This document shows, piece after piece, positions 1 through 40,397 of a stretch of 40,397 bases of DNA. Position 1 is the stretch's first letter, and every line of letters starts with the position of its first letter. The notes beneath the pieces are model-generated. The model was not told where the DNA came from. It was given only the letters and a program-made list of their open reading frames with translations, and made no database searches. Location: the NCBI GenBank assembly GCA_903829945.1, contig CAIKRV010000095.1, positions 1 to 40,397 on the forward strand. Reading direction: 5' to 3'. The position numbers were made by a program, and so were the translations under genes. This DNA is from an uncultured bacterium (GTDB lineage: Bacteria > Bacteroidota > Bacteroidia > CAILMK01).

Positions 1-21
1 AATAAACCACCTAATTTTTTA

Positions 22-3000
22 TTATTTAATGTAAGAAAGTTGTTTGCTAATAACTTTATTACCTATGGTCATTTTGAGGATGTAAATTCCTGATTTCATA
101 TACTGATGGGCATTGAATTTTACCTCATGCATTCCTGCATTTTCCAGATGATTGCTTATTTCTGCAACCGGCCTGCCAAGAATATCTACTAATTCAATTT
201 TTACTTGAACAGCATTATCCAAAGTATAAGAAATATGAGTATTTTCCTTGAATGGATTCGGGTAAACTGAGGCTTGGAATTCTTGCTTTTCAGTATTATT
301 AACATATGTTTTGTGAATAATAACCGAATCATATGTACTTGATGAGCACGCTCCATTGGATGCAGTTAAAATTACATGATAATATTTATTTGCTTTTGCA
401 TACATATGAGAAACCTTGGCAGTTGTACCATTTACGGAACCATCCCCAAAATCCCAGGAATAATTCGTCAATGTGGTATCAGCAGAAGTAAAGTTAATAG
501 TCATACTTGCTGTATCTACTTTACTACTGAAACTAGAATTAGCATTAAAAATGCTCACTCCATTGCTTACCGTTGTATTACAACCATTGGAATTTGTTAC
601 CGTTAATAAAACCGTATAAGCCCCTGCACTGTATATCGTGCTGGCAGTATCCGAACTTGCGGTACTTTTATTTCCAAAGTCCCAAGCATAGCTTACAATA
701 GTTCCTGATCCTGCACTTGCTTTGCTGCTAAAATACGCTCGATCTCCCGGACATTTGGTGAGTGAAGTAAAACTTGCTTTCGGTCGCTCGTAAACCGTAA
801 TGGAAGCTCTAGTAGAATCATAGCAGTTGGTACCATTACTGATGCCTTGCCAAACACTATAACTACCTGCAGTAGCAATAATAAATATCGGGTTGGCTTT
901 AGTGGAGGAATCTAATTTTTTACCGGTATTGTCCAATAAATAATATTTATAATTGGCAGCGCCGGTAATAGAGCTTCCATCCGTTACTTTCAAAGAATCG
1001 CCGGTACACAGTGAGCCCAACTTATTAACTGAAAATTTAGCTACCGGAGGCGTATTAAGTACGACGGTAACTGAATCAGTATCGTTTGCCGTATTTCCAT
1101 CACCGCTTAGATTGGTATTGGCTTTAATAAAATAAGAGCCGCCTGCACTGGTATTTAATGCCGGTGAAAAACTTACATAAGCAATATAATCCGCACCCGC
1201 ATTGATGGTCGTAGTAACGCTGGCAGAGGTATTAACAGTACCGGTTTTAGATTTAACGGAAACATTTATATCGTATTTACTTTGAGCATTGGTACCAAAG
1301 TTGTGCACTTTTACGGCAACAATGGTATTTGCATTGCCACAATCTTTACTGATTGGGCTCAAAATAGCTGTAATCCCTAAATCATCAGGCGCAATGGTAG
1401 AAAATTCATCGGCACCGATATCTGAATGCTTGGTCCCTCTGCTTTGCTTATCAATATCTTTAGTGACAGCATATAAAGGATTACCTGTTCCTTTCAATAC
1501 AGTAGAAAGTGAAGTAGCGTGTAAATCTCCTATGGAAGAATTGTTGTAAGCAGGGTCACCGCTTACACTGTTAACATCCATGCCGGAATACGTTTGAATA
1601 TCGGATAAGCTATAACAATTATTTCCACTCCAATAGCCAAACATTGAACCGCTCGTGTAATAGTTGTTAAAATCAGAATTAGCAATATTATAAATATAAT
1701 GCACATAGCCTCCGCTTTCATTGTAAAAACTATTATTGTAAATATTGATGTATTTACCACTCAAATAATGATATAAGTATATGCTATATCCATAATTTCC
1801 TGCAATATCTACACTATTGTAATAAATATTAAGCATATCATTATAATAACCCATTATACCATATCCGTAGCTGGTATTGCTAAGCGTAACAAAATTATTA
1901 GCAATAATAGAAGTATCATTTCCACTTCCATTGCTCACATTGTAGTAACTCATAATACCATATCCTGCAGTAGGCTGATAAATAGTATTTCCGGTTACGG
2001 TCATACTATCTTGATAAAATAAATATAATCCGTATATGCTTTGGCTATCAATGGTACAAGCATTAATTACATTGCCAAATTCAGCATTGCCATACGGGCC
2101 GTTAAATTGTACACCATAGAATGCACCACTCATAATATTATTATCCAATACATTAAATTGTTCCACTGAATTATAATCATTATATACTACTGCACCATAG
2201 TTTGAATACAAGGCGGTACTTGCATATAGTTCACAATTTGTAATTGTATTGTTACTTGCTTTTGCGTTCAAAGACACCACATCAGCATAGCCGCCGGAAC
2301 CAAAATTTGTAATGGTTAAATTATTAAATTTAATATAATTAGCTCCACTCAATTGGACAGTATATCCACGGTTAGACCAAGTAGCCCAGGTCGTATCCAA
2401 AATAACATTGGATGCCACGCCACTTTTGGATTGAAAAGTAATGGTATTGGTAGCGTTTGAACCTAATATATTTTTAATAGAAATGGATTCATTATAGTAT
2501 CCATTGGCCACATTAAAAGTAACAGGGCCGCAAATGCCTAAAGTACTAATTGCATTTACTGCACTTCTGAAATCAGGGAAGGCAGAAGCGCTACTTGGAT
2601 CAATGTTAAAAGTGCCTGACCTTGCACCACCTTTTATTGCTTTTGCTGTATCATTGGCAGTAACAGTACTGATACTTCCGTTTACATTTTTAATCCATAC
2701 AACTATTTTTTGACTGACTCCTGCACTGAAAGTTATAGTGCCCATTTTTACATGAGCCATCCCTTTGGTGGTGATGGAACCTGTCCATGTTACGGCGCTC
2801 ATAGTAGTACCGCCGGCGGTCCAATTGAGCTCTACTGAAGTAATGGTATTGGCACCGGAATTGTAAATCCTTGCATAAATATCTTTGGTGCCGGAGCATA
2901 GTCCTACGCTAGGGCTATCAATAGATTTAATGCCAGCATCCAATGGTTGCAAGGCAGTTTCATCTGCGCCAATATTTGGTGCGGTCAAATTGCGTTTTTC

Positions 3001-5967
3001 ACCGTCTATATCATCCAAAATCATGATTGGTGTTCCAAAATGTTGCACTGCGTAAGAAGAGGCCGTAAGGTGCAAATCTCCAGTTGCTACGGAGGTAAAC
3101 ATAGGGTCTCCGCTGACGCTATTGGCGTCAAAAGTGGATGCTATTTGCCAATCATTTAAATTACTACAAGAAGTAGATCCATTCCAGTTGGCAATGGTTC
3201 CTCCATTAGAATAAATGTCATTAAAATCAGAGTAAGTAATGCCATTATTATATGCAAATAATGCTAAACCGCCACCATCATTGTTAAAAATATTATTGAC
3301 GACATTTACGACCATACCAGTAGACCAATTATAAAAGTAACCAGTAAAATAATAACTGGCAGAAGTGGAAGTATTTATGCTATTATAATAAACATTAGTA
3401 CCATGACAATAATAAACCATGATACCATTGGCATAAGGTCCTGTACAGGTTATAAAATTATTGGCTATATAGGAGGAATCCGTACTTCCGCTCATTAAAT
3501 TTCCGTAAATATATAATCCTACATATCCACTGGATGGCATATAAATAATATTGTTTTTGATTTGAAGGCTATCTTGATTTTGCGAATAATATCCATAAGT
3601 ACTGGCACTATCCATAATATTATGATATACTACATTCCCGAATTCAGGATGATTGTATCCCCCTTGCAATTGGATACTAAAACTGGCACCGGATAATAGG
3701 TTGTTGTAAATAGTATTGTAGTTTTCATTGGAGGCATAATCATTAAAAATAATACATCCGTAATTATACATGGATCCTGCACTGGATAATAATTGATTGT
3801 TTTCAATGGTGCAATAACTTGCGCCTCCGCTCATATATATAACATAAGGGGAGCCATATACCATTGGGGTACCGTAATTAGAAATGGTCATTTTTCTAAA
3901 TGTGATATAATTGGAACCATTTAAATTTACGGTATAACTTGTTTTTGATGAGGTATTGGCAGTATCTAAAATAACTTTAGAACTATCTCCATTGGCAGAT
4001 TGAAATACTACATTACGAGTAGCAGAAACATTTGCTAATTTATTGATTTGAATGGATTCATTATAATATCCGTCTGCTACGTTGAAGGTTACTGCACTAC
4101 ATACGCCTTTTGCATTTAAATCGGCAACTGCACTTCTAAATGAAGTATAATTGCTTGCTGAAGCCGCTTTACTTGCATCAATGGTATAAGTACCGGTCAT
4201 ACCTGCCCTCACGTAGCTACTATCAGCTGAACTTTGAATAAAAGGAAATGAAGTTCCATTGCCATTACTGATATAGGATAAAACTTTATAAACAGAACTA
4301 CTGCTGGAAAAAGCATAACTTCCTATTTTTATGGAAGTATTGGCGCCGGAGTTTAAACTGCCTGACCAGGCAAATGAAGTTTGAGCCACACCGTTGATGC
4401 TCCACTCAATAGTGGCACTGGTAAGCGTATTTAAGCCCAGATTAGAAAATTGCACATATACGTCTTGGGTACCTGCACAAAAACCGGAACCGGGTGCCAA
4501 GATGGACGTAATGGCCGGGCGTAACGCCGGAGGTGTAAATTCATCTGCTCCAATGTCCGGAGCGGTTGTGCTTCTCCATTCGCTATCTATATCCATGGTA
4601 ATATAAGAAATACTGGTGGCGGTTCCATTCAATACCGGATTATTAACGTGTAAATCAGTAGAAGATGTAAACATTGGATTCACGCTGGTATCCTTTCCGG
4701 CAAATGGACTTACAGAGGCTTTATAGGCAGCCAGATTGGAATACATGCCACCATTGTATGAAACCAAATTCATTCCGTTGCATAATAAATTATTATAGTT
4801 TTCATCGGTCCAGTTATAGCCGAATAATGCATAGTCATTGGAGGAATTATTGGTGTTTATGAAGTTGTTATTATAAATATTCAGCGCTGAGGTAGTCATA
4901 AATGAATAAATATAAGCGGACCAACCACCATAGGCGGAAGTTCCATACTGATTGATGTTATTGTAAACAATATCTGTATTGTCCAAATAATACAACATCA
5001 TACCGCTATTATTGCCATAAGAATTATTGCTGTTACCTACATTAATAAAATTATTGGCAATTCTGTTGAATCCCGTATTTCCATAATAGGAAGAGCCGCT
5101 TAATTCATAAATATACATAGCAACATTCCCATAAGACATGTTTATTTTATTTCTTAATATGGAAACGCCGTCTTGGTATTGCATTAATATTCCATAATAG
5201 CCACCACATCTATCCATAGTGTTATGGTCAAAAATATTTCCTTGTTCACCGCCACCACTATAATAACTACCCATCCAGTATATTCCGTAATAACCATTCT
5301 TCAAATAGTTATTATAGAAAATGTTGAACTGATCCATGGAATAGCTATACGTAGTATAATTGTAACCGGAATATATTAATGCGCCTTGGAAATTATATCC
5401 ACTGCCAGTGTAAGGGCCAATAAGTTGGCAATTATTAATTTGATTACTATCGGAAACATTATCCATTATTACTACGTGGTCATAATAAGAATAGGAAGCA
5501 GTTCCCATAGTCATTTGCAAGGTTAATTCATTTAAAATAATGAAGCTCGTATTGTTAAAATGAACTACCGAATTAGGAGCAGTCCAGGAGCCGGTTCCGG
5601 CAGGCCATTGTAATACCACTTTAGTGCTATCGCCCTTTACCCCTTGAAAGGTAATGGTATTAGATGCAGAGGTCCCGCTGATATAAGGGATTTCAAGGGT
5701 TTCTACATAAAGACCGGCAGTAACATTAAAAACTACTGCTGCTGTAACTCCGGGGCCATTAGCACTTGCGCCATTGGCTCTGGCTCCATATACCAAATCA
5801 GAGTCAGCGTCATTAAAGCTGGTATAATTGGTACTAGAAGGTGATTTGCTTGGGTTAATGGTATAGCTTCCGCTTAAACCAATTGCATGTGCATTTGTGA
5901 CGATGAGCCATAAAAAAATGAAGGCGCACCAATGTCTCTTGTTTGTGTGTGTGTGTGTTCTGTTCAT
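22..5967 (-). CDS. Giant secreted beta-helix/PKD protein with type IX secretion sorting domain
   Basis: A 1981-residue exported protein, probably an adhesin or surface-layer protein. Order (residues from the chosen start): signal peptide about 1-29; three large modules starting near 33, 589 and 1115, each opening with a [SG]-[ST]-[YF]-[TN]-I-[ND]-[PA]-S stretch, continuing as Asn/Tyr/Ser-rich right-handed beta-helix rungs (many NN.I and YYN turns) and closing with D-I-G-A-D-E; CARDB-like segments after each module; PKD-like domains about 1640-1886 (YAWDFG, YSWDFGDGS); and an 80-residue C-terminal T9SS type A domain starting VYPNPF and ending KQLSYIK. The GADE ending resembles choice-of-anchor Q proteins. 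The ATG at 5967 is preferred over an in-frame TTG at 5994, because that TTG is the end of a TAAATTTG promoter box. No catalytic motif is visible, so a lyase activity cannot be claimed. Domain assignment is strong; function is inference. Confidence 0.9.
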   Translation of the reverse strand: MNRTHTHTNKRHWCAFIFLWLIVTNAHAIGLSGSYTINPSKSPSSTNYTSFNDADSDLVYGARANGASANGPGVTAAVVFNVTAGLYVETLEIPYISGTSASNTITFQGVKGDSTKVVLQWPAGTGSWTAPNSVVHFNNTSFIILNELTLQMTMGTASYSYYDHVVIMDNVSDSNQINNCQLIGPYTGSGYNFQGALIYSGYNYTTYSYSMDQFNIFYNNYLKNGYYGIYWMGSYYSGGGEQGNIFDHNTMDRCGGYYGILMQYQDGVSILRNKINMSYGNVAMYIYELSGSSYYGNTGFNRIANNFINVGNSNNSYGNNSGMMLYYLDNTDIVYNNINQYGTSAYGGWSAYIYSFMTTSALNIYNNNFINTNNSSNDYALFGYNWTDENYNNLLCNGMNLVSYNGGMYSNLAAYKASVSPFAGKDTSVNPMFTSSTDLHVNNPVLNGTATSISYITMDIDSEWRSTTAPDIGADEFTPPALRPAITSILAPGSGFCAGTQDVYVQFSNLGLNTLTSATIEWSINGVAQTSFAWSGSLNSGANTSIKIGSYAFSSSSSVYKVLSYISNGNGTSFPFIQSSADSSYVRAGMTGTYTIDASKAASASNYTSFRSAVADLNAKGVCSAVTFNVADGYYNESIQINKLANVSATRNVVFQSANGDSSKVILDTANTSSKTSYTVNLNGSNYITFRKMTISNYGTPMVYGSPYVIYMSGGASYCTIENNQLLSSAGSMYNYGCIIFNDYASNENYNTIYNNLLSGASFSIQLQGGYNHPEFGNVVYHNIMDSASTYGYYSQNQDSLQIKNNIIYMPSSGYVGLYIYGNLMSGSTDSSYIANNFITCTGPYANGIMVYYCHGTNVYYNSINTSTSASYYFTGYFYNWSTGMVVNVVNNIFNNDGGGLALFAYNNGITYSDFNDIYSNGGTIANWNGSTSCSNLNDWQIASTFDANSVSGDPMFTSVATGDLHLTASSYAVQHFGTPIMILDDIDGEKRNLTAPNIGADETALQPLDAGIKSIDSPSVGLCSGTKDIYARIYNSGANTITSVELNWTAGGTTMSAVTWTGSITTKGMAHVKMGTITFSAGVSQKIVVWIKNVNGSISTVTANDTAKAIKGGARSGTFNIDPSSASAFPDFRSAVNAISTLGICGPVTFNVANGYYNESISIKNILGSNATNTITFQSKSGVASNVILDTTWATWSNRGYTVQLSGANYIKFNNLTITNFGSGGYADVVSLNAKASNNTITNCELYASTALYSNYGAVVYNDYNSVEQFNVLDNNIMSGAFYGVQFNGPYGNAEFGNVINACTIDSQSIYGLYLFYQDSMTVTGNTIYQPTAGYGIMSYYNVSNGSGNDTSIIANNFVTLSNTSYGYGIMGYYNDMLNIYYNSVDIAGNYGYSIYLYHYLSGKYINIYNNSFYNESGGYVHYIYNIANSDFNNYYTSGSMFGYWSGNNCYSLSDIQTYSGMDVNSVSGDPAYNNSSIGDLHATSLSTVLKGTGNPLYAVTKDIDKQSRGTKHSDIGADEFSTIAPDDLGITAILSPISKDCGNANTIVAVKVHNFGTNAQSKYDINVSVKSKTGTVNTSASVTTTINAGADYIAYVSFSPALNTSAGGSYFIKANTNLSGDGNTANDTDSVTVVLNTPPVAKFSVNKLGSLCTGDSLKVTDGSSITGAANYKYYLLDNTGKKLDSSTKANPIFIIATAGSYSVWQGISNGTNCYDSTRASITVYERPKASFTSLTKCPGDRAYFSSKASAGSGTIVSYAWDFGNKSTASSDTASTIYSAGAYTVLLTVTNSNGCNTTVSNGVSIFNANSSFSSKVDTASMTINFTSADTTLTNYSWDFGDGSVNGTTAKVSHMYAKANKYYHVILTASNGACSSSTYDSVIIHKTYVNNTEKQEFQASVYPNPFKENTHISYTLDNAVQVKIELVDILGRPVAEISNHLENAGMHEVKFNAHQYMKSGIYILKMTIGNKVISKQLSYIK
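1400..5870 (-). repeat. Three tandem beta-helix + GADE + CARDB-like modules within the giant protein
   Basis: Three diverged protein modules of about 400-550 residues begin near positions 5870, 4200 and 2620 (read on the minus strand). Modules 2 and 3 share GYYNES and NxITFQS/NVVFQS-type stretches, and all three end with a D-I-D...R...IGADE sequence. Modules 1 and 2 are followed by a CARDB-like stretch containing L-C/F-C-(A/S)-G-T-(Q/K)-D-(V/I)-Y, and module 3 by a more diverged one. Boundaries are approximate, read from the translation by eye. Confidence 0.8.
5944..5958 (-). repeat. (AC)7 dinucleotide microsatellite in the signal-peptide coding region
   Basis: The plus strand reads TG repeated seven times plus T; the coding strand is ACACACACACACACA. 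It starts three codons after the giant protein's ATG and encodes alternating Thr-His. Gain or loss of one AC unit would shift the frame before the signal peptide is complete. Confidence 0.9.
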
Positions 5968-5991
5968 AGAAATGAATTTATGATTGAATAT

Positions 5992-5999
5992 CAAATTTA
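5992..5999 (-). promoter_or_regulatory. Bacteroidota -7 box TAAATTTG for the giant protein gene
   Basis: Exact TAnnTTTG match on the minus strand, 24 nt before the ATG at 5967. A TTG lies 14 nt further upstream, shorter than the usual spacing, so the -33 element is uncertain. Confidence 0.6.
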
Positions 6000-6203
6000 G
6001 AAAAAAATAAATACAAGTGAAGTATTATTTTTTATTTTTTTCGATCATTCAAATAATTTACATCCCTATAGACAAAAACGATGTTTTCTACTATAAGATA
6101 TACAGATTATTAGAAGAAAATAAACGACAATATTTTTTAAACAATTGAAAATAATCGATTTAATATTTAAACCCTTTTATTTTAATGCTTTAATAAAAAT
6201 AAA

Positions 6204-6830
6204 TTAATTTTTTGTTCGCTCATTTTCTATCATTGCTACTATTTTCATGAAGTTGTCATGATTTTCAGCAAAATCCATGTCATCTATATTTACTACAATC
6301 ATGTGGCCTTCATTATAATGCTCTGCCCATTCATCATATCGCTGATTTAATTTTTTTAGATAATCTAATCGCAGGCTATCTTCAAAACTTCTTCCACGCT
6401 TTTGAATTTGAGTAACTAAGGCCGGAACTGAACCTTTGAGGTAAATAAGTAAATCCGGAGGGGAGATTAATCTATTAATGGTTTCGTACAGACTTAAATA
6501 ATTTTCATAATCTCTTCTGTTCATCAGGCCCATATCAAATAGGTTTGGCGCAAATATATGTGCATCTTCATAGATGGTTCTATCTTGAACCACAGAATCA
6601 TTCCCTGATCGGATATTGATAATTTGTTGGAATCGGCTATTCAAATAATAAATTTGCATATGAAAGCTCCAACGTTCCATATCTGAATAGAAATCATCAA
6701 TGTATGGATTGTTTTCGACTTGTTCATAATGAGGAACCCAACCGTAATGTTTGGCCAATAACTCAGCAAGTGTCGTTTTGCCCGCACCGATATTTCCGGC
6801 GATGGCAATGTGTTTAAAATTTTTATCCAT
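6204..6830 (-). CDS. Deoxynucleoside kinase (dAdo/dGuo kinase-like)
   Basis: A cytosolic salvage enzyme that phosphorylates deoxynucleosides to dNMPs using ATP; which nucleoside is preferred cannot be read from sequence. The 208-residue product has a P-loop GNIGAGKTT near residues 12-20, an E-R-W motif near 52, and the DRTIYEDAHIF stretch that matches the family's DRS/ERS region. The C-terminal part contains a lid-like arginine segment (QKRGRSFEDSLR). I chose the ATG at 6830, 4 nt after the trpS stop; a TTG at 6854 would overlap trpS and only adds residues ahead of the family's usual N-terminus. It is transcribed after trpS, probably on the same message. Family assignment is firm, substrate unknown. 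Confidence 0.9.
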   Translation of the reverse strand: MDKNFKHIAIAGNIGAGKTTLAELLAKHYGWVPHYEQVENNPYIDDFYSDMERWSFHMQIYYLNSRFQQIINIRSGNDSVVQDRTIYEDAHIFAPNLFDMGLMNRRDYENYLSLYETINRLISPPDLLIYLKGSVPALVTQIQKRGRSFEDSLRLDYLKKLNQRYDEWAEHYNEGHMIVVNIDDMDFAENHDNFMKIVAMIENERTKN

Positions 6831-6834
6831 TGTT

Positions 6835-7833
6835 TTAGAAACTTTTAAAGCCAACTATAGCTCTTACTTCATCTATAGTATTTTGTGCGCTTATGCGTGC
6901 TTTAGCAGCTCCTTCTTCAGCTACTCTTTTTAAATAAGCATCGTTGTGGGAAAGTTCTTCTATTTTTTCGCGGATGGGAGTTAAATAGGTATTCATATCT
7001 TCCGCTAATTGTTTTTTCATATCACCGTATCTAATCCTCATGGCATTGTATTCTGTTTCGAAGTAGGCAATTGCTTCCGGATCGGAGACATAACTCATTA
7101 AGGTAAATAAATTTTGTACGCCCTCAGTTTTAGGTTGGTTTTCCATCGTTGGCCCGGTATCGGTTACGGCACGCATAATTTTTTTATGCAATTCTTTGGC
7201 GCTATCTTTCAGAAAAATGGAGGTGGATTCATCATCGCTTTTACTCATTTTCCCTGCACCATTTAAACCTGGAACTTTTACCAAATCATTTCCCATATTA
7301 AATGCCACCGGCTCCGGAAATATTTCTGCCCCGTAAAGATAATTAAATCTGCGGGCATATACCCGTGCCAATTCCAAATGTTGTTCCTGATCTTTCCCAA
7401 CCGGAACTTTAGTGGCTTTGTGTATTAAAATATCGGCTGCCATTAAAGTAGGGTAGGTAAGTAGTCCTGCATTCACATTATCAGGCTGAGTTCTAACTTT
7501 TTCTTTAAATGTTGGCACTCTTTCTAATTCGCCTACATATGCATGCATATTTAGAAATAAATATAGTTCAGGGATTTGCACCAAATCGCTTTGTAAGTAC
7601 AGGGTTACTTTTTCAGGATCGACTCCGCAAGCTAAATATTCCACCAATACTGTTTTAACACCTTGATGTAAATCCTTCGGGTTAGGATGCGTAGTCAGAG
7701 AATGATAATCAGCTATAAAAAAGTAGCAATTATAAGAATCCTGCATGGCAACGAACTGCTTCAGTGCTCCTAAATAATTTCCAAGATGTAAATTTCCTGT
7801 GGGGCGAGCACCGCTAACAACTATGTCTTTCAT
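6835..7833 (-). CDS. trpS: Tryptophanyl-tRNA synthetase
   Basis: Charges tRNA-Trp with tryptophan in the cytosol. The 332-residue product is of usual bacterial length and is a class I synthetase: the HIGH-type motif appears as HLGN at residues 16-19 after SGARPTGN, and the KMSKS motif is present as GKMSKSDDES near residue 197. Other family landmarks are DYHSLTTHP, YLQSDLVQIPEL and a VGKDQEQHLELAR stretch. It begins with ATG and is followed after 4 nt by the deoxynucleoside kinase. It diverges from gatC, with 234 nt between the two starts. Nothing is missing. Confidence 0.97.
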   Translation of the reverse strand: MKDIVVSGARPTGNLHLGNYLGALKQFVAMQDSYNCYFFIADYHSLTTHPNPKDLHQGVKTVLVEYLACGVDPEKVTLYLQSDLVQIPELYLFLNMHAYVGELERVPTFKEKVRTQPDNVNAGLLTYPTLMAADILIHKATKVPVGKDQEQHLELARVYARRFNYLYGAEIFPEPVAFNMGNDLVKVPGLNGAGKMSKSDDESTSIFLKDSAKELHKKIMRAVTDTGPTMENQPKTEGVQNLFTLMSYVSDPEAIAYFETEYNAMRIRYGDMKKQLAEDMNTYLTPIREKIEELSHNDAYLKRVAEEGAAKARISAQNTIDEVRAIVGFKSF

Positions 7834-7888
7834 ATTTAAAATTTAAAATCTGCCAAAATATTATTATTTTATTAATGGCTTCCGGACG

Positions 7889-7896
7889 CAAAGTTA
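7889..7896 (-). promoter_or_regulatory. -7 box TAACTTTG for trpS
   Basis: Exact TAnnTTTG on the minus strand, 55 nt upstream of the trpS ATG, leaving an AT-rich leader. No convincing -33 TTG found. Confidence 0.45.
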
Positions 7897-8052
7897 ATCA
7901 GGTGGCACTTTAATCGGAAGATTTTATTCCGATTTTAAGGAAATTGTTAAAGATTGACTAAAATTTCAACTTTTAAGGCAATATTATCTGTAATTATCCT
8001 TAAAACCCATGAAGAATCATGCATTTTTCAAATAGAATTTGAAGGAATTAAC

Positions 8053-8060
8053 TAATTTTG
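8053..8060 (+). promoter_or_regulatory. -7 box TAATTTTG for gatC
   Basis: Exact TAnnTTTG match, 7 nt before the gatC ATG. Transcription would start within a few nt of the start codon, giving a leaderless or nearly leaderless message. Confidence 0.5.
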
Positions 8061-8067
8061 CCCTAAA

Positions 8068-8361
8068 ATGAAAATAGATAAAGATACCGTAGAACGAGTG
8101 GCAGCATTGGCCCGTCTAAGTTTTAATGAGGAGGAAAAAGAAAAGCTTAGAATTGAACTAAGCAATATTTTGACCTTGTGTGAAAAGCTTAATGAAGTGG
8201 ACACTAATGATGTGGAACCATTAATTTTTCTGACGGATGAAATCAATGCTTTCAGGGATGACACACCGCAGGGAGCAATTGCTAAGGAATTGGCTTTGAA
8301 AAATGCTCCTCAAAAAGATTCTGATTATTTTAAAATGCCTAAAGTACTGGATAGGGAGTAA
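8068..8361 (+). CDS. gatC: Aspartyl/glutamyl-tRNA(Asn/Gln) amidotransferase subunit C
   Basis: Small structural subunit of the GatCAB amidotransferase, which converts mischarged Glu-tRNA-Gln and Asp-tRNA-Asn into the correct amide forms; GatC stabilises GatA. The 97-residue length is typical. Visible family features are the N-terminal [12 protein letters not shown] helix, the [17 protein letters not shown] helix, the D-V-E-P turn and the C-terminal FRDD...A...[15 protein letters not shown]. The gatA and gatB genes are not in this window, so the subunits are scattered. It is first in a closely spaced run, with the ABC ATPase 17 nt downstream. Confidence 0.95.
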
Positions 8362-8378
8362 TCCTTTTCCAATTTTTT

Positions 8379-9062
8379 ATGTCAGTACTCATAAAAACTG
8401 AAAATATTTCTCGATTATATACTATTGGGAATGTTCAAATTTCTGCCCTGCGCTCTATCAGTTTGAGTGTGGAGCGGAGTGAGTATTTGGCCTTGATAGG
8501 GGCTTCAGGTTCGGGGAAATCAACCTTGATGAACATTTTAGGATGTTTGGATACCCCAAGTACCGGTTCGTATTTTTTGCATAACAATTACGTTAGCAAA
8601 ATGCAGGATGAAGAATTGGCCGGGATTCGAAATAAGGAAATTGGGTTCGTTTTTCAAACTTTCAATTTAATACCTCGCTTAAATGCCATTGATAATGTTG
8701 CATTACCCTTGGTTTATGCAGGTAAATCAGTAAAAGAACGCGTGGAAATAGCCATGGAAAAATTGGAAAGCGTTGGCCTAACTGATAGAATGTTGCATAA
8801 ACCAAACGAACTATCCGGCGGGCAGCGACAAAGAGTAGCCATTGCAAGGGCATTGGTGAATAATCCGTCATTAATATTGGCGGATGAGCCTACCGGTAAT
8901 CTTGACTCCAAAACCTCCTATGAGATTATGGACTTGTTTGCACAATTGCATGATAAAGGTCAAACCATCATTATAGTTACTCATGAACATGATATTGCTG
9001 CTATGGCACGTCGGGTAGTCAGGATGAAGGACGGAATGATTGATGAAGATCTTTTAAATTAA
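8379..9062 (+). CDS. ABC transporter ATP-binding protein, MacB/LolD family
   Basis: Nucleotide-binding subunit that powers a MacB/LolD/FtsE-type transporter on the cytoplasmic face. The 227-residue product has Walker [10 protein letters not shown] (41-49), Q-loop [11 protein letters not shown] (about 91-101), signature LSGGQRQR (145-152), Walker B LILADEP (165-171) followed by TGNLDSKT, and H-loop His202. No permease lies next to it: neighbours are gatC and a corrinoid adenosyltransferase. The MacB-type permease at 22339, which lacks its own ATPase, is the obvious candidate partner within the window, but LolCE-type permeases elsewhere in the genome are equally possible. Subfamily is firm, cargo unknown. 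Confidence 0.92.
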
Positions 9063-9067
9063 AAATA

Positions 9068-9610
9068 ATGAAAATATATACTAAAACCGGAGATCAAGGC
9101 ACCACCTCATTGATTGGCGGAGTTAAAGTATCTAAAAATAATGAGCGTATTCACGCCTATGGTACCGTGGATGAATTGAATTCTTACCTGGGTATTGTTC
9201 GTGATGCTGCTATGAACAGTAATATTAATGAGGCATTAAATATTATTCAAAATTTACTTTTTAATATCGGCTCACATCTTGCGGCGCATCCGGTGAAAAA
9301 TAAAATGAAATTACCGGAAATTAATGAAGCACATGTTCAATTCTTGGAACAACAAATTGACGCTATGAATGAGCAATTACCCGTATTGACAAATTTCATT
9401 CTTCCGGGGGGGCATTTGGCTGCCAGTTATTGCCATGTAGCCCGTTGCGTTTGCCGTAGGGCCGAACGATTGGTGGTAGCTTTGGATGAGCATGAACATA
9501 TAGAACCAATAATAGTTAAATATTTAAACAGACTTTCAGATTATTTATTTGTTTTGGCCCGGAAAATTAGTTTTGATGCCGGTGCCCCTGAAATAAAATG
9601 GATGCCTTAA
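9068..9610 (+). CDS. Corrinoid (cob(I)alamin) adenosyltransferase, PduO type
   Basis: Transfers the adenosyl group of ATP to cob(I)alamin, making coenzyme B12 for enzymes such as methylmalonyl-CoA mutase. The 180-residue product shows the PduO/MMAB signature: N-terminal TKTGDQGTTSL (5-15), GTVDELNSYLG (32-42), LPGG, the ARCVCRRAER helix and the YLNRLSDYLFVLAR helix. The start lies 5 nt after the upstream ATPase stop, so co-transcription is likely, although no functional link with that ATPase is evident. No cobalamin riboswitch was recognised upstream. Its B12-dependent client is not in the window. Confidence 0.95.
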   Translation: MKIYTKTGDQGTTSLIGGVKVSKNNERIHAYGTVDELNSYLGIVRDAAMNSNINEALNIIQNLLFNIGSHLAAHPVKNKMKLPEINEAHVQFLEQQIDAMNEQLPVLTNFILPGGHLAASYCHVARCVCRRAERLVVALDEHEHIEPIIVKYLNRLSDYLFVLARKISFDAGAPEIKWMP

Positions 9611-9628
9611 ATTTTAAGAACCTAAGAA

Positions 9629-10372
9629 ATGATTAATAATAAAAAAGTGGTCGTGGTTTTGCCTGCATATAATGCAGCCTTAACGCTAAAAATGACCTAT
9701 GATGAGATTCCTTTTCATATAGTGGATGATGTGATTTTAGTTGACGATGCCAGCAAAGACAATACAGTAGATGTTGGCAAAGCATTGGGCATAAAACATA
9801 TAATCAGCCATCAAAAAAATAAAGGTTATGGCGGGAATCAAAAGAGTTGCTATGATAAAGCACTGGAAATCGGTGGCGATATTGTAATCATGTTGCATCC
9901 GGATTATCAATATACCCCCAAATTAATTCCTGCAATAGCTAACATTATCGGCAGTGGTTTATATCCTGTTGTTTTTGCATCAAGAATTTTAGGGAAAGGG
10001 GCTTTGAAGGGAGGTATGCCATTGTATAAATATTTTTTCAATCGCTTACTTACCTTTACACAAAATGTTCTGATGAATCAAAAATTATCCGAATATCATA
10101 CCGGCTATAGAGCTTATTCTCGAGAAGTATTAGAGAAAATAAATTATCATCTTTTATCTGATGATTTTGTGTTTGATAATGAAATAACGGCACAAGTTTT
10201 TTATGCCGGTTTTGAAATTGCAGAAGTAACTTGTCCTACCAAATATTTTGAAGAGGCATCATCAATAAATTTTAAAAGAAGTGCTATTTATGGCCTCGGA
10301 GTTTTAAGAACATCGATGCAATATGCACTTCAAAAGTCTGGTATCGGAAAATTTGAAATTTTTAAATTTTAA
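9629..10372 (+). CDS. Family 2 glycosyltransferase (dolichol-phosphate mannosyltransferase-like)
   Basis: A cytosolic GT-A enzyme that probably transfers a sugar from a nucleotide-sugar to a lipid or polysaccharide acceptor. The 247-residue protein has VVVVLPAYNAALTL at 7-20, VDDASKDNT at 38-46 and a GYGGNQKSCYDKAL stretch. Where most family members have the metal-binding DxD, it reads MLHPDYQYTP (HPD at 90-92); some GT2 subgroups have this variant. No membrane segments follow the catalytic domain. Its stop codon overlaps the next gene's start (TAATG), implying translational coupling to the outer-membrane protein. Substrate unknown. Confidence 0.88.
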   Translation: MINNKKVVVVLPAYNAALTLKMTYDEIPFHIVDDVILVDDASKDNTVDVGKALGIKHIISHQKNKGYGGNQKSCYDKALEIGGDIVIMLHPDYQYTPKLIPAIANIIGSGLYPVVFASRILGKGALKGGMPLYKYFFNRLLTFTQNVLMNQKLSEYHTGYRAYSREVLEKINYHLLSDDFVFDNEITAQVFYAGFEIAEVTCPTKYFEEASSINFKRSAIYGLGVLRTSMQYALQKSGIGKFEIFKF

Positions 10373-11160
10373 TGTTCAAAATCATTGTTTCTTATGGTCT
10401 TGGAGTAATGCTCTTCCTGGGCGTGAAATTATATGCGCAAGATAATTACGAAATTCAGGTTTATGGCTCGAAACTTGTAGAAGCTGGGACGACCATGTTT
10501 GAATCGCATACCAATTATTCTGCGCATGGCTTAGGCGCAGAAAGTTTAGATGGGGTGCCTTCCAATCATTCGTTGAGAGAAACAATTGAAATTACCAGTG
10601 GTATTTGTTCATGGATGGAAATTGGTTTTTATGTATTTACTAATTATCATTCCGGCAGTGGATACCAATGGGTAGGTGATCATATTCGGCCGAGATTTAC
10701 GGCACCGGAATCATGGAAACTTCCGGTAGGTTTAAGTTTATCTTTGGAAGGAGGGTATCAGCAAGAGGCTTATTCTCCGAATACCATTACTGCCGAGATT
10801 CGACCTATCATAGATAAAACGATTGGGAAACTTTATTGTTCCTTTAATCCCACGCTTGATCTTAGTTTTAAAGGTCCTGACAAAAATAATGGTTTGTATT
10901 TCTCCCCGAATGTAAAGGTATCCTATGATTTTACAAAGGTGATTACGTTAGGCTTGGAATATTATGGAAGTCTTGGTACTTTATCGATGTTTCAGCCGTA
11001 TGCCATTCAACAACATATGTGGGTGCCATCCTTAGATTTAAATACTTCCGAAGATTGGGAATTTAATGCAGGTATTGGTTTTGGGGTAACGAAAGTAACG
11101 GAACCTTTACTGTTTAAAATTATAGTGGGACGAAGAATAAATTGGCATAAAAAAACTTAA
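10372..11160 (+). CDS. Predicted outer-membrane beta-barrel protein of unknown function
   Basis: A 262-residue exported protein: signal peptide about 1-22 ending at KLYAQD, then alternating hydrophobic and polar strands rich in Gly, Tyr and Trp (for example MEIGFYVFTNYHSGSGYQW, LGLEYYGSLGTLSMF, FNAGIGFGVTKVTEPLLFKIIVG), as expected of a small beta-barrel. The final strand ends with an arginine-rich IVGRRINWHKKT instead of a terminal aromatic. I do not recognise a named family. Start and upstream stop share one A (TAATG), so it is translationally coupled to the glycosyltransferase, and an OprB-like porin follows 44 nt later. A transport or assembly role in the outer membrane is inference. Confidence 0.75.
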   Translation: MFKIIVSYGLGVMLFLGVKLYAQDNYEIQVYGSKLVEAGTTMFESHTNYSAHGLGAESLDGVPSNHSLRETIEITSGICSWMEIGFYVFTNYHSGSGYQWVGDHIRPRFTAPESWKLPVGLSLSLEGGYQQEAYSPNTITAEIRPIIDKTIGKLYCSFNPTLDLSFKGPDKNNGLYFSPNVKVSYDFTKVITLGLEYYGSLGTLSMFQPYAIQQHMWVPSLDLNTSEDWEFNAGIGFGVTKVTEPLLFKIIVGRRINWHKKT

Positions 11161-11193
11161 TAATAAATAGACATACACACTTTTAATAACTTT

Positions 11194-11201
11194 TAGCTTT
11201 G
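11194..11201 (+). promoter_or_regulatory. -7 box TAGCTTTG for the OprB-like porin
   Basis: Exact TAnnTTTG match ending 3 nt before the ATG at 11205. It suggests a separate, leaderless transcript for the porin despite its place in a gene run. Its TTG also forms the false start of a longer frame. Confidence 0.5.
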
Positions 11202-11204
11202 CAG

Positions 11205-12509
11205 ATGCAAAAACTCATTTACTTATTTTTTGTACTTGGAATAATACCTTCGCTTGCATTTGCACAAGCGGATAGTGCCAAAACTACCTTTCACTTTCAG
11301 CAAACTGTTGTTAGTCAATATCATGTACCATTTCATTCACCTTATTACGGTAGAAATTCTTTAGAAAACAGGGATGGATGGCATACTTCATTAACTACCA
11401 CAATATTTACCGGATTAAAATTATGGAAGGGTGCTGAATTTTACTTCAATCCGGAAATGGCGGGTGGTTCAGGTTTAAGTGGTGCCTATGGCATAGCCGG
11501 TTTTCCCAATGGTGAAACCTTTCGTGTAGGCAATCCTTCACCCACCTTATATATTGCCAGAGGTTTTTTAAGGCAGCATATAGCATTAAGCAAAGATTTT
11601 GAAGAGTATAAAGAAGGAAACAATCAAATTGGTTCACGATTACCTGCTGATCGTATCACTATTACTGCCGGAAAGCTATGTATGGGAGATATGTTTGATA
11701 ATAATTCCTTTAGTCATGACCCTCGTTCACAATTTTTAAATTGGTCATTAATGGAAGCAGGTGCTTGGGATTTTCCGGCCAATACTCGTGGTTATACTTA
11801 CAGCATTGTAGTGGAAGATATACATCCTAAATGGGCGATACGCGTGGCAAGTTCTATGGTGCCCGTAACGGCCAATGGGCCCTATCTTGATTTAAATATT
11901 GGAAAGGCACACTCAGAAACCATAGAATTTGAAAAGCATTATACTTTAGGAAAAAAAAATGGTAGCATCAGAATATTAGGATATACAACCTTAGCCTTTA
12001 TGGGAAGCTATAAAATGGTATTAAGTAATGTTGCATTATATGATACTTCCGTGATAAATACGCGCTCGTACGGAAGGAGAAAATCCGGTTTTATTATTAA
12101 TTTGGAGCAAAATTTAACTTCAAATTCAGGGGTATTTATTCGCGGTTCATGGAATGACGGGCAAAATGAAACCTGGGCATATACAGAAATAGATGCCTCC
12201 TTGAGTGCAGGTTATTTTATGAATGGCGGGTTATGGCATAGAGCTAATGATAAATTCGGAATTGCATGTGTAGTAAATGGATTATCAGATGCACATCGTG
12301 ATTATTTAGCGGCAGGTGGCTATGGCTTTATTATCGGAGACGGTAAACTCAATTATAGCAATGAAATAATTGTGGAAGCGATGTATAATTACAAGTTCAA
12401 TAATTATTTTTTTATCTCTCCTGATTATCAATTCGTATTAAATCCTGCATATAATAAGGATCGTGGGCCGGTACATATTATAGGTTTCCGCGGTCATATT
12501 GAGTTTTAA
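11205..12509 (+). CDS. OprB-like carbohydrate porin
   Basis: Outer-membrane channel of the carbohydrate-selective porin (OprB) family as found in Bacteroidota. The 434-residue protein has a signal peptide ending AFAQAD (about residue 20), family stretches TAGKLCMGDMFDNNSFSHDPR and FLNWSLMEAGAWDFPANTRG, and a characteristic C-terminal end FISPDYQFVLNPAYNKDRGP then HIIGFRGHIEF with the terminal aromatic residue of barrel proteins. ATG 11205 is chosen over a TTG two codons upstream that lies in the promoter box. The hydrolase starts 6 nt after its stop. Solute is unknown; some members import sugars while others may pass metals or other small solutes. Confidence 0.87.
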   Translation: MQKLIYLFFVLGIIPSLAFAQADSAKTTFHFQQTVVSQYHVPFHSPYYGRNSLENRDGWHTSLTTTIFTGLKLWKGAEFYFNPEMAGGSGLSGAYGIAGFPNGETFRVGNPSPTLYIARGFLRQHIALSKDFEEYKEGNNQIGSRLPADRITITAGKLCMGDMFDNNSFSHDPRSQFLNWSLMEAGAWDFPANTRGYTYSIVVEDIHPKWAIRVASSMVPVTANGPYLDLNIGKAHSETIEFEKHYTLGKKNGSIRILGYTTLAFMGSYKMVLSNVALYDTSVINTRSYGRRKSGFIINLEQNLTSNSGVFIRGSWNDGQNETWAYTEIDASLSAGYFMNGGLWHRANDKFGIACVVNGLSDAHRDYLAAGGYGFIIGDGKLNYSNEIIVEAMYNYKFNNYFFISPDYQFVLNPAYNKDRGPVHIIGFRGHIEF

Positions 12510-12515
12510 TTATAC

Positions 12516-13214
12516 ATGAAAACCCCTTTATTGCTTTTGCATGGCGCATTAAATGATCATCATCAGTTTGATTTTTTAATACCATTATTAGAAGAAGACT
12601 TTACAGTATTTACTTTTGATTTTTTGGGTCATGGTGATGCTGGGTTGGCAGGGGAACATTTGAATACTAAAAGTTTGGTGGAGCAGATAGCTCAATTTAC
12701 CCAAATGCATCATTTAAATCAGTTTTATGTTTTTGGGTATAGTATGGGTGCCTATATGGCCTACCTTTATCATCAAGCACATCCCGGTCATGTATTAAAA
12801 CTATATACTTTAGGTACTAAGATTCGTTGGAATGAAGAAGTTTATAATACCGAACAGCGAAATTTAAATAGCGAACTTATTAAAGTGAAATTGCCTGCGT
12901 TTTGGGATAAATTAAATCAGATACATACTGCTTTAGGAGCTCCTAAGCTTATTGAAGAAACGCTTTTTCTATTAAAGGAATTGGCAGCATTTAATTATTT
13001 GAGTGAAAACTTGCTGGCAGCCATAGAAATTCCTGTACACATTTGTGTAGGAGAAAAGGATAAAACTTTGTCGGTGGATGAATGCGAATGGGCAACACGA
13101 ATAATCAAGAACGCTCGCTTGGAAGTTCTCCAGGATATGCCTCACTCGTTTGAGAAACTTAACATGAATGCTTTGGCGCATTCGATGAAGCAATTTTTCT
13201 TAGAAAGATCTTAA
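12516..13214 (+). CDS. Alpha/beta-fold hydrolase
   Basis: A 232-residue cytosolic serine hydrolase. The fold's landmarks are visible: oxyanion segment LLHG (7-10), nucleophile elbow FGYSMGAY with Ser76, the acid in CVGEKDKTL near residue 183, and the catalytic His in DMPHSFEKL near residue 210. There is no signal peptide. It follows the porin by 6 nt, so the two are probably co-transcribed, which could place its substrate downstream of porin uptake, but this is speculation. The family includes esterases, lipases, and MenH- and BioH-type enzymes; no feature lets me choose. Confidence 0.88.
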   Translation: MKTPLLLLHGALNDHHQFDFLIPLLEEDFTVFTFDFLGHGDAGLAGEHLNTKSLVEQIAQFTQMHHLNQFYVFGYSMGAYMAYLYHQAHPGHVLKLYTLGTKIRWNEEVYNTEQRNLNSELIKVKLPAFWDKLNQIHTALGAPKLIEETLFLLKELAAFNYLSENLLAAIEIPVHICVGEKDKTLSVDECEWATRIIKNARLEVLQDMPHSFEKLNMNALAHSMKQFFLERS

Positions 13215-13230
13215 ATTAATCTTCCCGGTA

Positions 13231-13248
13231 CCCTTATCCTGTAAAGGG
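13231..13248. terminator. Possible weak hairpin between convergent genes
   Basis: CCCTTATCCTGTAAAGGG folds into a short stem (CCCTT/AAGGG) between the hydrolase stop at 13214 and the end of the small minus-strand gene at 13281. There is no T-tract, so termination is only suggested by its place between convergent genes. Confidence 0.3.
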
Positions 13249-13280
13249 ATTTATATGAGTTTATGCCTTTGTGTTTCAAT

Positions 13281-13490
13281 TTAGCGTCTTTTTTTGCTGT
13301 TGCGACTACCGTAAAATTGAGTTACACGAAGCTTTAGCTCGTTACCACTAAGCCATACTGCTGTGTCCAGTACTTCTGCCAGTGTTTGGTTTTCACTCGT
13401 TAAATCGTTCGAGGACAAACCGATAACTGAGTCAGGCGGACGTTTACGTTTTCTGTTCCCTGCTTCGAGGGGAATAATTAAATGATCCAT
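13281..13490 (-). CDS. Small basic hypothetical protein
   Basis: A 69-residue reading frame from the ATG at 13490. The product starts MDHLIIPLEAGNRKRKRPP and ends GSRNSKKRR, with an acidic/hydrophobic middle (TLAEVLDTAVWLSGNELKLR). It has no signal peptide or membrane segment and matches no family I recognise. Support for a real gene: it fills an otherwise empty gap of 382 nt between convergent and divergent neighbours, its AT content looks lower than the flanks, and both ends are Lys/Arg-rich as in small nucleic-acid-binding proteins. Against it: it is short, and the best upstream sequence (TTAATTTG) misses the TAnnTTTG consensus by one base. A structured RNA is the alternative. Confidence 0.5.
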   Translation of the reverse strand: MDHLIIPLEAGNRKRKRPPDSVIGLSSNDLTSENQTLAEVLDTAVWLSGNELKLRVTQFYGSRNSKKRR

Positions 13491-13596
13491 TTTTATTTTC
13501 AATTTCGCACGAATTTCAGAAGATTGACGGAAGAATGCAAATTAAATTTTAGTTTTTTTTAACCTTAACTTAAACGATAGATTAACAAAATGTTAA

Positions 13597-14673
13597 CTAA
13601 TTGTTACCTTCTATTTTTGCAATAATTTGCTTGCCCAGAGCCATTCCAGGCCGTTCTATCCCATAAAAAGTGATGCTTCCAAGCACTAATGAGCCCAAAA
13701 TTGTCAATAAAAAGCCCAAACTAAAATGATTTATAGTCAATAAGTGTTGTTCCTTAAGTCCATTTATAATAGCATGATGAACCAAATATAGGCTGAAACT
13801 GATTTTTCCCAAGTATCCAATCAGCGGATTGACCAATAATAATAATTTTTTCTTGCTCAGATTAAAGCTCATCAGCAAAAATGCCCCGGCGAATAAAACG
13901 TGCTCTGCAATATATTTCCCATCCCATAGAAAACTCAAATATATGAAGCCAATTGAAATTAAATAGTTGATTATCATGGATAAAGTGCTTAAATTACCCT
14001 TGTTTTTCCACAAAAAATACAAAATAATTCCTAAGCAAAATATAGGAAGTTGAGAAGGTAAGTATAAGAATGTGAATTCCCTCCAAAGGTTCACATCGCT
14101 AATCAAAGGGTGATGTAGTAAGATATACTGTAGGAATTTCATTAAGATAAAGCTGAATATTGCCATGGCAGTTGCCGACTTAATATTTTTACAATATTTA
14201 AATAGTAACGGCAATAAAAGGTAAAATCCCATTTCAACGGCGATGCTCCATCCCCCGGGAACGATACTATTAATCCAATAAGGATTCCAACCATTAGTAA
14301 AAGTAAAGGTTGCCAGTACATTGGCAGAACTAATTTCTTGAACATCACCCAACCAATATCTTGGGCCCCATCCATCTTGCCATAAATAATAAATGATTGA
14401 CAAATAAAATAAGGGAGCTATCCTAAAAAAACGACGGATGAAATAATTGATCAAAGGATATTTTTCTACTTTGCGAATGGACAGTGAATTAAATAAAGTA
14501 AAAGCACTTAGCAGATAAAATAGTTGAACGCCTCTGTTCCCTTTAAGTAAAAACCATTCCAAAGGGCCATGCCATGGCAGCCAAATATAAACATGAATAC
14601 ATATTACTCCTAAAACGGCCCATCCCCGTAGGCTATCAATAAAGTCTAGTTTTTTAAGCTCCAGTTGTGACAT
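13597..14673 (-). CDS. Membrane-bound acyltransferase, family 3 (OafA/YrhL-like)
   Basis: A 358-residue multi-pass inner-membrane enzyme that typically O-acylates surface polysaccharide, LPS or peptidoglycan sugars. The N-terminus has FIDSLRGWAVLGVICIHVY with the family's conserved His27 and arginine R16, followed by RGVQLFYLLSAFTL, the FIRRFFRIAPLF positively charged loop, VPGGWSIAVEMGFYLLLPLL, and about ten hydrophobic helices ending ITFYGIERPGMALGKQ. ATG 14673 is preferred to a TTG four codons upstream. Its neighbour on the same strand is the small gene 13281-13490, about 100 nt downstream; nothing points to the acceptor. Confidence 0.92.
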   Translation of the reverse strand: MSQLELKKLDFIDSLRGWAVLGVICIHVYIWLPWHGPLEWFLLKGNRGVQLFYLLSAFTLFNSLSIRKVEKYPLINYFIRRFFRIAPLFYLSIIYYLWQDGWGPRYWLGDVQEISSANVLATFTFTNGWNPYWINSIVPGGWSIAVEMGFYLLLPLLFKYCKNIKSATAMAIFSFILMKFLQYILLHHPLISDVNLWREFTFLYLPSQLPIFCLGIILYFLWKNKGNLSTLSMIINYLISIGFIYLSFLWDGKYIAEHVLFAGAFLLMSFNLSKKKLLLLVNPLIGYLGKISFSLYLVHHAIINGLKEQHLLTINHFSLGFLLTILGSLVLGSITFYGIERPGMALGKQIIAKIEGNN

Positions 14674-14800
14674 TAGAAGGAACAAATTAAGTTATTTTTT
14701 TGCTTACGAAGGGGATAAGCAAGAAACTAAAAAAGGATTAAATCAAATACATTCTTAATTCATAGCCCATAACACAAGTATATGACTTAGAATTTTTGTA

Positions 14801-14808
14801 TATCTTTG
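14801..14808 (+). promoter_or_regulatory. -7 box TATCTTTG for gcvT
   Basis: Exact TAnnTTTG match 17 nt before the ATG at 14826. It lies inside a longer TTG-initiated frame from 14796 and so argues against that start. Confidence 0.6.
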
Positions 14809-14825
14809 CGACACAATTTATAAAC

Positions 14826-15911
14826 ATGCAAAAGACAGCTTTATATCAGAAACACATTGACTTAGGTGCTAAAATGGTGCCATTCGCAGGATTTGAAATG
14901 CCTGTTTCATATACAGGAATCGTAGAAGAACACAATGCAGTTCGTGAAGCTGTTGGGGTATTTGATGTTTCCCATATGGGGGAATTTATATTGGAAGGAA
15001 GTGGTGCCTTGGCATTAATTCAAAGTTTAACGAGCAATGATGCTTCTAAATTATTCCCGGGAAGGGTTCAATATAGTTGTTTGCCTAATGCAAGCGGAGG
15101 AATTGTAGATGATTTATTGGTTTATCAAATGGCCGAGGATAAATACCTTTTGGTAGTAAATGCCAGCAATATAGAAAAGGATTGGAATTGGATTAAAAGT
15201 CATAGCGCATCCTATGATGTAAAGATGACAAATATTAGCGATGATACTGCTTTGCTGGCCGTACAAGGTCCAAAAGCGATTGAAGCTTTACAAGATTTAA
15301 CGGATGTAGATATTAAAAGTTTAGAATATTATCATTTTGCCATAGGTACTTTTGCCGGCGTAGAAAATGTTATTATTTCTGCAACCGGCTATACCGGTGC
15401 GGGAGGATTGGAACTTTATATCCCTAATGCTGATGCTACAAAAGTATGGGATGCTGTATTTGAAGCTGGAAAAAATTTCGGAATTAAGCCTGCCGGTTTA
15501 GGATGTAGAGATACTTTGCGTCTGGAAATGGGATTTTGCCTATATGGCAACGATATTAATGATGAAACTTCCCCAATGGAAGCGGGTTTGGGTTGGATTA
15601 CTAAATTCACCAAGAAGTTTACCAATTCCGAAACCTTCGAAAAGCAAAAACAGAATGGTGTTGAGAAAAAATTAGTTGGTATTGAAGTGCTTGAAAAAGC
15701 AATTCCACGTCAGCATTATGAAATATTAGATGCTAATGAAAATGTAATCGGGGAAGTAAGCTCCGGTACCATGTCTCCTAGCATGCAAAAGCCTATTGCC
15801 ATGGGTTACGTTACAACTGCAAATAGTAAGGAAGGTACACCATTAAAAATTCGCATCAGAAATAAACTGGTAGATGCGAAAGTGGTGAAGATTCCTTTCT
15901 ATAAGAATTAG
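14826..15911 (+). CDS. gcvT: Glycine cleavage system T protein (aminomethyltransferase)
   Basis: Transfers the methylene group from the aminomethyl-lipoyl H protein to tetrahydrofolate, releasing ammonia. The 361-residue length fits the family. Landmarks are [20 protein letters not shown] (3-22), FDVSHMGEF, the [15 protein letters not shown] stretch, [10 protein letters not shown] with the folate-binding Asp region, [31 protein letters not shown] and the C-terminal barrel [20 protein letters not shown]. The start is fixed by the promoter box and by the family N-terminus. gcvH and gcvP are not in the window. The four-helix-bundle gene follows 20 nt later. Confidence 0.97.
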
Positions 15912-15931
15912 TACTATTTAAATATTGTTTT

Positions 15932-16306
15932 ATGCAGTTAACCGAACTCGAAGTATGGAGGGCGGCAATTGATCTTTCTAAAATGGTTTATGAAAGCAGT
16001 GTTCGTTTTATGGAACCTGAGCCATATGGATTAGCTTATCAATTGCGCCGTACTGTTGTTACCATTCCATCGCATATTGCCGCTGCTGCCAGTAGAAAGC
16101 ATGGCCCTGATGCATTGCGATCACTTTCTCGTGCCAAGGATAGTATTTATGAAACAGAAAGTCAATTATTCCTTGCAGAAAAATTAGGTTTTTTAGCTTC
16201 TGATGAGTTAAATAGTATTTTAGAACAATTGGAATCGTCCAGGCGATTGCTTTTTGGATTTATTAAATACTACAAGAAAAATACGAATCCCGGTAGTGAA
16301 CATTAA
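15932..16306 (+). CDS. Four-helix bundle protein (S23/IVP family)
   Basis: A 124-residue, almost entirely helical protein of the family first found as the intervening-sequence protein in 23S rRNA genes of Leptospira and relatives. Family marks are ELEVWRAAIDLSKMVYE at the N-terminus, YGLAYQLRRTVVTIPSHIAA (the conserved L.dQlrRs..SI..NIAEG region, here with SHIAAAAS), and the ETESQLFLAEKLGFL and ESSRRLLFGFIKY helices. Here it stands as an ordinary gene 20 nt after gcvT and 20 nt before comB, with no rRNA nearby. Its cellular role is not established; a homopentameric or nucleic-acid-related function has been discussed for the family. Confidence 0.88.
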   Translation: MQLTELEVWRAAIDLSKMVYESSVRFMEPEPYGLAYQLRRTVVTIPSHIAAAASRKHGPDALRSLSRAKDSIYETESQLFLAEKLGFLASDELNSILEQLESSRRLLFGFIKYYKKNTNPGSEH

Positions 16307-16326
16307 TAGAAGAATTGAAGGTCGAA

Positions 16327-17058
16327 ATGACAAATACAACTGCTAATATATCCAAAACATTGGAAGTTTGTCTTGCCCCTGATTTGTTAAATGCATATCA
16401 GTTGGAAAGCAAAACCGTAGTAGTAATTGATATTTTTAGGGCGTCCAGTGCTATTTGTACAGCCTTAGCTTACGGTGTGGCAGAAATTATTCCTATTGAT
16501 ACCTTAGAGGAAGCACATGAACTCAAAGAAAAGGGTTTCATAGTAGCAGCAGAGCGCAAAGGCGAAGTAGTAAATGGTTTTGATTTTGGCAATTCCCCTT
16601 TTTCTTTTATGCAAGATCGTATAAAAGGGAAATCCGTTGCACTCAGTACCAGCAATTGTACCCATGCCATTCATCGTGCCTTGCCTGCCAAGCAACTGAT
16701 TATCGGTTCTTTTTTAAATTTATCTGCAGTTGCTTCACATTTAATAAATCATGCTGATCAGATTGTACTTTTATGTGCAGGATGGAATAATAATGTAAAC
16801 CTGGAGGATACTGTTTTTGCAGGCGCATTAGTGGACAGATTAAGTGATCATTTTCATATTTCCTGCGATGCTGCGATGGTAGCTCAAGGTATTTATCAAT
16901 TGGCTAAAAAAGATCTAAAAGGATTTTTAAAGCAATCTAGTCATTCCCATAGATTGGAACATTTACATTTGCAGAAGGATATTGATTTTTGTCTGCAAAT
17001 TGATGAAACAATGGTTATTCCCATTCTGAAAGGGAAAAGTTTGGTTGCATTTTCCTAA
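16327..17058 (+). CDS. comB: 2-phosphosulfolactate phosphatase family protein (ComB)
   Basis: ComB hydrolyses 2-phosphosulfolactate to sulfolactate, a step in coenzyme M synthesis in archaea and in sulfolactate formation in some bacteria. The 243-residue product has the family landmarks VVVIDIFRASSAICTALAYG, VAAERKGEVVNGFDFGNSP, ALSTSNCTHAIHRA, LLCAGWNNNVNLEDTVFAGA and CDAAMVAQ. ATG 16327 is preferred to a TTG four codons upstream. It is set in a tight run (20 nt after the four-helix-bundle gene, 11 nt before the glycosylase). No ComA or ComC homologue is seen here, so the real substrate could be another small phosphate ester. Family firm, role uncertain. Confidence 0.88.
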   Translation: MTNTTANISKTLEVCLAPDLLNAYQLESKTVVVIDIFRASSAICTALAYGVAEIIPIDTLEEAHELKEKGFIVAAERKGEVVNGFDFGNSPFSFMQDRIKGKSVALSTSNCTHAIHRALPAKQLIIGSFLNLSAVASHLINHADQIVLLCAGWNNNVNLEDTVFAGALVDRLSDHFHISCDAAMVAQGIYQLAKKDLKGFLKQSSHSHRLEHLHLQKDIDFCLQIDETMVIPILKGKSLVAFS

Positions 17059-17069
17059 GGCAATAATTC

Positions 17070-17672
17070 ATGAAAATTCCTGCCTCTTTTTATTTACAAG
17101 AAGATGTAATTGAAATAAGCAAGCAATTATTGGGGAAAGTATTGTGTACTCAAATTGAGGGGGAAGAACTTACTGCCGGTATAATAGTTGAAACTGAAGC
17201 CTATGCCGGAGTAACAGATAAAGCCAGTCATGCTTACCAAAGCAAAAAAACACCAAGAACGCAAACCATGTATCAAATTGGAGGGACCTCCTATGTTTAT
17301 TTGATTTACGGATGTTATCATTTGTTTAATATTGTGACCCATAAAATTGATGTTCCCCATGCGGTTTTAATTAGAGCCATTGAACCGATTCAAGGCGTGG
17401 AAACCATGCAGAAAAGAAGGAAACTTGAAAAGTTTTCCAATAAAATAAGTGCCGGACCGGGTTTGTTAACACAAGCTTTAGGAATCAATAAAATGCATAA
17501 TGGATTATCATTAACTGAATCCAATATTTGGTTGGAAGATCAAGGCATCAGTGTCAGTAAAAATAATATTATTGCAAGTCCACGCGTGAATGTGTCCTAT
17601 GCTGCGGAGGATGCACTGCTCCCATGGCGCTTTCGAATAAAAAATAACAAATGGGTCAGTCCGGCGAAATAA
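17070..17672 (+). CDS. 3-methyladenine DNA glycosylase (AAG/MPG family)
   Basis: Base-excision repair enzyme that flips out and removes alkylated or deaminated purines from DNA. The 200-residue product has the catalytic region GIIVETEAYAGVTDKASHAY with the general-base Glu, the TMYQIGGTSYVYLIYGCYHLFNIVT segment (given by its ends: TMYQIGG and YVYLIYG), VLIRAIEP, the GPGLLTQALGI loop and the C-terminal SPRVNVSYA...PWRFR. It begins with ATG 11 nt after comB. It is monofunctional and lacks an AP-lyase motif, as in the family. Confidence 0.95.
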   Translation: MKIPASFYLQEDVIEISKQLLGKVLCTQIEGEELTAGIIVETEAYAGVTDKASHAYQSKKTPRTQTMYQIGGTSYVYLIYGCYHLFNIVTHKIDVPHAVLIRAIEPIQGVETMQKRRKLEKFSNKISAGPGLLTQALGINKMHNGLSLTESNIWLEDQGISVSKNNIIASPRVNVSYAAEDALLPWRFRIKNNKWVSPAK

Positions 17673-17708
17673 AGCATTGGTGCCTTTACTTTTGCTATAT
17701 ACAAAGTG

Positions 17709-17716
17709 TACCTTTG
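17709..17716 (+). promoter_or_regulatory. Possible -7 box TACCTTTG before the SDR gene
   Basis: Exact TAnnTTTG match 4 nt before the ATG at 17721, in a 48-nt gap after the glycosylase gene. It may be an internal, leaderless promoter. Confidence 0.4.
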
Positions 17717-17720
17717 TAAT

Positions 17721-18740
17721 ATGATACTTGTAACCGGAGGTACCGGACTCGTAGGGAGTCATTTATTATATGAACTGCTGAGCCATGGTAAGAGCGTTCG
17801 TGCCATCAAGCGTGCTTCAAGTTCTTTGAAGCAAACCGAATTAGTATTTAAAGAAAAATGTACCGGGGATTATCGTGAATTATTTTATAAAATTGAATGG
17901 GTAATAGCCGATATTAATGAAATTTCCGAGCTCAATGAAGCAATGGAAGGCATAGATGAAATTTATCATTGTGCCGCTTTGGTATCTTTTAAAAGAAGTG
18001 ATAATAATGCACTGATAAAAACAAATATTGAAGCCACTTCAACTTTAGTCAATCTGGCGATAGCCAATCGTATTCAGAAGTTTGCTTATGTATCTTCAGT
18101 GGCAGCTTTGGGAAGAAGTGAACAGGGCTTGATCAATGAATATATGGCCCCTGAAATTCCTAGTTTTTCGAGCTTTTATTCCAAAACCAAATATTATGCG
18201 GAAATGGAGGTATGGAGAGGGATTTCAGAAGGATTAAATGCAGTAATAATTAATCCCGGGGTTATATTGGGTATTGGAGATTATTCCAAAGGCTCATTAA
18301 AAATATTTGATACCGTTCGTAAAGGGCTGCCATTTTATCCGCCGGGCAGCAATGGATATATTGATGCCTCGGATGTAGCTAAAATTATTGTATTACTGAT
18401 GGAGCGTGATGCTTGTTTCGGTAAAAGATATTGCATAGTAACAAGTAGTATATCTTACCAAAATTTATTTCAAAATATTGCCTCTCATTTAGGAGTGAAA
18501 GCACCTACGCAAGCAGCGCCTAAATTTTTAGGAATTATGTATTATTTTTATGCATCATTGAGCGCCTTAATTCAAGGACGAGCATCGGAAATAACCTTGG
18601 ATTTGGTAAATACCAGTTACCAAAATTATAATTATGATCATTCACTTATCCTCAGTACGCTTGATTATAATTTTATACCCATAGAAGAAAGCATAAAAAA
18701 TTCCTGTAAGCATTTTTTAAGTTTGGGGATGTACAATTAA
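17721..18740 (+). CDS. NAD-dependent epimerase/dehydratase (extended SDR)
   Basis: A 339-residue oxidoreductase of the extended short-chain dehydrogenase family. The N-terminus MILVTGGTGLVGSHLLYEL holds the GxxGxxG dinucleotide-binding motif, VIADINEI follows at the Asp that contacts the adenine, YHCAALVSF is the NNAG-equivalent, and the catalytic motif is YSKTKYYAE (Tyr and Lys four apart) after the serine-rich SSVAALGRS. The closest families are dihydroflavonol-4-reductase and 3-beta-hydroxysteroid-like enzymes. Substrate cannot be told. ATG 17721 is chosen over a GTG five codons earlier, since that extension overlaps the promoter box and precedes the Rossmann strand. Confidence 0.9.
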   Translation: MILVTGGTGLVGSHLLYELLSHGKSVRAIKRASSSLKQTELVFKEKCTGDYRELFYKIEWVIADINEISELNEAMEGIDEIYHCAALVSFKRSDNNALIKTNIEATSTLVNLAIANRIQKFAYVSSVAALGRSEQGLINEYMAPEIPSFSSFYSKTKYYAEMEVWRGISEGLNAVIINPGVILGIGDYSKGSLKIFDTVRKGLPFYPPGSNGYIDASDVAKIIVLLMERDACFGKRYCIVTSSISYQNLFQNIASHLGVKAPTQAAPKFLGIMYYFYASLSALIQGRASEITLDLVNTSYQNYNYDHSLILSTLDYNFIPIEESIKNSCKHFLSLGMYN

Positions 18741-18770
18741 TAAAAAATCTTCTACATAGCATTATAAAAT

Positions 18771-19541
18771 ATGGAGCATCAAGAATTAATAGAATTTGAA
18801 AAATTACTTGCGGTAGTTAAGGAACTCCGGCTTAAATGTCCTTGGGATAAAGAACAAACATGGGATTCATTGAGGCCGCTAACCATCGAAGAAAGTTATG
18901 AACTTACAGATGCCATTTTAAATGGTGATAAAAAGGAAATTAAAAAGGAATTAGGGGATGTGTTATTACATGTTTTATTTTATTCTGTCATTGCTGAAGA
19001 AGAAAAGGAATTTGATATTGCAGAAGTAATGAAAACACTTCGCGAAAAACTTATTGTCCGCCATCCGCATATTTACGGCGAAGTATTGGCTGAGGATGCA
19101 GATTCAGTAAAGAAAAATTGGGAACAAATAAAGCTTAAGGAAGGTAGTAAGCGGGTACTTTCCGGTGTTCCTGCCGGATTACCATCAATGATTAAAGCTT
19201 CCAGGCTTCAGGAAAAAGCAAGTTCCGTAGGTTTTGATTGGAATAATCGTAAAGATGTTTGGAACAAAGTAAAAGAAGAGCTTAATGAATTGGAAGAGGA
19301 GGTCGCCAATAATCATACGGAAGAGATAGAAGCAGAATTTGGCGATTTATTTTTTAGCATGATTAATTATGCGCGCTTTATTGGCGTCAATCCGGATAAT
19401 GCATTGGAACGCACCAATCAAAAATTTATTAACAGATTTAATTACTTAGAAGCCAGAGTTAAGGCAAGTGGTCATCGTTTGGAAGATTTAAGTTTGGAAG
19501 AGATGGATAAAATATGGAATGAGGCCAAGCAGAATATTTAA
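18771..19541 (+). CDS. mazG: Nucleoside triphosphate pyrophosphohydrolase MazG
   Basis: All-alpha NTP pyrophosphatase that hydrolyses (d)NTPs to NMPs and pyrophosphate, limiting aberrant nucleotides and modulating stringent signalling. The 256-residue length fits the two-domain form. Domain 1 has CPWDKEQTWDSLRPLTIEE, EESYEL and KKELGDVLLHVLF (metal-binding EExxE...ExxD). Domain 2 has KVKEELNELEEEV and EAEFGDLFFSMINYARF, then NPDNALERTNQKFINRF. This gene is not next to mazF or relA, unlike in E. coli. It lies 30 nt after the SDR gene. Confidence 0.95.
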   Translation: MEHQELIEFEKLLAVVKELRLKCPWDKEQTWDSLRPLTIEESYELTDAILNGDKKEIKKELGDVLLHVLFYSVIAEEEKEFDIAEVMKTLREKLIVRHPHIYGEVLAEDADSVKKNWEQIKLKEGSKRVLSGVPAGLPSMIKASRLQEKASSVGFDWNNRKDVWNKVKEELNELEEEVANNHTEEIEAEFGDLFFSMINYARFIGVNPDNALERTNQKFINRFNYLEARVKASGHRLEDLSLEEMDKIWNEAKQNI

Positions 19542-19573
19542 TTTGCAGATAATATTGGATAAAACTAAAATCA

Positions 19574-19581
19574 TAATTTTG
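19574..19581 (+). promoter_or_regulatory. -7 box TAATTTTG for the aldo/keto reductase
   Basis: Exact TAnnTTTG match, 19 nt before the ATG at 19601, in a 59-nt gap. Confidence 0.5.
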
Positions 19582-19600
19582 AAAAACTAAATTTACACAT

Positions 19601-20626
19601 ATGAAATATAATTTATTAGGTAATACAGGACTTTATGTATCAGAATTATGCTTAGGCACCATGACCTTTGGGGCCAAGGGCGGAAATTGGACTGCCATAG
19701 GCGGCGTAGAACAAGAAAGTGCCAATCAAATTGTCAAAAGATCAGTGGATGCAGGGATTAATTTTATAGATACTGCTAATGTTTATTCAGAAGGAATTTC
19801 AGAAGAAATTACAGGCAAAGCGATCCGTGATTTAGGCTTGCGCCGCGATGATTTAATTATTGCTACGAAGGTGCGCGGTAGAATGGGGCCGGGAATAAAT
19901 CATAATGGATTAAGCCGAAAACATATTATGTGGCAAGTAGAAGAAAGTCTGAAGCGTTTAAATATGGATTATATCGATTTATATCAAATTCATGGGGAAG
20001 ATGCCTTGACGCCAATGGAAGAAGTTTTGCGTGCTTTGGATGATTTGGTTAAAAGTGGTAAGGTAAGATATATCGGTGCCAGTAATCATTCGGCCTGGAG
20101 ATTAATGCAAGCTTTGGGAATATCAGACGCCAAGGGTATGGCACGTTTTGCATCCTTACAAGCCTATTATACCATTGTGGGCCGTGATTTGGAACGGGAA
20201 CTTGTTCCACTTATGTTGGACCAAAAAGTAGGCTTAATGGTATGGAGCCCGCTGGCTGGTGGCTTTTTAAGTGGGAAATACAGACGCAATAAAGAAAACA
20301 CCACGGAAGATAGAAGAGTTAAATTTGATTTCCCTCCTATAAATAAAGAAAAAGCCTATGATATCATCGAGGTAATGGATACTATTGCCCAAGCTAAAGG
20401 GGTTAGTGTTGCACAAATTGCGCTGGCATGGCTCTTACATCAAAAGGTGGTAAGTACAGTTATTATTGGTGCTAAGAGGATGGAGCAATTGGAAGATAAT
20501 TTAAAATCCATTGAGGTTGTATTGTCTGCTGAGGAACTTGCAGTATTGGAACAAGCCAGTGCCTTAGTTCCTGAATACCCAAATTGGATGATTAATTTCC
20601 AAGGGGTAGATCGTAAAAAAGTTTAG
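19601..20626 (+). CDS. Aldo/keto reductase
   Basis: A 341-residue NADPH-dependent TIM-barrel oxidoreductase. The catalytic tetrad is complete: Asp and Tyr in FIDTANVYSEG, Lys in IATKVRG, His in LYQIHGED. The cofactor-binding end is recognisable as VSTVIIGAKRMEQLEDNL. The N-terminus MKYNLLGNTGLYVSELCLGT is typical of the YghZ/Tas-like group that acts on small aldehydes and ketones. It is the last gene of the 14826-20626 run and is followed by two hairpins. Physiological substrate unknown. Confidence 0.94.
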   Translation: MKYNLLGNTGLYVSELCLGTMTFGAKGGNWTAIGGVEQESANQIVKRSVDAGINFIDTANVYSEGISEEITGKAIRDLGLRRDDLIIATKVRGRMGPGINHNGLSRKHIMWQVEESLKRLNMDYIDLYQIHGEDALTPMEEVLRALDDLVKSGKVRYIGASNHSAWRLMQALGISDAKGMARFASLQAYYTIVGRDLERELVPLMLDQKVGLMVWSPLAGGFLSGKYRRNKENTTEDRRVKFDFPPINKEKAYDIIEVMDTIAQAKGVSVAQIALAWLLHQKVVSTVIIGAKRMEQLEDNLKSIEVVLSAEELAVLEQASALVPEYPNWMINFQGVDRKKV

Positions 20627-20661
20627 CACAAAATCAATAGGATTATCAACAATCCAATTTA

Positions 20662-20684
20662 GCTAAGCAATACCTGGCTTTAGC
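20662..20684. terminator. Bulged hairpin after the aldo/keto reductase gene
   Basis: GCTAAGC and GCTTTAGC pair with one bulged base around an 8-nt loop, 35 nt after the stop. There is no T-tract, so it is a weak candidate. Confidence 0.3.
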
Positions 20685-20700
20685 TTACATATAAATTTAT

Positions 20701-20754
20701 AAAAAGTGTTGTATTTTGTTAGTTGTTGAAAATTAATAATATACAACACTTTTT
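20701..20754 (+). terminator. Rho-independent terminator with perfect 14-bp stem
   Basis: AAAAAGTGTTGTAT at 20701-20714 pairs exactly with ATACAACACTTTTT at 20741-20754 around a 26-nt loop, and the T-run continues to 20755. The A-run on the 5' side would make it work in both directions. It closes the aldo/keto reductase transcription unit. Confidence 0.8.
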
Positions 20755-20919
20755 TATTGTGCATATGCGGGCGTTCAATTATTTTTTGATTTAATAAAAG
20801 TAAAATTTCAGAAAAATTAATATCTAAATTTTCCATCCGTATAATAAATTAAACTACTTAATGTGTACTATGAAGAAGGCAGCTAAAAGTGTTGCAGAAT
20901 CAAATATATTCAAATTCGT

Positions 20920-20927
20920 TACATTTG
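20920..20927 (+). promoter_or_regulatory. -7 box TACATTTG for the efflux operon
   Basis: Exact TAnnTTTG match, 26 nt before the ATG at 20954. A TTG at 20892-20894 is 25 nt upstream of the box, longer than the usual -33 spacing. Confidence 0.5.
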
Positions 20928-20953
20928 TATATAATATCATTTAACAAACTTAA

Positions 20954-22321
20954 ATGTTTAAATCTACCACTTCAAAAATTATTCTGGCAGGCGTCATCCT
21001 TGCAATAATTTTTATCATCTACTTTGTAAGTGATACCTTCGTTCCTAAAAGTAATAAGCTTGTAAAAGTACAAGTTAAAAAAGGCGATTTTAATATCATG
21101 GTGAGTGTAACGGGAGAACTCCAGGCACTCAATTCTGAAGATATAAAAGGTCCGGGTGGTTTGCGTACCGCCGGTATTTGGCAAGTAAAAATTTCAGATT
21201 TAATTCCGGAAGGTAGCATTGTAAAAGAAGGTGATTATATAGCAACTTTAGATAGGACGGAATTAAGTAATAAACTAAAAGATTTAGGAACCGAGCTTAG
21301 TAAAATTGAATCTCAATTTACGCAAACACGATTGGATACAGCTTTAGAAATGCGCAAGTTGAGAGATGAAATGGTAAATTTAAAATTTACGGTAGAAGAA
21401 ATGGAATTGATTTTAAAGCAAAGTAAATATGAACCACCGGCTACCATTAGGCAAGCTGAATTGGAAGTAGAAAAAACTAAACGAACTTTTGAGCAGGAAG
21501 AAAAAAATTATAAACTCAAACTACAACAAAATAAAGCTAAGATGGCGGAGGTAGCCGCCTCATTAAGTCAAGCGCAAACGAAGTATGATCGGATGACTGA
21601 CCTGATGAAAGATTTTGAAGTGAAGGCACCTAAAAGCGGTATGCTCATATATAAAAAGGATTGGAACGGCAGGAAAAAGAAAGTCGGTTCATCCATTGAT
21701 GCTTGGGATGCAACAGTGGCAACTTTACCGGATTTATCGAGCATGATTTCTCAAACTTACGTTAATGAAGTAGATATTAGCAAAGTAAAAGTTGGTCAAA
21801 AAGTAAAAATTGGCATTGATGCATTTCCTAATAAGAAAATAAATGGCAAAGTAATGAGTGTAGCCAATGTGGGCGAACAACTTCCGGATAATGATGCAAA
21901 AGTTTTTGAAGTGGTTGTTTTGATTGAAACCATAGATACTACTTTGCGACCGGGGATGACTACTTCAAATAATATTCTTACCCAATCCATCAAAAATACA
22001 CTTTATATACCCCTGGATTGTTTGAATGGCAATGATAGTATTCGATTTGTGTATAAGGATGACGGTGTGCGTATAGTTAAACAAGAAGTACTGGTAGGCC
22101 CTACCTCTACCGACGAGGCAAGTATCCTGGCAGGTTTAAATGAAAAGGATATGATTTATATGTCTGCTCCGGAGAATAGTGATAAACTAAGCATAAATTA
22201 CCTGAGTAAAGAAATAAAGGATAAATATATCCCTAAGCTTAAAAAGGCAGCTAATGCTCCTAAAAATAAGAGTCGGCGTATGGCTGATGGTACCAACGAT
22301 GCAATAATTATTAACGAGTAA
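20954..22321 (+). CDS. HlyD/MacA-type periplasmic adaptor (membrane fusion protein)
   Basis: A 455-residue adaptor linking an inner-membrane ABC permease to an outer-membrane channel. One N-terminal membrane segment (about 9-28, ILAGVILAIIFIIYF) is followed by a first lipoyl/barrel half (VKVQVKKGDFNIMVSVTGEL), a long charged coiled-coil hairpin about 105-220, the second lipoyl half (VKAPKSGMLIYKKDW) and barrel segments with VGQKVKIGIDAFPNKKINGK and LRPGMTTSNNI. The C-terminus is a lysine-rich tail. The permease starts 17 nt later and TolC overlaps that, so the three form one operon. Export cargo is not indicated. Confidence 0.92.
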   Translation: MFKSTTSKIILAGVILAIIFIIYFVSDTFVPKSNKLVKVQVKKGDFNIMVSVTGELQALNSEDIKGPGGLRTAGIWQVKISDLIPEGSIVKEGDYIATLDRTELSNKLKDLGTELSKIESQFTQTRLDTALEMRKLRDEMVNLKFTVEEMELILKQSKYEPPATIRQAELEVEKTKRTFEQEEKNYKLKLQQNKAKMAEVAASLSQAQTKYDRMTDLMKDFEVKAPKSGMLIYKKDWNGRKKKVGSSIDAWDATVATLPDLSSMISQTYVNEVDISKVKVGQKVKIGIDAFPNKKINGKVMSVANVGEQLPDNDAKVFEVVVLIETIDTTLRPGMTTSNNILTQSIKNTLYIPLDCLNGNDSIRFVYKDDGVRIVKQEVLVGPTSTDEASILAGLNEKDMIYMSAPENSDKLSINYLSKEIKDKYIPKLKKAANAPKNKSRRMADGTNDAIIINE

Positions 22322-22338
22322 TTTTCATATACCAAAGA

Positions 22339-23676
22339 ATGTCTCGCTTTTTATTTAATTTAAAAATAGCCCTTGAAGCGCTTATGCAAAATAAGATGCG
22401 TTCTTTGCTTACGGCCTTGGGTATTATTTTTGGAGTAGCGAGTGTAATTGCCATGCTGGCGATTGGAACCGGTGCAGAAAAGGAAGTCTTGGATCAAATA
22501 AAATTGGTTGGGGTAAATAATATTATTATCAAGCAAAAAATAAAAGTAGAATCCAAAGCCGACAAAGAAGATAATACTGCAAAAAAAGATAAAAAAGAAG
22601 CTTCTTTAGGATTAACCATCAATGATGGGGAGGCCATTAAAAAAATTGTGCCTAATGTAACTCATGTTAGTCCGGAATTGGATTATGAAACATTTGCATT
22701 AAGAAATGGGATAAGCTTGCGCACTCATTTGGTAGGCATTAAGAGTGAATATTTTGATATGTTTAATCTCAAAGTGGCCACCGGGCAAGATTTTAATAAT
22801 TGGCAAATGGAAACCGGGGATCCGGTTTGTATTATAGGGAAAGGGGTACAAACAAAATTTTTTAGCAGCGAAAATGCCATTGGTAAAGAAATTAAATGTG
22901 GTCATGTTTGGTTTACCGTTATTGGTGTTCTGGAAAATAGAAATGTTAATGAAGGTGAAAAAAGTAGCTTAGGTATCAGGGACAATAATCTGGATATTTA
23001 TGCTCCTATTCAAACCTTATTGTTGCGCTATGATAATCGAGCTTTAATTACCCGTGCCAAAATAAATAAGCCGATTAATAATGATGACAATGATAATTCG
23101 GGGAAAAACAGCATTAAAAAAACGTACAATCAAATCGATAAATTAATTGTTCAGGTAAGCGAGCCGGAAATACTTCAATCTACTGCAAATTTTATTAATA
23201 CTATGCTTAAACGCAGGCATAATAATACTGAGGATTTTGAAATAGATATTCCGCAGGACAGATTAAATGAACACAAAAAAACAAAAAATACTTTTAAAAT
23301 TGTATTAACGGTTATAGCAGGTATTTCATTAATGGTGGGTGGCATTGGTATAATGAATATCATGTTGGTTTCAGTGATGGAGCGCTTAAAGGAAATTGGA
23401 TTGCGAATGGCAGTTGGGGCTACAAAAAAAGATATTATTTTACAATTTCTGGCGGAGGCTATTTTGATGTGTTTATTTGGAGGCATTGCAGGTATTTTAA
23501 TAGGAATTATAATAGCAAAAACAATTAGCGGCGTTTATAGTATATTAACGATAATTACGATTTCATCAATAGTTATTTCATTTGGGGTAGCTATAAGTGT
23601 GGGTATAATATTTGGAATTGCTCCCGCACGCAAAGCAGCTGCCCAAGACCCCATAGAATCATTAAGACATGAATAA
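22339..23676 (+). CDS. MacB/FtsX-family ABC permease (no ATPase domain)
   Basis: A 445-residue permease in which the N-terminal helix (MRSLLTALGIIFGVASVIAM) and three C-terminal helices (from about 317 to 430) frame a large periplasmic domain: the MacB/FtsX topology. Landmarks are ALGIIFGVASVIAMLAIGTG and, after the periplasmic domain, GGIGIMNIMLVSVMERLKEI followed by GLRMAVGATKKDI and APARKAAAQDPIESLRHE. The N-terminal ATPase of E. coli MacB is absent, so a separate ATPase is required; the one at 8379 fits. A charged Lys/Asp/Glu insertion sits near residues 67-88 and another Asn/Asp/Lys-rich one near 240-260. It overlaps tolC by 8 nt. Confidence 0.92.
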   Translation: MSRFLFNLKIALEALMQNKMRSLLTALGIIFGVASVIAMLAIGTGAEKEVLDQIKLVGVNNIIIKQKIKVESKADKEDNTAKKDKKEASLGLTINDGEAIKKIVPNVTHVSPELDYETFALRNGISLRTHLVGIKSEYFDMFNLKVATGQDFNNWQMETGDPVCIIGKGVQTKFFSSENAIGKEIKCGHVWFTVIGVLENRNVNEGEKSSLGIRDNNLDIYAPIQTLLLRYDNRALITRAKINKPINNDDNDNSGKNSIKKTYNQIDKLIVQVSEPEILQSTANFINTMLKRRHNNTEDFEIDIPQDRLNEHKKTKNTFKIVLTVIAGISLMVGGIGIMNIMLVSVMERLKEIGLRMAVGATKKDIILQFLAEAILMCLFGGIAGILIGIIIAKTISGVYSILTIITISSIVISFGVAISVGIIFGIAPARKAAAQDPIESLRHE

Positions 23677-25195
23677 TATTTTTAAAAATACTATTTTAAT
23701 TCAGCACCGCATGGCGTGGTTGAGTTCACTGAGTATAGTTTTAGGTATTTTAATTTTTAGTTTGCCTTTATCTGCCCAAAAAACACTCACTTTGGACAAT
23801 GCTATTTTATTGGCCAGACAAAATTCTCCGGATGCCGTTATTGCTAAAACAAAACTTAAAAATGGTTATTGGCAGTACCGTACCTTTAAGGCAAATTATT
23901 TTCCAACTTTAACTTTGGATGTAACTACACCTGACCTGAGCAGGGCCTTAACTAAAATTACTTTACCTACCGGTGATGATGCTTTTGTGCAGAGAAATTT
24001 AATTTCTAATATGGCAAAATTATCATTATCTCAACAGGTATTCACAGGAGGTACCATTGCCGTTGTTTCCAGCTTACAAAGATTGGATATTTTAAATCCG
24101 AATAACCCTTTTAGTTCGCCGCTCAGTCATTCGTTCCTAGCTACTCCTGCAGGACTTTCATTTACACAACCGGTGTTTGGCTTTAATGGTTTTAAATGGT
24201 CCAAGAAAATTGAACCCATGAAATATAAAATTGCCAAACGACAATATGCCCAAGATATTGAAGACATTTCATTAACCACGGTTGATTTATTTTATAATTT
24301 GTTGGTCGCTCAAAGTAATTTGCAAATCGCTCAAAAAAATAAGGCCAATAATGATACCATTTATAATATTTCTGTAGGCAGATATAATTTGGGGAAATTG
24401 GCTGAAAATGATTTATTGCAAATAAAATTAAATATGCTGAATGCAGATTTGGCAGTACAGGAAGCGAATATGGAAGTGGCGTCTGCAGCCGGCAGTTTTA
24501 AATCTTATTTAGGAATGAAACTTGCAGATAGCATTAGTTTAATGCTCACCGAGGCACAAGATTCTGCGGAAATTAATTTGGCGGAGGCTTGGGCCCAAGC
24601 GCAACATAATAGTGTGCGCTCATTAAACAATGATGAAAAACAAGTGGAATCTCAACAAGCCATTGCCTATGCCAAAGGAACTAATGGCTTTAGAGGAAAT
24701 TTATATGCGGCCTACGGACTTAATCAATCCGCCGGCCAATTTACTGGGGTTTATGATAGACCTGAACAGCAACAACAAGTCAATTTAGGTTTAACATTGC
24801 CTATTTTGGATTGGGGTAGGGCCAGAGGAGTCATTGAAACGGCAAAGGCTGCTAATATGGTTACGGAGGCCACCATTAAAAAGGATAATGTAGATTTTGA
24901 ACAAGAAATTTATTTGCAAGTAACGCGTTACAATTTGCAGAAAACACGATTGCGTTTATCTAAGTCTGCAGACGAAGTGGCAGATCGTCGCTATTTTATC
25001 GCTAAGGCGCGATATATGATCGGTAAAATTGATTTAACGGATTTAAATATCGCCCAAAACGAAAGGGATAATGCACGAAGAAATTATATAGAAAGCATGC
25101 GCACTTATTGGAAAACATATTTTGGATTGCGCAGAGCTACCTTATATGATTTTAAAGAAAAGAAATTACTAGAAGAAGATATAAAAGTTTACTAG
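23669..25195 (+). CDS. TolC-family outer-membrane efflux protein
   Basis: A 508-residue outer-membrane channel of the OEP family that completes the tripartite pump. Signal peptide about 1-37 ends LPLSAQK. Two OEP repeats are visible, opening with LTLDNAILLARQNSPDAVIA and LAEAWAQAQHNSVRSLNNDE, each with long helices. Further landmarks are QQVNLGLTLPILDWGRARG and the C-terminal QNERDNARRNYIESMRTYWKTYFGLR. The ATG at 23669 lies inside the permease gene's last codons (8-nt overlap), typical of translational coupling. Its stop is 4 nt from that of the convergent SRPBCC gene, so no independent terminator fits between. Confidence 0.94.
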   Translation: MNNIFKNTILIQHRMAWLSSLSIVLGILIFSLPLSAQKTLTLDNAILLARQNSPDAVIAKTKLKNGYWQYRTFKANYFPTLTLDVTTPDLSRALTKITLPTGDDAFVQRNLISNMAKLSLSQQVFTGGTIAVVSSLQRLDILNPNNPFSSPLSHSFLATPAGLSFTQPVFGFNGFKWSKKIEPMKYKIAKRQYAQDIEDISLTTVDLFYNLLVAQSNLQIAQKNKANNDTIYNISVGRYNLGKLAENDLLQIKLNMLNADLAVQEANMEVASAAGSFKSYLGMKLADSISLMLTEAQDSAEINLAEAWAQAQHNSVRSLNNDEKQVESQQAIAYAKGTNGFRGNLYAAYGLNQSAGQFTGVYDRPEQQQQVNLGLTLPILDWGRARGVIETAKAANMVTEATIKKDNVDFEQEIYLQVTRYNLQKTRLRLSKSADEVADRRYFIAKARYMIGKIDLTDLNIAQNERDNARRNYIESMRTYWKTYFGLRRATLYDFKEKKLLEEDIKVY

Positions 25196-25199
25196 GATT

Positions 25200-26222
25200 T
25201 TATATCGGAAAATAAATTTCTGTTAAAACTTTGGACTTATCCGGAGCACTTTCCGGGTCATCAACATATACTTCCCATGCATCTCCTTTTTCAATAATAT
25301 TATTTTCTTTCATCCATTTTTCCATGGCCATGTAAGTTTCAGTCATGGCATCGTAAGGTCCGTAATAATTTATTTTAAGGGCATGTTGAGGAGCTCTAAG
25401 CACATATTTTATTTCTTTGAAGCTTTTTAGAACTTTATTGATAGGAATGGCAGCATCAAATAAAAAGCTATCATGCTGCCAATGATGATAAATTCCCAAA
25501 GGATTACCACTTAAAGTGGCATGATGTTTTGTTGCATAGGTAATCATTGCTTGAATGGCATCAGCGTATTTAGTATGAAGTTCCTTACCGGTACATTGAA
25601 TTGAAATCATTAATAATTTAGTTGCAGGCAAGGAAATGTCTTCAGGTTTTACATCCGGTAATGTTGCTGTTTTTGGAGTACTTTCCACCAAAGTTTTAAT
25701 ATTAGCAAGTCCTTTTTCAAAATCCGGACCTACCATGCCATCCATTGCCAAGTTAAAGTATCGTGAAGGCAGGCGCATGAGCCAAGGCATATCTTCGGAT
25801 TTACTATCCATGGCCCAAATTAATTTAGTACCCTTATCCTGCTTTTCAATTCGAAAATTGGAATGTGAACTTCCCATCCCCTGAAATTCCATTTTACAAA
25901 ATACTGAAGAATCTTGAACTGAATTAATAATTGCTAAAGTTCCTTTACCCACTTTAGAATTACCGCTGCGCCAAGCATAACTAGCCCCTTTCCCAGAGGC
26001 CGGCCCTTCGTATTTGAGCATCATTTTTGGGTCAATATGATGCCAGGGTGACCATTTTTCCCAATTTTTTAAAGTGTTGATTTGTGCAAATATATCTGAT
26101 GGTTCAGCTTTAATGATAATGGAACGTTCCACATGGACTTGACCGGGTAGAAATAGCGCAACTATTATCATTATCAATACGATAAATAAAAAACTAACGC
26201 CAAAAATTTTGAGAATCCGCAT
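25200..26222 (-). CDS. SRPBCC (START-like) domain fused to GyrI/effector-binding domain
   Basis: A 340-residue protein anchored by one N-terminal hydrophobic segment (about 6-27). Residues about 30-175 form a SRPBCC/polyketide-cyclase-like domain with the usual VERSIIIKAEPSDIFAQINT opening and W..WSPW motif. Residues about 200-340 form a GyrI-like effector-binding domain (KINYYGPYDAMTETYMAMEKW; WEVYVDDPESAPDKSKVLTE; IYFPI). Both are small-molecule-binding folds; no catalytic residue can be assigned. Membrane anchoring of this combination suggests periplasmic ligand binding, but that is inference. It converges on tolC with a 4-nt gap. Confidence 0.88.
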   Translation of the reverse strand: MRILKIFGVSFLFIVLIMIIVALFLPGQVHVERSIIIKAEPSDIFAQINTLKNWEKWSPWHHIDPKMMLKYEGPASGKGASYAWRSGNSKVGKGTLAIINSVQDSSVFCKMEFQGMGSSHSNFRIEKQDKGTKLIWAMDSKSEDMPWLMRLPSRYFNLAMDGMVGPDFEKGLANIKTLVESTPKTATLPDVKPEDISLPATKLLMISIQCTGKELHTKYADAIQAMITYATKHHATLSGNPLGIYHHWQHDSFLFDAAIPINKVLKSFKEIKYVLRAPQHALKINYYGPYDAMTETYMAMEKWMKENNIIEKGDAWEVYVDDPESAPDKSKVLTEIYFPI

Positions 26223-26325
26223 AATTATATCCCTTATGTTTAAACGAAGCTAATTAAATTTTGCGAAATTATAAAATCCTTATGTTTGGATTACAAGGTA
26301 TTATAAAAGTCAAACCTTAAGCAGG

Positions 26326-27246
26326 CTAAAATTGATATCCTTTCAGAAATTCTGTAATGGCCATTCTTTTTTTTCCTTCTAATTGTACTTCCAAAATATG
26401 TAAATACCCATCTTTTAATGATAATTTCAAGGTATTCGGGTCGGATTTTATAAAAGTCCCAATGGGTTCCTTTACGGTGGCATATTCTTTTTGGCTTTTA
26501 AAAAGCTTAAAAATTTTACCGTCCAAGCTGGTCCATGCACCCGGTACCGGACTTAAACCCCTAATAAAATTATGGGCCTGTTCCAAATTAAAATCAAAAG
26601 AAAATTTACAATCTTCTTTAAAAATTTTAGGTGCAAATTTTGGATCGCTGTTCAATACTTGAGGATAAGTATGCACCAAGCCCGAGGCAATCGCCTGTAC
26701 TGTTTTTAGCACCAAATCTCCTCCGGCAATCATCATGCGGTCATGGAGTTCTCCTGCACTTTCATCCGGTCCGATAGAAAGTTCGGATTGAAAAATAATA
26801 TTACCGGTATCTATTTCATGTTGCAAGAAAAAGGTAGTAATGCCTGTTTTGTTTTCACCATTCATTACTGCCCTGTTAATTGGCGCTGCACCTCTATAAT
26901 CGGGCAATAGCGAAGCATGCAAATTGAAGGTGCCTAAGGCAGGCATGGCCCAGATGACTTCGGGAAGCATTCTAAAAGCCACTACAATTTGTAAATTGGC
27001 ATTATAAGATTTTAACGACTCAATAAAATCATGGTCCTTTAATTTTGTGGGTTGTAAAACCGGAATATCGTGGGCATTGGCGTATTTTTTTATAGCAGAA
27101 CTTTGCAAAGTTTGTCCTCTGCCGGCGGGTTTGTCCGGAGCGGTGATGACGGCAACAACATGATAGTTATTTTGAATTAAAACATCTAAGGAAGGAACAG
27201 CAAATTCCGGTGTCCCCATAAATACGATTCGTAATTCATTTTGCAT
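26326..27246 (-). CDS. fmt: Methionyl-tRNA formyltransferase
   Basis: Formylates the initiator Met-tRNA using 10-formyltetrahydrofolate. The 306-residue product begins LRIVFMGTPEFAVPSLDVL and has TAPDKPAGRGQ, the active-site block FNLHASLLPDYRGAAPINRA, the TGITTFFLQHEIDTGNI motif and the C-terminal OB-like domain (FIRGLSPVPGAWTSLDGKIF). All catalytic residues (Asn-His-Asp) appear present. It starts with ATG preceded at 4 nt by TAATTTCG, a one-base variant of the -7 box (27251-27258). It is divergent from recJ. The def gene is not adjacent. Confidence 0.97.
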   Translation of the reverse strand: MQNELRIVFMGTPEFAVPSLDVLIQNNYHVVAVITAPDKPAGRGQTLQSSAIKKYANAHDIPVLQPTKLKDHDFIESLKSYNANLQIVVAFRMLPEVIWAMPALGTFNLHASLLPDYRGAAPINRAVMNGENKTGITTFFLQHEIDTGNIIFQSELSIGPDESAGELHDRMMIAGGDLVLKTVQAIASGLVHTYPQVLNSDPKFAPKIFKEDCKFSFDFNLEQAHNFIRGLSPVPGAWTSLDGKIFKLFKSQKEYATVKEPIGTFIKSDPNTLKLSLKDGYLHILEVQLEGKKRMAITEFLKGYQF

Positions 27247-27388
27247 CCTGCGAAATTAGTTTTTTTAGCCTTGTCGTGGCATGACCGGACAATAGTTTTA
27301 ACTAATTGAATTAAAGCGATTTGAAATAAAGCTTTTATATTAAAGTAAAATAACCGAATTTTGATGGTTTCAAATTCATTGCCAAATT

Positions 27389-29089
27389 ATGCAAAAACGC
27401 TGGATTCCTAAGGAAATTCCTACCATTGAAGCAATCGATGCGCTGCGTGAGCAGGTGGCTGTGAGTGATATATTATTAAAATTAATGCTTCAAAGAGGCA
27501 TTAATACGATTTCAGTAGCGCAATCCTATTTTAATCCGGAAATTTCTCAATTGCATGACCCATTTTTAATGAAAGGAATGGATTTAGCCATTCAAAGAAT
27601 TAATAAAGCCATTAACCAAGGAGAAAAAATACTCATTTACGGGGATTATGATGTAGATGGTACTACGGCTGTTGCCACAGTGTATTCCTTTTTCTCCGGA
27701 TTTTATGAAAATGTATTATTTTATATTCCGGATAGATTTAAAGAAGGATATGGGGTTTCTTTTCAAAGTTTGGACTGGGCAAAAGAACAAGATATAACTT
27801 TAGTAATTACCTTGGATTGCGGCATTAAGTCTATTGCTCAAGTAGACGCTGCGGCTGCAAACCATATTGATTTTATTATCTGCGACCACCATACTCCCGG
27901 AGAGGAGTTGCCAAAAGCATTGGCAATTTTAAATCCTAAGCAAGCAGATTGTAATTACCCGTTCAAGGAATTGTCCGGTTGCGGGATTGGGTTTAAATTA
28001 ATTGATGCTTATGCCAGGGCATTTCAAATCCCGGTAGATGTGAATGATTATTTGGATTTGGTGGTGGTAAGCATTGCCTCTGATATTGTACCTATTGTTG
28101 GAGAAAATAGAATTCTGGCCTATTTTGGTTTAAAAAGGATCAATGAACATCCCAGGGCAGGCATTAAGGCATTGATCGATTTAACGGGCGCATCTAAAAA
28201 CATGAACATTAATGATCTTGTTTTTAAACTAGGTCCGAGGATAAATGCTGCCGGTAGAATAGCGAGCGGAACGGCGGCCGTGGAAATGCTTATAGAGTCC
28301 AGTGATGAAATAGCCATTGAAAAGGCATCAGCAGTAAATAAAAACAATACGGATAGGCAAGGAGTGGACTTAATTATAACTAAGGAAGCCTTAGAAATGA
28401 TTAATATTGATCCTGAACTTCAAGATAGAAAAACAACGGTATTGTATAATAAAGATTGGCACAAAGGGGTGATAGGCATAGTTGCCTCTCGATTAATTGA
28501 TAAATATTATCGTCCTACCATTTTATTGACAGAATCGAATGGCATGGCTGTAGGCTCTGCTCGTAGTGTACCCGGTTTTAATTTGTATGAAGCTATTGAA
28601 TCCTGCGCTCATTTATTAGATCAATGGGGCGGTCATCAAGCAGCCGCTGGATTAAGCTTGGAAATTGATAAGATTGATGAATTTTCATTGGCATTCGAAA
28701 CGGCTGTGGACACTTTAATTACAGATGAATTATTAACACCGATTATTGAATTCGATTTAGAAATACCTTTTTCAATAATTACCTTGTCGTTTTGCAAAAC
28801 ATTGGAAAGATTCGGCCCTTTTGGTCCAGAAAATATGAAACCGGTTTTTGTAACCAAAAAAGTTAAAAACATGTATCGCCCCAAAATTGTGGGAAATAAT
28901 CATGTACAATTACAATTAACTTCAGATGAGGCCGGCACTTATTTTAAAGCGATTGCTTTCGGTTTTGGTGAAATATTTGAAGATTTATGCAAAGCCCGTT
29001 ATTTTGATATTTGCTACACCATAGAGCCCAATGAATATGGAGGAAATTATTCCTTGAATTTGAATATAAAGGACATTAAACTAAGTTAG
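27389..29089 (+). CDS. recJ: Single-stranded-DNA-specific exonuclease RecJ
   Basis: A 5'-3' single-strand exonuclease for recombination and mismatch repair. The 566-residue length fits. The DHH superfamily motifs are in order: IYGDYDVDGTTAVATVYSFF (motif I), TLDCGIKS (II), ICDHHTPGEELPKALAILNP (III, the DHH), VVSIASDIVPIV (IV), then the DHHA1 domain with GVIGIVASRLIDKYYRPTIL and the GGHQAAAGLSLE motif. The C-terminal OB region follows (FGPFGPENMKPVF). The start ATG is 142 nt from the divergent fmt start. lptB follows after 63 nt with its own promoter box. Confidence 0.97.
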   Translation: MQKRWIPKEIPTIEAIDALREQVAVSDILLKLMLQRGINTISVAQSYFNPEISQLHDPFLMKGMDLAIQRINKAINQGEKILIYGDYDVDGTTAVATVYSFFSGFYENVLFYIPDRFKEGYGVSFQSLDWAKEQDITLVITLDCGIKSIAQVDAAAANHIDFIICDHHTPGEELPKALAILNPKQADCNYPFKELSGCGIGFKLIDAYARAFQIPVDVNDYLDLVVVSIASDIVPIVGENRILAYFGLKRINEHPRAGIKALIDLTGASKNMNINDLVFKLGPRINAAGRIASGTAAVEMLIESSDEIAIEKASAVNKNNTDRQGVDLIITKEALEMINIDPELQDRKTTVLYNKDWHKGVIGIVASRLIDKYYRPTILLTESNGMAVGSARSVPGFNLYEAIESCAHLLDQWGGHQAAAGLSLEIDKIDEFSLAFETAVDTLITDELLTPIIEFDLEIPFSIITLSFCKTLERFGPFGPENMKPVFVTKKVKNMYRPKIVGNNHVQLQLTSDEAGTYFKAIAFGFGEIFEDLCKARYFDICYTIEPNEYGGNYSLNLNIKDIKLS

Positions 29090-29136
29090 AAAAGTTTAAC
29101 CAAAATGCAGCATTCAAGTTTTCCCTATTAATTTTT

Positions 29137-29144
29137 TAAATTTG
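29137..29144 (+). promoter_or_regulatory. -7 box TAAATTTG for lptB
   Basis: Exact TAnnTTTG match 8 nt before the lptB ATG; it suggests a nearly leaderless transcript separate from recJ. Confidence 0.5.
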
Positions 29145-29152
29145 TACCGTAC

Positions 29153-29893
29153 ATGAAATTATCAGCTAAAGACCTTGTAAAAACATACCGCGGCAGAACG
29201 GTGGTAGATCATGTATCCGTAGAGGTAGAACAAGGCGAAATTGTAGGTTTATTAGGCCCTAATGGTGCCGGAAAAACTACATCATTTTATATGATTGTTG
29301 GTTTTGTACGTCCGGAAATGGGTGAAATATATTTGGACGGTTTAGAAATTACCAAAGATCCGATGTACAGACGCGCACAAAAAGGCATCGGTTATTTACC
29401 GCAGGAAGCATCTGTTTTTAGAAAACTCAGTGTGGAAGATAATATTAAAGCGGTGTTGGAATTAGGAAATCTAAGTAAAGCAGACCAAGCAGCAAAACTA
29501 GAATCTTTGATAGAAGAATTTCACTTGGAAAGGGTGCGCAAAAATCGTGGCGATTTATTATCCGGCGGTGAGCGCAGACGAACTGAAATTGCCAGGGCAT
29601 TGGCCTCTGATCCAAAATTTATATTATTGGACGAGCCATTTGCGGGTGTGGATCCCATTGCCGTGGAAGATATTCAAACGATAGTTGCTAAACTCAAGGA
29701 AAAAAATATCGGCATTTTAATTACTGACCATAACGTTCAGGAAACTTTGTCCATAACTGATCGCGCCTATTTATTATTTGAAGGTAAAATATTGAAAGCC
29801 GGAAGTGCAGAAGAATTAGCGGCCGATCCACAAGTTAGAAAGGTATATTTAGGTCAGAATTTTGAATTGCGCAGAAAAAAATTAACTATTTAA
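29153..29893 (+). CDS. lptB: LPS export ABC transporter ATP-binding protein
   Basis: The ATPase of the LptB2FG machine that extracts LPS from the inner membrane. The 246-residue protein shows Walker [10 protein letters not shown] (35-43), Q-loop [14 protein letters not shown], signature [16 protein letters not shown], Walker [21 protein letters not shown] and H-loop DHNV, all in the form diagnostic for LptB. The LptFG permeases and LptC are not in this window. Its stop is 4 nt from the convergent aspartyl protease gene. Confidence 0.96.
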
Positions 29894-29897
29894 ATGC

Positions 29898-30329
29898 TCA
29901 GGCTTCAGTAAGGCAAAGTTCTGCTTTTCCCATATCGATTACTGCTTTAAAATGAATGAGTAAATCACTACCCAATACACCATCAATAGGTAATAACCCC
30001 ATTTTAGTATAGCTCTCATTGACGTGCGTTAAATCCAATGCACCTACCTGGTAATTCTGAATATCCAGTGTTCCAATGCTGATGTTATTAATAGTTACCA
30101 CATAATTATCCACTGCATTCGAACCTAAACCTACTGCTTTATCTTCATTTTCTTCAAATTCATCTGCCATAAGAATTTGCTTAATATTGGTTAAATCAAA
30201 GATGGTTCTAGATGCACCCGTATCCAGTAACATACGCAATGGATGACCATTAACCTGAAGGGATAGAAAGACATGAAATCCTTCTTCTTTGATGGGACTT
30301 ATTTCTAAATGAATAGCACTTTGCTTCAT
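29898..30329 (-). CDS. Retropepsin-like aspartyl protease family protein
   Basis: A 143-residue protein with the single-lobe aspartic protease core: LLDTGASRTIFDL with catalytic Asp36, a flap-like segment (AVDNYVVTINNISIG), and the C-terminal LPIDGVLGSDLLIHFKAVIDM. The size fits a dimeric retropepsin or clan AA aspartic protease. There is no signal peptide, so it should be cytosolic. Its substrate is unknown, and other proteins with this fold can be inactive. It is expressed apart from mdh, since a terminator lies between. Confidence 0.87.
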   Translation of the reverse strand: MKQSAIHLEISPIKEEGFHVFLSLQVNGHPLRMLLDTGASRTIFDLTNIKQILMADEFEENEDKAVGLGSNAVDNYVVTINNISIGTLDIQNYQVGALDLTHVNESYTKMGLLPIDGVLGSDLLIHFKAVIDMGKAELCLTEA

Positions 30330-30354
30330 AATAAATAATGAATGGAGATAAAAT

Positions 30355-30390
30355 AAAAACGCCCAAAATCTTATGATTTCAGGCGTTTTT
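30355..30390 (-). terminator. Rho-independent terminator downstream of mdh
   Basis: AAAAACGCC (30355-30363) pairs exactly with GGCGTTTTT (30382-30390) around an 18-nt loop. On the minus strand the stem follows the mdh stop (30408) by 17 nt and ends in a T-run. The A and T runs make it potentially bidirectional. Confidence 0.85.
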
Positions 30391-30407
30391 ATAAGAGTTA
30401 TAAATAA

Positions 30408-31346
30408 TTATTTTACTAATTGATTGTCCAAAACGCTCATGACTTCTTTAACAGCGCTTGCACTTTGATTTAATAATCCCATTTCATCTTTGTTAAGTTT
30501 CAACTCAATGATTTGTTCAATACCTTTTTTGCCTAATTTTACCGGAACGCCTAAGTAAATATCTTTTAATCCATATTCACCTTGCAACCATGCACAAGCT
30601 GGAAGAATACGTTTTTGGTCACGTACAATGCTTTCTACCATTTGAGCAGCAGAAGCACCCGGAGCATACCATGCGGAGGTACCAAGTAAATTCACTATTT
30701 CACCGCCACCTTTTTTGGTTCTGTCAATAATCGCGTTTAATTTATCTTCAGCAATGAGTTCGGTAACCGGAATACCACCAACGGTAGTATAGCGAGGTAG
30801 CGGAACCATGGTATCGCCATGACCGCCTAAAAGCATCGCTTGGATATCACGAGGAGATACATCTAATGCTTCGGCTAAGAAGGCTCTGTATCTTGCAGTG
30901 TCTAATACACCGGCCATACCAAATACACGGCTTGGGTCTATTTTAGCCGTTAGGAAAGAACAGTATGTCATTACATCCAAAGGATTGGAAACAACAACAA
31001 TAATAGCATTTGGAGAATGTTCTATTACTTGTTTAGTAACACTTTCAACAATCTTAGCATTTGTATTAATAAGGTCATCACGACTCATGCCGGGTTTACG
31101 TGGTAGGCCGGAAGTAATTACAACTACTTCTGAATCAGCAGTTTTGCTATAGTCATTGGTAGAGCCAATCACACGAGTATCATACATATTTACAGGAGCG
31201 GTTTGCCAAATATCTAAAGCTTTACCTTCTGCAAAGTTTTGCTTAATATCAACAAGAACAACTGTATTAGCAACGCCGCGTTGTGCTAATACGTCAGCGC
31301 AGGTTGCGCCCACATTACCTGCCCCGATAACACTTACTTTAGTCAT
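30408..31346 (-). CDS. mdh: Malate dehydrogenase
   Basis: NAD-dependent oxidation of malate to oxaloacetate in the TCA cycle. The 312-residue product belongs to the LDH-like MDH group. It has VSVIGAGNVGATCADVLAQR (Rossmann motif), the substrate loop SGLPRKPGMSRDDL with its arginines, VVSNPLDVMTY, and the active-site His in LLGGHGDTMVPLPRYTTVGG. It has its own promoter box 28 nt upstream and a terminator downstream, so it is a single-gene unit. Confidence 0.97.
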   Translation of the reverse strand: MTKVSVIGAGNVGATCADVLAQRGVANTVVLVDIKQNFAEGKALDIWQTAPVNMYDTRVIGSTNDYSKTADSEVVVITSGLPRKPGMSRDDLINTNAKIVESVTKQVIEHSPNAIIVVVSNPLDVMTYCSFLTAKIDPSRVFGMAGVLDTARYRAFLAEALDVSPRDIQAMLLGGHGDTMVPLPRYTTVGGIPVTELIAEDKLNAIIDRTKKGGGEIVNLLGTSAWYAPGASAAQMVESIVRDQKRILPACAWLQGEYGLKDIYLGVPVKLGKKGIEQIIELKLNKDEMGLLNQSASAVKEVMSVLDNQLVK

Positions 31347-31374
31347 AGTATTTATGAATATTAAAAATTTGCGG

Positions 31375-31382
31375 CAAAGGTA
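31375..31382 (-). promoter_or_regulatory. -7 box TACCTTTG for mdh
   Basis: Exact TAnnTTTG on the minus strand, 28 nt before the ATG. A TTTG lies 24 nt upstream of it, slightly longer than the usual -33 spacing. Confidence 0.55.
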
Positions 31383-31489
31383 CGGATAAGAGTATTGACC
31401 TTATTACAAATTGAAGCGAAAATTATCGATTATTTTAATTTTTTGCGATAATTATTCTAATATGTTGAATATTAGTATTTTAACAAAAT

Positions 31490-32149
31490 TTACTTCAGTG
31501 TAAAAATACAGGTTTGTTTGAACGGAACAATTTTATCATCCAAAAAAATGGATGCATCACTGATAATTAGTTTATCTCCCATTTTCATGGTTGCAATCCA
31601 ATCAATCATAGCAGGAGTAAATGTATTGCCAATGACGCGTTCAGTGATTGGTTTAAAACTGCTATTGTTTGGGATGATGGTATAAGTAAACTCTCTAACT
31701 TCATAATGAACATTCTGGGTAAATACAGGACTTTCAGCATAAACTGTATTTCTGGCCAAAAGTTGTGCCATGGAAATTTTTCCACCTTCATAGGCACCAA
31801 TTTTTATGACCGGTGGCGGTAAGGCTGCGACTCTATATTTTTCAGTGCTTAGTTTTTTAAGGGTATTTCCTATACGGACCGATACAATTAAATCAATGGT
31901 TGAAACATCAGTAGGAGGGTAAACGATATATTCATTGAAGGTATGGGGTGCTTTTTTAATTTTTCCGGCATCAACACTTACTACAATGGCCTCAGAGGAA
32001 TAACCGCAAACTTTGATGTAAACATAATTTTCGATACCGGTATAAAAAGTTTGCCAATTAGGAGAATTAATACTTACAATCGGTTCCTTTACTTGGGCAA
32101 ATCCCCATTGAGTAAGCAGCAGACTAAATAGGAGCAGTAGTTTCTTCAT
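31490..32149 (-). CDS. Stand-alone exported protein resembling the GldM C-terminal region
   Basis: A 219-residue exported protein: signal peptide about 1-18 (ending WGFAQ). The remainder aligns by eye with the periplasmic C-terminal domains of GldM/PorM, the T9SS and gliding motor shaft: a Y.G.ENYV.I.V.G opening, IGNTLKKLSTEKYRVAALPP then PVIKIGAYEGGKISMAQLLA, VREFTYTIIP, GNTFTPAMIDWIATMKMGDK, and a final KQTCIFTLK. Full GldM is about 500 residues with an N-terminal transmembrane helix, so this is not GldM itself. It is the last gene after scoB (9-nt gap). Role in T9SS is inference. Confidence 0.78.
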   Translation of the reverse strand: MKKLLLLFSLLLTQWGFAQVKEPIVSINSPNWQTFYTGIENYVYIKVCGYSSEAIVVSVDAGKIKKAPHTFNEYIVYPPTDVSTIDLIVSVRIGNTLKKLSTEKYRVAALPPPVIKIGAYEGGKISMAQLLARNTVYAESPVFTQNVHYEVREFTYTIIPNNSSFKPITERVIGNTFTPAMIDWIATMKMGDKLIISDASIFLDDKIVPFKQTCIFTLK

Positions 32150-32158
32150 TTTAAATAT

Positions 32159-32815
32159 TTATATGGTCATTTCCGGGATTTCTCCCTCTATAATTAATTT
32201 CCCGGCAGTTTTTGATTTTATTTCCTCCACGCTTACGCCGGGTGCACGTTCTAATAATTTAAATCCTTGCGGCGTAATATCGAGAACTGCAAGTTCTGTT
32301 ACAATTTTTTTAACACATGCAACCCCGGTGAGCGGTAAGGTACATTCAGGCAGTAATTTGCTTTCACCTTCCTTATTGCTATGCATCATGGCTACAATAA
32401 TATTTTCGGCAGATGCAACTAAATCCATGGCGCCCCCCATGCCTTTTACCATCTTGCCCGGAATTTTCCAATTGGCAATATCTCCTTTTTCAGAAACTTC
32501 CATGGCGCCTAAAACGGTAAGTTGTACATGTTTTCCTCTAATCATGCCAAAGGATTCTGCGGAATTAAATAAGGAAGAACCGTCTAAAAAGGTTACCGTT
32601 TCTTTTCCGGCATTTATTAAGTCTGGATCTACTTCTTCCTCGTGAGGATAAGGTCCCATGCCTAATAGTCCGTTCTCTGAATGCAGAATTACGGTCATCC
32701 CTTCCGGAATATAATTAGCCACTAGGGTAGGAATGCCAATACCTAAATTGACATAATACCCGTCTTTTAATTCTTTGGCAATTCTTTTGGCAATGCCGAA
32801 TTTATCTAATGCCAT
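32159..32815 (-). CDS. scoB: Succinyl-CoA:3-ketoacid CoA-transferase subunit B
   Basis: Beta subunit of the class I CoA-transferase that activates acetoacetate with succinyl-CoA. The 218-residue product contains the catalytic glutamate in [13 protein letters not shown] (Glu47), [15 protein letters not shown], and the [14 protein letters not shown] and [17 protein letters not shown] blocks. It is separated from scoA (33509) by a GNAT gene, whereas these genes are normally adjacent. ATG start; 41-nt gap from the GNAT stop. Confidence 0.96.
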
Positions 32816-32856
32816 GTTTATTTAATATTTAAAATATTTTAAGTGATTGATCAATT

Positions 32857-33504
32857 TTAAGAAAGTTGTTTGGTCATTAAGCAGGTAATTTTATCAACGC
32901 GTTCTCTTACCCAGCCATTTCTGGTATAAGAGCGAATGGCGCGTTCATTATCATTACGAACGGTGAGGTGCATTTGTTTGAATCCGCGGTTCAAAGATTC
33001 TTTTTCAGCAGCCATGATTAGTTGAGATCCATAGCCTTTGCTATAGTATGCCGGTAATATTCCGATGCCGACAATGCCTACACTTTTTTCACGTTTTTTA
33101 GCGTTATTTTCAACTTTTTTTACGGGATTATTATTCTTTTTAGGAGGGAAAATTTTACGCTTAATGTTTTTAAAAATAAGCTTATAATTTCTTGATAATT
33201 CAGGATGAAAAAATAACCAAGGTTTCATGAGTAAACCTTTTACAGCCTCCTTAAATGCATATTGAATCATAGCTGAAGTAGAGCCCATATCTGTATTTCC
33301 ATCTACCATTAAGCAACCACAATAACCTATGGCTTTATGGTCTTCCTCTACACACAGCAAAAACTTCTTATCATCCGTTAAATACCATTCCAAGGTTTTG
33401 CGCACAAAATTTAAACCTACCTGAGTAGTGAATGATTTTGGAAAGGCGGCACTATGTGCTTTTGCTAAGTCATTCAGGTCATTTTTAGTCGCAAATCTTA
33501 TCAT
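32857..33504 (-). CDS. GNAT-family N-acetyltransferase
   Basis: A 215-residue acetyltransferase, probably acting on a small molecule or protein amine. The acetyl-CoA loop is GIGILPAYYSKGYGSQLI (about 147-163) and the C-terminal motif is LTVRNDNERAIRSYTRNGWV. There is a Lys-rich insertion (about 112-140) between the N-terminal half and the CoA-binding half, longer than in most GNATs. It sits within the scoA-scoB pair, 4 nt after scoA, so it is co-transcribed. Link to ketone metabolism is not demonstrated; an unlinked insertion is equally possible. Confidence 0.87.
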   Translation of the reverse strand: MIRFATKNDLNDLAKAHSAAFPKSFTTQVGLNFVRKTLEWYLTDDKKFLLCVEEDHKAIGYCGCLMVDGNTDMGSTSAMIQYAFKEAVKGLLMKPWLFFHPELSRNYKLIFKNIKRKIFPPKKNNNPVKKVENNAKKREKSVGIVGIGILPAYYSKGYGSQLIMAAEKESLNRGFKQMHLTVRNDNERAIRSYTRNGWVRERVDKITCLMTKQLS

Positions 33505-33508
33505 AGTT

Positions 33509-34201
33509 TTATTTTCTTACAGTTCTACGTTCAATTCTTTTTTCGTAATTTACTCCTTGGAAAATGCGTTGTACATAAATACCCGGGGTGTGAATTTCAT
33601 TAGGATCCAAAGTACCGGCCGGTACCAATATTTCCACCTCTGCAATGGTGATTTTTCCGGCTGTTGCCATCATCGGATTAAAGTTTCTGGCGGTGCCTTT
33701 ATAGACTAAATTTCCTAAGGTATCACCTTTCCAAGCTTTTACAATAGCAAAATCGGCGGTTAGGCCAAATTCCAATAAATGAGGTTTGCCGTCAAAAATG
33801 CGCACTTCCTTGCCATTGGCTACTTCTGTTCCATATCCTGCCGGGGTGTAGAAGGCTGGAATTCCTGCGCCACCGGCTCTGCATCGTTCTGCAAGAGTAC
33901 CTTGGGGAATTAAATCCACCTCCAATTCTCCACTTAGCAATTGTCTTTCAAACTCAGCATTTTCTCCTACATAGGAGGAAATCATCTTCTTTACTTGCTT
34001 TTGTTGAAGCATTAAGCCTATCCCAAAATCATCTACACCGGCATTGTTGCTGATGCAAGTTAGTCCGGTAATTTTTTTTGCTACCAGCGCTGCAATACAA
34101 TTTTCCGGAATACCGCATAATCCAAATCCACCCAGCATTAAGGTGGCACCACTCGGAATATCTTTAACTGATTCTTCCGCGTTGGTAAATACTTTATTCA
34201 T
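33509..34201 (-). CDS. scoA: Succinyl-CoA:3-ketoacid CoA-transferase subunit A
   Basis: Alpha subunit of the CoA-transferase. The 230-residue product has the subunit's opening [20 protein letters not shown], the glycine-rich [49 protein letters not shown] and [16 protein letters not shown]. It is the first gene of the scoA-GNAT-scoB-GldM-like run on the minus strand, driven by a box 19 nt upstream. The divergent neighbour is a lipoprotein. Confidence 0.96.
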
Positions 34202-34220
34202 CCTGTTTACTTTTGAATTG

Positions 34221-34228
34221 CAAAGCTA
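34221..34228 (-). promoter_or_regulatory. -7 box TAGCTTTG for scoA operon
   Basis: Exact TAnnTTTG on the minus strand, 19 nt before the scoA ATG. Confidence 0.55.
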
Positions 34229-34386
34229 TAAAATTAAGTCCATTTACTTTCTTTCGAATGGATTATAATGGACATAATTAAAGTCAAAATTTCAACTTGC
34301 TATTAAATGGCTTGTCGGTTGAATGGTCAAAAGCACTTCCCCACAATTAGGCAGCATCCAAAATTTTGGTATATCTAATAAAAGTG

Positions 34387-34394
34387 TATTTTTG
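34387..34394 (+). promoter_or_regulatory. -7 box TATTTTTG for the lipoprotein gene
   Basis: Exact TAnnTTTG match, 27 nt before the ATG at 34422. Confidence 0.5.
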
Positions 34395-34421
34395 TAATTC
34401 ATCAAACATTACTTAACAATT

Positions 34422-35186
34422 ATGAAAAAGCTCAATTTACTCTTTTTTGCCTTGATTTTAGTGATTAGCTCATGTAGCAAAAAGGACAGTTCCACCAGTA
34501 CTAATACAACTCCTCCCCAAACTTGTGTCCTTGCCACCATGTCTAAAGGCGGTTATTCTGAAACATATGTTTACAATGCAGCAGGTCAATTAACTAAACG
34601 TCAAATTAAGGAAACTCCGACCGGAAATATGATTGAAGATACCTTGAGTTATGATAGCAAGGGAAGGCTTTGGTATATTGTACTTACGGGTGTTGGGAAC
34701 TACAGAGTATTGACTTATAATACGGCCGGGAATTTAACTCAAATTACAGAGTATTCAAATTACAGTCAAAGTGCAAATTATACGTATTCCACTACCGGTC
34801 AAGGTCAAATAACTACAGTTTATTATCATGATAAAACCAGTACCATGGATCATACCATTTTGGTGTATGATGGTAATGGAAATGTTACAAAATCAACTGA
34901 TTACGATGCTAATGGGAATACCTTAGGATATACTAAATACGTTTATGACAATAAGAATAATAACTATAATTCTTATTTTAAATTTATGTATTCTGCTATT
35001 TCTTTTGCCAATTGGGGGCAAAACAATTGTACCTCAATTGTTGTTTGCGATCCAAGTGGCTCACCTTTGGAAACGGATACCTATAAATATACTTATGGCA
35101 GTAATAATTATCCTTTAACCAGTTCATTATCCACAACCACAGGGATAACTGAAAATGATACTTATACTTACAATTGCCATAACTAA
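34422..35186 (+). CDS. Lipoprotein with YD-like repeats
   Basis: A 254-residue exported lipoprotein. The signal peptide ends in lipobox VISSC, so Cys18 should be lipidated, and an S/T-rich linker follows. The body carries several YD/RHS-like repeats such as YVYNAAGQLTKRQ, LSYDSKGRLWYI, LTYNTAGNLTQI and LVYDGNGNVTKSTDYDANGN. Such repeats form beta strands on surface proteins; the protein is much too short to be an RHS toxin and has no C-terminal effector domain. It resembles DUF4595-like Bacteroidota lipoproteins. It is probably a surface-exposed or periplasmic protein of unknown role. Confidence 0.87.
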   Translation: MKKLNLLFFALILVISSCSKKDSSTSTNTTPPQTCVLATMSKGGYSETYVYNAAGQLTKRQIKETPTGNMIEDTLSYDSKGRLWYIVLTGVGNYRVLTYNTAGNLTQITEYSNYSQSANYTYSTTGQGQITTVYYHDKTSTMDHTILVYDGNGNVTKSTDYDANGNTLGYTKYVYDNKNNNYNSYFKFMYSAISFANWGQNNCTSIVVCDPSGSPLETDTYKYTYGSNNYPLTSSLSTTTGITENDTYTYNCHN

Positions 35187-35237
35187 TAATTAAATCAGAT
35201 TAAATATGTACCTACATATAAATATTTAATTTTTATG

Positions 35238-35245
35238 TAACTTTG
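35238..35245 (+). promoter_or_regulatory. -7 box TAACTTTG for the bacilliredoxin gene
   Basis: Exact TAnnTTTG match, 40 nt before the ATG at 35286. Confidence 0.45.
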
Positions 35246-35285
35246 TTACCATAAACGATGTTTAACTGATATAAAATTTAAAAGT

Positions 35286-35705
35286 ATGCCATACCCAGAA
35301 GAATTAGTAAGCCCTATGCGATCAGACCTCACATCTGTTGGGTTTCATGAACTTAAAACTGCATCAGAAGTTGATGCCGCACTTTCAAATACAAAAGGCA
35401 CTGCTTTAGTAGTGGTAAACTCTGTATGCGGATGTGCTGCAGGAAATGCCCGCCCGGGTGTTAAGATGTCCATTCAAAATGAAGTAAAACCTGATCATTT
35501 ACTTACCGTATTTGCAGGTCAGGATTTAGAGGCCGTACAAGAGGCACGTAAATTTATGTTCCCTTTTCCTCCATCTTCGCCAAGCATAGCATTGTTTAAA
35601 GATGGAAAGTTGGTTCATTTTATTGAAAGACATCATATTGAAGGTCGTCCGGCACAAATGATTGCCGAAAACCTAAAAGCTGCTTATGCAGAATTCTGTA
35701 ACTAA
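35286..35705 (+). CDS. Bacilliredoxin family protein (BrxA/BrxB, YphP/YqiW)
   Basis: A 139-residue thioredoxin-fold protein of the family that removes bacillithiol from S-bacillithiolated proteins in Firmicutes. The redox motif is VNSVCGCAAGNARPG with Cys48 and Cys50. N-terminal MPYPEELVSPMRSDLTSVGF and C-terminal MFPFPPSSPSIALFKDG, FIERHHIEGRPAQMIAENL and Y..FC are hallmarks. Many Bacteroidota have it, and bacillithiol or another low-molecular-weight thiol is likely, but which cannot be read here. It is monocistronic: a terminator follows. Confidence 0.93.
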   Translation: MPYPEELVSPMRSDLTSVGFHELKTASEVDAALSNTKGTALVVVNSVCGCAAGNARPGVKMSIQNEVKPDHLLTVFAGQDLEAVQEARKFMFPFPPSSPSIALFKDGKLVHFIERHHIEGRPAQMIAENLKAAYAEFCN

Positions 35706-35729
35706 AAATTAAATTTATTTTAAGTTTAG

Positions 35730-35753
35730 AAAGCGAGTCCCAGGGCTCGCTTT
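35730..35753 (+). terminator. Rho-independent terminator after the bacilliredoxin gene
   Basis: AAAGCGAG (35730-35737) pairs perfectly with CTCGCTTT (35746-35753) around an 8-nt loop (TCCCAGGG) and runs into a T-rich tract. It is 25 nt past the stop. Confidence 0.88.
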
Positions 35754-35855
35754 TCTTTTGATATTATTTTAAAAATAAGCTCCATAGGTATGCTGCATGG
35801 ATTATATTTTTTTACGTAGATTGCACAGCGTTCCATCAGCAATAAATTCAATTTT

Positions 35856-36488
35856 TTGAATTCAGGTCATTACATACAAAGTCTTATTTTGCAAGGGGAA
35901 GGAGAACAACTTGATTTTAAATATCAGGTGGCCAATGCCTCAAAAATTGCAAAAACCCTAGTTGCTTTTGCCAATACCAAAGGTGGAACTTTGCTTATTG
36001 GTGTAAAGGATAATGGTAATATTGTCGGAGTTTCATCAGAGGAGGAAATATTTATGATTGAACTGGCCGCCGAGCGTTATTGCAATCCTCCGGTAAAAGT
36101 GGAAATGAAAACATGGGAGATGGATGCAAAAGCTGTTTTGGAAGTTTATGTGCCTCCTTCGGCGCTAAAGCCGCATTATGCAAAAGATGAAACCGGAAAA
36201 TGGCTGGTATATGTCAGACGGGAAGATGAAAATTTGCTTGCCAATAAAGTCCTAATTGAAGTTTATAAAAGAAAGCAAAAAAATATTCATACGGTAGTTC
36301 GTTATGAAAAACCTGAAAAGGAATTATTCGAATATTTGGAGAAAAATACTACTATTACTTTTCAAGAATTTTATAAGCTTGCCCATATTCCACCATATAT
36401 AGCAGAACGAATTTTGGTGAATTTGGTTTCTATTGGTATTATCAGGGTACATATTACCCCCAAAGGCAACTTTTTTGCATTGAAATAA
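35856..36488 (+). CDS. AlbA/Schlafen-type ATP-binding domain protein
   Basis: A 210-residue protein of the divergent-AAA/AlbA_2 family, many members of which bind DNA or RNA and regulate transcription. Evidence: LQGEGEQLDFKYQVANA near the N-terminus, the core KIAKTLVAFANTKGGTLLIG then VKDNGNIVGV, EVYVPPSALKPHYAK and YVRREDENLLANK, then a winged-helix-like C-terminus (TFQEFYKLAHIPPYIAERIL; GIIRVHI). Start is TTG at 35856: no in-frame ATG or GTG exists upstream of the conserved domain, and the upstream stop is at 35817-35819. The TRIC-family gene follows 11 nt later, forming an operon with the SRPBCC gene. Function unknown. Confidence 0.84.
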   Translation: MNSGHYIQSLILQGEGEQLDFKYQVANASKIAKTLVAFANTKGGTLLIGVKDNGNIVGVSSEEEIFMIELAAERYCNPPVKVEMKTWEMDAKAVLEVYVPPSALKPHYAKDETGKWLVYVRREDENLLANKVLIEVYKRKQKNIHTVVRYEKPEKELFEYLEKNTTITFQEFYKLAHIPPYIAERILVNLVSIGIIRVHITPKGNFFALK

Positions 36489-36499
36489 CTCACATTTAC

Positions 36500-37135
36500 A
36501 TGAAATTACAATATTTTTTAGAACTCATTGGCACTACTTTCTTCGCTATGTCCGGAGCCATTGTTGCCAATAAAAAATCCAGACCGGATTGGTTTGGGGT
36601 TACTTTTATCAGTTTTATTACTTCCATTGGCGGAGGAAGTATTCGTGATATACTTTTGGGTTGTTATCCCTTGGTTTGGATAAAAGATATTAATATTATG
36701 TATGCCATTATGCTTGGTGTAATCCTCACCAGTTTGTTTTACAATCGCATCCTTAAAATGAGAAAAATGATGTTTCTCTTTGATACTTTGGGGGTTGCGA
36801 TGTTTACCATTATCGGCACCGAAAAAGCAATGAATTTTGGGGTAAATCCTGTAATTGCAGCTATTATGGGTATGTTTTCTGCCGTTATGGGCGGCGTTTT
36901 AAGAGATGTTTTGACAAATGAAATTCCAATTTTATTTAGGAAGGAATTATATAGTTCCTTATGCCTGATCGGTGCAACATTTTATTTGATTTTGGATTTC
37001 TTTAATATAAATAGAAGTACGGATTTTATTCTTTCTATTTTATTGATTTTATCGCTGCGCATTGGAGCAGTACGATATGATTGGGCCTTCCCCAAATTTA
37101 TAAAGGGCGGGGAGGAAGACTTTCAGGAGCATTAA
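36500..37135 (+). CDS. Trimeric intracellular cation (TRIC)-family channel, UPF0126/YadS
   Basis: A 211-residue inner-membrane protein with about seven hydrophobic helices. The family's pseudo-repeats are diagnostic: GGGSIRDILLG (44-54) and GGVLRDVLTNEIP (near 131-143). The N-terminal FLELIGTTFFAMSGAIVANK is also typical. Bacterial TRIC homologues form K+-permeable trimers. It lies 11 nt after the AlbA-type gene, with no obvious functional link. Confidence 0.93.
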   Translation: MKLQYFLELIGTTFFAMSGAIVANKKSRPDWFGVTFISFITSIGGGSIRDILLGCYPLVWIKDINIMYAIMLGVILTSLFYNRILKMRKMMFLFDTLGVAMFTIIGTEKAMNFGVNPVIAAIMGMFSAVMGGVLRDVLTNEIPILFRKELYSSLCLIGATFYLILDFFNINRSTDFILSILLILSLRIGAVRYDWAFPKFIKGGEEDFQEH

Positions 37136-37184
37136 ACTGAAAATAGGTTTTGTCGAATACACATTCTTATACTTTAATATTATT

Positions 37185-37646
37185 ATGGCAGTTTATACGA
37201 TTCACGAAGTTCAATTAATACCGGCAAGCAAAGAAATTGTTTGGGATTTCTTATCTACCGCAGATAATTTAAAAAATATTACGCCTCCATTTTTAGGCAT
37301 GCAAATTATTTCTAAAAGTCAAACTAAAAAAGTATATCCGGGAATGATCATCAGATATAAACTTTCCCCCTTATTAGGAATAAAACTTTCTTGGGTCACT
37401 GAAATAACACAAGTAAAAGACTTGGAATATTTTGTAGATGAACAAAGAGTAGGGCCATATGCCTTATGGCACCATGAACATCATATGAAGGAACAAGATG
37501 GAGGTATATTAATGACGGATATCGTCACCTATGCCCCACCATTCGGCTTTCTTGGGAGAATTGCACATTTTCTATTTATTAAAAGGCAATTAAAAGCAAT
37601 TTTTGACTACAGAAGGAAAAAATTAGAAGAAATTTTTCCGGCCTAG
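37185..37646 (+). CDS. SRPBCC family protein
   Basis: A 153-residue START-like fold protein with a single ligand-binding domain: AVYTIHEVQLIPASKEIVWD opening, F..DNLKNITPP, GMIIRYKLSPLLGIKLSWVT, EHHMKEQDGGILMTDIVTY and a C-terminal helix with RRKKLEEIF. It has no signal peptide or membrane segment. Ligand unknown; the cytosolic subgroup (YndB/AHSA1-like and cyclase-like) includes no consistent catalytic motif. It lies 49 nt after the TRIC gene. Confidence 0.84.
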   Translation: MAVYTIHEVQLIPASKEIVWDFLSTADNLKNITPPFLGMQIISKSQTKKVYPGMIIRYKLSPLLGIKLSWVTEITQVKDLEYFVDEQRVGPYALWHHEHHMKEQDGGILMTDIVTYAPPFGFLGRIAHFLFIKRQLKAIFDYRRKKLEEIFPA

Positions 37647-37695
37647 TTTAGCTGTTTAGAATCAATCTTTTGCCACTTTATTTAATTCCTCTTTT

Positions 37696-37711
37696 ATCAT
37701 GTTAACATGAT
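37696..37711. promoter_or_regulatory. Perfect 16-bp palindrome, probable Crp/Fnr operator
   Basis: ATCATGTTAACATGAT reads identically on both strands. It lies 45 nt before the regulator's start codon and 31 nt upstream of the -7 box. Such two-fold symmetry suits a dimeric Crp/Fnr regulator and suggests autoregulation. Base pairs were checked by hand. Confidence 0.65.
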
Positions 37712-37715
37712 GAAT

Positions 37716-37723
37716 ATCATGTT
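37716..37723. promoter_or_regulatory. Extra half-site ATCATGTT
   Basis: It repeats the left half of the palindrome at 37696, direct orientation, 20 nt apart (start to start). Confidence 0.5.
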
Positions 37724-37742
37724 TTTTGCTAACAAGTATTGA

Positions 37743-37750
37743 TACTTTTG
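37743..37750 (+). promoter_or_regulatory. -7 box TACTTTTG for the Crp/Fnr gene
   Basis: Exact TAnnTTTG match 5 nt before the ATG at 37756; the predicted transcript is leaderless. It lies inside a longer TTG frame from 37726. Confidence 0.6.
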
Positions 37751-37752
37751 TA

Positions 37753-37760
37753 AACATGTT
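37753..37760. promoter_or_regulatory. 8-bp palindrome AACATGTT over the regulator start codon
   Basis: AACATGTT shares the ACATG core with the upstream palindrome and overlaps the ATG at 37756; occupancy could block initiation. It could be a chance match because it is short. Confidence 0.35.
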
Positions 37761-38373
37761 AAATAGCATTACAAATATTAATTTCCATGAAAAGGAATTG
37801 AAGGATGAGTTGGATGCCATTGAGCACATGTATTTCAAGGCCGGTGAAGAGCTCATACGTGTAAATTCCTATATTAAAGTTATTCCATTATTAGTCACCG
37901 GGCTTATAGGCGTCTATAGAATGGATGAAGAGGGTAGGGAGATATTGCTTTATTACATCAAACCCGGTGAGACCTGTATTATGAGCTTTTTAGCAGGCAT
38001 AAATAATAATACCATTAAGCTTAGGGCAGTTATTGAAGAAGATTGCGAATTAATCATCATCCCGGTGGATAAGGTGATACAATGGGTAAAAAAATACCCT
38101 GAATGGGTGGATTATATTTTTAAGCTATATAATAAACGATTTGAAGATCTTTTGGAGGTCGTAAATGCCATTGCATTCCAAAAAATGGATGAACGTATTT
38201 TTCAAAATCTTCAAAAAAAGTCTGAAATGTCGGAGAAAAAGGAAATTTCAATAACCCATCAACAATTAGCTGATGAAATAGGCACTACCCGTGAGGTTGT
38301 TTCTCGCTTATTAAAGAAAATGGAAAGAGACGGATTATTAAGCTTGGGTAGAAATAAAATAGTTCTTATGTAA
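37756..38373 (+). CDS. Crp/Fnr-family transcriptional regulator
   Basis: A 205-residue cytosolic DNA-binding protein: cyclic-nucleotide-binding-like beta-roll (about 20-110, with RVNSYIKVIPLLVTGLIGVY and IKPGETCIMSFL), dimerisation helix (about 115-145), and a Crp-type winged helix (about 163-205, ISITHQQLADEIGTTREVVS, recognition helix TTREVVSRLLKKM). The beta-roll lacks the RxxxSxE cAMP pocket, and there is no N-terminal Fnr iron-sulfur cysteine cluster. It has only two cysteines, Cys74 (GETC) and Cys97 (EEDCEL), which could be redox sensors; Bacteroidota homologues often share this layout. ATG 37756 follows the promoter box. Palindromes upstream suggest autoregulation and it likely controls the rhodanese genes downstream. 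Confidence 0.9.
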   Translation: MLNSITNINFHEKELKDELDAIEHMYFKAGEELIRVNSYIKVIPLLVTGLIGVYRMDEEGREILLYYIKPGETCIMSFLAGINNNTIKLRAVIEEDCELIIIPVDKVIQWVKKYPEWVDYIFKLYNKRFEDLLEVVNAIAFQKMDERIFQNLQKKSEMSEKKEISITHQQLADEIGTTREVVSRLLKKMERDGLLSLGRNKIVLM

Positions 38374-38389
38374 CATTAGGTACAATGTT
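38372..38389. promoter_or_regulatory. Inverted repeat AACATTAGGTACAATGTT after the crp gene
   Basis: Six-base arms AACATT and AATGTT flank a 6-nt centre. It begins in the crp stop codon. The ATGTT half matches the core of the palindrome upstream of crp, so it may bind the same regulator. Confidence 0.45.
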
Positions 38390-38424
38390 GAAGCTAATTG
38401 CCATCCTAATTTTGCTCCAACATT
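38384..38424. promoter_or_regulatory. 11-bp inverted repeat overlapping the -7 box
   Basis: AATGTTGAAGC (38384-38394) and GCTCCAACATT (38414-38424) are inverted copies with one mismatch and a 19-nt spacer. The second arm starts at the last base of TAATTTTG. It could be an operator or an RNA hairpin; no T-tract follows, so a terminator is unlikely. Confidence 0.45.
38407..38414 (+). promoter_or_regulatory. -7 box TAATTTTG for the rhodanese operon
   Basis: Exact TAnnTTTG match, 23 nt before the ATG at 38438, within the inverted repeat. Confidence 0.55.
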
Positions 38425-38437
38425 AAAAATTAATATC

Positions 38438-38644
38438 ATGAAAAAGAACATGGGAAACGCGGATAGAATCATCCGATTTTTAGTTGCTATAGTAGTAGCT
38501 ATTTTATATTTTACTAATACAATAAGTGGAACTGCTGCCATTATTTTATTTGTAATTGCAGCAATTTTCTTGCTTACCAGCTTTATCAGTTTTTGTCCTT
38601 TGTATTTACCTTTTGGAATTAGCACCCGTAAAAGCAATAAGTAA
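38438..38644 (+). CDS. DUF2892/YgaP-like small membrane protein
   Basis: A 68-residue inner-membrane protein with two hydrophobic helices (about 13-28 and 32-50), headed by KKNMGNADRIIRFLVAIVVA and ending in FCPLYLPFGISTRKSNK. This matches the DUF2892 family, seen as the C-terminal membrane part of the E. coli YgaP rhodanese. Cys53 is the only cysteine (SFCPLY), a position shared with this family. It is placed before two rhodanese genes, and its stop overlaps the next start (TAATG), so here YgaP's domains appear as separate, coupled genes. Function: likely thiocyanate, sulfite or sulfur export or membrane docking, not established. Confidence 0.87.
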   Translation: MKKNMGNADRIIRFLVAIVVAILYFTNTISGTAAIILFVIAAIFLLTSFISFCPLYLPFGISTRKSNK

Positions 38645-38931
38645 TGAAAATTAAAGAATATATAGAAAATGGCGCCACCATTTTGGATGTTAGAACACCA
38701 AAGGAATATATGGGTGGCCATGTGGTAGGGAGTATCAATATTCCGTTACAAGAACTTCCTGATCGCCTGGATGAAATAAGATCCTTAAAAATGCCTTTGG
38801 TATTGTGTTGCGCCAGTGGTGCTCGTAGCCAAGCGGCAACCAACTTTTTAAAACAACAGAACTTCGATTGTCAAGATGGAGGCTCATGGTTAAATTTAAA
38901 CTTTATAAAATCCGAAATTCATGTTAAATAA
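38644..38931 (+). CDS. Single-domain rhodanese (sulfurtransferase)
   Basis: A 95-residue cytosolic sulfurtransferase, probably carrying a persulfide on cysteine. It has the family motifs ILDVRTPKEYMGGHVVGSIN and the active loop CCASGARS, where Cys56 is the catalytic residue and Cys55 is next to it. It starts one base inside the membrane protein's stop (TAATG) and overlaps the next rhodanese by 11 nt. Dual-Cys loops could allow disulfide release of sulfur, but that is inference. Sulfur donor and acceptor are unknown. Confidence 0.9.
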   Translation: MKIKEYIENGATILDVRTPKEYMGGHVVGSINIPLQELPDRLDEIRSLKMPLVLCCASGARSQAATNFLKQQNFDCQDGGSWLNLNFIKSEIHVK

Positions 38932-39238
38932 AATTAAGTCACTATTAGGATTAGGGCCGGCAATTAATTTTAAGGAATTAATGGGGCGCGGCGCTATAAT
39001 TATTGATGTTCGTACCAAAGGCGAATTTGCTTCAGGACATATAGAGAAATCTATAAATATTCCTTTGCAGAATTTAAGTCAAAATTTATCTAAAATTGAT
39101 AAAAATTCACCAATTATTACATGCTGTGCCTCCGGAATGAGAAGTGCAAATGCTAAAAATGTTTTAATTGGAAAAGGATTTAAGGAAGTAGTCAATGGCG
39201 GAAGTTGGTCCTCTTTAAATAATAAATTAAATCATTAA
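38921..39238 (+). CDS. Second single-domain rhodanese (sulfurtransferase)
   Basis: A 105-residue paralogue of its neighbour: IIIDVRTKGEFASGHIEKSI and the active loop CCASGMRS (Cys68-Cys69, with Cys69 catalytic by position), then GFKEVVNGGSWSSL. It begins inside the previous gene. The N-terminal extension of about 12 residues (LNKIKSLLGLG) is amphipathic; whether it binds the membrane protein or a membrane is unknown. Duplicate single rhodaneses imply distinct sulfur acceptors or steps. It is followed 4 nt later by the OsmC gene. Confidence 0.9.
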   Translation: MLNKIKSLLGLGPAINFKELMGRGAIIIDVRTKGEFASGHIEKSINIPLQNLSQNLSKIDKNSPIITCCASGMRSANAKNVLIGKGFKEVVNGGSWSSLNNKLNH

Positions 39239-39242
39239 ATAT

Positions 39243-39674
39243 ATGAGTCACAATTATAATGTTTCTTTACAATGGAAAAATGGCAGAATAGGTGAGTTAT
39301 CTTCACCTGAACTTGAAACTCATTTTGCAGTAGCAACGCCACCGCAGTTTGATCAAGGGATAGAAAATATCTGGTCACCGGAACATTTATTTACCGCATC
39401 TGTCAGTAGTTGTTTTATGACTACTTTTCTTGCCATTAGTTCGCATTCTAAAATGGAATTTGAATCATTTACTTGCAGGGCAGAAGGCGTTTTGGATCAA
39501 ATTGACGGAAAATATTTGATGACTGAGGTCAAATTATTCCCACATCTTGTAATTTTGAGGGAAGAAGACCGGGAAAAGGCAGATAGAATTTTGACAAAAT
39601 CAGAAAAAGCTTGTTTAATCAGTAATTCTGTCAATGCCAAAGTGAGCCTATTCCCTGATATATCTGTCAATTAA
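39243..39674 (+). CDS. OsmC/Ohr-family peroxidase-like protein
   Basis: A 143-residue member of the OsmC family, which uses two cysteines to reduce organic hydroperoxides. Cys57 lies in SVSSCFMTTFLAIS and Cys124 in SEKACLISNSV, the two expected catalytic positions; Cys78 is extra. The N-terminal HNYNVSLQWKNGRIGEL is family typical. Members of this subgroup next to rhodaneses may act on thiol persulfides or S-adducts instead of peroxides. ATG 4 nt after the second rhodanese; operonic. Confidence 0.9.
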   Translation: MSHNYNVSLQWKNGRIGELSSPELETHFAVATPPQFDQGIENIWSPEHLFTASVSSCFMTTFLAISSHSKMEFESFTCRAEGVLDQIDGKYLMTEVKLFPHLVILREEDREKADRILTKSEKACLISNSVNAKVSLFPDISVN

Positions 39675-39688
39675 TAATTTTACTTACA

Positions 39689-40397
39689 ATGCAAAAGTTG
39701 AGTGTGTATTTTGCTTTAACCCTGTGCCTTGCATTTTCTGCTTGCCAATCCACTACCGTCCCGGCCTCAAATGCCGGAAATACTGAAATGAGTGAAAAGC
39801 TGGATGCCACGCAATTTGAAAACTTGTTAAATAAAACTCCCGATGCACAATTGGTGGATGTGCGTACTCCGGAAGAATATGAGGGAGGACATCTAAAGGG
39901 CGCAAAGAATATTGATTATAATTCCAATGAATTTAATTTGAATATTTTGACCTTGGATAAAACCAAAAGTATTTTTGTGTATTGTTTGAGTGGAGGCAGA
40001 AGCGGTAAAGCTGCCGATTTTCTACGTGCCAATGGATATAAGGAGGTTTATGAATTAAATGGTGGTATATTAAAATGGAAAGCAGCTCACAAAGCATTGG
40101 AAGGCGCTGCTAATGCAGAAACTTCCGAGTTATCTTTGGATGATTACCATCAAAAAATAAAAAGTGATAAACTGGTTTTAGTAGATTTTAATGCCACTTG
40201 GTGTGGCCCCTGCAAAATGTTGTCTCCAATTTTAGAAGATCTTGCTAAAGACTACAAGAATAAAATTGAACTTTTAAAAATAGATGTAGATCAGAATAAA
40301 ACAATTGCCAATGATTTAAAAATTGAATCATTGCCAACCATGATTTTGTATAAAAAAGGCGAAAAAACTTGGATGAAAATTGGTTTTACTGAACGCG
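39689..40397 (+). CDS. Lipoprotein: rhodanese-thioredoxin fusion (truncated by window end)
   Basis: At least 236 residues with no stop before the window edge. Order: lipoprotein signal with Cys19 (LCLAFSAC, -3 residue F, so a slightly atypical lipobox), rhodanese domain about 35-135 (LVDVRTPEEYEGGHLKGAKN, active Cys99 in VYCLSGGRSG), then thioredoxin about 145 to the end (Cys172-Gly-Pro-Cys175, VDFNATWCGPC, cis-Pro216 in SLPTMIL). It should be anchored outside the inner membrane. It may use a CXXC redox pair to reduce sulfane sulfur from its rhodanese half, but this is inference. It starts 14 nt after osmC. Confidence 0.9.
   Translation, partial: MQKLSVYFALTLCLAFSACQSTTVPASNAGNTEMSEKLDATQFENLLNKTPDAQLVDVRTPEEYEGGHLKGAKNIDYNSNEFNLNILTLDKTKSIFVYCLSGGRSGKAADFLRANGYKEVYELNGGILKWKAAHKALEGAANAETSELSLDDYHQKIKSDKLVLVDFNATWCGPCKMLSPILEDLAKDYKNKIELLKIDVDQNKTIANDLKIESLPTMILYKKGEKTWMKIGFTER

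Follow-up and report, generated by a model that had tools for sequence, protein, structure and literature searches.

A spaced dyad at -41.5 upstream of a Crp/Fnr-family regulator gene from an uncultured Bacteroidota bacterium and a predicted two-step circuit toward sulfur-type genes

The locus and its overlapping repeats

The window, that is, the whole stretch of 40,397 nucleotides analysed here, harbors a gene for a Crp/Fnr-family regulator that is preceded by a short intergenic region with repeated octamers and followed by a row of genes of sulfur type. The features relevant to the following discussion are:

37696-37711, no strand: perfect (exact) palindrome ATCATGTTAACATGAT, centre 37703.5, corresponding to -51.5
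37704-37723, no strand: spaced dyad AACATGAT-GAAT-ATCATGTT, predicted FNR-type class II operator, centre 37713.5, corresponding to -41.5
37743-37750, + strand: -7 promoter box TACTTTTG of the TAnnTTTG consensus, with a predicted transcription start at 37755
37756-38373, + strand: Crp/Fnr-family regulator gene (PF00027 and PF13545), 205 aa
38370-38383, no strand: GTAACATTAGGTAC, probable operator of the window regulator, overlapping the regulator stop codon and one mismatch away from a perfect dyad
38407-38414, + strand: -7 box TAATTTTG belonging to the sulfur-type operon and located 23 nt beyond the 14-mer, which is centred at -42.5
38438-40396, + strand: genes for a YgaP-like TM protein, two rhodaneses, an OsmC-like protein and a rhodanese-thioredoxin protein that runs off the window, all by Pfam hits

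The first-pass annotation had assigned the gene downstream of the palindrome to the Crp/Fnr family, which is borne out by Pfam hits above the cut-off to PF00027 (35.4 bits) and PF13545 (47.7 bits), i. e. a beta-roll of the cNMP-binding type and a Crp-type HTH. An N-terminal Fe-S FNR cysteine cluster was not found in the protein, which as translated has no Cys in its first 80 residues. The gene row behind the regulator contains three rhodanese domains (38644-39238, 39689-40396), the last of which is joined to a thioredoxin.

The same annotation had singled out the palindrome, and ATCATGTTAACATGAT is indeed identical with its own reverse complement. Likewise, the octamer ATCATGTT is found with the annotated letters at 37716-37723, but the label of a direct extra copy does not do it justice. 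The octamers upstream of the regulator gene are arranged as ATCATGTT-AACATGAT-GAAT-ATCATGTT, of which the first and second make up the palindrome, while the second and third form a dyad with 4-nt spacing. The supposed extra copy is thus the second arm of a better dyad, which is centred at -41.5 and recurs in the two orthologue loci L046 and L081. The palindrome itself probably arises only because three octamers stand side by side, as a by-product of the overlapping, offset dyad.

On its own, the palindrome does not exceed chance at the scale of the window. Order-1 Markov windows of 36% G+C contained a mean of 1.45 perfect 16-bp palindromes and at least one in 45 of 60 cases; with about 1.5 expected per window, symmetry alone proves little. 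What is notable is the position together with the third octamer: a perfect 16-bp palindrome within the 109-bp intergenic region has a probability of 0.0044 (20,000 simulations), and a palindrome with a third octamer copy no more than 20 nt away arose in one of 60 simulated windows. Besides ATCATGTTAACATGAT itself, the window yields no match when as many as 3 mismatches are allowed (expected number 0.52), and the 2.9-Mb genome holds no second exact copy. Near copies with up to 3 mismatches occur at 25 places genome-wide, compared with 23 for the pattern read backward, and there is hence no family of palindrome copies in this genome. The scan for palindrome-like sites that the annotation had proposed as support therefore returned background.

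A better position for the predicted operator lies 10 bp downstream from the palindrome centre. The dyad has the core nTGAT-N4-ATCAn at 37707-37720, with the inverted repeat TGATGAATATCA at 37708-37719 carrying TGAT-N4-ATCA. In one account of Bacteroidetes promoters, the -7 box TAnnTTTG is numbered T-12 to G-5 (PMC6847099). Applied to TACTTTTG, this numbering makes 37755, the base directly preceding the ATG, the +1 position. The 14-mer at 37707-37720 is separated from the -7 box by 22 nt, and the dyad is thus centred at -41.5 from the predicted start. Class II activator sites are usually centred at this very position. Two 8-base arms with a 4-nt loop in the -41.5 register were met in only one of 60,000 simulated stretches, and an 8/8 match to TGAT/ATCA has a probability of 0.00023 if three registers are allowed. 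Within the window, this is the single place with a TGAY-N4-RTCA dyad 22 nt before a -7 box.

The -7 box ends 5 nt before the ATG of the regulator gene (37743-37758), and this layout suggests that the mRNA is probably near-leaderless. A -7 box likewise lies 3-8 nt before the start codon in 30 of 49 orthologue loci, with a gap of exactly 4 nt in 26 of them, in which case +1 would fall on the A of the ATG. As background, among those predicted transcripts of F. johnsoniae for which there is a probable promoter, 87% have leaders of more than 10 nt (PMC6847099), and in F. psychrophilum 5.5% of the examined mRNAs are leaderless (PMC9723704). A count of the TAnnTTTG-to-ATG gaps over the fetched loci did not serve as background, since the orthologues are part of it. 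The annotated octamer AACATGTT at 37753-37760 does overlap the ATG at 37756 and, moreover, the predicted transcription start. Given the near-leaderless layout, it is best read as predicted core-promoter and coding sequence, and no operator mark was found on it.

Recurrence of the dyad and its candidate binders

In the genome from which the window derives, TGAT-N4-ATCA followed by TAnnTTTG after 22-25 nt is found at 13 places, the dyad of the window among them, while about 1.16 are expected for these four spacings (Poisson 4e-10); the backward pattern is found at none, a control that is subject to a word-content caveat. This caveat applies to the 20-genome count below as well, which is why a spacing control was run: at 26-56 nt, the same pair occurs at 9 places over 31 spacings, the basis of the expected number, compared with 3 for the backward control. 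Counted from the 14-mer, the 13 places display a spacing of 22 nt in 8, 21 nt in 2 and 23 nt in 3 cases. Two of them are exceptions, one inside a long open frame (L127) and one without a clear gene after it (L128). Ten downstream proteins were scanned as 110-residue N-terminal stretches, and five gave Pfam hits, namely to cytochrome c assembly, fatty-acid desaturase, radical SAM, beta-eliminating lyase and HD. Further genes behind TGAT sites appear, by eye, to be cytochrome P450-like and haem-motif lipoprotein-like. A count of WTGATN4ATCAW without the -7 box (55 vs 27 per strand) was not used as evidence, since the backward pattern has other word content.

Across 20 chosen genomes, 71 such class II matches compare with 4 for the backward pattern, and 18 of the genomes contain at least one. 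The other two, G007 and G009, have no TGAT class II place despite 8 HTH_Crp_2 matches each. The genomes G001, G002 and G003, which belong to the same genus or family as the window genome, hold 5, 6 and 5 places, and an orthologue of the window regulator was found in none of the three at E 1e-20. With completeness values of 78%, 67% and 95%, respectively, the missing orthologue is weak evidence in the case of the incomplete G001 and G002. A TGAT set in genomes without a found orthologue points to another Crp/Fnr protein rather than to autoregulation. On contig C7 of G002, a TGAT-N4-ATCA class II site (L184/L218) precedes a Crp-like gene; the beginning of this gene encodes a stretch rich in Cys, SSCAKCKAYHQSIFC, reminiscent of Fe-S FNR.

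The two orthologue loci with a comparable dyad, L046 and L081, are MAG contigs titled Bacteroidia bacterium. Their proteins are 64% and 62% identical to the window regulator, respectively, and form one clade with it in a quick tree (SH-aLRT 98). Upstream of the regulator gene, L046 contains CTGAT-TTTT-ATCAT at 23 nt from the -7 box, 1 nt off the window spacing, and L081 contains ATGAC-TTAT-ATCAC at 22 nt; the window and L046 score 8/8, and L081 scores 7/8. The three upstream regions were compared by distance to the -7 box, as a MAFFT alignment did not anchor on the start codon. The gene upstream of the regulator in both loci differs from that in the window. The palindrome was seen upstream of neither of these two nearest orthologues found. 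The dyad, too, is not conserved upstream of orthologous regulators in general: 29 of 47 distinct loci could be scored, the other 18 having no -7 box close to the start, and of these 29 loci 3 score at least 7/8 and the remaining 26 at most 6/8. L046 and L081 are close to each other, and the conservation thus amounts to few independent observations.

Plausible candidates for a protein binding the dyad come from the same genome, in which three proteins exceed the HTH_Crp_2 cut-off (a fourth match lies below): the window regulator, a stand-alone Crp (C44) and a response-regulator-Crp fusion (C91). The locus of the latter (L106, contig C91) encodes a receiver, a Crp-type sensor and an HTH, with a histidine-kinase-like frame nearby as judged by eye. 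The recognition helix ends as ATEVLIR and APESVIR among C44 and C91, and as TREVVSR in the window protein. The Arg before the helix Glu is therefore present in the window protein and absent from C44 and C91. In CRP, an Arg before the Glu reads the G at the first half-site position. This G occurs in neither arm of the upstream dyad and in 3 of 26 half-sites of the 13-place set (manual count), while it occurs in both halves of all 33 scored dyads downstream of the regulator genes (see below), where the score favors that G.

Taken together, the predicted binder of the upstream dyad is most likely either C44 or C91. A further comparison covered those 17 of 28 Crp-like proteins that fit a helix pattern, with 50 HTH_Crp_2 matches among those listed. 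In it, the gene of a G002 protein with 64% identity to C44 is preceded by TGATGTAAATCA, at a distance of 73 nt from its start. In G003, one of two HTH_Crp_2 matches shares 56% of its residues with C91 (332 residues compared); the other is a 78-aa fragment, and neither is a close C44 relative. A point against this reading is that the predicted specificities overlap, as the downstream site GTGATATATATCAC of the Glu-type orthologue locus L089 was also matched by the TGAT search of its genome (G250).

The regulator family and an operator at its stop codon

The family was analyzed using 49 orthologue loci, which are the best-scoring loci returned by the searches and not a random sample; removal of the duplicates L099 and L126 left 47 distinct loci. 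Twelve loci were left out as more distant or truncated (L038-L045, L053, L054, L061, L062), and L055-L060, L063-L080 and L082-L088 were fetched but stayed outside the analysis. A scan of viral_contigs found no relative.

In 33 of the 47 distinct loci, a GTRAY-like dyad is found no more than 75 nt from the regulator stop codon; this limit and the score cut-off (>=14) were set after the sequences had been seen. The scoring consensus was likewise derived from these sequences by eye. Independent of it is the spacing to a -7-like box (relaxed pattern), which amounts to exactly 22 nt in 29 cases and 23 nt in one, with no box found in three. In 32 of these 33 loci, the genes that follow encode a rhodanese, a YgaP-like TM protein, OsmC, a TauE/TSUP-like or a metallo-beta-lactamase-like protein, or a small membrane protein before them, and in the remaining locus (L029) a thioredoxin-like gene is next; these classes were assigned by eye, while Pfam was run on the genes of the window only. 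No site was scored in the other 14 loci. Seven of these are followed by unrelated genes (L018, L019, L032, L036, L091, L100, L105), L033, L034 and L102 have sulfur-type genes 329-546 nt away, and in L016, L052 and L097 such genes lie nearby, with sites that are tied with the cut-off or fall short of it; the neighbor in L024 was not classed.

The site in the window itself, GTAACATTAGGTAC, scores 13.0 and falls under the cut-off of 14. Being one mismatch off and 23 nt from its -7 box, it is weaker than the sites of the relatives. Genome-wide, GTRAY class II places with 2 mismatches show no excess over the backward pattern (47 vs 56), so that no large regulon of the window protein is visible, and GTAAC-N4-GTTAC with 1 mismatch was found 66 times per strand, compared with 237 for the control. 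Judging from the orthologue loci, the window family probably uses as its operator a GTRAY-type dyad close to the stop codon of the regulator gene itself, ahead of genes of the rhodanese/YgaP/OsmC/TauE type, and the window regulator seems to control sulfur-handling genes.

All 30 loci chosen independently of the motif GE[ST]C encode its Cys; the count is confined to them, since L089-L105, L125 and L126 were located by a motif of this type. The Cys may sense sulfane sulfur. The window protein has a Glu-type helix, while Valine-type orthologues display ARVVVSR. The third half-site position is G in 0 of 40 halves of the Valine type and in 12 of 24 of the Glu type, but the Glu/Val change is single on the tree, and this is thus one event for which a paired test has no power.

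A predicted two-step circuit and its alternatives

The reading we favor, with slightly better than even confidence, is that the functional element is not the palindrome but the dyad at 37704-37723, and that its binding by C44 or C91 activates the regulator gene as the first step of a two-step cascade. Such a Crp/Fnr-family dimer, sitting at -41.5, would contact RNA polymerase and thereby raise expression of the window regulator, activation rather than repression being inferred. The regulator may in turn occupy the GTRAY-type dyad that overlaps its stop codon, which would activate the rhodanese/YgaP/OsmC operon. Dimeric Crp/Fnr-type control from upstream of the -7 box, as first annotated, hence remains plausible, but not with the palindrome as the operator, which is centred at -51.5 and was not seen upstream of the L046 and L081 genes. 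The guess of autoregulation is thereby replaced by a circuit with exact coordinates, and two operator sets with defined promoter geometry are predicted for Bacteroidota: one consists of TGAT-N4-ATCA at -41.5, the other of a sulfur-gene operator located on the stop codon of its regulator.

Autoregulation itself, which the annotation had held likely, would require the window protein to bind the spaced dyad as a degenerate GTGAT-type site and so activate or limit its own gene. This is in line with its Glu-type helix (TREVVSR), as the downstream half-sites of Glu-type orthologues are GTGAT or GTGAC, with the equal spacing of the upstream dyad and of the orthologues' downstream sites to their -7 boxes, and with the one GTGAT arm of the L081 dyad. 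Yet, both arms in the window are ATGAT and thus begin with A, as opposed to G in both halves of 33/33 scored downstream dyads, even if the other four positions fit GTRAY. Moreover, the TGAT set occurs in relatives without a found orthologue, 26 of the 29 distinct loci whose -7 box allows scoring reach at most 6/8 at the -41.5 place, and the regulator has its own probable operator of the GTRAY type elsewhere. Autoregulation is therefore a less probable reading than regulation by another Crp/Fnr protein and, on the whole, unlikely.

The dyad could also be the intrinsic terminator of the upstream Polyketide_cyc-family gene (37185-37646), with 37704-37711 and 37716-37723 as stem, GAAT as loop and a T-run behind, while the first octamer could serve as an anti-terminator arm. 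The 8-bp arms, 4-nt loop and TTTTTT (37704-37727) fit this idea; two such hairpin and T-run structures lie on the + strand of the window, compared with a mean of 0.53 in 15 simulated windows, and the RNA fold of 37700-37732 (-6.6 kcal/mol) is beaten by 4 of 200 shuffles. The stem is weak and A+T-rich, however, the fold of 37690-37732 favors the palindrome hairpin instead (-7.8 kcal/mol), a consensus terminator scan demanding 3 G-C pairs did not return the structure, and no T-run follows the L046 and L081 dyads. A terminator thus seems distinctly unlikely. That palindrome and dyad are both functionless products of chance is improbable: the number of perfect palindromes expected per window would allow it for the former, but the position of the dyad at -41.5, its recurrence in two orthologues and the set of 13 places in the genome speak against it. 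Least probable, and very much so, is that the palindrome itself serves as the operator of an unrelated dimeric regulator, for which its perfect symmetry within the short intergenic region could be invoked; it has a single exact copy in the genome with near copies at background level, was not seen in L046 and L081, and is overlapped by the better positioned dyad.

Beyond the circuit of C44 or C91, the window regulator and the sulfur-type operon, it is conceivable, though tentative, that a Crp/Fnr subfamily controlling sulfane-sulfur handling is widespread in Bacteroidota, with the conserved GE[ST]C Cys and a -41.5 operator in its own stop codon, in which one ancestral Glu/Val helix change went along with a half-site shift and of which the present clade came under a separate FNR-type network.

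The FNR consensus site is TTGAT-N4-ATCAA at -41.5. The window dyad resembles FNR/CRP class II sites in its TGAT-N4-ATCA core and its centre relative to the predicted start, but differs in the outer base of its arms, which is not T (ATGAT on both sides), in a promoter of the Bacteroidetes -7 rather than the -10/-35 type, and in that the candidate binder is not an identified Fe-S FNR. NtcA of cyanobacteria recognizes GTA-N8-TAC sites. Its helix letters, STRVTVTR as seen in the sequence, are similar to those of the Valine-type orthologues of the window regulator (ARVVVSR), which have GTAAC-N4-type sites. The window protein, in contrast, is of the Glu type (TREVVSR), and its genes are of sulfur rather than nitrogen type.

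A description of the window regulator family or of the Bacteroidota TGAT set was not found in the open-access literature, in searches some of which may have missed the slash spelling of Crp/Fnr. A study of Crp/Fnr meta-regulons in an anammox community, in which a Bacteroides MalR model was applied to genomes of Flavobacteriales, Saprospiraceae and Ignavibacteria, likewise predicts regulators of this family and operator models in Bacteroidota; the sections of it at hand mention neither a sulfur operon nor a stop-codon operator (PMC8510549). A Crp-like protein of Acinetobacter baumannii is reported to be persulfidated, with no known effect (PMC7315123). The persulfide-responsive regulators covered in the available account, CstR, SqrR/BigR and FisR, are members of the CsoR, ArsR and Fis families, whereas the window regulator belongs to the Crp/Fnr family and has a conserved Cys with a putative sensing role; they resemble it in that they adjoin sulfur-handling genes and sense through cysteines (PMC9774590).
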